From IMG/VR virus record IMGVR_UViG_3300037193_002017, positions 1 to 64,000 of that record: 64,000 bases of DNA; one strand, given 5' to 3'. A program made the translations under genes and the position numbers. This document shows, piece after piece, positions 1 through 64,000 of the stretch (positions are counted from its first letter, which is position 1; each line of letters begins with the position of its first letter). The notes under the pieces are model-generated. The model ran no database searches and was not told the DNA's origin. It was given only the letters and a program-made list of their open reading frames with translations. The stretch comes from a virus.

Positions 1-528
1 ATCGACGCCTTCCTCCTGTACGGGCTGGAGGAGGAGCTCGAGGACCAGATGATCCAGGGCGACGGCACCGGCGAGAACTTCGAGGGTCTCGGCACCGTGT
101 CCGGTGTCCAGGCGCAGGCCTGGGACACCAACCTGCTCACCACCCTCAGGAAGGCGCGGACCAAGGTCCGCACCGTGGGCCGGTCCATTGCCAACGCCTA
201 CCTGTTCAACCCGGCCGACCTCGAGACCCTCGACCTCCTGCAGGACAACGAGGGCCGCTATTACTTCGGCGGGCCGACCGCGTCCGGGAGTGCCAACCCG
301 CTGTGGGGTGTCGGGGTCGTCGAGACCGAGGCCGTTCCGGCGGGCACCGGCTACGTCGGTGACTTCCGCAAGGCCGTGCTGTGGGACCGAGAGCAGGCCA
401 CCGTCCAGGTGACCGACTCCCACCTGGACTTCTTCGTCCGCAACCTGGTGGCGATCCTCGCCGAGATGCGCGCGGCGTTCGGTGTCCTGCAGCCGTCCGC
501 GTTCGTCGAGATCGACCTGACCGCCTGA
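1..528 (+). CDS. Major capsid protein, C-terminal part (prophage A)
   Basis: The frame is open from base 1, so this is the last 175 residues of a longer protein cut by the window edge. The visible part looks like the C-terminal half of an HK97-fold major capsid protein: an acidic helix, a QGDGTGENF loop, then NPADLETL, a Phe-Gly-Gly segment and a final beta region ending VEIDLTA. Its place directly before head-tail joining genes supports this. It does not resemble the second capsid protein at 57583-58827, which shows that two different phages are present. The family call rests on pattern and context. Confidence 0.85.
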   Translation: MDAFLLYGLEEELEDQMIQGDGTGENFEGLGTVSGVQAQAWDTNLLTTLRKARTKVRTVGRSIANAYLFNPADLETLDLLQDNEGRYYFGGPTASGSANPLWGVGVVETEAVPAGTGYVGDFRKAVLWDREQATVQVTDSHLDFFVRNLVAILAEMRAAFGVLQPSAFVEIDLTA

Positions 529-543
529 TCGGAGGCTGAACCC

Positions 544-756
544 ATGGCGTACCTCGACCCCGCAGGGGGCAGGGCCCGCGAGGGCAAGCAGACCGCCGCC
601 GTCACCAATGCCGCAGCCGCGACCGCTTCGGCGGCCGCCGGCGCGACCCCGACGAAGGCGGAGTACGACGCGCTCCTGGCCGACTGCAACGCGCTGCGCA
701 CCAAGCTGAACGCGCTGCTCGCGGCCATGCGGACGTCCGGCCAGCTGGCGTCGTGA
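544..756 (+). CDS. Small Ala-rich head-associated protein
   Basis: This encodes 70 residues. The N-terminus is low complexity (Ala, Thr, Gly) and the C-terminus is a heptad-like helix (DALLADCNALRTKLNALL) that could form a short coiled coil. It starts 15 bases after the capsid gene behind a GGAGG-type site and its end overlaps the next gene by 4 bases. Small helical proteins at this position are often head fibre or decoration proteins; that role is inferred from position only. Confidence 0.6.
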   Translation: MAYLDPAGGRAREGKQTAAVTNAAAATASAAAGATPTKAEYDALLADCNALRTKLNALLAAMRTSGQLAS

Positions 757-1382
757 CGCTGTTCACCCACCGCAACGCCGGAGGGCGGTGCCCGTGCGGA
801 GCAGCCAACGCTGCGTGCGGGCCGCCCTCCGACGTGGTGCCGGTGGACCAACGCATCGAGGAGGTGGCCGCGGTGAGCGGTCCGCTGAAGAAGTACAGGG
901 TCACGCGCGGCGGCGTGTCGACCGTGATGAAGCTGAACGAGGCCGATGCCGCCCGGCTCGGCGTCGGGGCCGGTGACGTCGTTGGGGCGGCGTCGACCAT
1001 CCCGGTCGTCGAGCCGGTCGGCGAGACCGATGGGGGCGGTGACGGCGATGGCGCTGCTGACGACTCCAGCACCGTCCAGGCCATGGTCGCCGCTGATGCC
1101 GGTACGGGGGCGGAGCCGGTGCAGTCGGCTGCGGACTCCGGCGGTGACAGCCCGGCGCCGGGAGACCCGCAGGCTGCGGCGGATCCGGGCGATCAGAAGG
1201 AGGCAGCGGTGAGCGACGCGGGCGACCAAGCGGCCGCCGAACCGGCCGACGCCGGCGGCGACACCCCGGCCAAGGCGCCCGCCCGGGCGCCGGCGAAGAA
1301 GACGGCCGCCAAGAAGCAGACAGCGGCCGCGAACAAGGCCCGCACGGCGGCGGCCAACAAGGCCGAGAGCCCCGGTGGCTGA
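753..1382 (+). CDS. Head protein with Lys/Ala-rich tail, unknown role
   Basis: A GTG start overlaps the previous stop in a GTGA arrangement. Of 209 residues, the N-terminus has a Cys cluster (CPCGAANAAC), followed by a compact region near residues 45-75 (KKYRVTRGGVSTVMKL). The rest is acidic low complexity, then repeated Ala-Lys-Pro blocks resembling a histone-like tail. The prophage B gene at 61319-61603 ends in a similar Pro/Ala/Lys tail. It lies between capsid and connector, so a head-completion or DNA-contacting role is possible but unproved. Confidence 0.6.
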   Translation: MTLFTHRNAGGRCPCGAANAACGPPSDVVPVDQRIEEVAAVSGPLKKYRVTRGGVSTVMKLNEADAARLGVGAGDVVGAASTIPVVEPVGETDGGGDGDGAADDSSTVQAMVAADAGTGAEPVQSAADSGGDSPAPGDPQAAADPGDQKEAAVSDAGDQAAAEPADAGGDTPAKAPARAPAKKTAAKKQTAAANKARTAAANKAESPGG

Positions 1383-1929
1383 GACGTTCCTCGCCGACCC
1401 GGCCGAGCTGGCGGTGAAGCTCGGCCGGGCGGAGGACGACCCGAAGCTGCAGTTCGCGCTGCGGGCTGCGACGCGCCGGTTCCGCGGACAGGTCGGGCAC
1501 CAGGTCTACCCGGTCACCGAGAACGAGCAGGTGACGCTGGACGGCAACGGCCGCGAGTCCATCCTGCTGCCGGTGTGGCCCACGGTCACGGTGACGACGG
1601 TGGTCCTCGAGGGCGTCACCCTCGTCGAGGGCACCGACTACCAGTGGTCCGAGGAGGGCATCCTGCGCCGCCTGGGCTGCAAGGTGTGGCCCGACAAGCT
1701 GCGCTGCCTGCAGGTCACCTACAGCCACGGCTGGGCGACCCGCCCGGCGGACGTGGCGGAGGTGGTCGGCGAGCGGACGGAGGCGGCGTTCACCATCCCG
1801 GTCGGTGTCCAGTCCCAGGCCGTGGGCGGGCAGTCCGTGACGTTCGGGGCGCAGGCCGCGTCCGGGTCCACGGAGGCCTGGGTCAAGACCGTCGACCGCC
1901 ACAAGGTCCGTGCATCCGGAGACGTCTGA
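1375..1929 (+). CDS. Head-tail connector (gp6-like)
   Basis: This GTG-start gene of 184 residues overlaps the preceding gene by 8 bases. The N-terminus (FLADPAELAVKLG, then residues in the style of ALRAATRRFRG) and the following beta-rich part with a Pro-Val-Trp-Pro segment are typical of the small adaptor that docks beneath the portal ring in HK97-like siphoviruses. Order (capsid, connector, stopper, tail completion) fits. Prophage B has its own connector at 59975-60787 with an added Ig-like domain. Confidence 0.7.
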   Translation: MAETFLADPAELAVKLGRAEDDPKLQFALRAATRRFRGQVGHQVYPVTENEQVTLDGNGRESILLPVWPTVTVTTVVLEGVTLVEGTDYQWSEEGILRRLGCKVWPDKLRCLQVTYSHGWATRPADVAEVVGERTEAAFTIPVGVQSQAVGGQSVTFGAQAASGSTEAWVKTVDRHKVRASGDV

Positions 1930-2276
1930 TGTTCTTTCACGACAGCGTCGTACGGGTACGCGCGGGCACCCGCACGAGCCGCGGCGGGGACACCGTGAAG
2001 GACTGGTCGGCGGGAGCGGTGTCAAGGCTGGCGGTGGGCCAGCTGAACATCCAGCCCGCCAGCCAGAGCGAGCAGACCGATGCCACACGTACGGCGGTCG
2101 TCACTGGGTGGCGGGTGCAGTCCGAGCCGGGCACCGCCCCGGACATCACGGCCGCCGACCGGATCGAGTGGCGCGGCATGGTCCTCGAGGTCCAGGGCGA
2201 GGTCGCCGAGTGGCCGGGCCCGCTCACCGGCGCCGTGCATCACATCGAGTTCACCATGAACCGCGCCACCGGATAG
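1929..2276 (+). CDS. Head closure (stopper) protein
   Basis: A 115-residue protein whose ATG overlaps the previous stop. It is beta-rich with a typical stopper pattern: a leading RVRAGTRTS region, an internal variable loop, then DRIEWRGMVLEVQGEV and a hydrophobic finish. The length and the location after a connector match neck proteins that close the filled head. Family membership is inferred from order and general sequence shape. Confidence 0.6.
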   Translation: MFFHDSVVRVRAGTRTSRGGDTVKDWSAGAVSRLAVGQLNIQPASQSEQTDATRTAVVTGWRVQSEPGTAPDITAADRIEWRGMVLEVQGEVAEWPGPLTGAVHHIEFTMNRATG

Positions 2277-2285
2277 GAGGCTCTC

Positions 2286-2567
2286 GTGCTCCAAGACTTC
2301 CGGCTGGATGCCGCCGGCGTTCGGGAGGTCCTCAAGGGCCCGGAGATGCGTCAGGTCATCGACGATCTGGCCGGGCAGATCGCCGGGCACGTGCGGGCGA
2401 ACGTGCCCTCCGGCACGGTCGTGTCCGTGCGCGGCTACACCACCGACCGTGGGGCGGCCACGGTGGTCATCGAGGACGTTCAGGCGATGGCGTGGCAGGC
2501 CCGCGACGGCATCCTCACCCGGGCCGCGGCGGCGGCCGGGCTCGAGGTGAAGGCGTGGCAGCGATGA
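2286..2567 (+). CDS. Neck or minor tail protein (HK97 gp10-like)
   Basis: A GTG start 9 bases after the stopper gene gives 93 residues. The mostly helical N-terminus (residues 1-38) is followed by VPSGTVVSVRGYTTDRGAATVVIED, split here by a strand break typical of small HK97 gp10-type proteins. The stop overlaps the next ATG. It probably takes part in tail-end completion; assignment is from size and gene order. Confidence 0.5.
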   Translation: MLQDFRLDAAGVREVLKGPEMRQVIDDLAGQIAGHVRANVPSGTVVSVRGYTTDRGAATVVIEDVQAMAWQARDGILTRAAAAAGLEVKAWQR

Positions 2568-2983
2568 AGACGTTGACCGTCTTCGACGACGCTCAGGCCG
2601 CCGGAGCCACCGTCCTACGGGACGCGCTCGCCGCGCGCGTCGAGGCCTTCGTCCAGGGTGTGAGCGTGGGCACGAGGGTGCCGGCGGACCGGTCGCCGGA
2701 GCTTGAGCGTCTGCCGTATGTGATGGTCCGCAAGGACTCCGACAGCCCGCACTCGTCCATGGCCAACGCGCGCGTCACGCTGCGGGTGACGGTGTGGCAC
2801 GAGGACGACGACCAGGCGCATGACCTGGCGATGCTCTGCCAGGGCCTGCTCATCGTCCACTCCGGTCCCGTCATCCGGGGCGTCCGCCCGGGCACCGGCC
2901 CGATCCCTGCCGTGGACGACGTCTCCGGCTATCCGCTGAGCACGTTCACCGTGCTCGCCAACATCAAGCCCCGGCTCGCCTGA
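2564..2983 (+). CDS. Tail completion (tail terminator) protein
   Basis: The 139-residue product has an N-terminal helix (LRDALAARVEAFV), a Pro-Tyr-Val-Met strand and RVTLRVTVWHEDDDQAHDL, the alternating beta-alpha pattern of lambda gpU-like tail terminators. It lies immediately before the tail tube gene, the usual place. It starts within a 4-base overlap with the upstream gene. The role is inferred from order and predicted fold. Confidence 0.6.
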   Translation: MKTLTVFDDAQAAGATVLRDALAARVEAFVQGVSVGTRVPADRSPELERLPYVMVRKDSDSPHSSMANARVTLRVTVWHEDDDQAHDLAMLCQGLLIVHSGPVIRGVRPGTGPIPAVDDVSGYPLSTFTVLANIKPRLA

Positions 2984-3125
2984 CACACCAGACACCCGCC
3001 GCCCGGCGATGGGGCAGAGAGCCTCCTCCGGGCTGAGACTCCGGTGCGCGCGCAGCGTCCGGGCGGCGGGCCCCTGCTGCTGAACTGCGGCTCCCTGCTG
3101 ACCTGCTACATGAGAGGAGGGCGCC
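2984..3125 (+). promoter_or_regulatory. Structured leader upstream of tail tube gene
   Basis: This 142-base gap contains a long inverted repeat: CCCGCCGCCCGG at 2996-3007 can pair with the complementary block ending at 3070. A strong AGAGGAGG ribosome binding site follows at about 3113-3120. The gap breaks an otherwise overlapping operon just before a gene that must be made in high amounts, so an internal promoter, attenuator or RNA-processing site is likely. No clear -35/-10 was identified. Confidence 0.4.
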
Positions 3126-3896
3126 GTGGCCGGCGACCCGACACTGGCAAATTTGTGGACCGACGCTGATGTGTACGTGTCCTGGAACCTGAGCGCAGCT
3201 ATTCCGGCGAACGCCGAGACGGCGTTCGGCGCGGACTGGAAACTGATCGGCCTCTTGGACGGGGACGAGGGTTTCCCCGAGACCCGCGACGAGGACACGG
3301 ACGACAAGTTCGCCTGGGGCGGCATCCTCGTCCGCACCAGCCGCAACCACTTCAAGCTCACCAAGTCCTTCACGTGCCTGGAGGACAACGAGTGGACCAG
3401 GAAGCTGGTGTGGCCGGGGTCCACCGACACGCAGATCAAGGTGCCCAAGCCGGAACGGGTGCTCGTCGCGTTCGAGACCCGCGAGGGCGACAAGACGCGC
3501 CGCCTGATCACCGCCCAGTACGCGGAGTGTTCCCTCGACGGGGACCACGGCGAGAACGAAGTGGACCTCGAGTCGGCGACGATCGCCGCGACGATCTTCC
3601 CGACCTCGGCCGGTGTGCTGTTCACCCGTCAGGCCACCCCGGTCCTGCAGTCCATCTCGGTCACCCCGGCCACCCTGTCGATCCCCGACGGCGAGATCAG
3701 CGCCCTGGCCGCGACCGCCACCTACTCCGACGCCAGCACCGCCGACGTCACCGCGCTGGCGTCCTGGACCTCGTCGGACCCGACCAAGGCCACCGTGTCC
3801 GCCGGGTTCGTCACCGGCATCGCGCCCGGCACGTCCACCGTCACCGCCTCGTACCAGGGGCAGACCGACACCTGCGCCGTCACCGTCACGGCCTGA
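3126..3896 (+). CDS. Major tail (tube) protein with C-terminal Big2 Ig-like domain
   Basis: A 256-residue protein with a GTG start 5 bases after AGAGGAGG. Residues 1-165 form the tube domain, with strands such as KLTKSFTCLEDNE and an acidic loop (DEDTDDKF). From about residue 172 the pattern SISVTPATLSIPDGE to TVTASYQGQT is a bacterial Ig-like Big2 domain. Such fused Ig domains decorate the outside of many siphovirus tails and may bind cell-surface sugars. The gene sits between two structured gaps, consistent with separately tuned expression. Confidence 0.85.
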   Translation: MAGDPTLANLWTDADVYVSWNLSAAIPANAETAFGADWKLIGLLDGDEGFPETRDEDTDDKFAWGGILVRTSRNHFKLTKSFTCLEDNEWTRKLVWPGSTDTQIKVPKPERVLVAFETREGDKTRRLITAQYAECSLDGDHGENEVDLESATIAATIFPTSAGVLFTRQATPVLQSISVTPATLSIPDGEISALAATATYSDASTADVTALASWTSSDPTKATVSAGFVTGIAPGTSTVTASYQGQTDTCAVTVTA

Positions 3897-3987
3897 CCCA
3901 TCGCCCGGGCGCGGGGAGTTCGTCGCGGTTCGGCCCGCGCCCGGTGCACCACCCACCCCCGAACCGCGACGAGAGGAACCGCGACAC
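3897..3987 (+). promoter_or_regulatory. Intergenic RNA structure with two competing stems
   Basis: Two perfect inverted repeats interleave here. CCGGGCGCGGG at 3905-3915 pairs with 3934-3944, and TCGTCGCGGTTCGG at 3920-3933 pairs with 3959-3972. The arms cross, so they are either a pseudoknot or mutually exclusive hairpins. A GAGAGGAACC site at 3971-3980 follows the second stem. Position after the tube gene suggests partial termination or an mRNA-stabilising structure. Confidence 0.5.
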
Positions 3988-4347
3988 ATGGCCCTGCAGT
4001 TCACCGACGCCGAGCTCCACGCCAAGGCCATCCAACTCGGCATCGTCGCCGGCCCTGATGAAGTGCTGCCGCCCCGGCAGCGTTCCAAGGTGGCCGCCGC
4101 CCTCGTCGAGGAGCGGCGCGCCGCCACCCGGCAGGAGGAGACGCCGGAGCCGGTGTGCGCGAAGGAGATCGTCGTGCAGCCCGGCGGCCAAGTGCTCGTC
4201 GACGGCGAGCCGTTTCCGTGGCTGATCGCCCGGCAGCCGATGGAGATCGGCCTCAACCCCGAGGGCATCAGCACCGTCCGTCTCACGCTCATGACCGAGA
4301 CGGTTCAGGTCCTCAAGCCCCAGCCCAGCAAGAACGAGAGCGAGTAA
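3988..4347 (+). CDS. Tail-region protein of unknown function
   Basis: A 119-residue protein with a GAGAGGAA ribosome site. Residues 1-50 form a helical, basic region (HAKAIQLGIVAG, RSKVAAALVEERR); residues 60-110 form a beta region around VQPGGQVLVDGEPFPWLIA. The second part reads like a small barrel or sandwich with a repeated strand-loop pattern. It precedes the tail assembly chaperone genes. I do not recognise the family. Confidence 0.6.
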   Translation: MALQFTDAELHAKAIQLGIVAGPDEVLPPRQRSKVAAALVEERRAATRQEETPEPVCAKEIVVQPGGQVLVDGEPFPWLIARQPMEIGLNPEGISTVRLTLMTETVQVLKPQPSKNESE

Positions 4348-4352
4348 CACCC

Positions 4353-4697
4353 ATGACCAGCCGAACCGCGACCAAGGCCCCCGACGACCAGCCGTTCGAC
4401 TTCAACCTCGACGCCGTCAAGGCCGAAAGCGACCTGTCCCCGTTCCGCGTCCACTTCGCCGGCCGCCGCTGGGAGATGAAGCACCTCGAGGCCCTGGACG
4501 TCTGGCAGCTGATGGACGCCGCCGAACGGGGTGAGATCGGCGCCATGCTCGGCGCGTTCCAGGCCGCCCTCGGCGACGACTACACCGACTTCCGCAAGCA
4601 GGAGTTGCCGCAGTACAAGCTGAAGGCCCTGTTCGAGGCTTACCGGAAGCACTGCGGCGTGGCCGAGGGGGAATCGGAGGCCTCGTCCGGCTCCTGA
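4353..4697 (+). CDS. Tail assembly chaperone, short form (gpG-like)
   Basis: This 114-residue protein lies between tail tube and tape measure, the fixed position of the lambda gpG analogue that keeps the tape measure soluble during tail assembly. It shows the family's mixed helical pattern (EALDVWQLMDAAERGEIGAM) and ends in a short hydrophilic tail (EGESEASSGS). A second frame overlaps its 3' end and continues to 5119; see the frameshifted form. Confidence 0.8.
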   Translation: MTSRTATKAPDDQPFDFNLDAVKAESDLSPFRVHFAGRRWEMKHLEALDVWQLMDAAERGEIGAMLGAFQAALGDDYTDFRKQELPQYKLKALFEAYRKHCGVAEGESEASSGS

Positions 4698-5119
4698 GAG
4701 AGCACGGCGAGGCAGTCCAAGCCGACCTGCGCGAGCACTACAACATCCGCCTGTCGGATCTGTTCGCGCGCGACGCGCACGGCCGGCCGCTGCTGACGTG
4801 GCGGGAGCTCGGCGGCTACATCCGCCAGCTCCCCCCGCACGCCCGCACCCGCATGGCCCTGGGCCACACCGACGGCGTGTGGGGCCTGCAGGAACACCTC
4901 ACCGCCCTCGTCATCGACGAGCTGCGGGTGGCGAACTGGCAGCGCCAGAACGAGGGCGTCAAGGAGTCCAAACGGTCCAAGCCGCCCAAGCCCGTGCCCC
5001 GCCCCGGGGTGCGGGGCGGCCGGGAGAAGAACTCCCCCGAACGCGTCGCCAAGCGCAAGGCGGCCCTGGCCCGGGCCGCCCAGCGTAAGCGGGCGATCGC
5101 CGCAGGAGAGATCCGCTGA
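4353..5119 (+). CDS. Tail assembly chaperone, -1 frameshift product (gpGT-like)
   Basis: Past the gpG stop, a frame one base back runs uninterrupted to 5119. It encodes EHYNIRLSDLF, LTWRELGGYIRQLP, then a Lys/Arg-rich tail, the usual T domain. It has no convincing start of its own before the overlap. A G-run followed by AA (GGGGGAA, 4667-4673) read as G-GGG-GAA is the best slip site; it is less canonical than CCCAAAA in prophage B. The frameshift follows the conserved siphovirus pattern; the exact slip site is inferred. Confidence 0.65.
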
Positions 5120-5146
5120 TCAACAACTGAACACAGGGGGTGCCCT

Positions 5147-8100
5147 ATGCCGTCCGTCGGCTACGCCACGCTGCAGGTCATCCCCTCCGTACGCGGGATC
5201 GGCGACGAGCTGCGCCGTCAGCTCCTCGGCCCCGCCTCCGACGCCGCCGACCAGGCCGGGGAGCAGTCCGGGTCCCGGTTCGGCGAGAAGTGGAAGCAGG
5301 GCCTGGCGGCGGCTGGTGCTGCGGCCGGGGCGGTCCTGGTGGCGGCCACGGTGTCGGCCGTGGAGAAGGAGCGGATGGCCGACAAGCTGTCCGCTCAGCT
5401 GGGCCTGACCGGGCGCGGGGCCAAGCAGGCGGGGAAGATCGCGGGCGATCTGTACTCGGGTGCGGTCGTCGAGTCCTTCGAGGACGGCGCCGCCGCGGTG
5501 CGGGCGGTCATGGGGTCTGGCCTGATCGACGACAAGGCCACCACCAAGAGCATCAAGGCCATCACCACCCAGGTCGCCGACCTGGCGAACACCTTCGAGC
5601 AGGACCTCGTCGGCACGACCAACGCCGCGACCCAGCTCATCCGCACCGGTCTGGCCAAGGACGCCCCTGCCGCGCTGGACCTGCTGACCGCGGGCCTGCA
5701 GTCGTCCGCTGACAAGGGCGGCGACTTCCTCGAGACGATCAATGAGTACTCGACTCAGTTTCGCAAAGCCGGGCTCGACGGTGCTACGGCGGTCGGCCTG
5801 CTCAACCAGGCCATCCGCGCGGGCGCCCGCGACAGCGATATCGCCGCGGATGCGATCAAAGAGTTCAGCATCAGGGCTATCGACGGCTCTGATTCCAGCA
5901 GTGCCGGGTTCAAGGCGCTGGGGCTGTCGGCCAAGGACATGGCCGCCCAGTTCGCCCAGGGAGGTGAGGCCGCCAACGGCGTCCTGGACGTGACCCTCGA
6001 CAAGCTCCGCGGCGTCAAGGACCCGGTCAAGCAGTCGCAGATCGCCGTCCAGCTGTTCGGCACCCAGGCCGAGGACCTCGGGGCGAGTTTGCTCGCGATG
6101 GACCCGTCCTCGGCCGCCGCCGAACTGGGTCAGTTCGGTGGTGCGGCCAAGCGGGTCGGCGACACCATCCGCGGCAACACCTCCACCGAACTGAAGGTTC
6201 TGCAGCGGCAGCTGATGGGGGTCGTCGGCGGTGTGGTCACGTCTGTCGTGCTGCCCGGCCTGCGCGGGCTGAACGACGCTCTGGCATGGACCGGCAGGGC
6301 GGCGGGCGCCACGGGACGCTGGTTCCAGCAGTGGGGCGCGTGGCTGCTCCCGGTGATCGTGCTCGTCGGCGGGCTGACCATCGCGCTGAACGCGCAGGCC
6401 ATCTCCACAGCGGCCGTCACCGCGGTCTTCTCCATCTACCGTGCGGCGATCCTGGCCGGCACCGCCGTCACGCAAGGCTTCGCCATCGCGCAGGCCTTCC
6501 TCAACAGCGTGATGGCGCTGAACCCGATCACGCTGATCGTGATCGCGCTCGTGGCGCTCGGCGTCGCGCTGGTCGTCGCCTACAAAAAATCGGAGACTTT
6601 CCGGGGCATCGTCCAGGCCGTCTGGAAGGGCATCCAGACGGCGGCCCTGTGGGCGTGGAACAACGTCCTCAAGCCCGTCTTCGCGGCCCTGGTCGTGGCC
6701 TGGCAGGAGGCCGCGAAGTGGGCGCTGTGGCTGTGGCGGTCCGTGCTGCAGCCCGTGATCGGGTTCATCGTCACCGCCTTCAAATGGTGGTGGACCGCCG
6801 CCAAGATCTACTTCACCGCCGTCGGCGTCGTCTTCTACACGCTCGGCGCGGTCGCGGTCTGGCTCTGGAAGAACGCGATCTGGCCGGTGATCGGGTGGAT
6901 CATCGGCGGGTTCAAGCTCTGGTGGGCCGGGGTCAAGCTGTACTTCTCCCTGGTCGGCGCCGGGTTCCGGGCGGTCGGCGCGGTCGCGATGTGGCTGTGG
7001 CGCAACGCCATCTGGCCCGTCATCGGGTTCATCATCGGCGGCTTCAAGCTGTGGTGGGCCGGGGTCAAGATCTACTTCAACCTGGTCAAGGGCGGTTTCC
7101 GGGCGGTCGGCGCCGGAGCGACGTGGCTCTGGAAGAACGCGATCATGCCCGCCTGGAACGGCATCAAGACCGGCATCTCCACGGTCTACAACGTCGGCAT
7201 CAAGCCGGTGCTCGCGGCCCTGCGCACGGCGGTCGGCAAGACCGGCGATGCCTTCGGCGCCGCGAAGGACGCCATCAAGGTCGCCTGGGACAAGGTGAAG
7301 GGGATCGCGAAGGCACCGGTCGAGTTCGTCGTCGACACCGTCTACAACCGCGGACTCGTAGGCGTCTGGAACAAAGTCGCCTCGGCTTTCGGCGCGCCCA
7401 AGTTGTCGAAGTACAAGTTCGCCCGGGGCGGCCCGGTGTTCGGGGCGGGCACCGAGACCAGCGACGACGTCCCCGCGTGGCTGTCGAAGAACGAGCACGT
7501 ATGGACGGCGAAGGAGGTACGCGGCGCCGGCGGTCACGGCGCGGTCATGGCCCTGCGCAAGTGGGCCGCGGCCGGCGGGCGAGGCCGTCCCGGGTTCGCC
7601 GACGGGGGCGGCCTGTTCGGGTGGGTCGGCTCAGCCGCCTCCACCGCGAAGGGCTGGGGATCGGACGCCTGGGAGGCGGTCAAGTCCGGCGCGAAGTGGC
7701 TGAAGGACACCCTCGCCGACTCGGCCCGCTCCGGGGTCAACACGGTCGTCAAGCCGCTGCTACGCGGGATCCCGCACCTGGACTCCGGCATCGGCAAGAT
7801 GATCGCCAAGGTCCCCACCGCGATGATCGACGCCCTGTTCGGGTACGCGGAGAAGGCCGACAAGAAGGGCGCCTCACAGTCCTCGGCCGGCTTCGGCGGG
7901 GGGCAGATCCCGACGGGGAAGCGGGCCACGATCATCCGCCGGGCCCTGCAGGCGGCCGGTGTGCCGCCGCCAGGCACGATCGGCCAGTGGCTCGCCGGGA
8001 TGAACACACTGATCACCCGCGAGTCCGGCTGGAACGCCTCCGCCGTCAACCGGTGGGACATCAACGCGAAGAACGGCGTGCCATCCCAGGGTCTGGCGCA

Positions 8101-9454
8101 GACGATCCCGCCGACGTGGAGCGCCTACGTACCCAAGTCGCTGCGGTCGCGCGGCATTCTCGACCCGGTCGGCAACGTCGCGGCGGCGATCCGGTACATC
8201 GTCGCCCGCTACGGCAACATCACGCGCGTGCAGCAGGCCAACGCCAACGCGGCCCCGAAGGGGTACGCCGGCGGCGGCCGGCCGCGCCCGGGTGAGATGT
8301 TCTGGGTCGGCGAGAGGGGCCCGGAGCTGATGCAGCTCGGGGCGCACGGGGCGACGGTGTGGGACTCGGCGACGTCGATGCGGATGGCCTCCGGGCTCGG
8401 CGTGCTCAAGGGGTTCGCCAAGGGCACCAGCGGCGCCCAGACCAAGGCGGCGAAGGCGCAGGCCGCCGTACGCAAGGAGATCGCCGGTGACCTGACCGGG
8501 GTGACGAAGGCGCTCACGGCCAGCGCGGCGGACATCAAGAAGGCGTTCGACGAGCTGACCAAGGACCTCCGCGCCACCGGTGTGGCGGGCAAGGCGCTGG
8601 CCGCGTCCACGGTGGCGGCGTCGGTGAAGCTGCAGGCGCTGGCCAAGCAGCGCGACAGTGTCGACGCCCGCCTCGAGGCCGCCCGGTCGGCTGCCTCGGA
8701 CCAGAAGAAGGCCGCCGCCGACTTCCTCGGCCTCTCCCAGGTCGGCGAGGTCGGCACGGTCACCGACCTGCTCGGGGCACTGACGTCCCGGCAGGCCACA
8801 GCGAAGACGTTCCAGCAGCAGATCGCCGCCCTGTCCAAGAAGGGCCTGAGTCAGGACCTCATCAGCCAGCTCGTCGCGATGGGCCCCGAGGGGGCGCTGA
8901 TCGACCTGGTGGCCGGAGCGTCCAAGGGACAGATCGGCCAGCTCAACACGCTCGCCAAATCCGGCGCCGCCCTGTCCAGGTCATACGGAAACACCATGGC
9001 CGATGCCATGTTCGACGCCGGTACGCAGGCAGGCCGCGGTTTCCTCACCGGCCTGAAAGCCCAGAAGAAGGAGCTGCAGAAGGAGATGACCTCGCTCGGG
9101 GGCATCCTCGTCGCGGCCCTCGAAGCGAAGCTGAAGATCAAGTCCCCGGCCAAGCGCACCCAGTGGACCGGCGAGATGACCGGTCTCGGCCTGCAGGTCG
9201 GCCTGGACAACACCGCCTCGAGGGTGGCGGCTGCAGCTGCCCGTGTCGCGGACGCCGCCGTCCCCCAGGTGCCGACCGTCTCACCCGCATCCATCGCGGC
9301 CTCGACACCGCAGGGCCTCGCCCCTGGAACCCGGCTGCGCCTGGTCGTGGGCGAGCACGAGTTCGACGCATACGTCGACGACCGCGCCGATGACCGCGTC
9401 AACGCCGGGTTCACCCGGGTACGCCGCGCGGCCTCGTCCGGCCGCAAGCAATAG
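5147..9454 (+). CDS. Tape measure protein with transglycosylase domain
   Basis: At 1435 residues this is the longest gene; it sets tail length. The N-terminus is helical and Ala-rich. Hydrophobic segments near residues 390-480 could insert in the membrane. Residues about 490-660 contain three to four Trp-rich copies of a unit around NAIWPVIG and FKLWWAGVKLYF. An SLT-type lytic transglycosylase domain follows, with catalytic Glu at about residue 959 (ITRESGWNAS) and GLAQTIPPTW. The C-terminus is again helical (residues 1090-1360). The domain may open peptidoglycan during DNA entry. Confidence 0.93.
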   Translation: MPSVGYATLQVIPSVRGIGDELRRQLLGPASDAADQAGEQSGSRFGEKWKQGLAAAGAAAGAVLVAATVSAVEKERMADKLSAQLGLTGRGAKQAGKIAGDLYSGAVVESFEDGAAAVRAVMGSGLIDDKATTKSIKAITTQVADLANTFEQDLVGTTNAATQLIRTGLAKDAPAALDLLTAGLQSSADKGGDFLETINEYSTQFRKAGLDGATAVGLLNQAIRAGARDSDIAADAIKEFSIRAIDGSDSSSAGFKALGLSAKDMAAQFAQGGEAANGVLDVTLDKLRGVKDPVKQSQIAVQLFGTQAEDLGASLLAMDPSSAAAELGQFGGAAKRVGDTIRGNTSTELKVLQRQLMGVVGGVVTSVVLPGLRGLNDALAWTGRAAGATGRWFQQWGAWLLPVIVLVGGLTIALNAQAISTAAVTAVFSIYRAAILAGTAVTQGFAIAQAFLNSVMALNPITLIVIALVALGVALVVAYKKSETFRGIVQAVWKGIQTAALWAWNNVLKPVFAALVVAWQEAAKWALWLWRSVLQPVIGFIVTAFKWWWTAAKIYFTAVGVVFYTLGAVAVWLWKNAIWPVIGWIIGGFKLWWAGVKLYFSLVGAGFRAVGAVAMWLWRNAIWPVIGFIIGGFKLWWAGVKIYFNLVKGGFRAVGAGATWLWKNAIMPAWNGIKTGISTVYNVGIKPVLAALRTAVGKTGDAFGAAKDAIKVAWDKVKGIAKAPVEFVVDTVYNRGLVGVWNKVASAFGAPKLSKYKFARGGPVFGAGTETSDDVPAWLSKNEHVWTAKEVRGAGGHGAVMALRKWAAAGGRGRPGFADGGGLFGWVGSAASTAKGWGSDAWEAVKSGAKWLKDTLADSARSGVNTVVKPLLRGIPHLDSGIGKMIAKVPTAMIDALFGYAEKADKKGASQSSAGFGGGQIPTGKRATIIRRALQAAGVPPPGTIGQWLAGMNTLITRESGWNASAVNRWDINAKNGVPSQGLAQTIPPTWSAYVPKSLRSRGILDPVGNVAAAIRYIVARYGNITRVQQANANAAPKGYAGGGRPRPGEMFWVGERGPELMQLGAHGATVWDSATSMRMASGLGVLKGFAKGTSGAQTKAAKAQAAVRKEIAGDLTGVTKALTASAADIKKAFDELTKDLRATGVAGKALAASTVAASVKLQALAKQRDSVDARLEAARSAASDQKKAAADFLGLSQVGEVGTVTDLLGALTSRQATAKTFQQQIAALSKKGLSQDLISQLVAMGPEGALIDLVAGASKGQIGQLNTLAKSGAALSRSYGNTMADAMFDAGTQAGRGFLTGLKAQKKELQKEMTSLGGILVAALEAKLKIKSPAKRTQWTGEMTGLGLQVGLDNTASRVAAAAARVADAAVPQVPTVSPASIAASTPQGLAPGTRLRLVVGEHEFDAYVDDRADDRVNAGFTRVRRAASSGRKQ

Positions 9455-9475
9455 CAGAGAGGAGGGAGAGCCCGG

Positions 9476-10354
9476 ATGCCGATGATCGTGGACCCGGATG
9501 TTCCGCCCATCACGCCGCCGGAGACCGTCACCAGCCCGGACGGCTGGCTGACGGCCATCGTCGACGCCCCGTGGGCGGGCGTGGTCCTGGCCGTCGACTA
9601 CACCGCCGCCACCCCTCTCGCGGGGGTGGCGAACGTGCGCCGGGTCCTGATCACCCGCCAGGACCCGGGCGCGAGCGCGCCCGTACCCGTGCGGGGAGCC
9701 AACCTGGCGTGGGCGGTGGCCGGAACGGGGCAGGCCTACGACCACGAGGCCCCCCTCGGTGTCGGCGTCACCTACACCGCCCGCCCCCAGTTCGCCGACG
9801 GCACCTGGGGACCGACATCGTCGGTGGGGATCACGGTGCCCGAACCGTCGCCGGTGGCGGACGTGTGGCTGAAATCGCTGGACCTGCCGGGTACTTCGGC
9901 GCGGGTCACCGTCACCGCGTGGCCGCAACTGGCGTGGGGCGCGCGCATCGACCAGGCCCAGGTCGCCGGGAGCCCGTATCCGGTGGCGGCGCAGGACGTG
10001 TACGGGGCGGCCGGCTCGGACATCACCCTCGACGCCGAGGGCGACGCGATCGAGACGGTGCGGGAGCTGCTGACGACGCCGGGGGTGCGGCTGCTGCAGA
10101 CCCGCCCCGGCTACCACCGGCCCGACATGTACGTCCTGCTGTCCGACCCCGCCGAGGCGGTCGACGCCGCACCCGACGGCTCGCGCACGTTCACCGCCGG
10201 CGTGGTCCAGGTCGAGCGCCCGGACACCACGGGTCAGCCGATGCGGATGCCGGAGTGGTCGTACGACGTGCTGGCGGGGGCGTACGCGAGCTTTGACGCC
10301 GCCGCAGCCGCCTACAGCTCGTTCACGTCGCTGGCCACCAACGGGGCCGCCTGA
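9476..10354 (+). CDS. Distal tail protein
   Basis: A 292-residue protein that follows the tape measure, the place of the distal tail (Dit) protein which joins tube and baseplate. It is beta-rich throughout, with a VDAPWAGVVLAVDY opening, Ig-like PEPSPVADVWLKSL near residue 122 and a C-terminal region ending FDAAAAAYSSF. The stop overlaps the start of the next gene by 1 base. Function is assigned from gene order and predicted beta structure. Confidence 0.6.
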   Translation: MPMIVDPDVPPITPPETVTSPDGWLTAIVDAPWAGVVLAVDYTAATPLAGVANVRRVLITRQDPGASAPVPVRGANLAWAVAGTGQAYDHEAPLGVGVTYTARPQFADGTWGPTSSVGITVPEPSPVADVWLKSLDLPGTSARVTVTAWPQLAWGARIDQAQVAGSPYPVAAQDVYGAAGSDITLDAEGDAIETVRELLTTPGVRLLQTRPGYHRPDMYVLLSDPAEAVDAAPDGSRTFTAGVVQVERPDTTGQPMRMPEWSYDVLAGAYASFDAAAAAYSSFTSLATNGAA

Positions 10355-11517
10355 TGCTCCCGATCAGCGCCCGGGTGCTGGCGGCGCTGCCGCAGGCGAC
10401 CGGCCGCCCCTACAAGGCGGACTGGTCCAACGACGGCGGACAGACGTGGACGGCGTGCAGCGTGGTGGCGGGGTCGGCGTCGGTCACGGCGGACCGTACC
10501 GCGGAGGTCCGTTACACCGCCTCCGCCGAACTCACCGGGGTGACCGCCGGACGCGCCGGGATCAACCCGGTCGCGACCAACGTCCGCCTGTGGCAGGGCA
10601 TCACCCTGCCGCGCACGGACACGATCTGGTTCCCGGCCGGCCGCTACACCGTCGGCCGCACCCGCCGAGATCGAATTGGCGCCGTCTCGGTGGAACTGAA
10701 CGGCCTCGAGGACGAACTCCGCGCAGCCAGCTTCCCAGCCGCGCGGACCATCGGCCCGGGCGCCGCCCGCGACCTGGTGGAGCCCCTCGTCGGGGAGGCG
10801 CTGCCGGGTATCCCGGTGGCGTGGCGGTCCGGCATCAGCCCCGACACCCTCATCCCGCAGATCGCCGCGACGGAAGACCGGTGGGCGGTGCTGTCCGGCG
10901 GCACCGACAGCACCGGCACGGGCACGGGGATCGCCGCGGCGCTGGCCGGGGAGATGTGGGTGGACGCCCGCGGCGTCGTCACCCTCGGCCCCGTCCCCAC
11001 CCTGGACGATCCGGTCGTGTGGAGGATCGCCCGTGGGCAGGGCGGTGCGCTCGTCGAGCCGCAGGCCGAGCAGACCAGCGAAGGCCTCGCCAACGTTTGG
11101 GCGGTCTCGGGTGACGGCGGCGACGGTGCCCCGGCGGTCGGCCCCGCCTACGCCTGGGACGACGACCCGAACTCGATCACGTACGCGGGCCCGGACCCGG
11201 TCAACGACCCGCTCGCCCCGCAACGGCTGGGCCTGTACGGGGTGCGGCTGCGGGTGCAGCGCCACGCCTCCGCGCTGATCACGACGTTCACCCAGGCCTC
11301 CGAGGTCGCCGCCGCGAAACTCGCCGACAGCCTCGGGGTGAAGGCGTCGCTGACGCTGACCGCCGTGTGCAACCCCGCCCTCGAGCCGGGCGACCTGGTG
11401 GAGGTCGAGACCGAGACCGGGGTGTGGGAGCCGCACATCATCGACTCCTTCAGCTACACCCTCGGCGCCGCCTCCATGTCCTGCGCGACCCGTACGACGA
11501 CGAGGAGGCTGGCATGA
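10354..11517 (+). CDS. Minor tail protein (DUF5047-like)
   Basis: This 387-residue protein opens with MLPISARVLAAL and a W-S-N-D-G-G motif, then strands containing AEVRYTASAELTG, the pattern of actinophage minor tail proteins grouped as DUF5047. Residues 130-230 resemble a small domain with a GxGTGIAAALAGEMW segment; the C-terminal third returns to phage hub-like beta structure (PGDLVEVETETG). It likely forms part of the tail tip. It overlaps the next gene by 4 bases. Confidence 0.65.
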   Translation: MLPISARVLAALPQATGRPYKADWSNDGGQTWTACSVVAGSASVTADRTAEVRYTASAELTGVTAGRAGINPVATNVRLWQGITLPRTDTIWFPAGRYTVGRTRRDRIGAVSVELNGLEDELRAASFPAARTIGPGAARDLVEPLVGEALPGIPVAWRSGISPDTLIPQIAATEDRWAVLSGGTDSTGTGTGIAAALAGEMWVDARGVVTLGPVPTLDDPVVWRIARGQGGALVEPQAEQTSEGLANVWAVSGDGGDGAPAVGPAYAWDDDPNSITYAGPDPVNDPLAPQRLGLYGVRLRVQRHASALITTFTQASEVAAAKLADSLGVKASLTLTAVCNPALEPGDLVEVETETGVWEPHIIDSFSYTLGAASMSCATRTTTRRLA

Positions 11518-12452
11518 ACGATCCCGCAGACCTGCTCGGCGCCGCCCTCGCCCAAGCCCAAGCGGCAGGCGGGGGCGGGGGTGAGGTGGTATCGGCGGTC
11601 GTCGCGGACGTCACCGAGTCCGGGCGCGTCAACCTCCAGCTGGGCAACGGGGATCTGCTGCTGGAGGTGGCCTGCCCGGACTCCTACCGGGGCAGGGCAG
11701 CCGGGGACTGGGTGGCCGTACGGTTGTCCGCCCGCCCGGTCGTGCTGTGGAGGCTCGGCGCCGACCCCGTGGAGGATGAGCAGGCGGCCACCGAGCAGAT
11801 CGCCGTCCAGGCCGCCATCGACACCCAGGTCGTCCGCGCCGCCACCTACGGCACCGGCGCCCCCTCCGGGACCGGCTGGCAGCAAGCCACCGAAGTCCAC
11901 GTCCGCAAAATCGACGGGAAGCTGGAGCTGTACTTCAAGGTCGGCTCCGTCGCCGACCCCTCACCCGGCACCCCAGACGTGCCCGCGCCGAAGCCAGTCA
12001 CCATCTCGCCGACCGACTCCGGATCGTGGCGCAACGGGAAGCCGGACGAGTACGCGGCCTCCCCGACCCAGGGCGACTGGACAGGCCGCGGCAACCGGCG
12101 CGGGGCCTGGTTCTACGGGTCGGCGATCCAGAACGCGTGCGCGGGCAAGACCGTCGCCTCGATGAAGGTGCGGTTCTCGCGGAAGACCGGCGCCGGCGTC
12201 AACGTGAAGAGGCCCATGCACCTGTACCTGCACGACCACTCCTCCCCGCCGTCCGGGCAACTCGACCTGGACGACGGGCCGGAGGAACTGCTGTCGCTCA
12301 GCGTCGGCGCGACCGGCACCGCGACGCTGCCCGCCTCTTGGCGCTCCCAGCTCGCCTCCGGTGCGGCCAAGGGCCTGGCCATCTACGCCACCGGCTCCCG
12401 CGACTACATGGCCGTCACCGGCGGCCGGATCACCATCACCTTCTCCGCGTAG
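11514..12452 (+). CDS. Minor tail/baseplate protein
   Basis: The product has 312 residues. Residues 1-85 form an OB-like beta domain (VVSAVVADVTESGRVNLQL) typical of baseplate spike proteins. A helix-linker (EDEQAATEQIAVQAA) leads to a C-terminal beta domain with GRGNRRGAWFYG and HLYLHDHS, resembling carbohydrate-binding modules. It lies between the tail hub and the spike genes. The role in host-wall contact is an inference. Confidence 0.55.
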   Translation: MNDPADLLGAALAQAQAAGGGGGEVVSAVVADVTESGRVNLQLGNGDLLLEVACPDSYRGRAAGDWVAVRLSARPVVLWRLGADPVEDEQAATEQIAVQAAIDTQVVRAATYGTGAPSGTGWQQATEVHVRKIDGKLELYFKVGSVADPSPGTPDVPAPKPVTISPTDSGSWRNGKPDEYAASPTQGDWTGRGNRRGAWFYGSAIQNACAGKTVASMKVRFSRKTGAGVNVKRPMHLYLHDHSSPPSGQLDLDDGPEELLSLSVGATGTATLPASWRSQLASGAAKGLAIYATGSRDYMAVTGGRITITFSA

Positions 12453-12462
12453 GAGCACCCCC

Positions 12463-13089
12463 TTGCCCACCATCGGATACGCAGAACTCCCCGTCCCCGC
12501 AGGCGCGGACGCCCCCGACGTCGTCGGCGCCCTCACCGATCTGGCCACCACCCTCGACCCCCACCTGGTCCAGCACGTCACCGACCTCGCCGACCGCAAC
12601 GCCACACTGGCCGCGGCGCCGCAGCACACGGTGGCGGTCGCCGACGACGGCACCACCTGGATCAAGACCGACGGAGGCTCCAACACCTGGATCGTGGTGT
12701 GGGAACCGCTCCCGGCCTGGCAGAACATCACCCTCGCCTCCGGCTACCAGGTGTCGGCCGGCTACACCCCCCAGGCCCGCCTCGTCGGCAAACGGGTCTC
12801 CCTGCGGGGGCGGATCGAACGCACCGACGGCCAGGTCATCCCCACCAACGGCGTCAAACTCGGCACCGTCCCCACGTCGTGTATCCCCCAGGAGCAGATC
12901 GGCCAGTACGCCGGTACCTGCTCCCTCGCCAACGACGTGACCATCGGCGTCGGGAAGATCGAGATCCTCGAGGTCGACACCTCCTCCACGCTCGGTACCG
13001 CCGGTGACCTCACCTGGTGGTCCCAGGACGGGCCCACGGCGGCCGGGACCCCGTGGATCGGCATCAACGGCGAGTACTGGATCGACTAA
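12463..13089 (+). CDS. Tail fibre-like protein, TTG start
   Basis: The start is inferred as TTG because AGGAG lies 7 bases upstream and no ATG/GTG fits before LPTIGYAELP. The 208-residue protein has an N-terminal helix (DVVGALTDLATTLDPHLV) and a beta-sandwich C-terminal part (WQNITLASGYQVSAGY) typical of small receptor-binding or fibre-tip domains. It is followed 16 bases later by the tail spike gene. Function is inferred from position. Confidence 0.55.
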   Translation: MPTIGYAELPVPAGADAPDVVGALTDLATTLDPHLVQHVTDLADRNATLAAAPQHTVAVADDGTTWIKTDGGSNTWIVVWEPLPAWQNITLASGYQVSAGYTPQARLVGKRVSLRGRIERTDGQVIPTNGVKLGTVPTSCIPQEQIGQYAGTCSLANDVTIGVGKIEILEVDTSSTLGTAGDLTWWSQDGPTAAGTPWIGINGEYWID

Positions 13090-13105
13090 GGAGGCCTTGG
13101 CACCT

Positions 13106-15544
13106 GTGGCGCTTTACACCTTCGGCGGCAGCCCGGCCGACGTCCTCACCGACACCGCCGGCAACGTCGTCCCCGACTTCCAGGTCCTCGTCTACCGGGC
13201 CGGAACCAACGAACTCGTGACCGCCCTGTATGAGATGGACGGCACCACCCCCATCAGCGAGCTGCGCAGCAACCCCACCGGCTCCAACACCCCCGGCGCG
13301 ATCCGCTCCTTCAAGGCCGACAACGTCACCGCGATCGAGTACGCCTACAACGGGCCCGGCGGCAGCCCGGTCCGCTGGTACCAGGCCGCCCGCGAACTCG
13401 CCCAGGAAGCCGCGAGCGCGGCGGCCGACGCCCTGTCCAAGACCAGCGGCGGCACCGTCCAGGGCGCCACCACCTTCGAGGCCGGCCTGACCGTCGAGGG
13501 CGGACTGAACGTCACCGGCGGCGCCACCCTCGACGGCCTCGACGTCGAGGGCGACCTCACCGTCGACGGAGTCTTCACGCCGCAGAGCCTGCAGCTGTCC
13601 GGCATGCGCATCTACAACCCGCGCGTGTACGGGGCACTCGGCAACGGCACCGGCAACGACGCCCCCGCCATCAACGAAGCCCTCGCCGCGGCGTACGCGG
13701 CAGGCGGCGGCTGGGTCATCGTCCCCTCCGGCACCTACATGATCGGCGAGATCCTCCGCATCTACGGCAATACGAGGCTGACGCTGCTGCCAGGGGCTGA
13801 GTTCCGGCGGAACTACGCCGGGACGATGATCCTGAACGGCGACGCCGAGCAGAACCTCGCGGGCTACGCCGGCCACGGCAACATCCTCATCGAGGGCGGA
13901 CTGTGGAACATGAGGGGGACCACGTCCGGGCTGACGGGGAGCGCGATGTGTATCAGCATCGGGCACGCCCAGAACGTCACCATCCGCGACCTCGAAGTCC
14001 GTGATACCCCGGGCTATCACGGCATCGAACTCAACTCCACGAAGAACGGACTTGTCGACAATTGCAAGTTCCGCGGCTACATCGACCCCGGCGGCAGAAC
14101 GTTTTCCGAGGCTGTCCAAGTCGACCTCGCCAAAGCCGCCAGCGTCTTCGGGGGGTTCGGCCCGTATGACAACACCGCGTGCGAGGACATCACGGTCCGC
14201 GGCTGTTACATCGGCGCCTCCGGCACGGCCGGCACCGTCGCGTGGCCGCGCGGCGTCGGATCCCACGCCGCCACCATCGACCGCTGGCACAAGCGGATCC
14301 GCGTCCTGGGCAACACCGTCGAAGGCGGCGCGCAGTACGCGGTGGGCGCCTACGCGTGGCAGGACTGCCTGATCCAGGGCAACACCATCGCCGGTCAGGG
14401 GGCCGGGGTGCGGCTGTGGACCAACGACACCACGGACGCCAACGCCACCACCAACGCCTCCGGGGTGCAGACCAGTGCGAGCCAGGAGACCCGAGGCGGC
14501 GCGGTCGTGGGCAACACCTTCCGCAGCCTCACGGGGTACGACGACGCGATCCTCGTCCGCGGTGAAGCCACCGGGAAGCTAACCGGAGTGACGGTCGCGG
14601 ACAACGTCGTCGACACCGTGTCGTCCTCGGGTGCGGGTGTGCGGCTGGAGTACGCCGAGCAGGTCACCGTGACGGGCAACCTCATCCGCGCGGTGGGCGG
14701 GACCGGGATCAGCATGGTCAACGCGGTTGGCGGCGCGGTGACCGGGAACCGGATCTACCAGCCTGGCGGCTCCGGTATCGCGGCGGCGCCCGCGACGGGC
14801 ATGCAGATCACGGGCAACTCGATCCGTGAGCCGTCCAGCCACGGCGTCCACCTGCAGGGCGGATCCGACGTCCAGGTCGTGTCCAACTACATCAAGGGCG
14901 CCTCCCGCACGGCGGGCAGTTTCGGCATCCGTATCACCACCTCCGCCGACGGAATCCTCCTCACGGGCAACAAGATCCGCACGCTCGGCTCGGGTGCGGA
15001 CGCCGCCTACGGTGTGTCGATCACCAACACCTGCACCAACATCCGCCGCTACGGAAACGACCTCACCGGGTCGGGGACGACGGGGCCTCTCGATGACCAG
15101 TCGACCACCCCGGACATCAACCCCCAGGACAGCGGGCTCCTCACCTACACCCCCACCGTCACCAACGGCGGATCCGCCACCTTCACCACCCAGACCGCCG
15201 ACTACTACAAGCTCGGCAAGCTGGTCTGGGTGAACATCGGCCTGGTCGTCAACGCCGCCGGGTCCGGCACCAGCAGCGTCGCCGTCAGCCTGCCCTCCAC
15301 CCCATCCCGCACCATCCAGCAGACGCTGGACCTGACCTGCGAGAGCGTCAGGGTGGCCAGCCAGTCCACCAAGGGATCCGCCGTCATCCTCATCACCGGA
15401 TCCGGAGCCACGATCGACCGGCTCCGCAACCAGGTAGCCGCCTCCGGCGATGCCACCACCGACAACAGGATCCTGAACGTCCAAGGCGCCCATCTACTGG
15501 CCGGCGCCATCATCACCATCACCGGCTGGTACCGCGAAGCCTGA
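13106..15544 (+). CDS. Tail spike with right-handed beta-helix
   Basis: An 812-residue protein. Start GTG at 13106 is chosen because AAGGAGG at 13088-13094 is correctly spaced. Residues 1-150 look like a particle-binding head. Residues about 170-690 show pectate-lyase-like rungs: GALGNGTGNDAPAINEAL at the entry, then repeated short strands such as VTVTGNLIRAVGG, GAVTGNRIYQPG and MQITGNSIREPS. The final 130 residues form a beta-sandwich tip. This is the likely host receptor binder, possibly a depolymerase; no catalytic residues were assigned. Confidence 0.85.
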   Translation: MALYTFGGSPADVLTDTAGNVVPDFQVLVYRAGTNELVTALYEMDGTTPISELRSNPTGSNTPGAIRSFKADNVTAIEYAYNGPGGSPVRWYQAARELAQEAASAAADALSKTSGGTVQGATTFEAGLTVEGGLNVTGGATLDGLDVEGDLTVDGVFTPQSLQLSGMRIYNPRVYGALGNGTGNDAPAINEALAAAYAAGGGWVIVPSGTYMIGEILRIYGNTRLTLLPGAEFRRNYAGTMILNGDAEQNLAGYAGHGNILIEGGLWNMRGTTSGLTGSAMCISIGHAQNVTIRDLEVRDTPGYHGIELNSTKNGLVDNCKFRGYIDPGGRTFSEAVQVDLAKAASVFGGFGPYDNTACEDITVRGCYIGASGTAGTVAWPRGVGSHAATIDRWHKRIRVLGNTVEGGAQYAVGAYAWQDCLIQGNTIAGQGAGVRLWTNDTTDANATTNASGVQTSASQETRGGAVVGNTFRSLTGYDDAILVRGEATGKLTGVTVADNVVDTVSSSGAGVRLEYAEQVTVTGNLIRAVGGTGISMVNAVGGAVTGNRIYQPGGSGIAAAPATGMQITGNSIREPSSHGVHLQGGSDVQVVSNYIKGASRTAGSFGIRITTSADGILLTGNKIRTLGSGADAAYGVSITNTCTNIRRYGNDLTGSGTTGPLDDQSTTPDINPQDSGLLTYTPTVTNGGSATFTTQTADYYKLGKLVWVNIGLVVNAAGSGTSSVAVSLPSTPSRTIQQTLDLTCESVRVASQSTKGSAVILITGSGATIDRLRNQVAASGDATTDNRILNVQGAHLLAGAIITITGWYREA

Positions 15545-15624
15545 CCAGCCCCTCTGACCCACCCCCCAACTCCCCGCCCCGCGCCACCGATGGCCGGGGC
15601 CTTCGTCACGTCTGGAGCCCCTTC

Positions 15625-16062
15625 ATGTCCCCACCGTCCACCACAGAGCTGGCCAAGGTCGCGTACGAGGCGTACGGCAACTCGACCGGCCACAAGAACT
15701 ACCAGGGCCTGCCCATGCCCGACTGGGACGAGCTGACCGCCTCAATCCGGCTGGCCTGGATCGAAGCGGCCGGGGCCGTCGCCCTCGCCAACCTCGCCGA
15801 GTTGTCCGGCATCACGCGGCCGTCCACGGACCCCAGCGTCGGCGACATCGTCCTGGTCCCCATGGACCCCGCCACCAACAACGGCGCCACCACGGCCCCG
15901 GCCGTCATCACCCGCGTGTGGTCGCCGAGCACGGTCAACGTCCGCGTCCTGGCCGACAAGGACACTGCCCCCGAGTGGCGCACCTCGCTCGTCTACGCCG
16001 AGAGCTTCGAAGGCATCAACGGCCCGTTCGCCGCCTGGACCTGGCCGGGCGGTGACGACTGA
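15625..16062 (+). CDS. Small phage protein of unknown function
   Basis: This encodes 145 residues. The first 60 (KVAYEAYGNSTGHKNYQG, PDWDELTASIRLAWIEAA) are a compact motif found in many phage proteins of unknown role. The rest is a beta domain (DIVLVPMDPA, VITRVWSPSTVNV). It ends in a stop that touches the endolysin ATG, so it is probably cotranscribed with the lysis genes. I cannot assign a function. Confidence 0.6.
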   Translation: MSPPSTTELAKVAYEAYGNSTGHKNYQGLPMPDWDELTASIRLAWIEAAGAVALANLAELSGITRPSTDPSVGDIVLVPMDPATNNGATTAPAVITRVWSPSTVNVRVLADKDTAPEWRTSLVYAESFEGINGPFAAWTWPGGDD

Positions 16063-16829
16063 TGGCGCCGCCCCTGAGCGCGGCCAAGTTCCTGGCCGTG
16101 CTGAGAGCCGAAGGTGTGAACGTCGTCGAGGTCGGCGACTGGCGGGACCATAACCGCAATCACAAGGGCCCGTGGGGCCCGGTCCACGGTGTGATGATGC
16201 ACCACACCGTGACCTCCGGCAGCGAGCGCACTGTCCGCATCTGTCGCGACGGCTACGAGGGCCTTCCCGGCCCGCTGTGCCACGGCGTCATCACCAAGGA
16301 CGGTCGGGTCCACCTCGTCGGGTACGGGCGTGCCAACCACGCTGGCTCCGGCGACCCGGACGTCCTCAGGGCGGTCATCGCGGAGAAGGCCCTGCCGAAG
16401 GCGAACGAGAACAAGACCGACGGCAACCGCCACTTCTACGGGTTCGAGTGCGAGAACCTCGGCGACGGCGATGACCCGTGGCCCGATGTGCAGGTCGAGG
16501 CGATCGTCCGCGTCGGGGCCGCGCTCTGCCGGGCGCACGGCTGGACCGTGCGCAGCGTGATACGGCACCTCGAGTGGCAGTTCGGGAAGGTCGATCCGCG
16601 TGGTCTGGACTGGGCGGACGTCGAGGCGCGGATCAGTGAGCGGCTGAAGCACAAGGCGGGCTGGTCGCCGGGGCGCTCGTACACCGTGGTGAAGGGCGAC
16701 ACGCTGTGGGGGATCGCCAGGCGCCAGCTGGGTGACGGTGCTCGCTCGAAGGAGATCGTGGCGCTGAACCCGGAGGTCGATCCGGACCGGTTGAAGGTGG
16801 GCCAGGTCCTGAAGCTGCCCGCGAAGTGA
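16062..16829 (+). CDS. Endolysin: N-acetylmuramoyl-L-alanine amidase with LysM
   Basis: A 255-residue protein. Residues 30-190 form an Amidase_2/PGRP-type catalytic domain: His47-His48 in the MMHHTV strand, CHGVITKDG, NHAG near residue 92, and RHLEW (His169) with Lys176-Val-Asp178, matching the zinc ligands and catalytic residues of T7-lysozyme-like amidases. Residues 206-253 form one LysM repeat (YTVVKGDTLWGIA) for cell-wall binding. No signal peptide is seen, so release should need the nearby holin. Confidence 0.92.
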   Translation: MAPPLSAAKFLAVLRAEGVNVVEVGDWRDHNRNHKGPWGPVHGVMMHHTVTSGSERTVRICRDGYEGLPGPLCHGVITKDGRVHLVGYGRANHAGSGDPDVLRAVIAEKALPKANENKTDGNRHFYGFECENLGDGDDPWPDVQVEAIVRVGAALCRAHGWTVRSVIRHLEWQFGKVDPRGLDWADVEARISERLKHKAGWSPGRSYTVVKGDTLWGIARRQLGDGARSKEIVALNPEVDPDRLKVGQVLKLPAK

Positions 16830-16927
16830 GGCGGCTGTTGGAGCGGTTGGTGTGTCCGGGCTGCTGCTGCCTGCGGGTGGGGCCCGGGCACTTGCTCCGC
16901 GTCCTGGCCGGCATCTGCCGCCTGTAG
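16826..16927 (+). CDS. 33-residue Cys-rich peptide coupled to endolysin
   Basis: The endolysin ends AAGTGA; a GTG start inside this stop opens a 33-codon frame. It encodes a basic N-terminus, then CPGCCC, then RVGPGHLLRVLAGICRL. Four of five cysteines lie in a 5-residue span. The GTGA overlap suggests translational coupling in the lysis operon. Whether it is expressed is unknown; it could be a metal-binding or lysis-accessory peptide. Confidence 0.4.
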   Translation: MRRLLERLVCPGCCCLRVGPGHLLRVLAGICRL

Positions 16928-17025
16928 GGCGGCCGAGGCCTTAGTTCTCGGTGTGATTTTTTCACGCGTTTCATTGCACCCCAGGTCAGGGGCGGTCTCT
17001 GGCCTGCCCGAGGAAAGGGGCTCGC

Positions 17026-17340
17026 ATGCCCTCTCTGTTCATCTCCCTCATGCGCATGGTCGTCCCGCTCGTCGCGGGGTGGCTGATAAGCCTGGCCGTG
17101 TGGGCGGGCGTCGAGGTCGACTCCCAGGCCATCACCGGCCTGGTCACCCTGGCCCTGGCGCTCGTCTACTACGCCCTGTTCCGTCTGCTCGAGCTGGCGG
17201 GGATGAAGGCGCGCGGGACCGTCCTGCAGAAGCTGGCCGGCCTCCTGCTCGGTTGGGCGAGGCCGCCGGCGTATCCGGCGCAGGACACGCTGCCTCCGGT
17301 CACCCGCCCCTACAGCGGCGGGTCGTACGGCGGTCAGTAA
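17026..17340 (+). CDS. Holin
   Basis: A 104-residue protein 97 bases after the Cys-rich peptide with an AGGAAAGGGG site upstream. Two predicted membrane helices (about residues 5-28 and 38-58, including VTLALALVYYALF) are followed by a positively charged, Pro/Gly-rich C-terminus. Size, topology and position beside the endolysin match actinophage holins that release or activate endolysin. Confidence 0.8.
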   Translation: MPSLFISLMRMVVPLVAGWLISLAVWAGVEVDSQAITGLVTLALALVYYALFRLLELAGMKARGTVLQKLAGLLLGWARPPAYPAQDTLPPVTRPYSGGSYGGQ

Positions 17341-17387
17341 CACCGGCCGCTGCGGCGGCTGTTGCACCACAGCAACTGGAGGGGCGC

Positions 17388-17678
17388 GTGGACGCTGCCA
17401 CTGTCGGAGCAGTACTCGCGCTCGTCGGTGTCCTGTCGGGGTCGGTGGTCGCCTACCTCGGCAAGCGGGGTGAGAACGCGAACGCGCGGATGGTCGCCGA
17501 GATGGACCAGGTCCAGGAGGAGCGCGACAAGATGCTCGCCCAGCGTGATGCCCTGCAGACACACGTCAGTGAGAAGGAACGGCGGATCGAGGAGTTGCTG
17601 GAGCAGCGGCTCGCCGACCGGGAGACGATCGCGCGGCTGCGCGTGAGGATCGTTGAGATGGGGGGCGATCCGTCGTGA
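17388..17678 (+). CDS. Membrane-anchored coiled-coil protein, lysis cassette
   Basis: This GTG-start gene has AGGGG upstream and encodes 96 residues. Residues 4-24 form one hydrophobic segment ([19 protein letters not shown]); residues 30-90 are a long charged coiled coil ([29 protein letters not shown]). Such proteins often follow holins and may be a second holin or a lysis regulator. Its stop overlaps the next gene's start by 4 bases. Confidence 0.6.
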
Positions 17679-18367
17679 CGCGTGCGGAGTTGGCGCTGGC
17701 CGGGCGGTGGCGGTGGATCGCCGTGTTCTGCTGGCTGATCGCCCTCACGGGGGCGGCGGTCGTCGGCTGGTCCTATTTTCAGCAGGCTGTTGCTGAGGCC
17801 GACCGGCGGGGCGAGGCCGTCAGCACCCTCGCCTCCGATGTTCGGGTGTTGCGGGAGCAGGTGAAAGCGGCGGGCGAGGTGCCGGCGGCGCCGGATCCGA
17901 GTCAGGCCGTCAAGGACCTCGAGGACCGGGCCCGGGTCCCCGTCCCCATTCCGGGCCCTGCAGGGCCTGCTGGGCCTGCCGGGGAGAAGGGCGAGCCCGG
18001 AGAGCCGGGATCGCCGGGGGCATCGGGCGAGCCGGGCCGCGATGGAAAGGACGGGGCAGACGGAGAGGCCGGCGCGCCTGGTGAACCCGGAGCAGAGGGC
18101 CCGGCCGGACCTGCAGGACCTGCCGGGCCGCCTGGTCCGCAAGGCGAGCCCGGCCCGGCTGGCCCGCAGGGCGAGCGTGGCGAGCAGGGGGAGCAGGGTC
18201 CGGCCGGGCCGTCGTGTCCGGAGGGGTACAGCCTGCAGGCGCCCTCGTGGGACCCGGACTCTCTGGTGTGCCGACGGGACGGGTCACCGCCCCCAGAGGA
18301 CGAAGGCGGCGGTGCGGTGGGGCTGCGGGCCGCTGGGCTGGATCCGACCCGACGACAGTACGTGTGA
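17675..18367 (+). CDS. Membrane-anchored collagen-like protein
   Basis: The product has 230 residues. A basic N-terminus leads into a membrane segment (about residues 13-36), a helical linker (residues 40-70), and then a collagen-like Gly-X-Y tract, roughly residues 93-180, with many GPAGPAG and GEPGEPG triplets. The last 50 residues contain [19 protein letters not shown], a possible disulfide loop. Collagen repeats are usual in phage fibres, but here the protein is anchored in the membrane and lies in the lysis cassette. A terminator follows at 18375. Confidence 0.75.
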
Positions 18368-18374
18368 GATGGCT

Positions 18375-18410
18375 GCGGCCCTCGCCCTCCTTCGGGAGGG
18401 CGAGGGCCGC
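18375..18410 (+). terminator. Bidirectional terminator ending the prophage A late operon
   Basis: Arms 18375-18390 and 18395-18410 are perfectly complementary over 16 bp around a TTCG tetraloop. It lies between the + strand late operon and the convergent PIN-domain operon, so it can stop transcripts from both sides. Confidence 0.85.
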
Positions 18411-18420
18411 TTCTCGTATG

Positions 18421-18897
18421 TCAGCTCGGTGGGACGGGGAAAAGGCCTTCGCCGCCGTACTCATACGGCTCTTCCATCCAGACTCCCCGGTACAGCTCGG
18501 CAGAGGTGAAGTCTCGAAAGTTCCGGGTAAGGAAGACGTCTGCTTCCGCATACACCGCAGTGGCCAGGTGCAGGGCGTCCATACCCCTGATCCGTGTCCG
18601 CTCGACGCTGATCTCCCGGGCGAGCAGACCAACGCGGCGGGTGACGTCGACCAGCGTCACGTACGGCTCCTGCAGCAGGTCACGAATCCGCTTCTCACCG
18701 GTGGTGGTGTCCCGCTGGCCGTTGGTCGTACCGCGGGCCTCGGCGAACATCGCGGTGGACGCGATGATTGTGACCTGCTTCCGCCTGGCGGCGTGCAGCC
18801 ACGTCTCCACGGCGGCGCAGCTGAACTTGCCCTCGGCCCAATCTATGTAGCAGCAACAGTCCAGGTATACGCGCCGCGGGTTGTCAGGCCTCGCCAC
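18421..18897 (-). CDS. PIN-domain ribonuclease (toxin-like)
   Basis: A 158-residue protein with the PIN pattern: an early Asp (Asp13 in VYLDCCCYID), Glu53 in TAMFAEARG, Asp107 in MDALHLA and a final VFLTRN motif. The last acidic residue usually found after T-x is replaced by Asn126, so metal binding may differ from VapC toxins. Three cysteines in a row (14-16) are unusual. It is downstream of, and overlapped by, a 284-residue gene that could act as its partner. Confidence 0.8.
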   Translation of the reverse strand: MARPDNPRRVYLDCCCYIDWAEGKFSCAAVETWLHAARRKQVTIIASTAMFAEARGTTNGQRDTTTGEKRIRDLLQEPYVTLVDVTRRVGLLAREISVERTRIRGMDALHLATAVYAEADVFLTRNFRDFTSAELYRGVWMEEPYEYGGEGLFPVPPS

Positions 18898-19738
18898 GGA
18901 TCACCGCCAGGTGCTGCAGAGCTCCGAGGCCGCCGGTCATATCGGGCCAGAACCCGCCGTGCAGGTCGTCCTCGGAGAGAGACGGCTCGGTGGGAAGCAG
19001 TTCGATGTCTTCCACCTTGATCTTCACTACCTGTCCCTGAGCGTTCTCCGTGATCAGACCTGTCACTTCCACCCGGTCATGCCCCCATGCCTGCCGCAGT
19101 TGCTCGCGATGTTCCTTGCCACAGATCAGTGGGATGCGCTCATGACCGACCTCTGACCAGAGCACCGCCTTCAGGTGGCCTCCTGTGTCAGACAGGCCGC
19201 CGAGGTGGCCGCGACGGGAGCCGTGGGTGGTGTAGCGGGCTTTGACCGCGTTGCTGAGGTTCCGGCGGGCGCGCTCGGTGACTTCGGCCTCCGCGACGAT
19301 CGTGTCGTTGACGCGTAGCGCCAGGTGCATCCCGACTTCCCTCGAGGCGCCAAGGGTACGGGCCACCAGAATGCCGAACTGGGCGGCATGCATGGTCCAG
19401 TCGGATGGGATCTCGGGGCGGTCCTCGGCCGCGGCGAATCCCTCTACGGTCTGGTGAAGCACCCTGTCAACCTGCTCGTAGCTGGAGGCCTCCGGCACCT
19501 GCAGTGGTGCCAGGGCCGCTCGAGTACTCCCCAGGCCGAGCTGGGTGAAGGTCCACCGTGTGTAGGCGGGACTACGTCGGCGGTTGGACGGCGAGGAGGG
19601 CAGTGGTGCTGAGCGGCCCGTCTCGGTGACCTCCAGCTCCTTGAGCAGGAGCAGGAGGGCCTCCATCGCTTTCAGAGTGGCGCCCGCGTCCATGCCAGCG
19701 TGGGGACCACGAAGCGTTATGTCGAGTTCAGAACCCAC
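18884..19738 (-). CDS. Large partner of PIN protein, unknown family
   Basis: GTG at 19738 is chosen as start because GGGGAGG precedes it at proper spacing on the minus strand; a longer in-frame extension upstream lacks this. The 284-residue protein has a helical N-terminal half (TLKAMEALLLLLKELE; VDRVLHQTVEGFAAAED) and a C-terminal beta part with VEVTGLITENAQGQVVKIKVEDIELLP. It overlaps the PIN gene by 14 bases, implying coupled translation. The arrangement resembles toxin-antitoxin pairs but the partner is much larger than VapB. No DNA-binding motif was recognised. Confidence 0.65.
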   Translation of the reverse strand: MGSELDITLRGPHAGMDAGATLKAMEALLLLLKELEVTETGRSAPLPSSPSNRRRSPAYTRWTFTQLGLGSTRAALAPLQVPEASSYEQVDRVLHQTVEGFAAAEDRPEIPSDWTMHAAQFGILVARTLGASREVGMHLALRVNDTIVAEAEVTERARRNLSNAVKARYTTHGSRRGHLGGLSDTGGHLKAVLWSEVGHERIPLICGKEHREQLRQAWGHDRVEVTGLITENAQGQVVKIKVEDIELLPTEPSLSEDDLHGGFWPDMTGGLGALQHLAVIRGEA

Positions 19739-19968
19739 GCGGTGACCTCCCCTCGCTGTATGTCGTTCGTGGCTCGTCACTATGCCGTCGTTCACGGCCA
19801 TCCTCCCCCAGCCTGCGCCGCCATTCACCCCGAGGAGTGGCACCGTACCGGCGGTGGACAGGTGCCAGCCAGACCCCCACGTGTGTCTCGCGCCGACCTG
19901 CTGGCGGCGTTCCCGGTCGGGCATCGTGTGATGTCGACGCATCGGCCGGGTGGCTAGCCACCCGGGGG

Positions 19969-20163
19969 TCAGGCGGCCTCAGCGTAGGAGGGGCGGGGGC
20001 GTCGTTCGGCTGCGTCGGCGATGGCCCATGCGGTGACGAGCTGCTCGTACTCGAGGCGTTCGTGGGGTCGGAGGTAGCCGCCGGCAGCGTGGAAGAGGGT
20101 GCGTATCCGCTGGTTGAGGTCGGCCGCAGACCGCACGGAACCACGGCCAAGGTCGGGGGACAT
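19969..20163 (-). CDS. Small conserved-type Streptomyces protein
   Basis: This encodes 64 residues if ATG 20163 is used; ATG 20175 is 4 codons longer. The core AADLNQRIRTLFHAAGGYL-R-P-x-x-R-x-x-Y-x-x-L-V-x-x-W resembles small helical proteins common on Streptomyces chromosomes next to regulators. It is divergent from the HAD gene. No function known to me. Confidence 0.65.
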   Translation of the reverse strand: MSPDLGRGSVRSAADLNQRIRTLFHAAGGYLRPHERLEYEQLVTAWAIADAAERRPRPSYAEAA

Positions 20164-20238
20164 GCCGGGAAGCATACGGGCAGCCACTGACAAAGCGATG
20201 AGAATTATCCGCCGCAGGGCCTTGGGTACGCTGCCCGC

Positions 20239-20901
20239 ATGATTCGCTCTGTGGTCTTCGACGTCGGTGAGTGCCTTGTAGACGAGACACGGGAGTACGG
20301 CACCTGGGCCGACTGGCTGGACGTACCCCGACACACCTTCGCCGCGATGTTCGGCGCGGTCATCGCGCAGGGCCGCGACTACCGCGAGACCTTCCAGGAG
20401 TTCCGCCCCGGGTTCGACCTGTACGAGGAGCGGGAGAAGCGGGCCCAGGCCGGGAAGCCGGAGACCTTCGGTGAGGAGGACCTCTATGCCGATGTCCGGC
20501 CCGCGTTCCGCCAGCTGCGCGCGGACGGGCTGTGGCTCGGGATCGCGGGCAACCAGACCGTACGGGCCGGGGGGATCCTGCGCGAGCTGTTCACGGCGGA
20601 CGTGGACCTGATCGGCACCTCGGACGACTGGGGCGCCAGCAAGCCGGACCCTGAGTTCTTCCGCCGCGTCGCCGAGGTGACCCCCTTCGCCAACGACGAG
20701 ATCCTCTACGTCGGTGACCGCGTCGACAACGACCTGCGCCCAGGAGCCGAGGCCGGCATGCACACCGCGCTCGTTCACCGAGGCCCGTGGGCGACGATCC
20801 AGTGGAACACCGAGGAAGCGCGGAAGTTGCCCACCTTCCGGGTGGAGAGCCTCCTCGAGCTGCCCGGCCTGATCGCCGAGTTCAACGAGCAAGCGCGCTG
20901 A
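20239..20901 (+). CDS. HAD-superfamily hydrolase
   Basis: A 220-residue protein. Motif I is FDVGECLVD with nucleophile Asp8; the usual second Asp (Asp+2) is Gly10. Motif II is GIAGNQT, motif III Lys-Pro-Asp-Pro (SKPDPEFF) and motif IV YVGDRVDND. The cap is the short helical type between motifs I and II (residues 15-85). Loss of the second Asp is known from some HAD subgroups and makes ordinary phosphatase activity uncertain. It runs into the convergent regulator gene, overlapping by 20 bases. Confidence 0.85.
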   Translation: MIRSVVFDVGECLVDETREYGTWADWLDVPRHTFAAMFGAVIAQGRDYRETFQEFRPGFDLYEEREKRAQAGKPETFGEEDLYADVRPAFRQLRADGLWLGIAGNQTVRAGGILRELFTADVDLIGTSDDWGASKPDPEFFRRVAEVTPFANDEILYVGDRVDNDLRPGAEAGMHTALVHRGPWATIQWNTEEARKLPTFRVESLLELPGLIAEFNEQAR

Positions 20902-22111
20902 CCGTCGTCGTCCACCCATACAACCGGTCGTCGAGGTCACGCACGCACGCCTCGTGCTGGTGCGGGGCGAGTGAACGCCGCACCTCGCGTACCCGGTCCA
21001 TGCCCATCGCGTACCAGGTGCGCTCGAGCTGATCGAGCGCACGCCGCGCGTACCCGCATGCGGCTTCGGGGTCTCCTGCCGCGGCCTCGACGGCGGCCAG
21101 GTCCCCGAGGATGACGGTGGTCTGCTTCTCTTCGCTCGGGTCCAGGTCCTCGAGGACGCCGAGCAGCGTGGTGCGGGCCTGCGGCAAGTGGCCGGCCTTC
21201 AGCTGGGTGTTGCCCTTGAAGGCGGCCAGGCGTACGGGGCTGAACCAGTCGAGCCACTCCGGGACCTCGTGGCTGCCGCCTGCGGCGAGGACGGTCTCGG
21301 CGTGGCCGATCAGGTGGAGCGCGGTGCGGGTGTTGCCGCACCGCGTCTCGCACTCCGCTTCAACGGCGTCCAGCCAGGCCAGCATCTCTGCCGGGGCGGG
21401 TCCTCGGCGAGCGTAGGTACGGGCCGCGACCATACGCTCCACGGCAGCGTCGCGGTGGCCCTCCCATGCCGGGATGAACGCGGTGTGTGCCAGGACCGCC
21501 GCGCCGAGCAGGGGGTCATCGGCCTCGCCACCGGCCTGGAGCGCCCGGAGCAAGGTCTGTTGGGCGCGGTCGGCGTCGCGGAGGTCGAAGAACTCGATGC
21601 GTCCGGCGAGTAGCCAGGTCTCTGCGAGGGCGGCGGCGACCGCGCGGCGGGTCTGTCCCGCCGTCTCTGAGAGCAGGGCGCAGCCGAGGGAGGCATGCGC
21701 GAGTGCGGCTGGGTGCAGGGTGGCCGGGGCCACGGACCAGTACAGCCGCCGGTGTGAGCGGGTGACGGCCGCGAAGTCCTCGGCGACAGAGGCGGGCTGC
21801 ATGGCGATCGCCTGAGTGGGGACTGCGACGAGCCCGACCGCGGCTGCTGTGGCCGCGAGCACCGTACGGCGTCCGTTGCCCGTCTGTACTCCCGGGGGTG
21901 GGTTGAATCCGAGGGATTCCAGGTCCTGGCCGAGGAGGCGTATGAGAGCCTGGGCCACCTCGGATTGCGGCCAGGGCGGGGTGTCGGACTCCCATCGCCG
22001 TACCTGCCTCACGCCGACTCCGAGTGCATCGGCCAGGGCCTGCTGGGAGTGGTAACCGGCTGCGATCCTCGCGGCCTTCAGCCGGGTGTTACCTGGGGTG
22101 CTGGCCACCAT
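20882..22111 (-). CDS. XRE-family regulator with TPR-like body
   Basis: The product has 409 residues. Residues 8-62 form an XRE helix-turn-helix (TRLKAARIAAGYHSQQALADALGV-x-x-x-x-RRWE). A hydrophobic, twin-Ala segment near residues 80-105 (RRTVLAATAAAVGLVAVPTQ) links it to about 280 residues of paired helices of the TPR kind (LLRALQAGGEADDPLLGAAV, ARTTLLGVLEDLDPSE). Such regulators are numerous in Streptomyces genomes and usually chromosomal. The end overlaps the convergent HAD gene. Confidence 0.85.
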   Translation of the reverse strand: MVASTPGNTRLKAARIAAGYHSQQALADALGVGVRQVRRWESDTPPWPQSEVAQALIRLLGQDLESLGFNPPPGVQTGNGRRTVLAATAAAVGLVAVPTQAIAMQPASVAEDFAAVTRSHRRLYWSVAPATLHPAALAHASLGCALLSETAGQTRRAVAAALAETWLLAGRIEFFDLRDADRAQQTLLRALQAGGEADDPLLGAAVLAHTAFIPAWEGHRDAAVERMVAARTYARRGPAPAEMLAWLDAVEAECETRCGNTRTALHLIGHAETVLAAGGSHEVPEWLDWFSPVRLAAFKGNTQLKAGHLPQARTTLLGVLEDLDPSEEKQTTVILGDLAAVEAAAGDPEAACGYARRALDQLERTWYAMGMDRVREVRRSLAPHQHEACVRDLDDRLYGWTTTVSALAR

Positions 22112-22139
22112 TCACCTCCATATCGGGCACGCAGCAAGT

Positions 22140-22236
22140 GTCCTCGGAGGTCCTCAGTCTGGCTACTCGTCACCCGGTAGGCCTACAGAAAGTCCGCTTC
22201 TCGGCCGCAAGAAGGCCTCTTGAAGTCCTCGGAAGG
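22140..22236. promoter_or_regulatory. Direct repeats in divergent promoter region
   Basis: GTCCTCGGAGG at 22140-22150 and GTCCTCGGAAGG at 22225-22236 form a near-exact direct repeat between the divergent XRE/TPR regulator and the gene at 22296. A partial third half-site (GTCCTCAG) lies at 22150-22157. This fits an operator for the XRE regulator; binding is inferred. Confidence 0.4.
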
Positions 22237-22295
22237 CGTCGATACGAGGGCCACCCTTGTAGACACCTGATTCCCTCTGGTGCCGAGGAGCCCGG

Positions 22296-22685
22296 ATGTC
22301 CGCGACTGCCTTATCGACCACGTTGGCCTGCACGCTGCAGACCGCAGGCGAGGACTGGGACGCGATCCGTACGCCGAAGAGCCTTGGTCTCGCCGCGATG
22401 GCGATCCTGGGTTCGCGGTGCGGGGCCGTGGTCGAGGACTCCTCCGGCGCCGTCGTCTACTTCTTCACTCCGTGTGGCACGGCATCCAGGTGGTCTGTTG
22501 ACCACGCTCAGGCGGTTGAGGAAGGGGACACCGTGCCGGTTCCGCCGGCGCGTCGGACTCAGGGCCCGGGCCCGCACTGGCGGATGTGCCCGGGCGAAGG
22601 CCGCATGCTCACCGACCCGGATGCCCTGAAGGCGGCGCTCGAGGACGCCTTCGGACCGCGGGTCGGGGATGAACAGGCGGACTGA
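22296..22685 (+). CDS. Hypothetical protein, Streptomyces chromosomal type
   Basis: The product has 129 residues. The first half (ATALSTTLACTLQTAGEDWDAI, LGSRCGAVVEDSSGAVVYFFTP) is a small alpha-beta unit; the rest is polar with a WRMCPGEGRMLTD segment. It is divergent from the XRE/TPR regulator and may be its target, as such pairs are common in Streptomyces. I recognise no catalytic motif. Confidence 0.6.
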   Translation: MSATALSTTLACTLQTAGEDWDAIRTPKSLGLAAMAILGSRCGAVVEDSSGAVVYFFTPCGTASRWSVDHAQAVEEGDTVPVPPARRTQGPGPHWRMCPGEGRMLTDPDALKAALEDAFGPRVGDEQAD

Positions 22686-22846
22686 CTTCTGTGCCCCGGC
22701 GACCGCCGGCCGCGGTCCCGGGGCAATGGCCGACCTGATCGGAGCAGATCGACAATGCATCTTGTATCACAGGCCCTCGCATGGGCCAGAGGTTCGCACT
22801 CTCACGCCTTCCCCTGCCGTGCTGTGGCTCACGGGGAGGACGCCCG

Positions 22847-23041
22847 GTGACCACCATGGACCGCGCCCCCATCGGGCTGAGCCTGCCCCTTGAGGACCCC
22901 GAGCCCGTATCCGACTGCAAGGAATGCGCTGCTCTGGGGCACCAGCGCTCCGAGGCCCGGGCACAGGGCGACATGTCACGGGTCTCGGACTGCAACGTCC
23001 GTATGCGCGCGCATCACCCGCGGCAGAAGCGGAGGAGGTGA
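22847..23041 (+). CDS. Small Cys-containing protein
   Basis: GTG at 22847 follows GGGGAGGA at 6-base spacing and is preferred over the earlier in-frame start. The 64-residue product contains DCKECAALGHQRSEARAQGD and a later DC, a C-x-x-C plus Cys pattern seen in small Streptomyces proteins next to regulators. It lies 2 bases before the next ATG. Likely metal binding; function unknown. Confidence 0.55.
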   Translation: MTTMDRAPIGLSLPLEDPEPVSDCKECAALGHQRSEARAQGDMSRVSDCNVRMRAHHPRQKRRR

Positions 23042-23043
23042 CC

Positions 23044-23226
23044 ATGGAGACTCGCCAGCCCGCTCGCGTCGGTGGCTGGTGCTCATGGCACGAGGCCTAC
23101 GACCGTACCGCCCGCCCCGTACGAGAGCTCGAGGACCAGGGTTCCGGTCACGGCACCGGCGACCTGTCCGCGTGCGCTTCCTGCCGCGAGGCATACGAAC
23201 TGACACCGATAGGCAGCCGCACATGA
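23044..23226 (+). CDS. Small Cys-containing protein
   Basis: ATG 23044 overlaps the tail of an AGGAGGTGACC ribosome site. The 60-residue product has a single Cys near the start (GGWCSWHEAYD) and CASCREAYEL near the end, so a metal site with His is possible. It overlaps the following gene by 4 bases, forming a three-gene unit 22847-23600. Function unknown. Confidence 0.55.
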   Translation: METRQPARVGGWCSWHEAYDRTARPVRELEDQGSGHGTGDLSACASCREAYELTPIGSRT

Positions 23227-23600
23227 GCACTACGGCCCGAGGCATTCCAGACGCCGAGGCGGGCGCCCTGCCCATCGACCTTGCCGTCATGCGGGAAGCG
23301 GCGGCCCGGATGCCTGCGGAGGGTGGCGGGGCACCGCTGTCCGACGAGGATCTGGAGACACTGAGGCTCCAGCTGCGGGGGCACCTGTCCCTTCTTGTAC
23401 TCGCCGTTGAGGAAGCGGCCGACGGCCTCCCGGAAGGGGGCGAGGCACGCAGGTTGGCCCGCGCATTCGTCTTCGCGGCACGGGCACATCTCCGCCTCGG
23501 ACGCGGCGACACACGGCTTGTGCGCCTGTCGGTGGTGCGCAAGTTAGCCGACTCGGTGCGCACGCTGTGCGGCCATATGGAGAGGACGACCGCTTCCTGA
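23223..23600 (+). CDS. DUF6415-like protein
   Basis: A 125-residue all-helical protein. LSDEDLETLRLQLRGHLSLL followed by a second amphipathic block (GEARRLARAFVFAARAHLRL) and RLSVVRKLADSVRTLC matches the DUF6415 proteins that are abundant in Streptomyces genomes near XRE regulators. Its presence suggests that 19-24 kb is chromosomal rather than phage. The family match is from memory of the pattern, not a search. Confidence 0.6.
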   Translation: MSTTARGIPDAEAGALPIDLAVMREAAARMPAEGGGAPLSDEDLETLRLQLRGHLSLLVLAVEEAADGLPEGGEARRLARAFVFAARAHLRLGRGDTRLVRLSVVRKLADSVRTLCGHMERTTAS

Positions 23601-23605
23601 GCCCC

Positions 23606-23643
23606 CTGCTGCCGGGCCACGGAACCTTCCCCCGGCGGCAGGC
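23606..23643. terminator. Terminator between convergent genes
   Basis: Arms 23606-23617 and 23632-23643 pair over 12 bp with one G-T wobble. The hairpin lies directly after the gene ending at 23600 and before the convergent XRE gene ending at 23754. Confidence 0.65.
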
Positions 23644-23753
23644 GTCGCCCCAGTGCCGCAACGAGGGCGACAGGCGGTGACCCGTGCGCCGGCACCCCCG
23701 AACGGCCGCGGGTCACCGCACCAGTTGGCCTTCGATGCCGGCGAGAGCGGCTA

Positions 23754-24041
23754 TCACCCCGTTGCCGAGGATCCCCCCGCGCTGGTCACAGGGCCCCGCA
23801 CGAGATCGGACAGCGGCACGCCGACGACACGGGCGATGGCGTTGAGGGTGTCCAGGGTGGGATTTGCTACGCCGGATTCAACCTCTTGGTAGTAGCTGCG
23901 GGCCAGCGGCACCGCGAGGTAGACGTCCTCCTGAGTCAGGTTGTGGTGCAGACGCGTGTCGCGGATGCATCTGCCGACCCGCTGGCGTTCGAGGAGGATC
24001 CACTCGCGGTCGTCGGGCAGGTCGCTGGGCACTCGACACAC
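23754..24041 (-). CDS. Small XRE-family regulator
   Basis: A 95-residue protein. Residues 16-82 form an XRE helix-turn-helix: LLERQRVGRCIRDTRLHHNL, TQEDVYLAVPLARSYYQEVE, SGVANPTLDTLNAIARVVGVP. The short acidic lead suggests a trimmed N-terminus or an unannotated start further in. It could be a chromosomal regulator or the remnant of a prophage repressor. No adjacent target gene is obvious. Confidence 0.75.
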   Translation of the reverse strand: MCRVPSDLPDDREWILLERQRVGRCIRDTRLHHNLTQEDVYLAVPLARSYYQEVESGVANPTLDTLNAIARVVGVPLSDLVRGPVTSAGGSSATG

Positions 24042-24066
24042 GCTCTGAGCTGCGTGATCATATGTC

Positions 24067-24090
24067 AGCCCGGTGACACCGGGCTTTTTC
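24067..24090 (+). terminator. Rho-independent terminator (+ strand)
   Basis: AGCCCGGTG at 24067-24075 pairs with CACCGGGCT at 24077-24085 over a 1-base loop, followed by a T run. No + strand gene ends nearby, so it may protect against read-through or belong to a lost gene. The gap 24042-24561 holds no credible gene. Confidence 0.6.
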
Positions 24091-24212
24091 TGATCTTTCT
24101 CAGTGTGGATAGAGGCTTCTGGGGCAGGAGGATCCCGTGGCGTGAGCAGCGTGCAGCCCCGAGCCCTGCGGCACTCTGACCGAGACCGCAGGGCTACACA
24201 GCCTGCCAGAAA

Positions 24213-24228
24213 TCGAACTTTTGTTCAC
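24213..24228. promoter_or_regulatory. LexA/SOS-box-like sequence
   Basis: TCGAACTTTTGTTCAC is close to the actinobacterial LexA box TCGAAC-N4-GTTCGA, with the last two bases different. A further GAAC follows at 24231. No convincing gene lies just downstream on either strand, so it may be an orphan site or chance. Confidence 0.35.
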
Positions 24229-24455
24229 ACGAACGGGTGACTGACGAGGGCATGGAAAGCGCGTTAGACATACCGAGGCCCACCCCCCACCCCGACGTGC
24301 CAGGCCGTCCCACGTGGTGCCCCCCTCTGCGGCGGCCTGGCACTGAGGGTGGCCCCCGCTCTCGCGTCGGCGCTGGGCGCGGGGATCGTTGCCTTCTGGT
24401 CCTGACCTGCGCAGACGTCATGATCATTTGGGCGTGATTTAGGCGCAGGCCTCGT

Positions 24456-24502
24456 GTAGCGAGGGTGTAGTCAGACTGTCTGGGGATGTAGCCAGATTGC
24501 AC
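24456..24502. repeat. Operator-like repeat shared with the prophage B control region
   Basis: GTAG occurs at 24456, 24467 and 24488. GTAGTCAGA (24467) and GTAGCCAGATTGCAC (24488) lie 21 bases apart, exactly as GTAGTCAGA (27220) and GTAGCTAGATTGCAC (27241) do in front of the XRE gene at 27269. It sits outside the prophage B attachment site. It could bind the same repressor or be the same kind of promoter. Confidence 0.55.
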
Positions 24503-24507
24503 ACAAT

Positions 24508-24549
24508 GAAGGCCCAGGAGCGGAGACTTGCTCCGCGACCTGGGCCTTC
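24508..24549 (-). terminator. Terminator of the original tRNA-Arg gene
   Basis: GAAGGCCCAGG at 24508-24518 pairs with 24539-24549, with an inner GCGGAG/CTCCGC stem. It begins 13 bases beyond the CCA end of the tRNA fragment on the minus strand, the place of a tRNA terminator. It has been separated from its promoter by prophage insertion. Confidence 0.7.
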
Positions 24550-24561
24550 AATCGTCTGACC

Positions 24562-24615
24562 TGGTGCCCCCGGCAGGATTCGAACCTGCGACACCCGCTT
24601 TAGGAGAGCGGTGCT
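24562..24615 (-). other. Displaced 3' half of tRNA-Arg(CCT); attachment-site arm of prophage B
   Basis: Read on the minus strand this is a tRNA 3' half ending in CCA: anticodon stem CCGCT/AGCGG with loop CTCCTAA (anticodon CCT), variable region GTGTC, T arm GCAGG-TTCGAAT-CCTGC and acceptor CGGGGGC. Upstream of AGCACC the D arm and 5' acceptor strand are absent and unrelated sequence leads to the integrase stop. This is the expected product of integration into a tRNA 3' end. The intact gene should lie at the other end of prophage B, beyond this window. Confidence 0.85.
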
Positions 24616-24636
24616 GAAACACCCGGTCAGCTTCCC

Positions 24637-26013
24637 TTACATGGCTTCTGACCTGTCACGATACCCTCGCCTCCTGTTCCGCCAATCCTCCAGGAAGATC
24701 GTTTGGGCGGAATTTGGGAGATCAACTTCGGCAGGCCGCTTCACCAGGCTGACACGGCCCCACAGCGTCTCCCAGCCCAGGTTCCCCATCGCCCTCCAGA
24801 AGATCTCCTCCATGCCGTCGAGGCGCTCCTGCCGCATGTCCGGCGTCGGGTGCTGATACACGCCCTTGATGCCGGGCCGTTTGTGGCCGGCCTGCTCGAA
24901 GGCGAGCGCGGCCCGCACGCCGATCTGGTCCTGGAGCGAGTCGTGGAGGTGACGCAGGCCGCGCATCGTCAGCCCCGGCGCGAGCGGCTTCCACTCCTCG
25001 CGGTAGGAAGCACCCTGCCGCTTTTTGCGCTCGGGCCGGCCGTCGGCCGCGGGACGCAGGTACTGCTTGCCCCAGTTGTTGCGGCGCCACCACTTCCCGT
25101 TGGGCGTGCACAGCACCCAGTCGTACGGCCAGTCGGCGAGGTGGTACTGCCACAGCCGTGCCAGGAACGGCGGCAGGTCCAGGTCGCGGACGCGGTACTT
25201 GTTCTTCACGGGCTCGAGCCGCATGACGGTGCCGAGCTTCTTGCCGTCGACGTCACGGTCCTCGTACTCCGCGACCTCCTGGACGACACGCAGGACCGGG
25301 CACTCCCACATGCTGTTCCCCCACGCCTGCCTGCGGGTGAGCAGGCAGTGCTCTCGCTGCAGCCCGATTCCCTCACCCCAGTTGACCCCCGTGAACATCG
25401 TGGTGAGCACGTGCAGACCCTTGGCCGGCCCCAAGCGGTCAGCGACCTGCAGAACCGCTTCGGGGGAGTGGAGCTGCTTCTTGTCGTTGCCGCTCACGGG
25501 GACGACGGCGGGAGTGTGGTCCACCGGCTTGGTGCGCTTGCGCCCGAAGACCGGGTTGAGCGGCAGCCAGCGCGCGTCGACGGCGCCCGTGAGGATGGTG
25601 GACAGCAGCGACACACAGTGCCCCTTGGTGACGTCGTCGCACGGCAGGCCCATCTGCCAGGAGTCGACGTCGAACCAGGTGATCGAAATCAGCGGCGCGT
25701 GCTCCCACTTCGGCAGGATGTACTTGTCGAGGTTGTCCCAGCGGGTGTCCATCGTGCGGCCCCGCTTGGGGCGCTCGGCCATGTACTTCCTGGCGAACTT
25801 CCCGAACGGTGAGCGGTACAGGTCCGGATCGATCCAGGTGCCTTCCTTGATCTTCCGTTCCTGCTCTTCACCCCACTCCTCCGCCTTGTTCTTGGTCGGG
25901 AATCCCGGCTCGCTGCCGACGCTGCCGTCGGGTTTCTTGTATCGCGCCCTCCACGTGAACTGCTTCGTCTGCTTGCCATCACGGACTTTGTAGACCTTTT
26001 GTGCGTAGGCCAT
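24637..26013 (-). CDS. int: Tyrosine recombinase (integrase) of prophage B
   Basis: A 458-residue protein. Residues 1-60 are an arm-binding-like domain rich in Arg/Lys and aromatic residues, 65-165 a SAM-like core-binding domain, 175-430 the catalytic domain. Box II reads MRGLRHLHDS (Arg353, His354), then AGHKRP (375-379) and the likely nucleophile Tyr385 in GVYQH. The usual first Arg in TGLR is Asn211 (TGVNWGEG) and the box II His is Arg350. It lies 21 bases from the tRNA fragment, the typical int-att layout. Confidence 0.9.
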   Translation of the reverse strand: MAYAQKVYKVRDGKQTKQFTWRARYKKPDGSVGSEPGFPTKNKAEEWGEEQERKIKEGTWIDPDLYRSPFGKFARKYMAERPKRGRTMDTRWDNLDKYILPKWEHAPLISITWFDVDSWQMGLPCDDVTKGHCVSLLSTILTGAVDARWLPLNPVFGRKRTKPVDHTPAVVPVSGNDKKQLHSPEAVLQVADRLGPAKGLHVLTTMFTGVNWGEGIGLQREHCLLTRRQAWGNSMWECPVLRVVQEVAEYEDRDVDGKKLGTVMRLEPVKNKYRVRDLDLPPFLARLWQYHLADWPYDWVLCTPNGKWWRRNNWGKQYLRPAADGRPERKKRQGASYREEWKPLAPGLTMRGLRHLHDSLQDQIGVRAALAFEQAGHKRPGIKGVYQHPTPDMRQERLDGMEEIFWRAMGNLGWETLWGRVSLVKRPAEVDLPNSAQTIFLEDWRNRRRGYRDRSEAM

Positions 26014-26047
26014 GTCTCTCCCCCGCCGCGCGCGCCGAAGGCCGACC

Positions 26048-26512
26048 TCAGACGGCGTGGAGGTGGCGAGGTTGGCGCACGGGGCGGCGCTCCCAGTCCG
26101 GTGATCTCTCGGACTGATGACGGGTGATTGACTTGGCGCCGCGCTCGCTGATCAGACCATGGCGCACGGTGTACGCAATGCACGTCGGGCGGTCGTCGAC
26201 CACGATGAAGACGCCGTCCGGCAGGTCTGTGCGCAGATCCATGGTGACCGGGATCTGCGGCCCGCGAGGTGTCTCCGGTGCGCGGGGCATCCACCTACGG
26301 GCCTGTTCTGTCAGGGCCTCAGCAAAAAGTGAGGCCCCTTCTTCTGTGATGTCGTCGTTGTGGAAGTGCAGGACACATCCGGTGTCGTGATCTTCGATGT
26401 ATGGCAGGAAGTACTGCCCAGGCCGACGCTCCACTCCGATGGTGAGTTGCACGAGTTCCCCGATCCGCCGAGTGGTGCCCCCCTCTCGGTGACGGTCCGT
26501 GCATGCAACCAT
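26048..26512 (-). CDS. Hypothetical protein next to integrase
   Basis: This encodes 154 residues from ATG 26512; an internal GTG at 26452 (VQLTIGVERRPG) has a better GGGGA site and may be the true start. The core VLHFHNDDITEEGASLFAEAL and DLPDGVFIVVDDRPTCIAYTVRHGL form an alpha-beta pattern. Located between repressor and integrase, it may act in lysogeny control, but I do not recognise it. Confidence 0.6.
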   Translation of the reverse strand: MVACTDRHREGGTTRRIGELVQLTIGVERRPGQYFLPYIEDHDTGCVLHFHNDDITEEGASLFAEALTEQARRWMPRAPETPRGPQIPVTMDLRTDLPDGVFIVVDDRPTCIAYTVRHGLISERGAKSITRHQSERSPDWERRPVRQPRHLHAV

Positions 26513-26519
26513 ACTTATT

Positions 26520-26549
26520 GGAGTTACGCGAGTGTCCTGCGGTAACTCC
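26520..26549 (-). terminator. Hairpin after the repressor gene
   Basis: GGAGTTAC at 26520-26527 and GTAACTCC at 26542-26549 form an 8-bp stem with a 14-base loop in the 38-base gap between the repressor stop and the next minus-strand gene. Weak or partial terminator. Confidence 0.4.
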
Positions 26550-26550
26550 G

Positions 26551-27063
26551 CTATGGGTCTGCAACCGCGTCGGGTTCGGCGGCTAGGCCCTGCAGATGCC
26601 GACGAGCGCGCCGATAGCGCGCCGCGATCCGCTCGACCTCCTCCGGGGTGGCGCCCTTCCGGCCTTGCAGGACGACGATGATGTGCCCGTCCTCGTCATC
26701 GGGTCCCAGGTTGATGACCTGCGAGCCGAGTGTCTCGCCCGTCCTGAGCTCGTACTCGACTTCCGGCGACAGGCCCAGATCGGACGAAGAGGCCTCACTC
26801 GATGGACTCTTGCCTGACGCACTTTCGTCGAGCACCGGTCCGCCGGCCATGACGCGATCCTCGGCGCCCTCCGGCCAGCCGAGGAGTCTTGCGTACTTCC
26901 GCACGGTGGCGTTGATCCGGGTGAACTTGCCGTGCTCGATGTTCTGGATCGTGGTCCGGCTCACGCCGAGCGCCTCGGCGGCATCGCCCTGCTTGAGCCT
27001 CGGGCGTCGGCTTTCACGTGCTCTCTGAAGCTCAGAGCCAAGCCGCTTGGAGTCGTCGTCCAT
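26551..27063 (-). CDS. XRE-family repressor (lysogeny control)
   Basis: A 170-residue protein. Residues 5-65 form an XRE helix-turn-helix (RLGSELQRARESRRPRLKQG, DAAEALGVSRTTIQNIEHG, then KYARLLGW). Residues 90-170 are an acidic C-terminal part with VEYELRTGE and a helix (EEVERIAARYRRARRHL), probably for oligomerisation. Divergent from the small XRE gene at 27269 across a repeat-rich gap, it holds the place of a CI-type repressor. Confidence 0.8.
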   Translation of the reverse strand: MDDDSKRLGSELQRARESRRPRLKQGDAAEALGVSRTTIQNIEHGKFTRINATVRKYARLLGWPEGAEDRVMAGGPVLDESASGKSPSSEASSSDLGLSPEVEYELRTGETLGSQVINLGPDDEDGHIIVVLQGRKGATPEEVERIAARYRRARRHLQGLAAEPDAVADP

Positions 27064-27268
27064 GGGTCCCCATCATGCCTCATTTGGTTGCACGCGCGTA
27101 GCCCAGATTCGGCGCTTTGACCTGGGCATTAATGAGCATTTTGAGCCGGTTGGGTTGCACCACGGCAGTCCCACGGGTCACAGAATCTGAGCTTGAAGCC
27201 AAGATTTTCAGGGTTGGATGTAGTCAGAGTGCTTGCTTACGTAGCTAGATTGCACCTAGATTCTTGGC
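27064..27268. promoter_or_regulatory. Divergent control region of prophage B
   Basis: This gap between divergent XRE genes holds TTGCAC at 27088, 27155 and 27250, GTAGCCCAGATT at 27098-27109, and the pair GTAGTCAGA (27220) and GTAGCTAGATTGCAC (27241), 21 bases apart. The last pair ends 13 bases before the GTG at 27269 and recurs at 24467-24502. Likely operators and promoters for the lysis-lysogeny switch. Confidence 0.6.
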
Positions 27269-27472
27269 GTGAAGCCCAACGGACCTGTCATCAGAGCCAT
27301 ACGCAAGGCCAGGAAAGTGAGCCTTCGTTGGCTCCAGGACGAGACCGGCCTGGATCGGGGCTACCTCTCTCGCATGGAGCGGGGCCTCATCCAGGAGTCC
27401 GGTGACCAGCAGGTCGAACGGGTTGCCACCGCGCTGAACGTCCCCCCTGACGTGATCACCCAAGAGGAGTAA
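27269..27472 (+). CDS. Small XRE regulator (Cro-like)
   Basis: A 67-residue protein from GTG 27269. Nearly all of it is one XRE domain: VIRAIRKARKVSLRWLQDET-GLDRGYLSRMERGLI, then RVATALNVPPDVIT. It is divergent from the 170-residue repressor and followed 2 bases later by an Xis-like gene, the layout of a Cro-type early regulator. Little RBS is visible upstream, so translation may be leaderless or weak. Confidence 0.75.
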   Translation: MKPNGPVIRAIRKARKVSLRWLQDETGLDRGYLSRMERGLIQESGDQQVERVATALNVPPDVITQEE

Positions 27473-27474
27473 CC

Positions 27475-27750
27475 GTGACCGGGAAGGCCACGACCCTGAC
27501 CCCCACCGGGCCCGCCCAGCACACGCCAGACCGCGCTGAGTACGAGGCCGAATTCCGCCGCTGGACCTTGGACGAGGTCATCGCGAAGCAGCTCCTGCCG
27601 TACCGGAGTCGGCGCGTGCTTCGCGACAAGTGCTACCGGCGCGAGGTCTACCACCACCTCGACGGCGGCCGGATCACCTTCACCGCCGACGACATCCGCA
27701 AAGAGAACGCCAGGACGGCAGTCACGCCCTTCGAGAAGCCCGCCGCCTGA
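27475..27750 (+). CDS. Excisionase-like DNA-binding protein
   Basis: This GTG-start gene encodes 91 residues. The segment LLPYRSRRVLRDKCYRREVY followed by HHLDGGRITFTADDI matches the winged helix-turn-helix (HTH_17/MerR-like) of actinophage excisionases, in which an Arg-rich recognition helix precedes an I-x-F wing. It is the second gene of the rightward early operon. It likely directs integrase toward excision. Confidence 0.65.
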   Translation: MTGKATTLTPTGPAQHTPDRAEYEAEFRRWTLDEVIAKQLLPYRSRRVLRDKCYRREVYHHLDGGRITFTADDIRKENARTAVTPFEKPAA

Positions 27751-27834
27751 CACGTGCGAAACGGGGCCGTGGACCCTGCCCGGTCCCGCGACCCCGCCGA
27801 AGAAATCGCCTCACCACTACGCAATGAGGTTCAC

Positions 27835-28467
27835 ATGGAACAGGCTACTGAGCCGACCACCACGGCCGCATCACCCGAGGTAAGAGACGCTGCCCCCCAA
27901 GGCCCCACTCTCACCGAGGCCCACGCCCTTGTCGGCCGCATCATTGCTGAACTCACCACTCACCCCCGCGACATAGACATGAAGCGGGAGATCAGCGGCG
28001 AGTACTCCGTCCACATCTTCTGGAGCGACGACGTCTCCGGCGTCCGTGCCCTCGCCGCCTGGGCTAACTGCACCTGGGACCTCGTCCCCAGCGAGTTCAA
28101 CGCCGGCACCTACGCCGAGACCCGCCCCGTCATCGATGGCGTCGAGGTCTGGGCCTGGACCCTCCTCAACGGCGACGAGGCAGCCAAGGCCGAGCACCTG
28201 CTCGCCGCCGACCGCGCAGCCCCTCCCGCCGACGCCAGCGCCCAGCCCGTACCGGCGCCGGTGCCGCTCGCGGAGTCCGCCGTCGCCCATGACCGGCCCG
28301 GCCTGTCCGGCGGGGACCCGCTGGCGTACGGGCCGACGGGTATCCGCTGCGGCTGCGGGAAGAACGCCCACTCCAACCTCGTCCCCTGCCAGCCCGACGC
28401 GGAGCCGAGCGCCCCAGACACCGTCTCCTTCGCCCCCGCCGTCCCACACGCGGGTGGTGACCGGTGA
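27835..28467 (+). CDS. Early-region protein with Cys-rich tail
   Basis: ATG 27835 has GAGGT upstream; a longer GTG start at 27754 is possible. Of 210 residues, 25-125 form a compact domain (EAHALVGRIIAELTTHPRDI, YSVHIFWSDDVSGVRALAAW, VDGVEVWAWTLL). The C-terminus is Pro/Ala-rich and contains GIRCGCGKNAHSNLVPC, a possible zinc knuckle. Unknown family; similar proteins occur in Streptomyces mobile elements. Confidence 0.6.
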   Translation: MEQATEPTTTAASPEVRDAAPQGPTLTEAHALVGRIIAELTTHPRDIDMKREISGEYSVHIFWSDDVSGVRALAAWANCTWDLVPSEFNAGTYAETRPVIDGVEVWAWTLLNGDEAAKAEHLLAADRAAPPADASAQPVPAPVPLAESAVAHDRPGLSGGDPLAYGPTGIRCGCGKNAHSNLVPCQPDAEPSAPDTVSFAPAVPHAGGDR

Positions 28468-29060
28468 GCCGCGGCCTGCAGCAACTGCTGCACTCCCGCC
28501 TCGAGACCGTCGCCACACTCCGGGACCTGCCGCTCACCGCGCAGCAGATCGAGGTTCTGGCCCTCGACCTGACCCCCTGTGTCAAGGCCATGCTCGCCGA
28601 GAGCGACGCCCAGATCGAGGAACTCGCCCCTGTCGCCTACGCGTTGGCCGGGCCCGCCGAACCCACCGACCGGTGCGTCACCGAGTACGCGGGCTGCACC
28701 TCGGCGATCCACCCCGAAGTGGACGTCGACTGCCCGGCCGCGCTCCTCGCCCACGAACTGGCCCAGACCCAGCCGGACGTGACCGCCACCGACGTCCCCA
28801 CCCCCGCCCATCTGACGCTGACCGTACGGCCGCAGTCCGTCCGGGCCTGGACGTGGTGGCTGCACAAGATGTCCGTCCACACCGGCACCACCCTCCGGCA
28901 CGGCCCCCTCGTCACCGGCACCGGCCACTACGGCGAGATCACCGTCCACCTGCGCGGCGAGAACGTCGGCCAGCTCCTGGACGACCAAGCCGCAGCCCAG
29001 TCCGCAAACAGACTGCGCAGCTTCATCGCCCCGCCAGCCGCGCGCAGGCACCCATGGTGA
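28464..29060 (+). CDS. Hypothetical early-region protein
   Basis: The GTG start lies in a 4-base overlap with the upstream stop. The 198-residue protein has a helical first half (LQQLLHSRLETVATLRDLPL) and a C-terminal beta-alpha part (HLTLTVRPQSVRAWTWWLHK, YGEITVHLRGENVGQLLDD). The latter looks like a small ligand-binding domain. No family recognised. Confidence 0.55.
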   Translation: MSRGLQQLLHSRLETVATLRDLPLTAQQIEVLALDLTPCVKAMLAESDAQIEELAPVAYALAGPAEPTDRCVTEYAGCTSAIHPEVDVDCPAALLAHELAQTQPDVTATDVPTPAHLTLTVRPQSVRAWTWWLHKMSVHTGTTLRHGPLVTGTGHYGEITVHLRGENVGQLLDDQAAAQSANRLRSFIAPPAARRHPW

Positions 29061-29374
29061 GCGCCACCACCGGCGACCCGCTCGTCTTATGGCTGGTCAT
29101 CACCGGATCCGCGCTCACCACCGGCCTGATCCTGTGGCTGCTGAAGGTGCTGATCGACACCAGCACGGACACCACCCCCGCCGACGACCACGACCAGGGC
29201 CGGGAACCGCGCCTGACGTGGCTCCTCGCCTGGCCCTCCACCGGCGCCCCGCTCAGCTCCAAGCCCACACCGCCGGCCTCTCACATCCACACCCCGGCCT
29301 GTACCGGCGAAACCCTCCAGATCACCTCCGTCCAGCCGTCCCGCGCACGCCACGCCAAGAGGACCAACTCGTGA
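29054..29374 (+). CDS. Single-pass membrane protein, early region
   Basis: ATG 29054 overlaps the upstream stop by 7 bases. The 106-residue product has one membrane segment at about residues 10-33 (LVLWLVITGSALTTGLILWL) and a polar, Pro-rich cytoplasmic tail with a single Cys. It ends in a 4-base overlap with the next GTG. Function unknown. Confidence 0.5.
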   Translation: MVSATTGDPLVLWLVITGSALTTGLILWLLKVLIDTSTDTTPADDHDQGREPRLTWLLAWPSTGAPLSSKPTPPASHIHTPACTGETLQITSVQPSRARHAKRTNS

Positions 29375-30018
29375 TCGAGAACACCTACTTCGGGTGGGAC
29401 CAGCTCGCCCACACCACCACCTGCGCGTCCCCGTCCTGGGACGTCGACGTCCGCAACACCATCACCACCCGCCCCCTCGCCGACTCCGCCGTCACCCACG
29501 GCTGCCCGGACCAGCACTGCACCCACTCCGGCGCCCTCGACCGGGTCACCATCCGCGTCATCTGCCGTGGCTGCGACACCGCCCACGTCATCAGCGGCGA
29601 GGCCCTCACCCGCACCGTCACCACCACCGGCGCGCTCGGCTACGGCCAGCCCCCGCGCGAGACGGCCGGCCTCTACCTGTGGCCCGGCCGCCCCGTCCTG
29701 CACGGCTGGGGCCCCGGGCCCTCCGGCCTGGACGACCAGCCCCACGAGTACCTCGTCACCACCACCCGAGTGGACCGGCTCACCCCCGGCGACTGCGTGG
29801 GCGCGGTCGGCCGCCACCGCACCGCTGGCGGCAAGCCCCGCTGGTGGGCCGGAGCCATCCCCACCCTGCCGCCCCTGCGCAGTCTGCCCGCGCCCGGGGA
29901 ATACCGGCTCGCCTGGGGCCGCCGCACCAGCGACCACACCACCGTCGAAGAGGCCGCCGCCTGGATCGCCGACGCCCTCAACCCCGCCCAGCCCCAGCCT
30001 CTGGTGGTCGCCGTATGA
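29371..30018 (+). CDS. Hypothetical Cys-rich early protein
   Basis: GTG 29371 overlaps the upstream TGA. The 215-residue product begins IENTYFGWDQL and contains three Cys/His groups in residues 15-72 (CASPSWDV, HGCPDQHCTHSG, VICRGCDTAH) consistent with a zinc ribbon. The remainder is beta-rich with many Trp and Pro (GLYLWPGRPVLHGWGPG). Typical of this phage region; function unknown. Confidence 0.55.
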   Translation: MIENTYFGWDQLAHTTTCASPSWDVDVRNTITTRPLADSAVTHGCPDQHCTHSGALDRVTIRVICRGCDTAHVISGEALTRTVTTTGALGYGQPPRETAGLYLWPGRPVLHGWGPGPSGLDDQPHEYLVTTTRVDRLTPGDCVGAVGRHRTAGGKPRWWAGAIPTLPPLRSLPAPGEYRLAWGRRTSDHTTVEEAAAWIADALNPAQPQPLVVAV

Positions 30019-30839
30019 ACCTCATCGAACTTGCCCTGACCACCTACACCGAGTACCTCGGCGCCGCCGAGGACGAGGCCGACGCGCGGGCCGAGGAGCT
30101 GCGTGACAGCTTCCTCGCCGCCGCCCGCGCGACCGCCGGCACCCGCCTCGGTTCCGCCGCCGACGAGCTGGAGTGGACCTACACCCCGCACGGCGCCCTC
30201 CCCGAGGACACCGAGCAGGCCACCGCCCTGCTCGCCCCGGGACGGCTGGAGTACCTGCGCTACCGGTACGACCATGACGCCGAGGACACATCGTTCGAGC
30301 TGGTCCAGCCGTGCGGCGCGTGCGGGCACGACCGCGTCAACGAGGTCCCGGGCCTGACCAGGCTGGGCGAACTCCTCCACCAGGACGAGCAGCCCCACCA
30401 GGACGAGAAGCAGGACGCGGAGCCGGGCCCGCTCGCCGCGATCGAGACGCTCGAGGCCCTTACCGCCCGCATCGCCGGGCTGGCCCGCCGCCTCATCACC
30501 AAGCACCCGGGCCTCACCGTCGCCGACGTCCACGCCTTCGGCCACGACGACGCCACCAGCACCGGCAAGATCCGCATCAAGGCCGCCACGTTCGATGCGC
30601 TCGATCAGATCGCGCACGCCCTCGGCGTAGACGTGACCAACAAGACCGTGGACGTCGGCGACGGGACCCTTGGCGGCAGCGGCCTGTACGGGCGCGTCTT
30701 CCGCCACGCCCACGCCAACGCCGAGACCGACGGCATCGAGATCGAACTACGTGCCTCCACCCAGCTCAGCGTCGACGAGGCCGCCGCCTGGCGCGCCCAG
30801 CAGGACCAGGGTGCCGAGGACGGTGAAGGCACGTGCTGA
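30015..30839 (+). CDS. Hypothetical early protein with C-x-x-C
   Basis: This encodes 274 residues starting in an ATGA overlap. Residues 1-40 are helical (TEYLGAAEDEADARAEELRD). CGACGHD lies near residue 103, followed by an acidic linker and a helix (ALTARIAGLARRLI). The C-terminal third (ATFDALDQIAHALGVDV; HANAETDGIEIELRA) is an alpha-beta domain. No enzyme motif seen. Confidence 0.55.
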   Translation: MNLIELALTTYTEYLGAAEDEADARAEELRDSFLAAARATAGTRLGSAADELEWTYTPHGALPEDTEQATALLAPGRLEYLRYRYDHDAEDTSFELVQPCGACGHDRVNEVPGLTRLGELLHQDEQPHQDEKQDAEPGPLAAIETLEALTARIAGLARRLITKHPGLTVADVHAFGHDDATSTGKIRIKAATFDALDQIAHALGVDVTNKTVDVGDGTLGGSGLYGRVFRHAHANAETDGIEIELRASTQLSVDEAAAWRAQQDQGAEDGEGTC

Positions 30840-31051
30840 CCCGTTCCGTCATTGCGTTGCGGCCCGGTGACCAGGTCCGCCAGCCATCCGGGGCGTGGCT
30901 GACCGTGGCTGCCCGGCCCCGGCCCAACCCCCGTGGCCCCCGCCTCACCTGGCACTACGTCGGCGGCAGCACCGGCACCGCCGACTGGCTGGCCCGCGTG
31001 CCCTGCCGCCCCGCCCCCGACCAGACCGCCGAGGGCGGTGAGGACCAGTGA
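30833..31051 (+). CDS. Small hypothetical protein
   Basis: This 72-residue GTG-start gene overlaps the upstream gene by 7 bases and the next by 4. The pattern IALRPGDQVRQPSGAWLTVA and TWHYVGGSTGTADW reads like a tiny SH3-type barrel. Function unknown. Confidence 0.5.
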   Translation: MLTRSVIALRPGDQVRQPSGAWLTVAARPRPNPRGPRLTWHYVGGSTGTADWLARVPCRPAPDQTAEGGEDQ

Positions 31052-31314
31052 CCGACACCGCCCAGGTCGTCACCGGCCTGCTCGCCCTGCCGCTGCTCGC
31101 GTCCGTACTCGTCATCGCCCGCACCACCGCCCGCCGCTGCTACTCGCCCGCCGGGTACGCCACCTTCCGTCAGCCCGCCCCCGGCGAGCAGCTACTCGCC
31201 TGCGAGGGACAGTGCCCGGGGCTGACGCCCCACGAAAAGGACGGCGACAGCACCGCCACCTGCACCATCTGCGGCGCACCCCGCCCGGAGTCCGCCGAGG
31301 CAGGTGAGGGCTGA
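31048..31314 (+). CDS. Membrane protein with two C-x-x-C-type motifs
   Basis: An 88-residue protein from GTG 31048. One membrane segment spans about residues 5-25. The exposed part has CEGQC near residue 53 and CTICG near residue 72, forming a likely four-Cys zinc site. Gene overlaps bind it to its neighbours on both sides. Function unknown. Confidence 0.5.
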   Translation: MTDTAQVVTGLLALPLLASVLVIARTTARRCYSPAGYATFRQPAPGEQLLACEGQCPGLTPHEKDGDSTATCTICGAPRPESAEAGEG

Positions 31315-31520
31315 TGGCGACTCGTGCCCAACGGCCCCGCCTGCCCGAGACCAACGACGCGCAGCGCAAGGCCCGCCAGGCCTGGAACGGCGGACTCGTC
31401 GGCGCCCCGCGCGTCGGCGACCACATCCCGCTCGTCCACACATGCACCGTCCCTGGCTGCAGCCGGTGCGCGGCGATCGCCCGCGCCCGCGCCGACCTCA
31501 GGTCAGGGGGCACCCCATGA
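31314..31520 (+). CDS. Small basic protein with Cys pair
   Basis: This 68-residue protein starts on the last base of the upstream stop. It is basic throughout, with HTCTVPGCSRCAAIARARAD near the C-terminus giving three close cysteines and a His. It overlaps the next ATG by 4 bases. It may bind nucleic acid or metal; function unknown. Confidence 0.5.
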   Translation: MATRAQRPRLPETNDAQRKARQAWNGGLVGAPRVGDHIPLVHTCTVPGCSRCAAIARARADLRSGGTP

Positions 31521-32032
31521 GCGAGCGCGCCGACGTCATCGCCGCGGCCCTGCGCCAGCCGACCCTGCGCCGCCCGTACGTCGGGCATGAACTGCGCGGC
31601 GCCATCCTGCAGTTGCAGACGCCCAGGTCGGGCGTCGCGTGGACGGCGACCGTGCCGCAGCTGGCCCAGGCCATCGACACCGCACTGAGGAAGACCGAGG
31701 AGAAGGACACCCCGGGCGGCGCCCAGCCGTCGCCCGGGGCGGCGTTCACTGCTCGCGCTCAGATCCTCGCCGCCCTCCAAGCCGCCGGCCACACCCCCGA
31801 CCAGGCCGCGCAACTGCTCGCCCAGGCCGACCACGAACCCCGCGACCCCGACCCGAACCCCGACCACCCCGAGACCCTCGGCGGCGGTCACGCCCTGATC
31901 GTCGAGCACGGCGACTTCGTCCTCAAGGCCTCCTGCCAGTGCGGCAAGCAGCTTGGCTCAACCATCTCCGACGCCTCCCCGGACCTGTTCATGCCGGGCT
32001 GGGAGCGCCACACCAACACGGAGGTCACCTGA
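31517..32032 (+). CDS. Hypothetical early protein
   Basis: A 171-residue protein from ATG 31517. The N-terminal 55 residues are a helical unit (ADVIAAALRQPTLRRPYVGH); residues 75-105 form another helix pair (TARAQILAALQAAGHTPDQA). The end has CQCGKQLG, a Cys pair typical of this gene set. Function unknown. Confidence 0.5.
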   Translation: MSERADVIAAALRQPTLRRPYVGHELRGAILQLQTPRSGVAWTATVPQLAQAIDTALRKTEEKDTPGGAQPSPGAAFTARAQILAALQAAGHTPDQAAQLLAQADHEPRDPDPNPDHPETLGGGHALIVEHGDFVLKASCQCGKQLGSTISDASPDLFMPGWERHTNTEVT

Positions 32033-32033
32033 C

Positions 32034-32522
32034 ATGGCTCTCCCCACGCGTCACGCCGCCCGGGCGCAGATCGTCGCCCGTCTCCTCAACAGCCCCGGCA
32101 CCTGGCTGCCCGCCGGCACCTTCCCCGACCGTATGGCCGCCGACCATCTCGCCCGCCACATCAACGGCGCCGAGGGCGTGTTCGGCAAGTACGGCACAAA
32201 GGGCGACTACAGCACCCGCACCCGCTCCGTCGAGGACGGCTTCCTCGTCGAGGCCCGCTACCTCGAGGCCGCGCCGCCCAAGCCGCGCGTGGACGCCCCG
32301 GGGTCGCCCGACACCCAGCGCGTGCTGCAGCAGATCGCGCACGGCGAGATCTGGTGCGGCCCCGAGGCAGCCCGGGCGATCGCGGCCCGCCACGAGGAGG
32401 CGTACGGCGCCGCCTGGCGGAGGAAGCCTGCCCAGCCCACCGACGACACCGCGTGGGCCGACGCCTGCGCCGCCCTCAGCCCGACCACCTCCAGCAGCGC
32501 GCCTCTGAACGGAGCAGCATGA
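32034..32522 (+). CDS. Hypothetical early protein
   Basis: A 162-residue protein with ATG 32034. The first 85 residues (RAQIVARLLNSPGTWLPAGT, DRMAADHLARHINGAEGVFG) look like a winged helix; the segment after it (YSTRTRSVEDGFLVEARYL) could be the wing. The rest is helical. A DNA-binding role is possible. It overlaps the following ATG by 4 bases. Confidence 0.5.
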   Translation: MALPTRHAARAQIVARLLNSPGTWLPAGTFPDRMAADHLARHINGAEGVFGKYGTKGDYSTRTRSVEDGFLVEARYLEAAPPKPRVDAPGSPDTQRVLQQIAHGEIWCGPEAARAIAARHEEAYGAAWRRKPAQPTDDTAWADACAALSPTTSSSAPLNGAA

Positions 32523-33859
32523 CCACGCCCAGCATCGAGCCTCCGGCCGTTCCCGATCTGGCGCGGATCCTCGGCGGGCCGGTCGTCACGATGCTCGCCC
32601 ACGCCGATGAGGTCTTCCTCGGCGACGTCGTCGACACCATCGACGGCCCCGTCCACGTACGGGAGATCGTCCAGCGCCGCGACCGCTGGACTCTGGCCGG
32701 CGACCCGCCCGGCCACATCGTCCGCTCCATCGCCCGGAATCCGTGGCCGGTGCCGGCGGAACCGCTGTTCCGCCGCACCCTGCCCGCGTACCAGACGATC
32801 CGGATCCGCCGCTCGGTCCGGCACTTCGGCCGGTTGAAGGGCCACGCCCAGGACGTCCGCTCCCACAACCCGGTCAAGCGCGGCTGCTACACCCACATCG
32901 ACGGCTACACCGCCGCCTGCTCCTGCGGCTGGAAGGCCATCGACATCTACGCCTCCAAGGGCCGGGCCTCCGATGGCTGGCAGGGGCACAAGGCCGGCCA
33001 GTTCACAGAGGCCGCCTACGCCGACAACTCCGCCCTGCTGTGGCTGGACTCGGTCGAGGCCGTCCACCTGACCCTGCCCCCGCTGCCGTGGGCCTTCAAG
33101 AAGATCGTCAGCGGTCCGCGCCACGGCGACGGCATCGCCGAGGCCTCCCTGGACAGCCTCACCGTGGACCGGGCCCGCCAGGTGATGGCTGCCTGGCGGG
33201 CGGTGATCGACGTCGAGGACGAGGAAACCATCGACAACCACCGGCCCGGCCCGATCCACGGCCCCGGCGGTGAGCGCCCCGGCAACACCTACCTGCGCCT
33301 GTCCGGCAACGGCGGGGCCAACGCCCGGGTCATCCTCACCGCCGTCATCGACGACCTCCCGGCCGACGTTGAGGAGCGGCGTGGCAGCCCGGAACCCCGG
33401 CTGGCCGTGAAAGCCACGTCCGCGCGCTACGCCGAGGAACTGCGCCGGACTCCGGGGAAGGCGTCGGCCGACGGACACGCAGGTTGGGAGTGCGGTGCGG
33501 GCGCCTCGCTGATCGTCCGGGCAGAAACTCCCGGGGCCGGGAAGCTCGGGACGCATCACGGCGTGATCTACGCCTGCGCCGAGCACCAGGTGGCGGCCGA
33601 GGAGCGCATCGAGGGCGCCGGGTACGGGCCGCGGGTCGACCCGGCCCCCGCCGGGCACCGGTGGGACCCGTGGCCGTGCGGTCACGTCACCGCGTACAAC
33701 TCGGCGGCCCTGACCGCCCTCAGGGACGACGTCCCTGACGACGATCGCGACCCCGCGTCCCTGCACCCCGAGCCTGACGAGCCCGACTGGGACAGCCCGC
33801 ACTGGGACGGCAACGACGGTCAGCACGGCGACGAGCCTGACGAGGACGTCGTGGGATGA
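32519..33859 (+). CDS. Large hypothetical early protein with Cys/His sites
   Basis: A 446-residue protein. Residues 1-110 are beta-rich; 118-175 include RGCYTHIDGYTAACSCGWKA, a plausible zinc site. Residues 190-300 contain helices and an RPGNTYLRLSGNG segment. Near residue 320 WECGAGASL is followed by IYACAEHQVAAEERI and WDPWPCGHV, a second Cys/His group. The acidic C-terminus is Asp/Glu-rich. No catalytic family recognised. Confidence 0.55.
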   Translation: MTTPSIEPPAVPDLARILGGPVVTMLAHADEVFLGDVVDTIDGPVHVREIVQRRDRWTLAGDPPGHIVRSIARNPWPVPAEPLFRRTLPAYQTIRIRRSVRHFGRLKGHAQDVRSHNPVKRGCYTHIDGYTAACSCGWKAIDIYASKGRASDGWQGHKAGQFTEAAYADNSALLWLDSVEAVHLTLPPLPWAFKKIVSGPRHGDGIAEASLDSLTVDRARQVMAAWRAVIDVEDEETIDNHRPGPIHGPGGERPGNTYLRLSGNGGANARVILTAVIDDLPADVEERRGSPEPRLAVKATSARYAEELRRTPGKASADGHAGWECGAGASLIVRAETPGAGKLGTHHGVIYACAEHQVAAEERIEGAGYGPRVDPAPAGHRWDPWPCGHVTAYNSAALTALRDDVPDDDRDPASLHPEPDEPDWDSPHWDGNDGQHGDEPDEDVVG

Positions 33860-34164
33860 GCGGGGACCGTCCGCGCCCGGAGTGCCGGCACTGGATCGGC
33901 GTCGAGCGCCGTCACTGCCGGGCCGTGGACGGCGTCCGCTTCTACCTCACCGGCTGGTGCTGCCCCGACCACACTCCACGCGCCCTGCAGGGCCTGGACG
34001 AGATCGAGCCCGGGACCGGCATCCCTCCCGGGGATCTTCCTCTCTCGCCCATCTCCGCCTCCCGCGTCCACGACACCCGCGCGGTCGCTTCCGGCAAGCG
34101 CCGCTCCACCCCCGCCGCCTACCAGGCCGCGAAAGCCGATCTCCGAAGGGAACTCAACCTGTGA
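33856..34164 (+). CDS. Small Cys/His protein
   Basis: This 102-residue protein overlaps its neighbours by 4 bases on each side. The first 40 residues contain ECRHWIGVERRHCRAVDGVR and then WCCPDHTP, four cysteines plus histidines suiting a zinc ribbon. The C-terminus is helical and basic (AAYQAAKADLRREL). Function unknown. Confidence 0.5.
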   Translation: MSGDRPRPECRHWIGVERRHCRAVDGVRFYLTGWCCPDHTPRALQGLDEIEPGTGIPPGDLPLSPISASRVHDTRAVASGKRRSTPAAYQAAKADLRRELNL

Positions 34165-34742
34165 CACCGACCAGCGCATGCCGCCCCTCGCCCGCCGACA
34201 TGCACCCCCGCCGCACTACGCCCGCCCCGGCAGCCTCGGCCAAACCCACCACCCCCACCCCGGCACCGCCCGTACCGTCCCGGCCGCAGAACACCGCCCC
34301 GGCGCCGGCCGAGGCACCCCGCCCGTACGTGCCGCGCCGCCTGACGCTCGCCGAGGCCGTCGCTCCCGGCAAGTTGCGCAACAAAGAGCACCTGCGCAGC
34401 CTGTTCCCCCGCGCCGTCCGGATCAGCCGCATGCACCCCGAAGCACGGTTGGTCGCCCTGACCCTCCTCGGCCACGCCCACTTCAAGACCGGCCTGGTCA
34501 GCCCCGCGCGCCGCCCCAACATGACGCAGCTCGCCGAGGAGACCGGCCTCACCACCGGCCAGGTCGAGGTGCAGATCCACGTCCTGACCCAGCGCGGCTG
34601 GCTCTACACCCGCCCCCTCACCCAGGGCCGCCACGCCGGTGAGGAGGGCCTGTTCGTGGCCGTGCCCGCCCTGCTCCTCGAGCACCTGCGCGCTGCCCGC
34701 TCCGCACACGCCGAGCAGACCGCCGACGGCGGCACCGAGTGA
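34161..34742 (+). CDS. Winged-helix DNA-binding protein
   Basis: This encodes 193 residues from GTG 34161. The first 55 are Pro/Ala-rich and probably disordered. Residues 75-175 look like a winged helix-turn-helix: SRMHPEARLVALTLLGHAHF, then MTQLAEETGLTTGQVEVQIH, recognition and wing RGWLYTRPL. It lies just upstream of the candidate replication initiator, which has a similar start, so it may act with it or regulate it. Confidence 0.6.
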   Translation: MTPTSACRPSPADMHPRRTTPAPAASAKPTTPTPAPPVPSRPQNTAPAPAEAPRPYVPRRLTLAEAVAPGKLRNKEHLRSLFPRAVRISRMHPEARLVALTLLGHAHFKTGLVSPARRPNMTQLAEETGLTTGQVEVQIHVLTQRGWLYTRPLTQGRHAGEEGLFVAVPALLLEHLRAARSAHAEQTADGGTE

Positions 34743-34846
34743 GCCGCCCCCGCAGGCCCTGCCGCCGGGCGGCCCGGGCCCTGGCCCTCCTCTGTGCCGC
34801 GCTGACCACGGCCGCCCTCGTCCTCACCGCCTGCACCCACCCCTGA
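34739..34846 (+). CDS. 35-residue lipopeptide with LTAC lipobox
   Basis: GTG at 34739 overlaps the previous stop (GTGA). The 35-codon frame encodes a basic N-terminus (SRPRRPCRRAARAL), a hydrophobic stretch and LVLTACTHP. The LTAC sequence is a good lipobox, leaving a mature peptide of only four residues. Too short for usual gene prediction; expression is unproved. Confidence 0.4.
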   Translation: MSRPRRPCRRAARALALLCAALTTAALVLTACTHP

Positions 34847-34868
34847 CCCGCGCTCCAAGGAAGGCTCT

Positions 34869-36740
34869 GTGTCCGCTGCGCACGCTGCCGCTGCTGAGCC
34901 CCGCCACACCCGTGGCGGGGCCAGCAGCGCTGCCGTGCGCACCCGCGCGCGCCGCCCTCAGCGACGCACGGTGCAGACGGTGGAGATCCCCGAGCGCGTC
35001 TACCGCGGCTCCCACTACTCGGACGCGTTCGTCAAGGCGTGGGCAAAAATAGCCGCCCTCGACGTCGACACCAACGAAGAACACTGCAACGCCCACGTCA
35101 CCGAACTCGCCCGCTTCTCCGGCCTGTCGGTGCGCACCTTCCAGCGCGCCCTCACCGAGGGCCGCACCCCAGGCCCGGACGGCGGCCCGCCAGAGTTCTC
35201 CACCCGCCGCATGACCCGGAAGACGGGTGTCGGCCGCACAGCGATCCGAGAAGTCCGCCCCGTCGTCGAAGGCGAGCGGTACGTCACCGTGTCCGTCGCG
35301 ATGTGCGATGCCCTCGAGCCGCGCCGCCTGCGCGCCGCCCTCCTCCTCGCGCACACCGCCAAGTACACCCCCGGCTACGAGCCGACCGCCGCCGAACTGG
35401 CGGGCGAGCTGTTCCACCACCACGACACCAGCGCCGGGCAGTCGCTCTCGGAGCGCACCGCGCGCCGCATCATGCGCGACCTCGAGCAGACGGGCTGGGC
35501 CAGCATCGGCCACCGTGCCGGCTACCAGGGCCGCCACACCCTCACCGTCCACCGCCATCCGATCCGCCCCGCCGAGCAGCTCGCCCTGGACCTCGACGTC
35601 CCGGCCGCCGACACATCTGCTGGCCCGGTCGACTCGGCCGGGCCGGGTGCGGACAACCATGGCGGATCCGGTCCGGCCGCCCCTGGCGGATCCCTCGCGA
35701 TCAAGGAAGACAGCGGGGTTGTTACTGACGAGGTTGTTGCGCCCCAGGAGGTGGGTGGTTCCCGCCGTAGGCGAGTGACCGGTAGTAAGCCCGCGATCGA
35801 CGCGCGTGACCTCGCTGACGGCACGTTCGGGCCCGGCGCTGCTCGCGCTCCGCGCGGGAACCACCCCGCCCCCACCCTCACCACCGCCGGGAAGCCCGCG
35901 TACGCCGGGCCGGAACTGCGCTGGACCAAGCGCATCCACGACAGCCTCGCCCCCGTACGCCACCACCTCGACGGCATCAGCCGGTTCATGCTGCGCAAGG
36001 TCGCCCGCGAGATCGGCCGCCAGCTCGACCAGGCCGCCCACACCCTGATGACCCCGCAGCGGATGGCCGCCCGCATCGCCACCCGCTACCGCGACGCCGG
36101 ACCCATCCGCGACATGGGCGCCTGGCTCCTCGCCGTCGCCATCACCCCCAAGGGCTGCGGCCAGCCGCTGTGCGAAGACTCGAGCATCTGGCCCACCGGC
36201 GAACCCTGCGAGACCTGCACCGTCAACCGGCAGACCACCAGCGAGCACTGGCGGCGCGCCCGCGCCTGGGGCGACCAGCTCGCCGAGCTCCGCGCCCGCC
36301 GGGCATCTGAGACCGCCCCCGTGCGGGCGACGTACCGGCAGCGCTCCGCGGCCCCCGACGAGGAGGTCCTGGCGGTGGCCGCCGCGCACGGCCCGGCGAC
36401 CGCGCTGCACGTCTACGGCGTGTACCGGGCCGGACCCGTGCTCCGCGCCCAGTACGGGCACCTGCCCGCCGCTGCCGGCGCCGCCCCGCACCAGCCCGCT
36501 GCGCCCGCTCCCCTTCGCATGCCCGAGGAGACGCCCATGCCCGACCACCGCGGCTACATGCCCGCCGAGTTCCGCCGCGCGGCCGGCCGGGCCCCCGCCG
36601 AGGGCGCGCTCGCCATCGCCTGCCCGCAGCCCGGCTGCCTCGCCGAGGAAGGGCAGCCGTGCACGACCCAGCGCGGCCGACGCCGCGCACCACACGAAGC
36701 CCGCACGACCGCCGCCGAGACGCGCGGAGAGGAGAGCTGA
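34869..36740 (+). CDS. Large DNA-binding protein, candidate replication initiator
   Basis: This 623-residue protein from GTG 34869 has AAGGAAGG upstream. Residues 40-130 form a helix-turn-helix unit (HVTELARFSGLSVRTFQRAL). A second (SLSERTARRIMRDLEQTGWA) lies near residues 193-212. The centre is low complexity; residues 355-470 are helical with a Cys group (CGQPLCEDSS, GEPCETC). Near residue 580 CPQPGCLAEEGQPC suggests a zinc finger. Two winged helices resemble plasmid and phage initiators. No helicase or primase motif was found, so the role is inferred. Confidence 0.55.
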   Translation: MSAAHAAAAEPRHTRGGASSAAVRTRARRPQRRTVQTVEIPERVYRGSHYSDAFVKAWAKIAALDVDTNEEHCNAHVTELARFSGLSVRTFQRALTEGRTPGPDGGPPEFSTRRMTRKTGVGRTAIREVRPVVEGERYVTVSVAMCDALEPRRLRAALLLAHTAKYTPGYEPTAAELAGELFHHHDTSAGQSLSERTARRIMRDLEQTGWASIGHRAGYQGRHTLTVHRHPIRPAEQLALDLDVPAADTSAGPVDSAGPGADNHGGSGPAAPGGSLAIKEDSGVVTDEVVAPQEVGGSRRRRVTGSKPAIDARDLADGTFGPGAARAPRGNHPAPTLTTAGKPAYAGPELRWTKRIHDSLAPVRHHLDGISRFMLRKVAREIGRQLDQAAHTLMTPQRMAARIATRYRDAGPIRDMGAWLLAVAITPKGCGQPLCEDSSIWPTGEPCETCTVNRQTTSEHWRRARAWGDQLAELRARRASETAPVRATYRQRSAAPDEEVLAVAAAHGPATALHVYGVYRAGPVLRAQYGHLPAAAGAAPHQPAAPAPLRMPEETPMPDHRGYMPAEFRRAAGRAPAEGALAIACPQPGCLAEEGQPCTTQRGRRRAPHEARTTAAETRGEES

Positions 36741-36743
36741 CCC

Positions 36744-37064
36744 ATGCCCAGTGACCACGGCATCGTCCTGTGCGACGACTGCCTCGAGCGGATCCGGTGG
36801 GCGATCACCGTCAACGGCCGCCGCCAGGCCGTCAACGCCGACCCCGATGAGAAGGGGAACCTGGCCGTCTACAAAGACGGCACCGGCACCCTGCGCGCCC
36901 GCGTTCTCACCGCCGAGCGGGACCGCCTCGAGGGCACCGAGTGGCAGGCCATGCCCCACGCCGCCACCTGCACCAACCCCCGCCCCCGGCCCCGCACCCC
37001 CAGCAGGCCCGGCCGCCGCGCCGCCGTACGCCCCGGCAACTGGCCGAACAGGTGGACGCGATGA
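36744..37064 (+). CDS. Small protein with Cys pair
   Basis: This 106-residue protein has GGAGAG upstream. It begins with HGIVLCDDCLERIRWAITVN, a C-x-x-C, and has HAATC near residue 76 as a possible third ligand pair. The C-terminus is basic, Pro-rich. It is linked to the next gene through an 11-codon frame. Function unknown. Confidence 0.5.
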   Translation: MPSDHGIVLCDDCLERIRWAITVNGRRQAVNADPDEKGNLAVYKDGTGTLRARVLTAERDRLEGTEWQAMPHAATCTNPRPRPRTPSRPGRRAAVRPGNWPNRWTR

Positions 37065-37096
37065 GGACCGCCGGGCAGCCCGGGGGTGAGGCATGA
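37061..37096 (+). CDS. Possible 11-residue coupling minigene
   Basis: ATG at 37061 overlaps the upstream stop (ATGA) and its own TGA overlaps the next ATG at 37093 (ATGA). It encodes MRTAGQPGGEA. Such a short bridge could pass ribosomes from one gene to the next. It may be chance; no separate ribosome site is seen. Confidence 0.25.
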   Translation: MRTAGQPGGEA

Positions 37097-37305
37097 GCGT
37101 CCCCGAGTTCCGCGAGCACCTCGCGGAGGACGTCCCGACCGGCTCGTTCGGCGGCTCCCGGCCGCCCCTGCCCGCGCACATCACACCGTGCACGCCCGAC
37201 GAGCAGGCCCGGCACTACGCCGACCTCGCCGACGCCCTCTGCAGCTTCCGCGTCGGCGACGCCCTCCGCCGCCACCAGCCTGCCAGCAAGGAGGCGCAAG
37301 CCTGA
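37093..37305 (+). CDS. Small hypothetical protein
   Basis: A 70-residue protein with GGGGGTGAGG upstream. Residues 1-30 contain FREHLAEDVPTGSFGG; residues 35-62 are helical (EQARHYADLADALCSFRVGD). Its stop overlaps the next ATG by one base. Similar small proteins are frequent in actinophage early regions; function unknown. Confidence 0.5.
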   Translation: MSVPEFREHLAEDVPTGSFGGSRPPLPAHITPCTPDEQARHYADLADALCSFRVGDALRRHQPASKEAQA

Positions 37306-37532
37306 TGAGCCCCCAACTCCTGCTCTTCGCCTGCCCGTTCGGAGGCTGCGACGACGACGGCTACTGCGCCTGTCTGGAGGAGGACGTCGAGGCCTTCGAC
37401 GACCTGGACGACGAAGGCCTCGACGTCCTCCTCGACCGCCACGGCCGCGTACGCCGCATCGAGACCGTCCCGATCTCCATCGACGACTACCAGCCCACGC
37501 CCGCCACCGACGACGGAAGGCACAGCGCATGA
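37305..37532 (+). CDS. Small acidic protein with Cys cluster
   Basis: This encodes 75 residues, strongly acidic. FACPFGGCDDDGYCACLEED near the start places four cysteines in 14 residues, a likely metal knuckle. An Asp/Glu helix and a short beta end follow. It overlaps the next gene by 4 bases. Function unknown. Confidence 0.5.
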   Translation: MSPQLLLFACPFGGCDDDGYCACLEEDVEAFDDLDDEGLDVLLDRHGRVRRIETVPISIDDYQPTPATDDGRHSA

Positions 37533-37960
37533 ACCTGCCCGCCCGCACCAACACCCCCGACCGCATCACCACCAACCCCGACGGCTCGAAGACCACCACC
37601 ATCAAGCTCAAGCGCGCCTGCAACGGCTGCGGACAACGCCTCCGCGACATCACCGACGCCGAGATGACCGCCGCGATCAACGGACGCCCGCTCCCCGACG
37701 TCCGCCGCGAATGCCCCACCTGCGGACCCACCGCACCACCCCCCGCCTGCCTCCCCATGACGCTCCTCTCCGGCGAGCTGCGCTGCATCGAAGGCGACTG
37801 CGACCACGACACCCCCACCGGATCGGACGAGTGCGACGCCATCGGCACAGAGACCGTCTGCGCCATCCACTCCACGTTCACCCCCGGCTTCGAGGACACC
37901 TACGAAGTGGTCACCCACGCCGAGCCCTGGCCCTGCCAGCACGACGCCTCTGCGGCCTGA
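37529..37960 (+). CDS. Zinc-ribbon-like protein
   Basis: A 143-residue protein with RACNGCGQRLRD near residue 29 and ECPTCGP near residue 61, forming a four-Cys ribbon. A second set (CIEGDCDHD, CDAIGTETVC) follows near residue 86. It probably binds zinc; targets unknown. It ends 49 bases before the next gene. Confidence 0.55.
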   Translation: MNLPARTNTPDRITTNPDGSKTTTIKLKRACNGCGQRLRDITDAEMTAAINGRPLPDVRRECPTCGPTAPPPACLPMTLLSGELRCIEGDCDHDTPTGSDECDAIGTETVCAIHSTFTPGFEDTYEVVTHAEPWPCQHDASAA

Positions 37961-38009
37961 TCCGCCGCCCATCCGGTCCGGAAACCCACGCGCACAGAAA
38001 GGCCCCCAC

Positions 38010-38216
38010 ATGACCGCCACGCCCTGCCCCGGACCCTGCCCCAACGGCATCCGCGGCTCCGGCAAGTACCTCTGTCTCGGCTGCTGGAGCGATCTGCCAA
38101 TGGCCGCCCGCCGCGCGCTGAACGGCCGCGACAGCAAGGCCATGGACCGCCTTCAGGAGCTGTACCGGCAGCTGTCCGCGGGCGTGCCGCTCGCCGAGGT
38201 TCAGGTGAGCCCGTGA
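38010..38216 (+). CDS. Small zinc-ribbon protein, paralog of 39295-39501
   Basis: This 68-residue protein reads PCPGPCPNGI, then KYLCLGCWSDLP, then helices RLQELYRQLSAG and a V-x-V end. The same plan recurs in the protein at 39295-39501. The four to five cysteines suit one zinc ribbon. It overlaps a 33-codon frame by 4 bases. Function unknown. Confidence 0.6.
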   Translation: MTATPCPGPCPNGIRGSGKYLCLGCWSDLPMAARRALNGRDSKAMDRLQELYRQLSAGVPLAEVQVSP

Positions 38217-38314
38217 ACGGCGACGTCTGGACCAACACGCCGTGCCCCAAGTTCCTCCCCGAGGACGACGAGTCCGCCGCCAGGGCAGGGCGGGACGGGG
38301 CGCAGCCGTCGTGA
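38213..38314 (+). CDS. 33-residue small protein
   Basis: GTG 38213 overlaps the upstream stop and its own TGA overlaps the next GTG at 38311, so translation can pass through. It encodes an acidic peptide with one Cys (WTNTPCPKFLPEDDESAA). Shorter than usual gene calls; likely real given precise double coupling. Confidence 0.4.
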   Translation: MNGDVWTNTPCPKFLPEDDESAARAGRDGAQPS

Positions 38315-38550
38315 GGGATCTCGTCGAGTGCCAGTACTGCCACAAGCCGATCCGCTCGGCCACGTCGATGGGGCGGCGGATCGGGGGCCGCTGCTGGCGC
38401 AAGCTCGCCCCCGCCCAGCGCGACGCGATCCGCGCCGTTCTCGCCCGTACGGCCACGCCGTCCGCGGCGACCGTCCGCGCCGCCCTCAACCAGGCCGCCC
38501 CCGCCGGGGACGGCCAGCTCCCTCTCGAAGAACAGGACACCCAGCAGTGA
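38311..38550 (+). CDS. DUF6011-like zinc protein
   Basis: A 79-residue protein from GTG 38311. It has VECQYCHKPIRSATSMGRRI followed by GGRCWRKL, matching the short C-x-x-C, then G-x-x-C zinc motif of DUF6011-type proteins and of some helicase tails. The rest is one helix and a polar end. It overlaps the next gene by 4 bases. Confidence 0.6.
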   Translation: MRDLVECQYCHKPIRSATSMGRRIGGRCWRKLAPAQRDAIRAVLARTATPSAATVRAALNQAAPAGDGQLPLEEQDTQQ

Positions 38551-39182
38551 GCGATAACACCGAGCGCGAGCGTGAGGCAGAGACGCGGATGGTCGTGGTC
38601 GACGGCCGCGAAGCCATGGCATACGTAATCCTCCGCCCCACCGGCACGACCGGCACCATCGCCCTGGAAGCGGCAGCCGAGGACGGTGTCGACAAGAAGC
38701 ACGTCGCCCACGTGCTCCGGCACGTTGCGGACCAGTGGGCGCCCCGCCCTGGCCTGGCCGGTGTCCTCGACGAGATCGCCGCCGAACGCACCCGCCAGCA
38801 CACGGCGTTCGGCGAAGCGGAATGGGCGCGCCCCGACGGCACGGGCCAGTACCCCGAGACCATCGACGCGGACGTGGCCCTGCAGGCGTGCGAACAGGCC
38901 ACGGAGATGGGCTACCTGGACTGGCTCCACGTCCTGCGCGCCGCCGCCGGGCACGTCTTCGCCGAGTCCCGGCTCGCCGAGCTGCGCGTCGCGCTGGTGA
39001 AGCTGGCCTCGTTCACGGCCGGCTGGATCCAGGCGATCGACCACCGCACGGGCAACCAGCCTGGCGGCCTCGCCGAGCTCCTGGCCGTCGTCGCCGAGCA
39101 GCTGCCCGCCGACGACCCCGACGCTGCGGCCGAAGGCCTCGCCCGCATGCCCCGCCCCGATGCCACGGGGAGGACCGAGTGA
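38547..39182 (+). CDS. Phage protein with ERxRQ helix motif
   Basis: This 211-residue protein from GTG 38547 has a beta-rich N-terminus (MVVVDGREAMAYVILR). The block GVLDEIAAERTRQHTAFGEA (residues 68-87) and ESRLAELRVALVKLASFTAG with WIQAI belong to a helical unit seen in many phage proteins of MazG-like type, in which E/R residues face a nucleotide site. Whether it hydrolyses nucleotides is uncertain because the E-x-x-E pairs are not obvious. Confidence 0.6.
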   Translation: MSDNTEREREAETRMVVVDGREAMAYVILRPTGTTGTIALEAAAEDGVDKKHVAHVLRHVADQWAPRPGLAGVLDEIAAERTRQHTAFGEAEWARPDGTGQYPETIDADVALQACEQATEMGYLDWLHVLRAAAGHVFAESRLAELRVALVKLASFTAGWIQAIDHRTGNQPGGLAELLAVVAEQLPADDPDAAAEGLARMPRPDATGRTE

Positions 39183-39298
39183 TCGGTTACGCGGTCAGCG
39201 GCGCCGACGTCCTCGGCGCAGCCTGCCCTCTCACCTTCCTGATCGCCGTACTGGCCATCTCGTACCTGACCTGGCGCGCCCGTCGGAGGAACCGATGA
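39179..39298 (+). CDS. 39-residue membrane peptide
   Basis: GTG 39179 lies in a GTGA overlap. The peptide has one membrane segment covering about residues 10-30 (VLGAACPLTFLIAVLAISYL) and a basic end (TWRARRRNR), so its C-terminus should be cytoplasmic. It overlaps the next ATG by 4 bases. Function unknown. Confidence 0.5.
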   Translation: MIGYAVSGADVLGAACPLTFLIAVLAISYLTWRARRRNR

Positions 39299-39501
39299 GC
39301 ACTCCCACCCTGCCCTGCCCTGGATGCCCTGGTCGCCGCAAGCACGGCCACTACCTGTGCAACAGCTGCTGGCGCGCCCTGCCGTCCACCACCCGCGGCC
39401 GGCTTGCCCTCCGCGACGCCCGCGCATCCCTCCGCCTCCGCGAGCTCCACAAGGCACTCGCCGCCAACACCCCGATCGCGATCATCCGGGTCAGCCGATG
39501 A
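39295..39501 (+). CDS. Small zinc-ribbon protein, paralog of 38010-38216
   Basis: This 68-residue protein has LPCPGCPGRRKHGHYLCNSC then WRALP, RLRELHKALAANTPIAII. It matches the 38010 protein in Cys spacing, W-x-x-L-P and helical end. Duplication inside one operon is likely. Function unknown. Confidence 0.6.
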   Translation: MSTPTLPCPGCPGRRKHGHYLCNSCWRALPSTTRGRLALRDARASLRLRELHKALAANTPIAIIRVSR

Positions 39502-39893
39502 ACACGCGCCTCTACGCCCACGCCAGCATGGCCGCCGCCGTGCTCCTCACCATCGGCGCCTGCTACACCGCCACCCTCGACGCCTGGTGGCCCGCCCTCG
39601 GGGGCCTCTTCCCCGCGGGCGTCCTCGCGTGGAACGCCCACCGCTGCTACACCCAGGCCCGCCGCGAGCAGGCCGTGCAGCAGCGACTGACGCGACTCAC
39701 CCGCGACAAGACCGAGCCGTTCGTGCCGCGGCCTCCGTGCTGCTCGTTCTGGCGGCACACCAGCGGCCAGATGCACGGCCCCGACTGCACACGGCCGGCC
39801 ACCGCGCGCACCGCCCTCACGCCCGCTGAAGAAGCCGCCTTCGCGCAGATCGCCGCGGAGTTCCATCGGACGGGAGGCCAGGCCAACCCGTGA
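39498..39893 (+). CDS. Membrane protein with C-terminal Cys site
   Basis: The 131-residue product has two membrane segments near residues 8-26 and 30-48 (ASMAAAVLLTIGACYTATL; WWPALGGLFPAGVLAW). A helix and PPCCSFWRHTSGQMHGPDC follow, with three Cys and two His for a metal site. It overlaps both neighbours by 4 bases. Function unknown. Confidence 0.5.
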   Translation: MNTRLYAHASMAAAVLLTIGACYTATLDAWWPALGGLFPAGVLAWNAHRCYTQARREQAVQQRLTRLTRDKTEPFVPRPPCCSFWRHTSGQMHGPDCTRPATARTALTPAEEAAFAQIAAEFHRTGGQANP

Positions 39894-40201
39894 CCTCTCA
39901 CCCCATCCCGGGCAACGCCGGTCACTGGTGGCTGGCGTGCGGCAAGTGGCGCCGCCTGCACGCCATCCCCGGCACGGCCATCGACCGCACCGATGAGGAC
40001 GTCATGGACCGGCTCTGCTACCCGCCGGGCATCCCGGCCCGCGCCGCATGCGGGCTCCGGCGCGGCTGGCAGATGCCCGGGCTGTTCTCCCGCCTCGGCC
40101 GCCGCCGCTGCACCCCGTGCTGCCACGCCCTCAACATCCCCACCGGCTACGGCACCCCCGCCAACGAAGCATCGATCAAGGAAGGAACCACCCACCCATG
40201 A
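39890..40201 (+). CDS. Small Cys-rich protein
   Basis: A 103-residue GTG-start protein with GHWWLACGKWRRLHAIPG, RLCYPPGIP, ACGLRR and RRRCTPCCHALNIP. At least six cysteines with His fit one or two zinc sites; basic residues suggest nucleic-acid contact. It overlaps the next ATG by 4 bases. Function unknown. Confidence 0.5.
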   Translation: MTSHPIPGNAGHWWLACGKWRRLHAIPGTAIDRTDEDVMDRLCYPPGIPARAACGLRRGWQMPGLFSRLGRRRCTPCCHALNIPTGYGTPANEASIKEGTTHP

Positions 40202-40767
40202 TTCAGCAGCCCCAGCCCCGCTGGAACGGTGAGCCCTGCCAGGCCCGCCGCGTCACCGCCGTCGTCGCCGACAGCATCTTCTTCCCCCTGTACTGGGCCC
40301 GCGAGTTCGTCGGTACGCGTCGTAAGGCCGTCGAGGTCACGTACGGGGGCCGCACCTTCTACCTCGACGACGAGGACGGCTCCGGGTGGGCCAAGGTCAC
40401 CGCAGGCGGCTCACCCGCCCACAGCCACCGTGGCCTCAACGTCGACCCCGACAGCATCCGGCTCCGCGTCGACCCCGATCGGCCGTGCCTGCACGAGGAC
40501 TTCGACGCCTTCGTCGGCGTCGGCCGCATCACCGCGAGCGAAACCGATCCCACCGTGATCGGCTACTCGGCCGAGATCAGGGTGAACTGCCGGGCCTGCG
40601 GCGAGCCCTTCCGGTGGACCGGCGTCCCGGCCGGCCTCTCACCCCGCCAGCCGATGTGCAGCGTCGACGAGACCGAACTGCGCGCCCCGCTCCGCCCGGC
40701 CTCGGCCGACCCGGACTTCGGTCTCGGCCTGCCCGGCTTCTCCGTCAACCACCGCAAGGACGGCTGA
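40198..40767 (+). CDS. Hypothetical protein with Cys site
   Basis: This 189-residue protein has GAAGGAACC upstream. The N-terminal half is beta-rich (ARRVTAVVADSIFFPLYWAR; GRTFYLDDEDGSGWAKVT). Residues 80-150 include PCLHEDFDAFVG and VNCRACGEPFRW, a C-x-x-C with a nearby Cys-x-His. The end is polar. No family recognised. Confidence 0.5.
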   Translation: MIQQPQPRWNGEPCQARRVTAVVADSIFFPLYWAREFVGTRRKAVEVTYGGRTFYLDDEDGSGWAKVTAGGSPAHSHRGLNVDPDSIRLRVDPDRPCLHEDFDAFVGVGRITASETDPTVIGYSAEIRVNCRACGEPFRWTGVPAGLSPRQPMCSVDETELRAPLRPASADPDFGLGLPGFSVNHRKDG

Positions 40768-40769
40768 CC

Positions 40770-41174
40770 GTGCTGCAGCACACCGGCCCGACTGTCGTCG
40801 ACACCCGTATCTGGGACGGCAGCCGCGACCCCGAGCTCACCGCGTGGCTCGGCCCCAACGCCCACCACTACGAGGGCGAACAGCTCGTCATCGACAGCAT
40901 CGACGGACCCGTGCGGCCCCGGCCCGGCTACCACCTGATCCTCTGGACCGACCGGGAGGTCACCGTTGCCGCGCCGCGAGTCGCCGAGCGGGTGTACGGG
41001 CCCGACGGTCTCTGCGGCCAACTGGCCCGCGCCCAGGCCGCCATCGAGGCGGTCCACGTTCTCGCCGTCCGCTGGGCGAAGGCCGGACCGCCGCTCGGCA
41101 CGTCCATCGCGCGCTGGGTGGACGCCCGCCTCATCGAACTGAACACCGCCCTCGATAAAGCCAGGGAGTACTGA
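40770..41174 (+). CDS. Hypothetical protein
   Basis: This encodes 134 residues from GTG 40770, 2 bases after the upstream stop. It has a beta part (HYEGEQLVIDSIDGPVRPRP) and a C-terminal helical part (LARAQAAIEAVHVLAVRWAK, WVDARLIELNTALDKA). The two halves could form a small alpha-beta domain. Function unknown. Confidence 0.5.
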   Translation: MLQHTGPTVVDTRIWDGSRDPELTAWLGPNAHHYEGEQLVIDSIDGPVRPRPGYHLILWTDREVTVAAPRVAERVYGPDGLCGQLARAQAAIEAVHVLAVRWAKAGPPLGTSIARWVDARLIELNTALDKAREY

Positions 41175-41175
41175 C

Positions 41176-41772
41176 ATGGGTCTGGAGTTCACACAACCCA
41201 CGCGGGTCTGGATCGGCCGCGAAGGCGGCTGGGAGCCGGTGGACGGCGTCGCCCACGTCCAGCTACAGGAGGAGGCCCTGCCCGTCGAGGACGCCAGCGT
41301 CGAGCTGGAGTTCAGCGTCAAGACACCGTCCAACGGGGTGCCGACCTGCCCGTCCGGCCGCCACCCCCAGCACACGCCCGACACCTGCGAGGAACACGAG
41401 GAACTCACGCAGGCCTTCCATGGCTTCATCGAGCTCCTTTTCGCAGCCGCCTTCGCCCAAGCCGAGCAGGCCGCCCGCCGCTACCAGCAGGCCCTGGCAG
41501 AGGCCTTCGCCGGCATCGACACCTGGGAGCCGCGCGGACTGTCGGCATGGCTCACCGAGCCAGAGCAGCCCACTCCGATCGAGCGCGCCCTGCAGATCCT
41601 CGCCCCGCACCTCGCCCACGAGCCGCTTTACCAGCCCAACCACCGCTGGCTCAGGGCCGCTCCCGCCCCGCAGCCCACCGACGAGCAGCCGGACGACACC
41701 GGCGAGGCCGCGCCGAGCACCGACCGGCCCGCCTGGCAGTCCCCGTACGGGCCGCCACCGAGGAGGCGCTGA
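41176..41772 (+). CDS. Hypothetical protein with helical core
   Basis: A 198-residue protein. Residues 1-50 are beta-rich; CPSGRHPQHTPDTCEEHEE near residue 58 provides two Cys and two His. Residues 75-115 form a long helix (FIELLFAAAFAQAEQAARRY). The last 50 are disordered. Function unknown; it follows its neighbour by one base. Confidence 0.5.
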   Translation: MGLEFTQPTRVWIGREGGWEPVDGVAHVQLQEEALPVEDASVELEFSVKTPSNGVPTCPSGRHPQHTPDTCEEHEELTQAFHGFIELLFAAAFAQAEQAARRYQQALAEAFAGIDTWEPRGLSAWLTEPEQPTPIERALQILAPHLAHEPLYQPNHRWLRAAPAPQPTDEQPDDTGEAAPSTDRPAWQSPYGPPPRRR

Positions 41773-41774
41773 CG

Positions 41775-42038
41775 ATGCAGCTGCACCTGATACGCACTGA
41801 CCCCGTCCAGGAGATCGCGGCCGAGCCCGCCACCCTCGAACTCCTCATCACCGCCCTGGACGAAGCGACGCAACCGCGCCTGTCCTCACCCGAGTTGATC
41901 ACCGCGTGCCGCAGCGGACTCGGCTGGCCGCTCGTCCCGGACGAGTCCATCTGCCCCGGGGCCGTCCACCTCCGTCCTGTACCCCGCCCGTCCGAGTGGC
42001 ACAGCGGCACCGCACCCGCCGACTCGCCACAGCAGTAG
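41775..42038 (+). CDS. Small hypothetical protein
   Basis: An 87-residue protein starting 2 bases after the upstream stop. The first half (DPVQEIAAEPATLELLITAL; LITACRSGLGWPLV) is helical, the end polar. It closes the run of overlapping early genes before a 73-base gap. Function unknown. Confidence 0.45.
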   Translation: MQLHLIRTDPVQEIAAEPATLELLITALDEATQPRLSSPELITACRSGLGWPLVPDESICPGAVHLRPVPRPSEWHSGTAPADSPQQ

Positions 42039-42111
42039 ACGCCCCTCCCTACCCATCGGGTGGGGAGGACGACCCCGCCCCTGCCCCACCAGTACGAAGG
42101 GGAGCACACGC

Positions 42112-42795
42112 ATGATCTGCACCCTGTGCACGCACAACGAGCTCGAGTTCGGCAGCCTCTGCCCCTCCTGCACCCGCGCCACCCACGAACGCCTCACCCG
42201 CCTTCCCCGACTCTGGGCCTCCCTGGGGTCCTGGCTCACCCCCGGCGCCACCGGCAGCGCCCAGTACGGCGGTCGCGTCCGCCTCGCTGAGGCCCCCATG
42301 CCTCTCGACAGCGAGGTCCTGGACCTGATCGCCGAGGGCGGCATCGTCGGCGTCCTCGAGGACTGGCGCACCGCCGTCTACGAGACTCGCGGCTGGAGCC
42401 TGCCGCCCCGCGCGGCCAGCCTCGGTAACCGCGTCACCATCGCGGCCGGCGACCTCGACCACCATCTCGACTGGATCTCACGCTGGTACGCCGGCGAGGC
42501 CTTCGGCTGGGACATCCGCCGTCTCTTCCAGCGCGCCTCCCGCGTCGTACAGCCCGGCCACGACCTCGACCAGCCGAGGCCGACCTTCCTCGGCCACTGC
42601 ATCGCCGTGGACTCCTCCGGGGTGGTGTGCGGGGCGAAGATCTACGCGGACATGCGCACGTCGGTGCAGTGTGAGTGGTGCCTGTGCCCGTACCCGCCCT
42701 CCACCTGGCTGACCCTGCGGCGTTTCCAGCCGGGCAACGAGCACCTGCACGACGAGGACCAGGACGAGCCCGACATGGAGCCGGTGGCCGCCTGA
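42112..42795 (+). CDS. Zinc-finger protein with central helical domain
   Basis: This 227-residue protein opens with MICTLCTHNELEFGSLCPSC, two C-x-x-C pairs. The middle (residues 60-150) contains helical VLDLIAEGGIVGVLEDWRTA and RVTIAAGDLDHHLDWISRWY. CGAKIYADMRTSVQCEWCLC near residue 178 makes a second zinc site. The arrangement resembles RNA- or DNA-binding phage proteins; no family is certain. A bidirectional terminator follows. Confidence 0.55.
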   Translation: MICTLCTHNELEFGSLCPSCTRATHERLTRLPRLWASLGSWLTPGATGSAQYGGRVRLAEAPMPLDSEVLDLIAEGGIVGVLEDWRTAVYETRGWSLPPRAASLGNRVTIAAGDLDHHLDWISRWYAGEAFGWDIRRLFQRASRVVQPGHDLDQPRPTFLGHCIAVDSSGVVCGAKIYADMRTSVQCEWCLCPYPPSTWLTLRRFQPGNEHLHDEDQDEPDMEPVAA

Positions 42796-42837
42796 CATGC
42801 CGCCACGCCACGGCGTAGCGTGTGCCTGGACACGCGA

Positions 42838-42876
42838 GAGCCCCGCCGCCCCACTTCTCCTGGGGCGGCGGGGCTC
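42838..42876. terminator. Bidirectional terminator
   Basis: Arms 42838-42853 and 42861-42876 are complementary over 16 bp around CTTCTCC. It separates the rightward early operon from the convergent HTH gene at 42886-43146. Confidence 0.85.
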
Positions 42877-42885
42877 GTCTGCGTT

Positions 42886-43146
42886 CTACGCCTCGTCGCC
42901 CTTCTCCAGGTCGGCGCGCTTGCCCTGGCGAATCCCTTCCTGGCGCGCTTTCCAGTACTGGTCGAACCAGGCCACGTCGTACTCCGGGCGCGAACTCCCG
43001 GGTCTGAACACAGGAGCCGGCCAGCCCTCGGCGGGGTTGGTCGCAAGCCGGTGGATGTATGTCCGGCTCACACCCGCTCGCTCTGCGAGTTTCGGGATGG
43101 TCATTGTCTCCCTCTCCGGCTCCTGCCGCTCGGGGGCATCGGGCAT
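42886..43146 (-). CDS. MerR/AlpA-type helix-turn-helix regulator
   Basis: ATG 43146 is preferred because GGGGAGGA sits 6 bases upstream; a GTG further out at 43185 lies inside the palindrome. The 86-residue product contains MTIPKLAERAGVSRTYIHRL, a MerR-like HTH, then a short wing and FDQYWKARQEGIRQGKRADL. It is divergent from the gene at 43296 across the 31-bp palindrome and may bind it. Confidence 0.75.
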   Translation of the reverse strand: MPDAPERQEPERETMTIPKLAERAGVSRTYIHRLATNPAEGWPAPVFRPGSSRPEYDVAWFDQYWKARQEGIRQGKRADLEKGDEA

Positions 43147-43160
43147 GCGGACATCCTCCC

Positions 43161-43191
43161 CGAGAAGTGTGGACAATGTCCACACTTCTCG
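43161..43191. promoter_or_regulatory. 31-bp perfect palindrome with paired DnaA-box-like sites
   Basis: Arms 43161-43175 and 43177-43191 are exact inverted repeats around A43176. The minus strand contains TTGTCCACA, the preferred Streptomyces DnaA box; the plus strand contains ATGTCCACA in the opposite arm. It lies between divergent genes, upstream of the membrane-protein cluster. It may be the operator of the adjacent HTH protein, a DnaA-binding site, or both. Confidence 0.75.
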
Positions 43192-43218
43192 CTACGGTCG
43201 TTCTCGGCACAACGGAAA

Positions 43219-43260
43219 ACCCCTCGACCCATGCGGAGTTGCAGCTCCGGGCCGAGGGGT
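43219..43260 (+). promoter_or_regulatory. Leader hairpin upstream of 43296 gene
   Basis: ACCCCTCG at 43219-43226 pairs with CGAGGGGT at 43253-43260, with an inner CGGAG/CTCCG stem at 43234-43249. It ends 35 bases before the GTG, between palindrome and gene, so it could act as an attenuator. Confidence 0.5.
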
Positions 43261-43295
43261 GGACCCGTCCTGAAGCGAACGAAGGGAACAGGTCC

Positions 43296-43628
43296 GTGGC
43301 AGACACTACCCAGCCCGATCAGATCGACGTAGCCCTCAAGGTGCTGCTCGCCGAGCCCACCTACGCCGCACAGACCCTCACCAAGCTGGCCGGCCTCCTC
43401 CAACTGGACCCCGGCCAGCCGATGACCGGCCGCGACCTCGAGCGCGCCATCGACATCGCCGCCGAGGCCGTCCTCACCCGACTGCCCGACGTCGTCGCCC
43501 GCGACAGCATGCAGCGCATGTACCGGGCCCTCCCGGACCGGTCGGCCACGGTCACCCGCGGCGAGTACGCCCTCCTCCTGCGCCAGGCTGCCAAGGACCT
43601 CGACGCCGTACGAGGTGACCGCCGATGA
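43296..43628 (+). CDS. Hypothetical helical protein
   Basis: GTG 43296 has GAAGGGA upstream and lies after the leader hairpin. The 110-residue product is helical: IDVALKVLLAEPTYAAQTL, GRDLERAIDIAAEAVLTRL, DVVARDSMQRMYRALPDRS. A MazG-like or DNA-binding fold is possible but no residues are diagnostic. It overlaps the next gene by 4 bases. First gene of the rightward operon controlled at 43.2 kb. Confidence 0.55.
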   Translation: MADTTQPDQIDVALKVLLAEPTYAAQTLTKLAGLLQLDPGQPMTGRDLERAIDIAAEAVLTRLPDVVARDSMQRMYRALPDRSATVTRGEYALLLRQAAKDLDAVRGDRR

Positions 43629-43834
43629 GCCGGAAACCCACCACGGCCGAGCGCGTCGCCGCGCTCCACCGCCAGTGCGCCGCCGACTACCGCGCCGCCC
43701 ACGCGAACCACGACAGCGTCGACCACCTGGACCTCGTGCACGGCCTGGAGGTCGGCTACGACCCGCACGCCCAGGACCTGAACACGCTGGCCACCGAGTC
43801 CGCCGCCGCACGCCTCGACCACGACGCCGACTGA
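43625..43834 (+). CDS. Small hypothetical protein
   Basis: A 69-residue protein from ATG 43625. It is rich in His and Asp (AHANHDSVDHLDLVHGLEVG), a helical pattern with possible metal binding. A strong hairpin follows. Function unknown. Confidence 0.5.
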   Translation: MSRKPTTAERVAALHRQCAADYRAAHANHDSVDHLDLVHGLEVGYDPHAQDLNTLATESAAARLDHDAD

Positions 43835-43848
43835 ACCCCGCCAGACCG

Positions 43849-43882
43849 CCGCGCCCCGGCACATCCCCCGGCCGGGGCGCGG
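43849..43882 (+). terminator. Hairpin before membrane-protein cluster
   Basis: CCGCGCCCCGGC at 43849-43860 and GCCGGGGCGCGG at 43871-43882 form a perfect 12-bp stem with a 10-base loop, 24 bases before the GTG at 43907. It can terminate or reduce transcription into the cluster. Confidence 0.65.
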
Positions 43883-43906
43883 CCTCCCCACGCACTGGAG
43901 TCCTTC

Positions 43907-45514
43907 GTGATCCTGGACCAGCCCTACGCGAGAGCGGCGGCCGAGTACTGGCCCACCGCCCTCGCCGCCGGCCTCCTCCTCACCACCCTCGCAGGCCTGT
44001 GCTGGCTGGTCGTGCGGCGTACCAGCGGCGCCGTCCTCACCGCCGGGATCGGCGCGCTCGTCTGCACCGCCTACACCGCCGACACCTCCTGGCGGTTCGC
44101 CGAGCACCGCCTGGACATGGCCGACCACACCGAGCGCCTGGTGATGTTCGCCGCCGGTGAGGTCGCCCTCCTCGCCTGCGCGGTCATGGCCCGAGCCAAC
44201 AAACGCGCCACCGCCACCGAGGACACCGCCGGCACCCCCGGCGTACCCGGCGTACTCGTGTGGACCATCACCGGCGTCCAGGTCATCCCCGCCTACTCCG
44301 AGTCCGGCATCATCGGCGGCACCGTCCGCGCCGTCTTCGGCCCCGTCATGGCCGCCCTGCTCTGGCACCTCGCCATGGGCCTGGAGATCCGCGTCGCCAA
44401 ACCGCAGGCCCTCTCCACCGGACTGCCCGCGCAGATCGGCCACGAGCTGCGCGAACGCCTGCTGTCCTACCTCGGACTGGCGACCCGGAACCGTACCGCG
44501 GAACAGATCAGCCGCGACCGCGCGACCGCCCGCGCCGTACGCCTCGCCTCCCGCCGCCACCGCGGCTGGTGGGCCCGCGCCGCCCTCAAGGCCGCGGTGG
44601 CCCGCTCCGGGGCGGCCGTCGACGGCGAGCGCCGCCACCAGCTCCTGCAGCTGCTCGCCGCACGCCGTACCGCGGCCGAGCTGAGCACCGTACCCGTCGT
44701 CTCGCCGTGGGTAGCCCAGCCCCTACCCGAGCCCTACCCGCCTACCCCGCTCGGCGTCACCGGCGCCGAACTGCGCGCCATGGACCCGATGGACGCCATC
44801 CTCCGGATACACGCCGCACGGCCCGACGCGACGCCCGCAGAGACCGCCGCGCTGTGCACGGAGTACGGCGTACCCGTCTCCGAGACCCTCGTACGGGTAG
44901 CCCTCCGCGCGGGCAACCCCGACCCCACCCCGCCCCCCGCCCCGGCCGTACCCGAGCGGCCCCAGCTCCACGCCGCACCCGCACCCGTGCCCGGCCCGCA
45001 GGACGCGCCCGTACCGGCCCTACCCGAGGCGGCCGAGCACGAGTACACCAGCCCCGGCCTGCACCTCGACCTCATCACCGCCCCCCGGGTACACCCCCAG
45101 GTAGCCTGCGCCGTCCCCGCCGCCCACGCCCGTACCCGGCCCGGCCGCACCGAGGTACACGCCCGCCTACCCGAACAGCCCGAAGCCATCCAGCACACCA
45201 CCGAGGGAGAACGCGCTACCCGGCCCGCGCAGCCCTCTACCCGGCCCGGGGTAGCCGCTCTACCCGAGCCCGTACCCGTACCCGGGGTAGACCCCAGGCC
45301 CGGCCCGGACGCCCTACCCCACCCCACGGGTACGGCGGGTAGGGACGGTGGCGGGGAGCAGGATCCGCTGCTCGACCGGGCCCGCGAGGTAGACGCCGCT
45401 CACCGCCGTACCCACCGCCGCCCGGCCAGCGTCCAGACCCTCAAGAAGGAGCTGCGGGTAGGGCAGAAGAAGGCCCAGCAGCTCCGTGACCTCCTCGCAG
45501 GCGAGCCCGCATGA
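43907..45514 (+). CDS. DUF2637-type membrane protein with C-terminal HTH
   Basis: A 535-residue protein from GTG 43907. Residues 1-165 hold four to five membrane segments (TALAAGLLLTTLAGLCWLVV; GTVRAVFGPVMAALLWHLA), the DUF2637 pattern known from Streptomyces plasmids and mobile elements. Residues 170-260 are a basic cytoplasmic region; 260-480 are Pro-rich. Residues 485-535 (VDAAHRRTHRRPASVQTLKK, LRVGQKKAQQLRDLL) look like a helix-turn-helix. It may tether DNA to the membrane. The Pro-rich part is packed with TACCC motifs using rare GTA and CTA codons. Confidence 0.75.
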   Translation: MILDQPYARAAAEYWPTALAAGLLLTTLAGLCWLVVRRTSGAVLTAGIGALVCTAYTADTSWRFAEHRLDMADHTERLVMFAAGEVALLACAVMARANKRATATEDTAGTPGVPGVLVWTITGVQVIPAYSESGIIGGTVRAVFGPVMAALLWHLAMGLEIRVAKPQALSTGLPAQIGHELRERLLSYLGLATRNRTAEQISRDRATARAVRLASRRHRGWWARAALKAAVARSGAAVDGERRHQLLQLLAARRTAAELSTVPVVSPWVAQPLPEPYPPTPLGVTGAELRAMDPMDAILRIHAARPDATPAETAALCTEYGVPVSETLVRVALRAGNPDPTPPPAPAVPERPQLHAAPAPVPGPQDAPVPALPEAAEHEYTSPGLHLDLITAPRVHPQVACAVPAAHARTRPGRTEVHARLPEQPEAIQHTTEGERATRPAQPSTRPGVAALPEPVPVPGVDPRPGPDALPHPTGTAGRDGGGEQDPLLDRAREVDAAHRRTHRRPASVQTLKKELRVGQKKAQQLRDLLAGEPA

Positions 45515-46016
45515 ACCACGCTGCAGAGCCCCTGGACCTGGCCGCCGCCAGCACCCCCGCCAGCGCGTTACCGCACCGAAGGAACCCCGTGATACTCGCC
45601 GCCCTCGTGGCGCTCGGCCTGGCCCCCGGCCTGATCACCGCCGTACACGTGCACCGCACCCACGGCCCCGTCAGAGCCGCCCTCGCCGCCGCCGGCGTCA
45701 CTCTCGCCCTGGCCGCCGCGCTGCTCGGCGTCCTCCTCGTCTTCCCGCCGCTCGCCATCGCCTGCGCGGCCGGATGCGTCCTGGCCGCGCTCCGCGCCTA
45801 CGACCAGGCGCGCCTCACTGCGGCGAGCAGCTGGCTGAGCTTGGCCGGCCTGTTCGCGTGGTGTGCGAGGTGGCGGTCATGAGCAAGGACACCCCCATCG
45901 TCCCCACCCGCGTCATCCCCGCCGGCGTACCCCTGCCCGCCCGGCCCCCCGAGCCCGGCGAGGTACCCCCCTGGCGCACCCCGCCTACCCCACCACCGGC
46001 TACCCCGCCCGTACCC
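44691..46016. repeat. Cluster of TACCC/GGGTA motifs inside two membrane-protein genes
   Basis: By hand count TACCC or its complement occurs 24 times from 44691 to 45460 and 5 more times from 45928 to 46016; 21 are on the plus and 8 on the minus strand. The hit at 45238-45242 is one of seven between 45217 and 45289. Most use GTA or CTA codons, which are rare in high-GC actinobacteria. The bias suggests selection on DNA rather than protein. Confidence 0.55.
45511..45882 (+). CDS. Membrane protein, second gene of cluster
   Basis: This 123-residue protein overlaps the DUF2637 gene by 4 bases. It has two to three membrane segments from about residue 27 to 100 (VILAALVALGLAPGLITAV; ALLGVLLVFPPLAIACAAG). 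The short charged ends give no catalytic clue. Position and size resemble the small Spd-type membrane proteins of Streptomyces plasmids; that is inference. Confidence 0.6.
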   Translation: MNHAAEPLDLAAASTPASALPHRRNPVILAALVALGLAPGLITAVHVHRTHGPVRAALAAAGVTLALAAALLGVLLVFPPLAIACAAGCVLAALRAYDQARLTAASSWLSLAGLFAWCARWRS

Positions 46017-46424
46017 CCTCCGCCTGCGCCGCCTGCGGAGCCTCAGGCCGTCGTCGTACGCCACGTCCACGAAGTGGTCCTGGTCGTCCCCGACCCCGAG
46101 CCGGAACCCCGGCTGTGGGAACGCCTCTGGGAACGGCTGTTCACGTGGCGGATGATCGCCGCGATCCTCGCCGCCCTCCTTCCGTGGGCGGCCGGGCAGA
46201 GCCCCGTCGGCCTGTGGTCCCACACCGTCCACCAGGCCCGCGCCGAGGCGGGGATCGTCGCTGCGTACGTCATCGCCGCCGTCGCCGTCGCCGCGACGTG
46301 GGCCCTGGACCGGCGTACCGGCCGTCTCGTGCCCCGCTTCCTCCTTGTCACCAGCTCACTCGGGGCGTTCGGCGTCCTGCACTGGTTCGACCCCATCACC
46401 CTGCTCACCGGAGTCCACCTGTGA
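45879..46424 (+). CDS. Membrane protein with Pro-rich N-terminus
   Basis: ATG 45879 overlaps the upstream stop by 4 bases. Of 181 residues, 1-60 are Pro-rich and contain five TACCC motifs at DNA level. VVVRHVHEVVLVVPDPEPEP follows, then three membrane segments (residues 88-175, e.g. MIAAILAALLPWAAG). It may partner with the DUF2637 protein. Function unknown. Confidence 0.6.
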   Translation: MSKDTPIVPTRVIPAGVPLPARPPEPGEVPPWRTPPTPPPATPPVPPPPAPPAEPQAVVVRHVHEVVLVVPDPEPEPRLWERLWERLFTWRMIAAILAALLPWAAGQSPVGLWSHTVHQARAEAGIVAAYVIAAVAVAATWALDRRTGRLVPRFLLVTSSLGAFGVLHWFDPITLLTGVHL

Positions 46425-46933
46425 CCGCCACCAACACCCTCACCATCGGCGGCCTCCTCGCCGCCCTGATCATCCTGACCTGCAACCTCTACCCCTGGTG
46501 GACCGGCAACAGGGAGATGAAGCAGCTCTCTTCGTTCGGCAAGGGGTTCGGGGCCGCCGCCTGTGCCGCGGCGTGCCCGGGCGGCATCCTCGGCTGGGCT
46601 CACCACCGATCCGGAACCATCGCCAACGACACCGGCGAGAAGACCAGCACCGCCGTCACCGGCACATCCTCCGCCGCTGGCCTGACCACCGGGCAGCTCG
46701 TCGGCCTCGGCGCCACGGGCGCGGTCGTCGTGGTCATCGCGGTCACCCTCGTCGTCCTGTCGTACAAGGCGGCGGGGAAGAAAGACAAGAAGCGGATCAT
46801 CGGCGGCGCCTTCGTCGGCTCCACGTTCTGCCTCACCGCAGGCGTCGCCGGGGCCCTGTCCTGGCTTCCTGCCGCCCTCAACGCGGCTGGCGGCGGCATC
46901 CTCGCCTTCTTCCAGGGCGCGGGCATCCTGTGA
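46421..46933 (+). CDS. Multi-pass membrane protein (SpdB-like)
   Basis: The 170-residue GTG-start protein has about four membrane segments: LTIGGLLAALIILTCNLYPW, GKGFGAAACAAACPGG, LGATGAVVVVIAVTLVVLS and STFCLTAGVAGALSWLPAAL. Short loops are Gly/Lys-rich (KAAGKKDKKR). This plan is seen in small Streptomyces plasmid spread proteins, but no DNA translocase gene is present nearby. Assignment is tentative. Confidence 0.55.
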   Translation: MTATNTLTIGGLLAALIILTCNLYPWWTGNREMKQLSSFGKGFGAAACAAACPGGILGWAHHRSGTIANDTGEKTSTAVTGTSSAAGLTTGQLVGLGATGAVVVVIAVTLVVLSYKAAGKKDKKRIIGGAFVGSTFCLTAGVAGALSWLPAALNAAGGGILAFFQGAGIL

Positions 46934-47520
46934 GCCGCCTCGCCTGTATCGCCGACCGTCTCGCCACCGGCTCCCGCCTCCACACCCGCCGCCTCGTGAA
47001 CGGGGCCGTGGCCTGGTGCGCGCGCGGCCGACGCGACGACCTCAAGGGCTGGAAAGCGGCCCTCGGCATCATCGCCCGCCTCGCCCTCCTCGCCGTCGGC
47101 GCGTACGTACTGGCCCGCCTCGTACGGGCCCTGCCGTCCCTCATGTGGCTGCTCACCGGATGGTGGACGCTCGCCTCCTGGCGGGCCGGGAAACCCGCCG
47201 ACACCCCCCAGGAGAAGGCCCCCGAGGGGCGATCGGTGGAGGCCGACCGGGAGGCCGTCCGCACCCTCCTGCTCACGGTCATGGGGGAGGCGGACAAGGT
47301 GCACCTCCGGGCCGTCCTCGCCCACCTCCACCAACAGGGCCAGTGGGAGGGCCGCACGGTCACCGATATGCGCCACCGACTGGCCGCCCTGGACATCCCC
47401 TTCGACCGCTCCGTGAAGGTGGCCGGAATCCCCACCTGGGGGGTCCGCCGAAACGACCTGCAGACCCCTTCCCCAGCCACCGCCGAGGAAGCGTCTCCCA
47501 CCGCGTCTACCGCCGCCTGA
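46930..47520 (+). CDS. Membrane protein with C-terminal winged-helix-like domain
   Basis: This 196-residue protein starts in a GTGA overlap. Residues 40-85 form one or two membrane segments (AALGIIARLALLAVGAYVLA; PSLMWLLTGWWTLASW). Residues 100-185 have a winged-helix pattern: REAVRTLLLTVMGEADKVHL, RAVLAHLHQQGQW, TVTDMRHRLAALDIPFDRSV. It could therefore bind DNA at the membrane. The phased TCTACCG repeats begin at its last codons. Confidence 0.65.
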   Translation: MSRLACIADRLATGSRLHTRRLVNGAVAWCARGRRDDLKGWKAALGIIARLALLAVGAYVLARLVRALPSLMWLLTGWWTLASWRAGKPADTPQEKAPEGRSVEADREAVRTLLLTVMGEADKVHLRAVLAHLHQQGQWEGRTVTDMRHRLAALDIPFDRSVKVAGIPTWGVRRNDLQTPSPATAEEASPTASTAA

Positions 47521-47579
47521 CCTGCACGTCTACCGGCCGTCTACCGCCATCTACCGATGCATCTACCGGCCGTCTACCG
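47506..47579 (+). repeat. Six phased TCTACCG repeats (iteron- or centromere-like)
   Basis: TCTACCG starts at 47506, 47529, 47540, 47550, 47562 and 47573. The last five are 11, 10, 12 and 11 bases apart, close to one DNA helical turn; the first is two turns away. Several copies extend to TCTACCGGCCG. The array spans the end of the winged-helix membrane gene and the gap before GTG 47598. Same-face spacing suggests cooperative protein binding, as in iterons, partition sites or operators. Confidence 0.7.
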
Positions 47580-47597
47580 GCCAGAGAGGGGGCCGTC

Positions 47598-47786
47598 GTG
47601 CCCAAGTACACGTACCAGTCCGCGCCCGGGCTGAGGGTCCGCACCACGAACTACCGCGGCAGCGCCCAGGAGTTCGCGGACGCGCTCGCCGAAGACTGCC
47701 GCGCAGATCACGGCGTTGAGCCGGACGTGCGTGTGTGGAACGGCGAAGGGCCGGTAACCGAGCCGCCCGCCGCAACCGCACCGTGA
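47598..47786 (+). CDS. Small protein downstream of the phased repeats
   Basis: GTG 47598 has GAGAGGGGG upstream. The 62-residue protein reads PKYTYQSAPGLRVRTTNYRG, then a helix (AQEFADALAEDCRADHGVEP) and a short end. The beta-alpha pattern is like a small DNA- or ligand-binding fold. It is the first gene after the repeats and may be controlled by them. Function unknown. Confidence 0.55.
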   Translation: MPKYTYQSAPGLRVRTTNYRGSAQEFADALAEDCRADHGVEPDVRVWNGEGPVTEPPAATAP

Positions 47787-47803
47787 CGCGTCTCCCATAA
47801 GCC

Positions 47804-47845
47804 CCGGGGCGGCCGCCCCTCCGCCAAGAAGTACGGCCGCCCCGG
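47804..47845 (+). terminator. Terminator-like hairpin
   Basis: CCGGGGCGGCCG at 47804-47815 pairs with 47834-47845 over 12 bp with an 18-base loop, just after the gene ending at 47786. Confidence 0.6.
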
Positions 47846-47877
47846 TCACCCATCCCGAACGAGACAGGAGCACCATC

Positions 47878-48042
47878 ATGGGCCTGTTCACCCGCAAAAC
47901 CGAGACCGACCTCCTCGCCGACACTGTGGCCAGCCTCCCGCCCCAACCGGCCAACTGGACACCCGAGCAGTACGCCCAGTTCACCCAGCAGTCGAACCGC
48001 GCCATGCGCGAGCAGAACGGTGTAGACCCGGACGCCGACTGA
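47878..48042 (+). CDS. 54-residue hypothetical protein
   Basis: ATG 47878 has ACAGGAG upstream. It encodes MGLFTRKTETDLLADTVASL, then a Pro-Trp-x-Pro-E-Q-Y-A-Q-F helix and an acidic end. Too short to assign; hairpins lie on both sides. Confidence 0.45.
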   Translation: MGLFTRKTETDLLADTVASLPPQPANWTPEQYAQFTQQSNRAMREQNGVDPDAD

Positions 48043-48063
48043 CACCCCCTGCCACACTGAAGC

Positions 48064-48104
48064 CGTAGGCCCCGCCGCGCCCCCCCGTCGCGCCGGGGCC
48101 TACG
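48064..48104. terminator. Terminator-like hairpin
   Basis: CGTAGGCCCCG at 48064-48074 pairs with CGGGGCCTACG at 48094-48104 over 11 bp. It closes the membrane-protein operon. Confidence 0.7.
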
Positions 48105-48150
48105 CCATGTCCGCGTGCGGCCCGCGACGACCCGGACCATCCTGAGGGGT

Positions 48151-48366
48151 ATGTCCCCGCTGCCGCTGGTCGTCGTCTACCCGCCCGACGAGGACGGCGG
48201 CCGCCGCGTACGCGCCGGAGGCGAAATCCTCGGCCTCGCATACGACCTGAACGACCTGGTGGAGTTCCTCCGACGAGCAGGCCTGGACGACTGGGACGCT
48301 CTCGACGCACGCACCAGCGGCCTGATCGAATGGCGCGGCGGCGGCCCCGACACCTGGCCCCCGTGA
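48151..48366 (+). CDS. Small hypothetical protein
   Basis: ATG 48151 gives 71 residues; GTG 48115 would add 12. LPLVVVYPPDEDGGRRVRAG, then EILGLAYDLNDLVEFLRRAG is a beta-alpha unit often met in Streptomyces genomes; it may be a small regulatory protein. The upstream GGGG is close to the ATG, so the start is uncertain. Confidence 0.5.
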   Translation: MSPLPLVVVYPPDEDGGRRVRAGGEILGLAYDLNDLVEFLRRAGLDDWDALDARTSGLIEWRGGGPDTWPP

Positions 48367-48396
48367 CGACCCGCCCCGCCTCGTGCCGCGGAACCG

Positions 48397-48867
48397 TCAG
48401 ATGATCGGCGACCCTGGCTGCAGTTCCTCCAGCTGACCGAACTCGTCCCGACTCCAGCGGACCCCGTTGTCGTCCGTGAAGTGGAGCGCCGGCCTGCTCC
48501 GGTCCACCGTGTCCTCCGTCCACCGCGGCGACTCGAAGTCCACGCTGCGTCCGCCACCGATCAGATGCACGGGGACCGTACGCCGCCCTCCGTCAGGCAG
48601 GCCGCGTGCCTCGACCTCGGCGGCCGCCGCAGCGTTATACACGCCCCCGAAGCGCACCATCACGTCATGAATCGGAGCGCCGCTGCCGTTCACGACCGTC
48701 ACATCCCACCGGTCATACCCGGTGTCATCGCCGTACCCGTTCGTCCCAGTACTGCCTGCGGTCCGGAACGTCATCTCCACCTGGCGCGCCTGAGCGACCC
48801 GCCGTTCAGCGGCAAGAGCACGCAACTCCTCGCGCTCCAGCCGCGTGGCGAGGTCGCCTACGTCCAC
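48397..48867 (-). CDS. Moron-like cytoplasmic protein
   Basis: A 156-residue protein from GTG 48867 on the minus strand, opposite to the surrounding phage genes. Residues 1-35 form a charged helix (ATRLEREELRALAAERR); the rest is a beta domain (GYDRWDVTVVNGSGAPIHDV; RTVPVHLIGGGRSVDFESPR). With the lipoprotein gene it forms a two-gene cassette between terminators, typical of genes expressed from the prophage state. Function unknown. Confidence 0.6.
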   Translation of the reverse strand: MDVGDLATRLEREELRALAAERRVAQARQVEMTFRTAGSTGTNGYGDDTGYDRWDVTVVNGSGAPIHDVMVRFGGVYNAAAAAEVEARGLPDGGRRTVPVHLIGGGRSVDFESPRWTEDTVDRSRPALHFTDDNGVRWSRDEFGQLEELQPGSPII

Positions 48868-48951
48868 TGCGCTCCTGTCCTTGATCGCTACTCGCTGCGC
48901 ACCACCACGGGCACGGCATTTTGCTTCGCCGCGACGGGCGCACTCTCCCGC

Positions 48952-49428
48952 CTATGCGGCCTTCAACTCATCGGTGGTCATCGTGAACTGCAGCGACGTG
49001 CCACCGCCCATGATCGTGTACGTGTCCTTGGGGCACGGCGAGCCATCAATCCCGGCGTTGGGGTCGCCCAGGCACTCATGCTCGGTATACGCGTCGACGG
49101 CCTTGTTGATCTTCTCAATCTCCTTCATGGAGCGCGGGTACGCCTCCTCGGCCCCGGCGTCCTGGATGGCGGACTCGAGATCGGAGACGACCAACGCGAT
49201 GTCTGTGAGGTGTTCAGCGCAGGCCTGATCGCCGACCTCAGCACAGACGCCGGACCGACCCTCGGTAGCTTCCTCCAGCTTCGGAATCCACTCGCTGGAC
49301 AACCCGGAGACCGAGGCGCTGGGTGATGTGCTCGTGTCCGTGCCGCCGCCACCTTCGCTGGACGTACAGCCCGTTACCCCGAGCACGAGTGCGGCTACGA
49401 GCGTGACGGCCGCGCGTGTGTGATGCAT
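48952..49428 (-). CDS. Lipoprotein (lysogenic-conversion candidate)
   Basis: ATG 49428 is chosen because GGGGGG precedes it and it yields a perfect signal peptide: MHHTRAAVTLVAALVLGVTGC, i.e. lipobox V-T-G-C near residue 21 followed by a Ser/Gly/Thr linker. The 158-residue product has a helical body (WIPKLEEATEGRSGVCAEVG; MKEIEKINKAVDAYTE) with four further Cys likely forming disulfides. It should be anchored on the outside of the membrane. Minus orientation inside a late-side region suggests expression in the lysogen, perhaps for superinfection exclusion. Confidence 0.75.
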   Translation of the reverse strand: MHHTRAAVTLVAALVLGVTGCTSSEGGGGTDTSTSPSASVSGLSSEWIPKLEEATEGRSGVCAEVGDQACAEHLTDIALVVSDLESAIQDAGAEEAYPRSMKEIEKINKAVDAYTEHECLGDPNAGIDGSPCPKDTYTIMGGGTSLQFTMTTDELKAA

Positions 49429-49585
49429 GAGTTGCCCCCCTTGCTGGTGCGGCGAGGGTAGGACACTAGGTGCCCGCAGTGAGCAGGAAACCGCCCGATT
49501 GCCCAGCCCGTTCTGGGCCCAAGGCGCCTGCGCCTCCGTCCGCCCGGCCTGCCGTCCTGCATCCCACAGGTGGCATCCTGAGCGC

Positions 49586-49786
49586 ATGAGCGACCCCATG
49601 ATCGTGGACATCTACGCCGCCGCTCTCAGTGTCGCGCAGAAGCCTGGCACCATCCGTCAGTGGATCCACCGGGGCGAGATCACACACCGCGGCTACGACA
49701 AGCGCCGCCGCGTCCTCGTCGACCTTGACGAGTTGCAACGGGTCGTGCACGACAAGGCGCTGCGGGCCCGCCAGGAAGCGGCTTGA
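49586..49786 (+). CDS. Small HTH DNA-binding protein
   Basis: The 66-residue product carries an HTH_17/MerR-like unit: IVDIYAAALSVAQKPGTIRQ, then WIHRGEITHRGYDKRRRVLV, ending in DLDELQRVVHDKAL. The W-x-x-R-G-x-I pattern with a basic wing is typical of excisionases and small regulators. It is divergent from the lipoprotein and may control it or the downstream packaging genes. Confidence 0.7.
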   Translation: MSDPMIVDIYAAALSVAQKPGTIRQWIHRGEITHRGYDKRRRVLVDLDELQRVVHDKALRARQEAA

Positions 49787-49874
49787 CCACTGCTCTGACC
49801 TCCTGTAACACTCGACCCACGTTCAGCATGTCCAAACATGCTTCACAAAACGCCCCCAACGGGCACCACAGACC

Positions 49875-49922
49875 GCATGGCGAAGGCCCCGAGAGCATCT
49901 GACTCCGGGGCCTTCGCCATGC
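49875..49922. terminator. Strong terminator before packaging genes
   Basis: Arms 49875-49891 and 49906-49922 are complementary over 17 bp. The gap 49787-50024 contains this hairpin and no gene. Confidence 0.8.
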
Positions 49923-50024
49923 CCAGGCGCCCGCCGCACGGCAGGCCGCTCACGCCATGGCCCCCAGCCACGGCCCGCTGCAGCCGTACGACGGGCGCCC
50001 CAGCCCACGCGGGAGGTGACCCCG

Positions 50025-50318
50025 ATGGCCGGCAACCCCCGCAACGGCAGGCCGTACAGACGCCTCTGCGCCCAGCAACGCGCACTCCTCCTGCCCTGCT
50101 GGTGGTGCAAGAAGGACATCGACTACAGCCTCACCGGTCGTGCCGGCCAGACCAGCCCCTGGGCGTTCACCCTCGACCACGCCGTCCCACTGTCCAAGGG
50201 CGGCAACCTCCTCGACCCCACCAACGCTCGTAGCGCGCACCGCCGATGCAACAGCGCCCGCGGCAACCGCACCACCACACAGCCCCGGACACGCGAGCAA
50301 GCCACACGAAGGTGGTGA
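50025..50318 (+). CDS. HNH endonuclease
   Basis: ATG 50025 has GGGAGG upstream at good spacing. The 97-residue protein has the HNH signature: CWWCKKDIDY (first Cys pair), WAFTLDHAVPLSKGG (catalytic His in LDHAVP), DPTNARSAHRRCNSARGN (N, H and Cys). It belongs to the short phage HNH type that often precedes terminase and assists DNA packaging or cos cleavage. Confidence 0.88.
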   Translation: MAGNPRNGRPYRRLCAQQRALLLPCWWCKKDIDYSLTGRAGQTSPWAFTLDHAVPLSKGGNLLDPTNARSAHRRCNSARGNRTTTQPRTREQATRRW

Positions 50319-50320
50319 CC

Positions 50321-50563
50321 ATGGCGTACGAAGACGACCTCGCCGACCTGCAGAGCCGCATCCTCACCGCCTTGCGCACCCAGCCACCCCGCGTCCTGCG
50401 CTGGTACCGCCCTGAAGCGACAGGCATCGAGCGCCGCGTCCGCGAGGCCCTCGACAACCCCCGCTACGCCGCAGCACGCCTGCCCGGCCGCCTCGCCTGC
50501 CGCCTCCTCCACCGTCACAACTGGACCTGCATCGGCACGAACCGACACCCGGACAGGTGGTAG
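50321..50563 (+). CDS. Small basic protein, paralog of 50685-50957
   Basis: An 80-residue protein 2 bases after the HNH gene. Helical start (EDDLADLQSRILTALR), then RVREALDNPRYAAARLPGRL and ACRLLHRHNWTCIGTNRHPD. The last block is repeated in the protein encoded at 50685-50957 (IACRLLRRHNVTC). Arg/His/Cys content suggests nucleic-acid or metal contact. Function unknown. Confidence 0.5.
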   Translation: MAYEDDLADLQSRILTALRTQPPRVLRWYRPEATGIERRVREALDNPRYAAARLPGRLACRLLHRHNWTCIGTNRHPDRW

Positions 50564-50565
50564 CC

Positions 50566-50799
50566 ATGCGCAACCTGGACCACAACGGGCGCCACGTACT
50601 GCGATGGCTGGAGCGTCGCCTCCAGCGAGAGATGAAGCGCTCACTGGAGGAGCTGACACACGCCCTGCAGGAGGGGAAGTACCCATGCTCGACCCGCAGC
50701 CCCGAGAGCCCGCAGCCGACTCGCGAAGGTGGTGGCCGGCCTACCGCTACCCCAGCGACTGCCCCAACGCCCCCGCCTACTGGCTCCTCTTCGCCCTGA
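50566..50799 (+). CDS. Small protein overlapping the next gene
   Basis: A 77-codon frame from ATG 50566 with AGGTGG upstream. The first 40 residues (NGRHVLRWLERRLQREMKRS) look like a genuine basic helix; the rest is low complexity and overlaps the following gene by 115 bases in another frame. Either the gene has a meaningless tail or the overlap is used. Moderate doubt. Confidence 0.4.
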   Translation: MRNLDHNGRHVLRWLERRLQREMKRSLEELTHALQEGKYPCSTRSPESPQPTREGGGRPTATPATAPTPPPTGSSSP

Positions 50800-50957
50800 G
50801 TGAGCCCCGCGAGTTCGCCTACGTCGCGCCTCGACGTATCGCCTGCCGCCTCCTGCGACGACACAACGTCACCTGCCGAGGCCGCGCCGACCACCCACGC
50901 ACCGTCACCGTCCAGCTGGACAACAGCACTGGCACCTTCACCCCGCGGAGGCGATGA
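50685..50957 (+). CDS. Small basic protein, paralog of 50321-50563
   Basis: ATG 50685 follows GAGGGGAAG. The 90-residue protein has WWPAYRYPSDCPNAPAYWLL, then FAYVAPRRIACRLLRRHNVTC and a beta end. The C-terminal Cys-Arg-Leu-Leu-x-R-H-N-x-T-Cys block matches the neighbouring gene, suggesting local duplication. Function unknown. Confidence 0.5.
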   Translation: MLDPQPREPAADSRRWWPAYRYPSDCPNAPAYWLLFALSEPREFAYVAPRRIACRLLRRHNVTCRGRADHPRTVTVQLDNSTGTFTPRRR

Positions 50958-50958
50958 C

Positions 50959-51141
50959 ATGGCAGTCGGCAGCTTCACCCTGAGCGCCCGCTGCCCCGCC
51001 TGCGGCCAGCCCATCGAACTCAACGCCACGCTCCGGCCAGAACTGAAGCGCAACGTGCTCGGCATCGACACCGCGCCCATCCACACCCACATCCGCGAGG
51101 CTCATCCCGGGCAGGCGCAGGCCGTCACCGAGGGTCAGTGA
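50959..51141 (+). CDS. Small zinc-ribbon protein
   Basis: A 60-residue protein one base after the upstream stop. LSARCPACGQPIELNATLRP holds a C-x-x-C; HTHIREAHPG supplies two or three His to complete a C2H2-like site. It could bind DNA; function unknown. Confidence 0.55.
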   Translation: MAVGSFTLSARCPACGQPIELNATLRPELKRNVLGIDTAPIHTHIREAHPGQAQAVTEGQ

Positions 51142-51145
51142 AACG

Positions 51146-51550
51146 ATGACAGGCATGACCGATGATCTAGTGCAGTGGCTCACGGCCCAGCTCGACGAGG
51201 ACGAGCGGGTGGCACGCGGCTGTAGCGGTGAGGCGTGGTGGGAGCACCCGAAGAACTGGGTGAGCGCTCCGCCGTTGAACCGCGTTGCCGTCGTTGTGCA
51301 TGACGGTGATCGCGGCCACATCGTGCGTCATGATCCGGCGCGGGTGCTGCGCGAGATCGAGGCCAAGCGCGAGCTCCTCACCGAGCACACCGACACCAAC
51401 GACGGCTCATGCCGGACCTGCGTCGACGGCCACTGGGGCTACCCCACGCACGGCGGCAGCACGCCTCAGCGCTACCCCTGCCGCACGCTCCGCCTGGCCG
51501 CACTGCCCTACGCCGATCGGCCTGGCTACCAGGAGCAATGGCGCCCGTAG
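51146..51550 (+). CDS. DUF6221-like protein
   Basis: A 134-residue protein with the pattern DDLVQWLTAQLDEDERVARG, then HIVRHDPARVLREIEAKREL, C-x-x-C (SCRTCVDG) and PCRTLRLAALPYADRPGYQE. This order matches DUF6221 proteins that are frequent in Streptomyces phages and plasmids. Function is not known. The family call is from memory. Confidence 0.7.
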   Translation: MTGMTDDLVQWLTAQLDEDERVARGCSGEAWWEHPKNWVSAPPLNRVAVVVHDGDRGHIVRHDPARVLREIEAKRELLTEHTDTNDGSCRTCVDGHWGYPTHGGSTPQRYPCRTLRLAALPYADRPGYQEQWRP

Positions 51551-51568
51551 ACGTCAGGGTGACGCAGT

Positions 51569-51778
51569 GTGGACAGCTTCACCGACACCTACATGGACTG
51601 GGACCTGGTGGCCTGCACGCCCATGTGCCGACGCCCGTGGCGCCGGCGGCGGTGGCGAGCGCCCCGCATCTGGACGTGCCCCGGCTGTCACACCCGCTGG
51701 ACCCTCGAAGGCCGGCGCTGGACGCAGGCCATGAGCCCCGCCCAACTCGCCCGCCTCGAACGTGAGCTCGGGATGTAG
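51569..51778 (+). CDS. Small Cys/Arg-rich protein
   Basis: A 69-residue protein from GTG 51569. The core CTPMCRRPWRRRRWRAPRIW then TCPGCHTRWTLEG has two Cys pairs and many Arg/Trp, fitting a zinc ribbon that touches nucleic acid. The start codon overlaps a CTGTCCACA sequence on the minus strand (51568-51576), close to a DnaA box, possibly by chance. Confidence 0.5.
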   Translation: MDSFTDTYMDWDLVACTPMCRRPWRRRRWRAPRIWTCPGCHTRWTLEGRRWTQAMSPAQLARLERELGM

Positions 51779-51803
51779 CGCTGGCCTGCTCGATGATGAG
51801 CCC

Positions 51804-52079
51804 ATGACGACATACAACGGACCTGCCACCGTCACAGCCGACGGCACGCAGTACGAGGTAACCGCCCAGCTCACCGTGACGCCCGTCGGCCACCTGAAGG
51901 AGTGGTACGGCTCCCTGCAGGCCCAGGACGACGCGGCCGCCTGGAACATCCTGAACGCCAGCACGGCCATCCTTCGCGTTGCCGAGGGCCGCGAGAGTGC
52001 CTTCACGGCCACCGGCTCCAGCGCAGGATCCAACGAGCTCGACATCCAGGGCGGCGGCCCTGCGCCCTTCGGGGACTGA
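51804..52079 (+). CDS. Small beta-rich protein
   Basis: This 91-residue protein has strands TYNGPATVTADGTQYEVTAQ and LTVTPVGHLKEWYGSLQAQD, resembling DUF4873-type small barrels. The end is polar. A regulatory or binding role is possible; function unknown. Confidence 0.5.
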   Translation: MTTYNGPATVTADGTQYEVTAQLTVTPVGHLKEWYGSLQAQDDAAAWNILNASTAILRVAEGRESAFTATGSSAGSNELDIQGGGPAPFGD

Positions 52080-52112
52080 CCCACTACGCGGCTGGCGAGG
52101 CGGTGATGCTCC

Positions 52113-52553
52113 GTGCTGTACGTCATCACCGGCCCGCCAGCCGCCGGCAAGTCCAGCTGGATCGAGGCCCGCGCCACAGCCCGTGACATCGTCATCGACC
52201 TCGACCGCATCACCCGCGCCCTCACCGGCCCCGGCGCGCCCCAGTGGAACCAGGACGAGATCGCCATCAAGATCGCGCACCGCGCTCGCTACGCCGCCAT
52301 CGACGAGGCGGTCAAGCACCTGGACCAGGTCGACGTGTACCTGATCCACACCATGCCCAGCACCCGGTGGCGCGCCCGCTACCAGCGCCTCGGTGCTGAG
52401 ATCGTCACCGTTGACCCAGGCGAAGCGGTCGTACGAGAGCGCGTTGCCGCGATGCGATCAGACGAAATGAACCGCGTCGTCACGCGCTGGTACCGCCAGC
52501 ATCGCCGGGGCGAGTCACGCCCCGTCACCACCCAGACAACCCGGCAGTGGTGA
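52113..52553 (+). CDS. P-loop NTPase/kinase-like protein
   Basis: This 146-residue protein from GTG 52113 opens with LYVITGPPAAGKSSWIEARA: a Walker A at residues 7-14. DIVIDLDRITRAL near residue 29 provides a switch-like Asp, and a later strand (VDVYLIHTMPSTRWRARYQR) with Arg residues forms a likely lid. The size matches small phage nucleotide or polynucleotide kinases. Substrate unknown. Confidence 0.75.
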   Translation: MLYVITGPPAAGKSSWIEARATARDIVIDLDRITRALTGPGAPQWNQDEIAIKIAHRARYAAIDEAVKHLDQVDVYLIHTMPSTRWRARYQRLGAEIVTVDPGEAVVRERVAAMRSDEMNRVVTRWYRQHRRGESRPVTTQTTRQW

Positions 52554-52832
52554 CCCTCCGCTACTCACCGATGGTGACCGTCGGCGGTGCACGGAGGGTG
52601 ACTCCGAGTGCCGTCGAGGGCCTGTTCGCGGGCCCGTTCGGCTTGCCGGGGAAGAGGTGGATCAAAACTTCGGCGGGAGACCGGGCGACCCAAAACGCCC
52701 TTGTCGCCCGTCTCTCTCCCCGCGGCGATCGCTAATCACCGCGAACCGAGTTCGGCCCTCCTAACGGGTCATGATCACCACCCGGCGGCCCGTCACACTC
52801 CGTGACGGTCGACGGTCGTCACTGCGTGTGAC
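52514..52832. repeat. GTGAC-rich region before terminase (packaging-site candidate)
   Basis: GTGAC or its complement occurs at 52514, 52524, 52550, 52574, 52598, 52792, 52802, 52818 and 52828. The last four form two hairpins, GTCAC-ACTCC-GTGAC (52792-52806) and GTCAC-TGCGT-GTGAC (52818-52832). The gap 52554-52856 has no gene. Its position just upstream of the small terminase gene fits a cos or pac site. Confidence 0.5.
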
Positions 52833-52856
52833 GCTCCGTCAGATCGGAGGCGGATC

Positions 52857-53159
52857 ATGAGCGATCAACCGAAACGTGTCCGAGCCGGAGCCGTCGCCAA
52901 GGCAACCGCCGCCGAGCTCGATGACCTGGGGCTTGACCCGAAGACGAACGCCGCTGCGGCCTCCGCCCTCCGCCTCGCGAAGGTCATGGACTCGACTGCC
53001 GACCCCAAGGAGCTCGCCGCCGCCGGGCGCGAGCTCCGCCAGACCATGAATACAGCGCGTGGCCTCGCTCCCCCGAAGGCGCTCGGCGACCGGATCGACC
53101 AGCTGGCCGACCGGCGCGAGAAGCGGCTCTCCCCTCGGGCCGCTAAGGGCACCGCGTGA
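52857..53159 (+). CDS. Terminase small subunit
   Basis: A 100-residue protein with GGAGG upstream. It is basic and helical: KRVRAGAVAKATAAELDDLG, then LRLAKVMDSTADPKELAAAG, RQTMNTARGLAPPKALG. Its position, size and 4-base overlap with the large subunit identify it as the DNA-recognising small subunit. A classic HTH was not resolved. Confidence 0.75.
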   Translation: MSDQPKRVRAGAVAKATAAELDDLGLDPKTNAAAASALRLAKVMDSTADPKELAAAGRELRQTMNTARGLAPPKALGDRIDQLADRREKRLSPRAAKGTA

Positions 53160-54718
53160 TCGGCTGCCAGACACCGCGGATCCTGTCCGTGCCGTGGTAC
53201 CGACGCGTGGACACGGGGCGGTGGGACGGCACCGAGGACCAGGTCGCGCTGGACTTCCGCTCGCCCGCGGGCACGGAGTGCATCGAGCTCGCGGAGGAGG
53301 CGGGCCTCGACCTCGACATCTGGCAGCAGCTCGCCCTGCACCACAGCCTCGACGAGGATGCCGAGGGCCGGTGGACGTCGCTCGAGGTCGTCCTCAACAT
53401 CGCGCGCCAGAACGGCAAGGGCGGATACCTCGAGGCCAGACAGATCGGCGGCGTGATCCTCTTCGGGGACGAGCTCGTCATCCACACCGCGCACCAGTTC
53501 AACACCGCGCAGGAGAGCTTCCTTCGGCTCGACCGGATCTTCGAAGGGTCCGCGTCACTGAGTCGCCGCATCAAGCGCGTACGCCGCTCGCATGGCGAGG
53601 AGGGCTTCGAGTTCTTCAACGGCGCCAGGATCCGTTTCCTGGCGCGGGGCGGGGACAGCGGCCGCGGGTTCTCCGGTGACCTGGTCATCATGGACGAGGC
53701 CATGAAGCTGCGGGCCGCGCCCGTGGGCGCCCTCATGCCGGTGCTGTCCGCCCGCCGCAACCCTCAGCTCGTGTTCACCGGGTCGGCCGGTCTGGGGGCT
53801 GAGAGCGAGCAGCTGGCGCTGCTGCGGGCCCGTGCGATGGCGGAGGAGGGCGGGCCGGACCCGTCTTTGACGTACCTGGAGTACTCGATCGCGCCGCACG
53901 TGAAGGAGTGCCCGCGCGATGAGGACGGCCGGGTCGTGTGCACGGCTCATGACGACCGGGACGACGAGCGGTCGTTCGCCCGGGCCAACCCGGCGCTGGG
54001 CATCCGGATCCGCACGTCGTACGTACAGCGGGAGATGCGGGGCATGCGTGAGGACCTGTTCGACCGTGAGCGCCTCGGTGTGGGGGACTACCCGGAGGTC
54101 AGCGACGAGACGTGGCAGGTCATCGCGAAGGAGGCCTGGGAGGCGCTCACGGACGCCAGCTCGCGTCCGACGGACCCGGTGGCGTTCGCCATCGACACCA
54201 ACCCGGAGCGGACGTGGACGGCCATCTCGGTGGCCGCCGAGTCGTCGGGCGGTGGCCGGCACATCGAGGTCGTTGCCCACCAGCCCGGCACGGACTGGGT
54301 CGTGGACTGGGTTGCTGAGCGTGACGAGAAGTGGAAGCCATGCGCGTGGGTCATCGACGAGGGCGGTCCGGCCGGGTCGCTTGTGCCAGCGCTGCGGAAG
54401 AAGCTGGCCGGGAAGCACCCGGTGGGCAGCGACCTGGGGCGCGATCGCTTCCTGGTGTCGCCAAAGGTGCGGGAGATCGTGCAGGCCTGCGGCGCCTTCT
54501 ACGACCGGGTGAAGGACGGCTCACTCGCCCACATCGGCCAGTCACCGCTGGCGACCGCTCTCGCCGGCGCGAAGAAGCGCGACCTGGGTGATGCGTGGGC
54601 GTGGGCACGGCGCAGTGAGGGTGTGGACGTGAGCCCGCTGGTGGCCGGGACGTATGCGTTGTGGGGCTGGGAGAAGTTCCACGACGAGGAGCCGGAAGGG
54701 GCGCCGAACCTGTGGTGA
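53156..54718 (+). CDS. terL: Terminase large subunit
   Basis: A 520-residue GTG-start protein. The ATPase domain has a deviant Walker A, RQNGKG (residues 84-89 in NIARQNGKGGYL), and Walker B DLVIMDE (175-181), then LVFTGSAGLG as motif III. The nuclease domain starts near residue 340 with VAFAIDTNPERTWTAI (acidic Asp) and contains CAWVIDEGGPAGSL. The order and sequence type fit phage terminases of actinophages. It packages DNA into the prohead. Confidence 0.95.
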   Translation: MIGCQTPRILSVPWYRRVDTGRWDGTEDQVALDFRSPAGTECIELAEEAGLDLDIWQQLALHHSLDEDAEGRWTSLEVVLNIARQNGKGGYLEARQIGGVILFGDELVIHTAHQFNTAQESFLRLDRIFEGSASLSRRIKRVRRSHGEEGFEFFNGARIRFLARGGDSGRGFSGDLVIMDEAMKLRAAPVGALMPVLSARRNPQLVFTGSAGLGAESEQLALLRARAMAEEGGPDPSLTYLEYSIAPHVKECPRDEDGRVVCTAHDDRDDERSFARANPALGIRIRTSYVQREMRGMREDLFDRERLGVGDYPEVSDETWQVIAKEAWEALTDASSRPTDPVAFAIDTNPERTWTAISVAAESSGGGRHIEVVAHQPGTDWVVDWVAERDEKWKPCAWVIDEGGPAGSLVPALRKKLAGKHPVGSDLGRDRFLVSPKVREIVQACGAFYDRVKDGSLAHIGQSPLATALAGAKKRDLGDAWAWARRSEGVDVSPLVAGTYALWGWEKFHDEEPEGAPNLW

Positions 54719-54963
54719 ACGACGACCAGGCGGAAGACGCGAACAGCCGTGACCGAGCGGGCCGTTGGCTGGTGATCCTCGAGACGGTGTTTGTCCTGGT
54801 CATCGTGGCGGGCGTCGCGCTCGTGCATGTGCCGGGCGCGCTGATGCTGGCCGGGGTGCTGGGGGTGCTGGCGTGCGAGCGCGCGCTGGCCCGGCGCCAG
54901 GCCGAGGAACGTGTCCCTGGGGAGGGGCGCGGTGGGGAAGCGGCGGGAGGTGAGCGGCAGTGA
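54715..54963 (+). CDS. Small membrane protein between terminase and portal
   Basis: GTG 54715 overlaps the terminase stop by 4 bases. The 82-residue protein has two membrane segments (residues 18-38 and 40-57; WLVILETVFVLVIVAGVALV, GALMLAGVLGVLACE), then a charged tail. It overlaps the portal start by 4 bases. Membrane proteins here are uncommon; function unknown. Confidence 0.55.
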   Translation: MNDDQAEDANSRDRAGRWLVILETVFVLVIVAGVALVHVPGALMLAGVLGVLACERALARRQAEERVPGEGRGGEAAGGERQ

Positions 54964-56279
54964 CAGCTGGGTTGTTCGGCCTGTTCGACGGGCGGTCGAG
55001 GAGGGGGCTGGAGAGCCCGGCGCAGCCGCTCACCTCCGCCGCGCTGGCGGAGTACCTCGGTGGCGTGCAGTCGGACGCCGGGGTGCCGGTATCGGAGACG
55101 ACCGCACTGCGGGCGTCACCAGTGTGGCGGGCTGTGGCGCTGATTGCCGGGGTGTCGGCGGCGCTGCCGCTGCCGACATACAAGGAGGGCACGCGAGAGA
55201 AGCAGGCCGCTGACCTGCTGAAATACCCGCATCCCGATCTCACGCCGGTGGAACTGTGGCGGTTCGCGTACCTGTACCGGGTGCTGTGGGGCAACACGTA
55301 CATCCAGAAGGTGCGCGACGGGGCCGGCCAGATCCGGGAGCTGTGGCCGGTGTCCGCCGATCGGGTCCGCGTGGATCGGATCAAGCCGGACGAGGCGAAC
55401 CCCACCGGCAAGCTGTTTGACGTCGTGGACGACTGGGGCGTGCACCACGTGTGGACGCCCCATCAGATGCTGCACATCCCTGGCCTGGGGTACGACGGCC
55501 TCACCGGCTGCTCACCCGTACGGCTGGCCACACAGGGCATCGGCCTGGCGCAGGCCGCCGAGAAGTCGGCGGCCCGTCTGTTCGGGTCGGGCAACATGAT
55601 CGGCGGCGTGCTGCAGACCGAGCAGCGCCTCGACCCGGACCAGGCCGCCCGGCTGAAGGAACGCTGGAAGGCCAAGATGTCCGGCGTCCACAACAGCCAC
55701 GAGATCGCCGTGCTCGATTCGGGCGCCAGCTTCAAACCAGTGCAAATGCCGAACACCGACGCCCAGTTCCTCGAGAGCAGGCAGTTCCAGGTCACGGAGA
55801 TCGCCCGCATGTTCGGCGTGCCGCCGTTCCTGCTGATGTCCACCGAGAAGAGCACCAGCTGGGGGACGGGGCTGGAGCAACAGGCGCAGGGCTGGGTCAC
55901 GTTCGACCTCAACCCGACATGGCTGACGCCGACCGAGCAGCGCGTGACCAAAGAGCTGCTGCCACGGTCGCTGTACGCGAACTACCAGATGGGCGGCCTG
56001 CTGCGCGGCGACTCGGCGGCGAGAGCCACGTTCTACCGGGCAATGCGCGACATCGGCGCCTACAGCGCGAACGACATCCGGGCGCTCGAGGAGATGCCGC
56101 CGCTGACGGAGAACGGCGACGTCTACCTGCAGCCCATGTACATGGCACCGCTCGGGTCCAACCCCCTCGACCCTGGCGGGGAGGCGCCGGCGGGCTCGAA
56201 CCGGGCGCGGGCGGCCGCGCTGATGGCGGAGGCACAGCGTCTGTTGCAGACGCCTGACGATGCTGAGGAAGGCACCTGA
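54960..56279 (+). CDS. Portal protein (HK97 family)
   Basis: The 439-residue protein shows the HK97 portal pattern: early ALRASPVWRAVALIAGVSAA (residues 50-69), LPTYKEGTREKQAADLLK, then LYRVLWGNTYIQKV and HHVWTPHQMLHIPGLGYDGL. The helical stem region includes ARLKERWKAKMSG and EIARMFGVPPFLLMS. It forms the dodecameric DNA gate. It sits between terminase and protease as expected. Confidence 0.93.
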   Translation: MTAGLFGLFDGRSRRGLESPAQPLTSAALAEYLGGVQSDAGVPVSETTALRASPVWRAVALIAGVSAALPLPTYKEGTREKQAADLLKYPHPDLTPVELWRFAYLYRVLWGNTYIQKVRDGAGQIRELWPVSADRVRVDRIKPDEANPTGKLFDVVDDWGVHHVWTPHQMLHIPGLGYDGLTGCSPVRLATQGIGLAQAAEKSAARLFGSGNMIGGVLQTEQRLDPDQAARLKERWKAKMSGVHNSHEIAVLDSGASFKPVQMPNTDAQFLESRQFQVTEIARMFGVPPFLLMSTEKSTSWGTGLEQQAQGWVTFDLNPTWLTPTEQRVTKELLPRSLYANYQMGGLLRGDSAARATFYRAMRDIGAYSANDIRALEEMPPLTENGDVYLQPMYMAPLGSNPLDPGGEAPAGSNRARAAALMAEAQRLLQTPDDAEEGT

Positions 56280-57514
56280 TGAGGACTCTGACGAGGACGA
56301 CGACCGAGGAACACCGCCGTCTGCCGTTGTCCACGGCAGAGGTCGCCATCCGGGCGGCCGACGGCGACGACGGAGGCGAGCGGTTCAAGGGCTACGCCGC
56401 GGTGTTCAACTCCCGTACCGCGATCGGGAATCCGTTGAGGTGGGGGTTCTACGAGGAGATCGCGCCCGGGGCGTTCACGAAGACGCTGTCAGAGGGCGAT
56501 GCGCGGATGCTCATCGACCACGACTCGTACTTCGTCGTATCGAGGGTGTCGGCCGGCAGCCTGGACCTGGCCGAGGACGGGCGCGGCCTGGCCGTCGACT
56601 CCGCCCTCGACGCTGGCCTGTCGTACGTCAACGACCTGAAGGCCAACGTCCGGAACAAGAACATCACCGGCATGTCGTTCGGGTTCTACGTCGTCAAGGA
56701 CGACTGGACCTTGGAGAAGGTGGAGACCTCCGACGGACAGACCGCCGAGGTCGAGATCCGCCGGATCCTCGAGGTTCGCCTCATCGAGGTGTCCGCGGTG
56801 ACGTTCCCCGCGTACGAGGACACCGAGGCCGAACTCGCCAGCGTCCGCTCCGCGCTCCTGCGGCGCGGCGACCAGCAGGCCATCGAGCAGCGCGCGAAGT
56901 ACCGACCGGAGCTGCGGGACCTCCTGCAGCTCGTCGGCGAGGAGACGCCCGCCGAGGACACCCCGGCGGCCCGTACGGCCCCGGCCGTCGAGGAGCGGGC
57001 CGCGCTGGCGGTCCACTCCACCAGTACGTCGGATGCGGCGTGGGACGGTCCGGCGAACTCGAAGGATCTCCCCCAGGAGGAGTCGGCGCTGAGGATGGCG
57101 CACGCCTGGGTGGACCCCGAGGGCGACGCCGACACCAAGAGCAGCTACCGGTTCATCCACCACTTCGTGGGCGTGGACGGCGACGTCGGCGCCGCCTCAA
57201 CCGTCGCGTGCACCACGGCGATCGGCGTCCTCAACGGCGCCCGCGGCGGCACCACCATCCCCGACGAGGACCGCGAGGCGGTCTACAAGCACCTGGCCCG
57301 GCACCTGAAGGACGCCGGGCTGAAGGCGCCAGAGCTGAAGGCAGTTGGCAGCGAGCCGGGTGAGTCCACTCGCGAGACCAGCACACCGGAGACCGACCCC
57401 GCGGACACGGACGACACCGAGCCGGCAGAGACCACTCGGAGCGACCTCGACGCGCGCGTACTCCGGATGAAGGGCCTGGCCGCCCGCTTCGGGCTGGCCG
57501 CGCCCAGCTCGTAA
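56279..57514 (+). CDS. Prohead protease with long C-terminal domain
   Basis: A 411-residue protein. Residues 1-215 are an S78-type prohead protease: His81 in MLIDHDS, Ser133 in GMSFGF, and VSAVTFPAYEDTEA near residue 175. Residues about 255-360 form a separate domain (AWDGPANSKDLPQEESALRM; YRFIHHFVGVDG; EDREAVYKHLARHLKDAG) seen fused to some phage proteases or linked to scaffold proteins. The tail is acidic. The extra part may act as scaffold that the protease removes. Confidence 0.88.
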   Translation: MRTLTRTTTEEHRRLPLSTAEVAIRAADGDDGGERFKGYAAVFNSRTAIGNPLRWGFYEEIAPGAFTKTLSEGDARMLIDHDSYFVVSRVSAGSLDLAEDGRGLAVDSALDAGLSYVNDLKANVRNKNITGMSFGFYVVKDDWTLEKVETSDGQTAEVEIRRILEVRLIEVSAVTFPAYEDTEAELASVRSALLRRGDQQAIEQRAKYRPELRDLLQLVGEETPAEDTPAARTAPAVEERAALAVHSTSTSDAAWDGPANSKDLPQEESALRMAHAWVDPEGDADTKSSYRFIHHFVGVDGDVGAASTVACTTAIGVLNGARGGTTIPDEDREAVYKHLARHLKDAGLKAPELKAVGSEPGESTRETSTPETDPADTDDTEPAETTRSDLDARVLRMKGLAARFGLAAPSS

Positions 57515-57527
57515 CCCGTACTCACCC

Positions 57528-57560
57528 CGAAGGCCCGTGACCAGCTGGTGCGGGCCTTCG
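57528..57560 (+). terminator. Hairpin between protease and capsid genes
   Basis: CGAAGGCCCG at 57528-57537 pairs with CGGGCCTTCG at 57551-57560, loop 13 bases. It precedes the capsid ribosome site (AAGAGGAAG). It could stop transcripts or protect the capsid mRNA 5' end. Confidence 0.65.
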
Positions 57561-57582
57561 CCATGTCTGAAAGAGGAAGCAC

Positions 57583-58827
57583 ATGAGCGAGCAGCTCAGG
57601 CGGCTCATCGACGAGCAGAACACCCTGTGGCAGCGGATGCAGGACATCCAGACTGCCGCCGAGGGCGAGAAGCGCGACCTTACCGCCGAGGAGCGGCAGA
57701 ACTGGGACCAGGCGGAGGAACGGCTCACCGTCGTCTCCGGGGACATCGAGCGCCTCAACCGCATGGCCCAGATGTCGAAGATCGACCGCAGCCAGATCGC
57801 CGTCACCACCGGCGAGCCGGAGGGCCGCCGCGGCGGCGACCCCGGGGAGCAGGCGAAGCGGTACGCCGAGACCTTCGGGGCGTACCTGCGCGGCGGCATG
57901 GACCGGCTCACGCCGGACCAGCGGAACCTGATGATGGACCACGAGGTCGACCTGCGCGCGATGAGCGCGGGCATCGACACCGCCGGCGGGTTCACCGTGC
58001 CGGACGAGTTCCGCAACATCATGACCGAGACGATGAAGGCATACGGCGGCCTCCTCGCCCTGGCCGACGTCATCACGACCTCGACGGGCGCCGACCTGAA
58101 GTGGCCGACCAACGACGACACCGGCAACGAGGGCGAGATCCTCGGCGAGAACGACGAGGCCGGCGAACAGGACCTCAGCGTCGGCGGCCGGACGCTGAAG
58201 GCGTACACCTTCTCCTCCAAGCAGGTGAAGCTGTCCATGCAGCTCCTGCAGGACTCGGCGTTCAACCTCGAGACGTGGGTGCCCAGGAAGCTCGGCGAGC
58301 GCATCGGCCGCCGCGCAGCCCGCGCGTTCACCACCGGCACCGGCGTCGACCAGCCCGAGGGCCTGGCCACCAGCGCGGCCGTCGGCAAGCAGGGCGCCTC
58401 CGGCCAGACCACGTCGGTCATCTACGACGACCTGGTCGACCTCGAGCACTCCGTCGACAGCGCGTACCGGCCCAACGGCAGGTACCTCATGCACGACTCG
58501 ACCCTGAAGGTGATCCGCAAGCTGAAGGACACCCAGGGCCGCCCGCTGTGGGTTCCGGTCCCGGCCCCCGGCTTCCCTTCGACGATCAACGGCTTCGAGT
58601 ACTCGCTCGACAACTCGATGCCCACCCCGGCCGCGTCCGCAAAGACGATCGCGTTCGGCGACTTCAAGGCCGGCTACGTCATCCGCCAGGTGCAGAGCGT
58701 GCAGACGCTGCGCCTGAACGAGCGGTACGCCGAGAAGCTGCAGGTCGGTTTCCTGGGGTTCGCCCGCCTCGACGGCATGATCCAGGACTCGTCCGCGATC
58801 CGCATGTACCAGCACGCCGCCAGCTGA
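57583..58827 (+). CDS. Major capsid protein (HK97 fold, prophage B)
   Basis: A 414-residue protein. Residues 1-110 form a coiled-coil delta domain (EQLRRLIDEQNTLWQRMQDI; LTAEERQNWDQAEERL) to be removed by the protease. From residue 126 GIDTAGGFTVPDEFRNIM marks the mature start, followed by GGLLALADVITTSTGADLKW, AYTFSSKQVKLSMQLLQDSA, FTTGTGVDQPEGL and a spine helix. It is distinct from the capsid at 1-528. Hairpins lie on both sides, fitting high expression. Confidence 0.95.
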   Translation: MSEQLRRLIDEQNTLWQRMQDIQTAAEGEKRDLTAEERQNWDQAEERLTVVSGDIERLNRMAQMSKIDRSQIAVTTGEPEGRRGGDPGEQAKRYAETFGAYLRGGMDRLTPDQRNLMMDHEVDLRAMSAGIDTAGGFTVPDEFRNIMTETMKAYGGLLALADVITTSTGADLKWPTNDDTGNEGEILGENDEAGEQDLSVGGRTLKAYTFSSKQVKLSMQLLQDSAFNLETWVPRKLGERIGRRAARAFTTGTGVDQPEGLATSAAVGKQGASGQTTSVIYDDLVDLEHSVDSAYRPNGRYLMHDSTLKVIRKLKDTQGRPLWVPVPAPGFPSTINGFEYSLDNSMPTPAASAKTIAFGDFKAGYVIRQVQSVQTLRLNERYAEKLQVGFLGFARLDGMIQDSSAIRMYQHAAS

Positions 58828-58842
58828 CCGACACCCGCTCGT

Positions 58843-58874
58843 ACGGGCCCAGGAACTCGGGTTCCTGGGCCCGT
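58843..58874 (+). terminator. Strong hairpin after capsid gene
   Basis: ACGGGCCCAGGAAC at 58843-58856 and its perfect complement at 58861-58874 form a 14-bp stem with a TCGG loop. It lies in the capsid-downstream gap and may define the 3' end of a capsid message. Confidence 0.8.
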
Positions 58875-58899
58875 CGGCATCCACAGGAAGGAGCGCGTC

Positions 58900-59304
58900 G
58901 TGAAGGACGCGTACAGCAGCCTGCTCGTCAAGAACACCCTGACGCCGGCGGCGCGGACGGCGTCGGCGAACGGCACGACGGTGGACCGGGCCGAGGACTC
59001 CTCGATGTTCCAGGACGCCCTGGTCGTCATCCCCGTCGGCACGGTGACCGACGGAACCCACACCTTCGAGGTGCAGCACTCCGACGACAATTCGTCCTGG
59101 TCGGCCGTTGCCGACGCCGACCTGCAGGGCACCGAGCCCGCCGTCACCTCCAGCACGGACGAGACCGTGTACGAGCTCGGCTACAAGGGCGACAAGCGCT
59201 ACCTGCGTGTCGCGGTGACCGTGGCCAGTGCCACGACCGGCGGCGTGTACGGCGCCCACATCGTCCTTGCCAACCCGCGTGTGGCCCCGGTGGTGCGGAA
59301 CTGA
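58900..59304 (+). CDS. Head-associated beta-sandwich protein
   Basis: GTG 58900 follows AAGGAG. The 134-residue product is almost all beta: DALVVIPVGTVTDGTHTFEV, QHSDDNSSWSAVADADL, DKRYLRVAVTVASATTGGVY. This looks like an Ig or carbohydrate-binding sandwich. Located directly after the capsid, it is likely a head decoration protein. No database support was available. Confidence 0.6.
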   Translation: MKDAYSSLLVKNTLTPAARTASANGTTVDRAEDSSMFQDALVVIPVGTVTDGTHTFEVQHSDDNSSWSAVADADLQGTEPAVTSSTDETVYELGYKGDKRYLRVAVTVASATTGGVYGAHIVLANPRVAPVVRN

Positions 59305-59963
59305 TGCCGCGCATCTGCGTAAGGGAGGCGATCGCCGGGGCCGACTTCTCGTGGGTGCCCGGCGACGTCGTCGATCTCCCCGAAGAGGAAGCGGCCAGGT
59401 GGGCTGATGGCCATCGGGCCGTCCTCCTGGAGGATGGTGAATTCCGGGAGCCGGGCACCGACGGGCCGTCGATCGTGCACCAGCAGCCGCTGGTGGTCGG
59501 CGAGGACGGCCAGGAGCTCGAGGTCCTCGCCGCAACGCTCAAGGACCTCGACCCGCCAGCCGGGCAGGAGGACGGGCCTCGCTGGGTGCGGTGGTCGGTG
59601 ACTGTGCGCCTGTCCGTCCCGCCGTCCGAGCCCGGATCGGACGGCGGCGGTCAGGACGACGGCGAGGAGGCAGGGAAGCAGGACGGCGACGCCCCCGGCC
59701 CGCCTGCACTGTTCGACCCTCGCGAGCACAGCAACCGTGAAGTGCTCGCCTACCTCGACACCGTCGGCTACGAGGAGGCGCTGCGCGTGCTGGACCTGGA
59801 AGCGAACGAGGGCGATCCGCCCCGGGCGGGGATCATCAAGAACCGCGACAAGGTCCTCGAGGCCGCGCGCGCCCGCGACGGCGGGCAGGCCGGGGCGGAG
59901 AAGGCGGCCAAGACCTCGCGGGGTGGCGGCCGCGGCGAGCAGCCCGAGACCCGCGAGTGGTGA
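59304..59963 (+). CDS. Head protein of unknown function
   Basis: A 219-residue protein whose ATG overlaps the upstream stop. Residues 1-95 include VREAIAGADFSWVPGDVVDL, EEEAARWADGHRAVLLEDGE, similar to small head proteins. After a Gly/Asp linker, residues 140-190 (NREVLAYLDTVGYEEALRVL, then EAN-x-x-D-x-P-R) resemble the short helical HeH/LEM-like unit seen in phage head proteins. The end is Lys/Gly-rich. Function unknown. Confidence 0.55.
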   Translation: MPRICVREAIAGADFSWVPGDVVDLPEEEAARWADGHRAVLLEDGEFREPGTDGPSIVHQQPLVVGEDGQELEVLAATLKDLDPPAGQEDGPRWVRWSVTVRLSVPPSEPGSDGGGQDDGEEAGKQDGDAPGPPALFDPREHSNREVLAYLDTVGYEEALRVLDLEANEGDPPRAGIIKNRDKVLEAARARDGGQAGAEKAAKTSRGGGRGEQPETREW

Positions 59964-59974
59964 GGGGGTGAGCG

Positions 59975-60787
59975 GTGCCGTACGACCTCGGCGCGACCGC
60001 GCGCCTGACTGCTGAATGCCGGGACCCCGGCGGCACCCTCACCACCGCCAGCACGGCCGTTGTGACGGTGACCCTGCCGGATGCGACGACCGCGACCCCG
60101 ACGGTGACGAACACCGGGATCGGGCTGTACCGGGCGGACTACACCACGGCCCAGGCCGGACGGCATACCGTGCGCTGGCTGTTCACCAGCCCGGCTCACG
60201 CCTACACCGATTCGTTCGACGTGTGGGAGGCGGCGCCGCCCGCGGTGCTGTCCTTGAAGGACGCGAAGGACCTGCTCAAGAAGACGACCCCGGACGACGA
60301 CGCACGGGTGCGATTCTGGCTCAACGCCACCACGCGCGCCGTTGAGTACTTCGTCGGCCCGGTCATCGTCCGCCAGGTCGTCGAGGACCACCACGTGGGC
60401 GTGGTCACCGCGCTCGCCCTGCACCGGACGCCGGCCGTGTCGTTGGTGTCCGTCGCGGCGCTGCTGTCGGGCGGAACGTCGTACGACGTCGACGACCTCA
60501 ACTTGGACGGTGCGAAGGGGATCGTGACCCGGAAGGACGGCGGCCAGATGGTCGGGCCGCTCCGAGCCACCTACCGGGCCGGGCGGACGGTCATCGCGCC
60601 GAACACCACCGCCGCCGCGCAGGTGATCCTGCAGCACCTGTGGCGGACACAGACCGGTGAGGGCCGCCCGCAGCGCGGCACCTCCGACTACGACGTCACC
60701 GAACCCATTCCGGGCCTGGGATATGCGATCCCGAACCGGGCGGTGCAGCTGATGAATCCGGACGACCAAGGACCGGGGATGGCGTGA
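59975..60787 (+). CDS. Head-tail connector fused to an N-terminal Ig-like domain
   Basis: A 270-residue GTG-start protein. Residues 1-85 are an Ig-like sandwich (RLTAECRDPGGTLTTASTAV; GLYRADYTTAQAGRHTVRWL). Residues 95-265 are the gp6-like connector: LSLKDAKDLLKKTTPDDDAR, RFWLNATTRAVEYFVG, and IVTRKDGG. The connector part corresponds in role to 1375-1929 of prophage A, which lacks the Ig part. The fusion may place Ig domains around the neck. Confidence 0.75.
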   Translation: MPYDLGATARLTAECRDPGGTLTTASTAVVTVTLPDATTATPTVTNTGIGLYRADYTTAQAGRHTVRWLFTSPAHAYTDSFDVWEAAPPAVLSLKDAKDLLKKTTPDDDARVRFWLNATTRAVEYFVGPVIVRQVVEDHHVGVVTALALHRTPAVSLVSVAALLSGGTSYDVDDLNLDGAKGIVTRKDGGQMVGPLRATYRAGRTVIAPNTTAAAQVILQHLWRTQTGEGRPQRGTSDYDVTEPIPGLGYAIPNRAVQLMNPDDQGPGMA

Positions 60788-61254
60788 TGGCGACCTCCGC
60801 AGTACCGGGCGCCATCAGCGCCCTCCTGACCATCCTGCAGGCGTCCGCCGAGCTCGACGACGTGATGGTCATCGACGGGCCGCCGACCGACGACGTGGCC
60901 ACCGAGGACATCCTCGTCGTGGGCTGGTCGCCGCAAGGCGAGGCCGCCGCCGAGCTGGTGCAGAACTTCAACGCGGCCGGCGCCCGCACCAGGGACGAGG
61001 ACTTCACCCTCACCTGCTACATCGATTGCTGGTCCGGGGACTTCAACTTCGCCACCGTACGGGGCCGGGTGTTCGAGGTCCTCGGCGTCGTCGAGCAGGA
61101 GCTACGCGCCACCAGCTCCGACCCCACGGCACCGAACCTGAATGGCGCGGTGATGTGGGCGCACTTGACCCGGGGCGTGCTGCAGCAGTCCACCAACGAC
61201 CAGGGAATCAGGGCATCGCTGACATTCACCTTGTCCTGCCACGCCCGCCTGTAG
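60787..61254 (+). CDS. Tail terminator/completion protein
   Basis: The 155-residue product has ISALLTILQASAELDDVMVI, DILVVGWSPQGEAAAELVQN, and EDFTLTCYIDCWSGDFNF, an alternating pattern of tail terminators. GTG 60784 is an alternative start 1 codon earlier in a GTGA overlap. Located between connector and tube genes. Assigned by order and shape. Confidence 0.65.
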   Translation: MATSAVPGAISALLTILQASAELDDVMVIDGPPTDDVATEDILVVGWSPQGEAAAELVQNFNAAGARTRDEDFTLTCYIDCWSGDFNFATVRGRVFEVLGVVEQELRATSSDPTAPNLNGAVMWAHLTRGVLQQSTNDQGIRASLTFTLSCHARL

Positions 61255-61269
61255 CCCCCTAACTCGAGG

Positions 61270-61288
61270 AGCCCGCATGGTGCGGGCT
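61270..61288 (+). terminator. Short hairpin
   Basis: AGCCCGCA at 61270-61277 pairs with TGCGGGCT at 61281-61288 over a 3-base loop. It lies between the terminator-protein gene and the gene at 61319, similar in position to other hairpins of the head operon. Confidence 0.5.
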
Positions 61289-61318
61289 GTTCGCCATGCC
61301 CAAGCGAAGGAGGACCCT

Positions 61319-61603
61319 GTGGCGAAGGTCCGCTACATCGGCGACGAGCCGGTGACCGTACCCGAACTGTTCGGCCACGACCGCTTCGTCCAGCCGGACG
61401 AGGTCGTCACCGTCCCGGACGAGCGGTTCGCCGCCTACGTGTGCCAGCCGCGCACCTGGCAGGCCGTCGAGGAACCGGCCGACTGGAACACCACCACGCC
61501 CCAGGACAGCGACCAGCCGGGCGTGACGACCGCGCCCCCGGCGGCGAAGGCCCCGCCGAAAAAGACCGCAGCGACCAAGACGCCGTCGCAGAAGGAGGAC
61601 TGA
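61319..61603 (+). CDS. Small head/tail protein with Lys-rich tail
   Basis: GTG 61319 is chosen for its perfect AAGGAGG. The 94-residue product has KVRYIGDEPVTVPELFGHDR and DEVVTVPDERFAAYVCQPRT, a beta unit seen in small phage proteins, then an Ala/Pro/Lys-rich end like the prophage A protein at 753-1382. Role unknown; it precedes the tail tube gene. Confidence 0.6.
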   Translation: MAKVRYIGDEPVTVPELFGHDRFVQPDEVVTVPDERFAAYVCQPRTWQAVEEPADWNTTTPQDSDQPGVTTAPPAAKAPPKKTAATKTPSQKED

Positions 61604-61606
61604 TCC

Positions 61607-62593
61607 ATGGCGATCGGATCGGGTCTCGGCGCCCAACTCGGCATCGCCGCCGAGGTCACGTACGGCACGTACGTCGCGCCGACGAAGTTCATCGAGTTCA
61701 CCAAGGAAGGCCTCCAGCTCAAGAAGACGACCGCGCAGTCGGCGGGCATCGCGGCCGGCCGACTTCTCCCGCTGTCGGCGCGCCGTGTCGTCACCCGGCA
61801 GGAGGTGCAGGGCTCGATCGACCTGGAGGTCACCAATAAGGCCATGGGCCTGCTGCATCAGGCGCTGATGGGGACCACGGTCACGCCCGTGCAGCAGGGT
61901 GCGACAGCGGCGTACCTGCAGACCCACACCCTCGCCAGCGTCGCGGGCAAGAGCCTGTCGATCCAGAAGGGTGTCCCGCTGACCACGGGCACGGTGACCG
62001 ACAAGTCCTTCGTGGGCTGCAAGGTCACGAGCGCCGAGTTCAGCTGCGCGGTCGGCGAGATGCTGATGGGCACGTTCGAGTTCGACGGCAAGAACTGCGA
62101 CGAGGCCCAGTCCCTGGCCGCCGCCTCCTACCCGTCGATGAGCCCCTACCACTTCGGCCAGATGGCCGTGAAGATCGGGAGCTTCGGCTCGGAAGCGGCA
62201 ATCGACGGCATCCGCAAGGTCAGCTGCAAGATCGAACGGCCGCAAGACGTCGAGCGGTTCTACGCGGGCCAGGCCGGACTGAAGAAGGAACCGATCGAGA
62301 ACGACCAGGTGAAGATCACCGGGTCCTTCGAGTCGGACTACGTAGCGACCACCCTCGACGATCTCCATACCAGTGACGCTGCGACCAGCTTGGTGTGGGA
62401 GTTCGTCGGCCCGGTGATCGAGACCCCGCACGCCGAGACGTGGCGGCTGACCCTACCCGCGATCCGTATCGACGAGGGGCCGCCCGTCGTCGACGGCTTC
62501 GGAGTCGTCAAGCCCACGTTCAACTTCACCGGTCTCTACGACGGCACCAACCAGCCGAAGATCGAGATCATCTCGACGGACACCGCGCTGTGA
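61607..62593 (+). CDS. Major tail (tube) protein, prophage B
   Basis: A 328-residue protein with GGAGGAC upstream. It opens GSGLGAQLGIAAEVTYGTYV, typical of phage tail tube proteins, with LEVTNKAMGLLHQALMGTTV and a beta core (VTSAEFSCAVGEMLMGTFEF). It has no Ig-like extension, unlike the tube protein of prophage A. It precedes the tail chaperone genes. Confidence 0.85.
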   Translation: MAIGSGLGAQLGIAAEVTYGTYVAPTKFIEFTKEGLQLKKTTAQSAGIAAGRLLPLSARRVVTRQEVQGSIDLEVTNKAMGLLHQALMGTTVTPVQQGATAAYLQTHTLASVAGKSLSIQKGVPLTTGTVTDKSFVGCKVTSAEFSCAVGEMLMGTFEFDGKNCDEAQSLAAASYPSMSPYHFGQMAVKIGSFGSEAAIDGIRKVSCKIERPQDVERFYAGQAGLKKEPIENDQVKITGSFESDYVATTLDDLHTSDAATSLVWEFVGPVIETPHAETWRLTLPAIRIDEGPPVVDGFGVVKPTFNFTGLYDGTNQPKIEIISTDTAL

Positions 62594-62605
62594 GGTGAGG
62601 CCCTC

Positions 62606-63118
62606 ATGGTGCAGGACATCCGGATCATCGGGACCGGCCAGCTGCTCGAACTCTCCCGCAAGCTGAGAGCGGCTGGCCACGAGAACATCCGGTCCAGCTT
62701 CGCCCGCCGGATCCGGCGGGCGGCCGAGCCCCTGCAGGCCGACCTGCAGGAGACCATCCGCACCCTGCCCATCCAGTCCCAGCCTCGCAAGGCAGGCAGC
62801 CGCGGCGGCCCCTCACCCACCGATCGCCCGCTACGCCGTTCGATCGCCCAGGCCGTGCGGATCTCCGTCCGGGTCACTGGCAATCCGGGCGCGCGGGTCT
62901 GGCTCGACAAGAGCCGCCTGCCCCCGGACATCACGATGGGCGTGGTCAACCGCCTCAACGAAGGCAGGCTCAGGCACCCCGTGTTCGGCAACAAGCGCCG
63001 GTGGGTGCAGCAGACGACCACGCCGCTGTGGTGGGACAAGACCGTGCGGGCCCACCAGCCGCGCATCACGCGCGAGGTGGAGCGCGTCGTCGACGACGTG
63101 CGCCGCCGACTCGAATAG
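62606..63118 (+). CDS. Minor tail protein (gp10-like)
   Basis: A 170-residue basic protein: QLLELSRKLRAAGHENIRSS, FARRIRRAAEPLQADLQETI, then RPLRRSIAQAVRISVRVTGN and HPVFGNKRRWVQQTTTPLWW, ending in a helix. The V-F-G-N/K-R-R-W-V-x-Q pattern is common in HK97 gp10-type neck proteins. Its place after the tail tube is unusual, as these normally precede it. Confidence 0.65.
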   Translation: MVQDIRIIGTGQLLELSRKLRAAGHENIRSSFARRIRRAAEPLQADLQETIRTLPIQSQPRKAGSRGGPSPTDRPLRRSIAQAVRISVRVTGNPGARVWLDKSRLPPDITMGVVNRLNEGRLRHPVFGNKRRWVQQTTTPLWWDKTVRAHQPRITREVERVVDDVRRRLE

Positions 63119-63128
63119 GAGCACCACC

Positions 63129-63695
63129 TTGATCATCATCTACACCCCGGAGTTCGGTGGCGAACCCGAGCACTACGACGCGCGCGATCTGCTCGTGTCC
63201 GAGGCGTCGATCGTGTCGCGCACCATCGACATGAAGTGGGGCGAGATCCAGCAGGGCCTGGAGCAGGAGGACCTGGATGCGATGCGCGGCATCGTGTGGG
63301 TCCTCAAGAAGCGGCAGCAGCCGACCCTCCGCTTCGGGGACTTCGACCCGAAGGTCGACTCGATGGTCACCCGGATGTCCCGGCGCGAGGTCACCGACTA
63401 CGTCGAGAACGCCTTCAGCCTGGTCGGCACGGACCCTGATCTCACCCGGGAGAAGGTGGCGCAGGTTCTCAGCGAACTCCCGGACACCGCGGCCGCTGAT
63501 CCCGAGCACGCGCGGGCCCTGATCGAGCAGATGGCGAAGGACCCAAAAGACCAGCCGGACACGGAAGTTCCCGAGGAGCCGGTACCGGACGGCGAGTTGT
63601 CGAGCCCGAGCCCGACATCGAACTCGCCCGAGACCAGTACCTCCCCCTCTTCGCCCATCTCCTCCACATCCCCCCTGCAGGAGTCGACGGCCTGA
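63129..63695 (+). CDS. Tail assembly chaperone, short form (gpG-like)
   Basis: TTG 63129 follows AGGAG. The 188-residue protein has a beta start (FGGEPEHYDARDLLVSEASI), a helix-rich middle (EIQQGLEQEDLDAMRGIVWV; LRREV-like region) and a low-complexity Ser/Pro/Thr end after about residue 140, which is what remains when the ribosome does not slip. It precedes the tape measure. Confidence 0.8.
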   Translation: MIIIYTPEFGGEPEHYDARDLLVSEASIVSRTIDMKWGEIQQGLEQEDLDAMRGIVWVLKKRQQPTLRFGDFDPKVDSMVTRMSRREVTDYVENAFSLVGTDPDLTREKVAQVLSELPDTAAADPEHARALIEQMAKDPKDQPDTEVPEEPVPDGELSSPSPTSNSPETSTSPSSPISSTSPLQESTA

Positions 63696-63772
63696 CCGTC
63701 GTCGACTTCTACAACCTCACCGCCTGGATCGACCTCCACCTCCAGGCCCAGCAGTCGGAAGGCGGTGAGTGA
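63129..63772 (+). CDS. Tail assembly chaperone, -1 frameshift product (gpGT-like)
   Basis: CCCAAAA at 63542-63548 is read in frame as C-CCA-AAA, a canonical -1 slippery heptamer. After a one-base slip the frame stays open to 63772 and encodes LARDQYLPLFAHLLHIPPAG, then VVDFYNLTAWIDLHLQAQQS, a conserved-looking T domain with no start of its own. Prophage A shows the same organisation. The fused form should bind tail tube while G binds the tape measure. Confidence 0.85.
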
Positions 63773-63775
63773 CCG

Positions 63776-64000
63776 GTGACCTCGATGAACTTCATCCTCA
63801 CCGGCCGGGATGCACTCAGTCGCGTCCTGGACCGTGCCGGGGACGCCAGCGACCGCCTGGGCCGCAGGCTGCTGGCGGCGTCCATCAACGGCGACGCTGC
63901 CATGAGGCGGTTCACAACCAACGCCTCCCGCCACCTGGCCGGACTGGAGCGGGACACCACGGCCGGCGCGAAGGCCGTCGATCAGCTGAAGAAAGCCACA
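63776..64000 (+). CDS. Tape measure protein, N-terminal part (prophage B)
   Basis: From GTG 63776 (ATG 63785 is an alternative) the frame runs off the window. The visible 75 residues (MNFILTGRDALSRVLDRAGD, ASDRLGRRLLAASINGDAAM, RHLAGLERDTTAGAKAVDQL) form the helical, Ala-rich start typical of tape measure proteins. Position directly after the frameshifted chaperone supports this. Confidence 0.8.
   Translation, partial: MTSMNFILTGRDALSRVLDRAGDASDRLGRRLLAASINGDAAMRRFTTNASRHLAGLERDTTAGAKAVDQLKKAT

Follow-up and report, generated by a model that had tools for sequence, protein, structure and literature searches.

A probable operator palindrome beside a small winged-HTH gene of Streptomyces prophages

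The palindrome and its surroundings

The window (the whole stretch of DNA analysed, 64 kb) is a portion of a 76,977-base IMG/VR record and has prophage-like surroundings, with an integrase gene (24637-26013, minus strand), CI/Cro-like HTH genes at 26.5-27.5 kb, and a large terminase gene (53156-54718). Between a small winged-HTH regulator gene (42886-43146, minus strand; 86 aa, recognition helix SRTYIHRLAT) and a divergent operon from 43296 onward lies an exact 31-bp palindrome, CGAGAAGTGTGGACA-A-TGTCCACACTTCTCG (43161-43191), of which the HTH protein is the proposed ligand. The ribosome-binding site of the HTH gene, read from the sequence as GGGGAGG (43155-43161, minus strand), abuts the palindrome. 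At its other end, the HTH gene is separated from the convergent gene 42112-42795 (plus strand), the last of its operon, by an inverted repeat with 16-bp arms that is probably a bidirectional terminator (42838-42876). The first gene of the divergent operon (43296-43628, plus strand) starts with GTG at 43296 and encodes a 110-aa protein of phrog_28251, a homologue of gp22 of Streptomyces phage VWB. It is followed by genes for a 69-aa protein and a 535-aa membrane-type protein (43625-45514, plus strand); the latter occupies the position that DUF2637 proteins have in relatives. Besides gp22-like genes, the relatives' divergent operons contain genes for membrane proteins with DUF2637, for ATPases of the FtsK/SpoIIIE type, or for a glycosyltransferase; operator-adjacent operons with DUF2637 and FtsK/SpoIIIE-type proteins were seen at L021, L028, L039, L048, L069, and L086.

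The coordinates of the palindrome and its fully matched 15-bp arms, as given in a preliminary description of this locus, were reproduced. No exact palindrome (gap 0 or 1) in the window is longer, the runner-up having arms of 11 bp, and in 60 random first-order Markov (Markov-1) windows of 64 kb each the longest arms ranged from 8 to 14 bp and never reached 15 bp. Its 19-bp core, GTGTGGACA-A-TGTCCACAC (43167-43185), occurs once in the window even with three mismatches permitted. The two DnaA-box-like sequences described earlier on opposite strands were also located, TTGTCCACA on the minus strand (43168-43176) and ATGTCCACA on the plus strand (43176-43184); the second is present because the symmetry of the palindrome dictates it, and both 9-mers overlap at the central A.

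The inner half of the palindrome doubles as the −35 element of a conserved promoter-like sequence that is directed away from the HTH gene and toward 43296. This element, TGGACA (43170-43175, plus strand), is found in nearly all clade-1 loci, and comparison places the −10 element, TACGGT (43193-43198, plus strand; TACGGTCG in its conserved form), two bases past the end of the palindrome. The arrangement TGGACA-N17-TACGGT is kept in nearly all clade-1 loci and has the counterpart TTGACA-N18-TACGTT in VWB. The overlap of the palindrome with this predicted promoter is given by consensus, T[GT]GAC[AG]-N17/18-[TC]ANNNT (mostly TACGGT). About 14 nt after the predicted transcription start lies a GC-rich leader hairpin (43219-43260, plus strand) that has no U tract on the plus strand; almost every leader that was folded has a strong GC-rich hairpin of variable sequence here, beginning about 13 nt after the predicted start. 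The VWB leader (L039, 3800-3900) contains repeated GGTGTGTCACCACC-type hairpins downstream of the gp22 promoter. In the close relatives L033 and L034 the hairpin interior, with its small bulge on one side (ATGT/ACAT), stands in exactly opposite orientations, and the central base of the operator is flipped as well; over the 140 bp compared the two are otherwise identical. Such a difference would follow from template switching at inverted repeats.

The HTH protein, a possible member of the MerR superfamily, had no match above the curated cut-offs of Pfam and NCBIfam, to this superfamily or otherwise (sub-threshold Pfam HTH matches only), and a PDB sequence search with its profile gave no significant match. 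A winged-HTH fold is suggested by a single-sequence AlphaFold model (pLDDT 76), whose best match among PDB folds had an E value of 0.03, with none below 0.001; weak likeness was to RacA, BldC, CbpM, and the MerR family, and a viral DNA-packaging protein was also among the best weak folds. PHROG gave weak matches to phrog_57, a terminase small subunit family (E 6.8e-5), and to phrog_66, an excisionase family (E 1.2e-4). A coding role of the palindrome, as part of a protein extended from GTG at 43185, was rejected: the distance is −44 in some relatives and −45 in others, so that the frame is not kept.

Conservation of the palindrome with its gene

We recovered 19 stretches from IMG/VR with the core pattern GTGTGGACANTGTCCACAC and, independently, 18 loci with the 86-aa HTH protein, mostly on the same contigs. 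In most of the protein-search loci the palindrome lies about 20 bp upstream of the HTH start, and those lacking the exact core have one or few changes (L021, L035, L038), VWB being the exception. Protein-only searches added 13 loci from bacterial genomes and identified HTH homologues in 24 of 393 genomes from the same genus group. An inverted repeat directly before the HTH start codon accompanies 49 of the 51 distinct homologue loci found by protein sequence alone, i.e., the site keeps a near-fixed position relative to the gene, and at 46 of the 51 no more than 5 of 300 shuffles match it. The palindrome is absent at the two exceptions, L053, where the gene is apparently damaged, and L071. The same or a near-same core precedes the homologous HTH gene at 32 distinct clade-1 loci (window counted), and in each of two whole Streptomyces genomes that carry the prophage a single site matches the core within two mismatches. 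Two circular plasmids from Streptomyces (L085 and L086; 93 and 52 kb), possible phage-plasmids, also have the HTH homologue with its operator.

The core was additionally encountered on unrelated contigs (L003, L012, L018) in what look like repeated hairpins; no HTH homologue was found in the stretches examined. These hairpins are of the CCAGGTGTGGACA(n)TGTCCACACCTGG type with variable loops at L012 (4159-4185, 7019-7044, 14815-14840) and L018 (1211-1237), and one hairpin of this type directly follows a coat-protein-like gene in an unrelated metagenomic phage. The sharing of the core with this phage is apparently convergence.

Among the 49 loci, the recognition helix and the operator core pair without exception: SR[T/S] (or AR[T]) with TGGACA (n = 34), SRQ with TTGACR (n = 8), and RIRQLA-type helices with TTTGCG (n = 7). 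The operator of the window's clade is GAGAAGTGTGGACA-N-TGTCCACACTTCTC, that of VWB and its kin GAACCTCTTGACAATGTAAAGAGGTTC, that of L074 and L076 GAACCTCTGGACAATGTCCAGAGGTTC (slightly different in L074), and that of the third clade ACTTATTTGCGTTGACGCAAATAAGT-like. Loci fetched later, outside the set from which the rule was made, comprised five of SRQ/TTGACR (two on plasmids), two of SRS/TGGACA, and two near-copies of SRT/TGGACA, and every later-fetched SRQ, SRS, or SRT member that has an operator obeys the pairing. The correlation largely tracks phylogeny, with one internal switch alone clearly independent: on the protein tree, which is built from few columns and has several weak forks, the TGGACA class requires two origins, the second of which is nested in the SRQ/TTGACR proteins (enclosing group 98/99) and comes with a parallel Q-to-S change in the helix. 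Half-sites beyond the three-class rule occur at L102, L104, L107, L109, L113, and L114; the distant homologues L107, L113, and L114 have other strong palindromes in the same place. At L109, L113, and L114, RVSQLSR-type helices go with palindromes of 14-16 bp arms around TAGCCATATGGCTA, again in the same place, as a further operator class.

The half-site co-varies with the recognition helix, and the letters change while the symmetry stays, as one would expect where a regulator co-evolves with its own operator. Co-occurrence, fixed position, and this joint change of helix and half-site strongly support the palindrome as operator of the adjacent protein, which the preliminary description had named, as that of a MerR-like protein, as its alternative to a role of DnaA.

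Alternative readings of the palindrome

The HTH protein could instead be an activator of the MerR kind, an excisionase, or a small terminase subunit, and the palindrome an activation, excision, or packaging site. The weak matches to phrog_57 and phrog_66 and the MerR-like folds of the model point in this direction, but the integrase and large terminase genes are 17 and 10 kb away, respectively, and in the main clades the site is tied to the promoter-like sequence. MerR activator promoters have spacers of 19-20 bp. The operator here spans the −35 element of a promoter with a 17-18 bp spacer, unlike such promoters, and because of this spacing occlusion of the promoter is favoured over activation by MerR-type DNA untwisting. 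We consider these roles unlikely.

A dual use, in which DnaA also binds the repressor operator of clade 1 and the host replication state thereby tunes derepression, could draw on the persistence of the two box-like 9-mers in most clade-1 operators. This persistence is, however, wholly accounted for by the half-site of the repressor, two isolated boxes overlapping at the central base are an unusual arrangement for DnaA, and variants that lose the box are tolerated, which leaves dual use very improbable.

More weight had been given in the preliminary description to host DnaA acting on two back-to-back boxes, with the palindrome as phage origin, titrating site, or replication-coupled promoter. 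TTGTCCACA is indeed the high-affinity Streptomyces box (PMC4285127) and is contained in 30 of the 32 clade-1 operators. The Streptomyces oriC, however, is about 950 bp long with clustered DnaA boxes, including high-affinity TTGTCCACA (PMC4285127), whereas in the 77-kb record no cluster of several boxes, as in an origin or a datA-like site, was found, but one exact box that shares one base with a 1-mismatch box. Exact TTRTCCACA occurs once in this record, within the palindrome, once or twice in three relatives, and not at all in complete VWB. Nor is the box kept at homologous sites: TTGTCCACA is in none of the 17 operators outside clade 1, VWB included, which nevertheless stay palindromic, while L021 and L035 have lost the canonical box but still have the gene with a near-palindrome. 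Moreover, the symmetry reaches well past each box. On the box counts and the absence of the box from operators of the other clades, an origin or titration site was rejected, DnaA-dependent use of any of these kinds being highly improbable. DnaA may still bind weakly, but nothing indicates selection for such binding. The DnaA-box likeness arises because the helix of this clade specifies the half-site TGTCCACA, in combination with an A/T centre.

The accompanying claim that the phage has no recognisable replication enzymes is doubtful. Gene 34869-36740 (plus strand) encodes a 623-aa protein with an HTH_36 match right at the threshold of Pfam, a match to a phage zinc finger, and a weak PHROG match to 'replication initiation O-like', and is a candidate for the replication initiator; no iterons (direct repeats) were found around it (34500-37200).

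An RNA element, with the palindrome forming a terminator or translational-control hairpin in the HTH mRNA, has a negligible probability and was rejected: a 14-bp stem beside the ribosome-binding site is possible, but the centre is a single base, the pair adjacent to it is conserved in the window's clade although unusable in a hairpin loop, the outer arm is frequently asymmetric, and the inner half serves also as −35 element.

A putative repressor-operator switch and known systems

The locus is best read as a divergent repressor-operator switch with autoregulation, present in Streptomyces prophages and also on two plasmids. The palindrome is very probably the dimeric operator of the adjacent winged-HTH protein, which would repress divergently and control its own synthesis, and the protein probably silences the neighbouring prophage genes as well as its own gene. 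A homodimer would bind the palindrome and cover the −35 element and spacer, thereby keeping RNA polymerase from the divergent promoter and the operon from 43296 onward silent in the lysogen; because the bound dimer would span these elements, occlusion is the simplest mechanism. The HTH protein would also restrict its own synthesis, as the operator abuts the ribosome-binding site of its gene; this autoregulation is suggested by geometry, the promoter of the HTH gene not having been located.

The DUF2637 and FtsK/SpoIIIE-type genes resemble Streptomyces plasmid transfer and spread genes, and the switch therefore probably acts on accessory or host-interaction functions and not on the choice between lysis and lysogeny. 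It is conceivable, though we hold this to be only a tentative possibility, that operator and leader hairpin (43219-43260) make up a two-layer switch of a repressor and a hairpin attenuator or antiterminator with orientation-flipping interior, forming a portable prophage and plasmid module over the DUF2637 and FtsK/SpoIIIE transfer- or spread-like genes.

In the collection of papers searched, none dealt with this regulator or with DnaA boxes in Streptomyces phages. The analysis replaces an attractive but mistaken interpretation, that the phage exploits host DnaA, by a well-supported family of regulators and operators of Streptomyces prophages whose code is visible: at one helix position, Q versus S/T corresponds to TTGAC versus TGGAC half-sites. 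Such a recognition code would make orthogonal regulators predictable and suggests a function for proteins now annotated as hypothetical, VWB gp21 included.

The region of gp21 and the gp22-gp24 intergenic region in Streptomyces phage VWB (AY320035), whose gp21 region proteins are annotated as hypothetical only, shares the homologous HTH protein (gp21, 42% identity to that of the window), the divergent gp22 homologue, the leader hairpin, and, at the equivalent place, a near-palindrome holding the −35 element (GAACCTCTTGACAATGTAAAGAGGTTC). Its half-site is GAACCTCTT-T/G-ACA, compared with AAGTGTGGACA here, and it lacks the DnaA box. The mismatch in VWB-type palindromes sits inside the −35 hexamer, as if the promoter required it. 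Small effector-less winged-HTH proteins of the MerR superfamily, i.e., BldC and RacA, are similar in size and weakly in fold, but have no significant sequence match to the HTH protein. BldC binds head to tail on direct repeats, whereas the site here is an inverted repeat. Divergent genes, a symmetric operator overlapping a promoter, and co-variation of helix and half-site are common to this locus and to autoregulated divergent repressor-operator pairs of phages and plasmids (for example, Cro/C2 or KorSA-type). It differs from these in its fold and in the single operator found, and the genes under control here would be gp22-like, DUF2637, and FtsK/SpoIIIE-type genes, not those of the CI-like region (26.5-27.5 kb).
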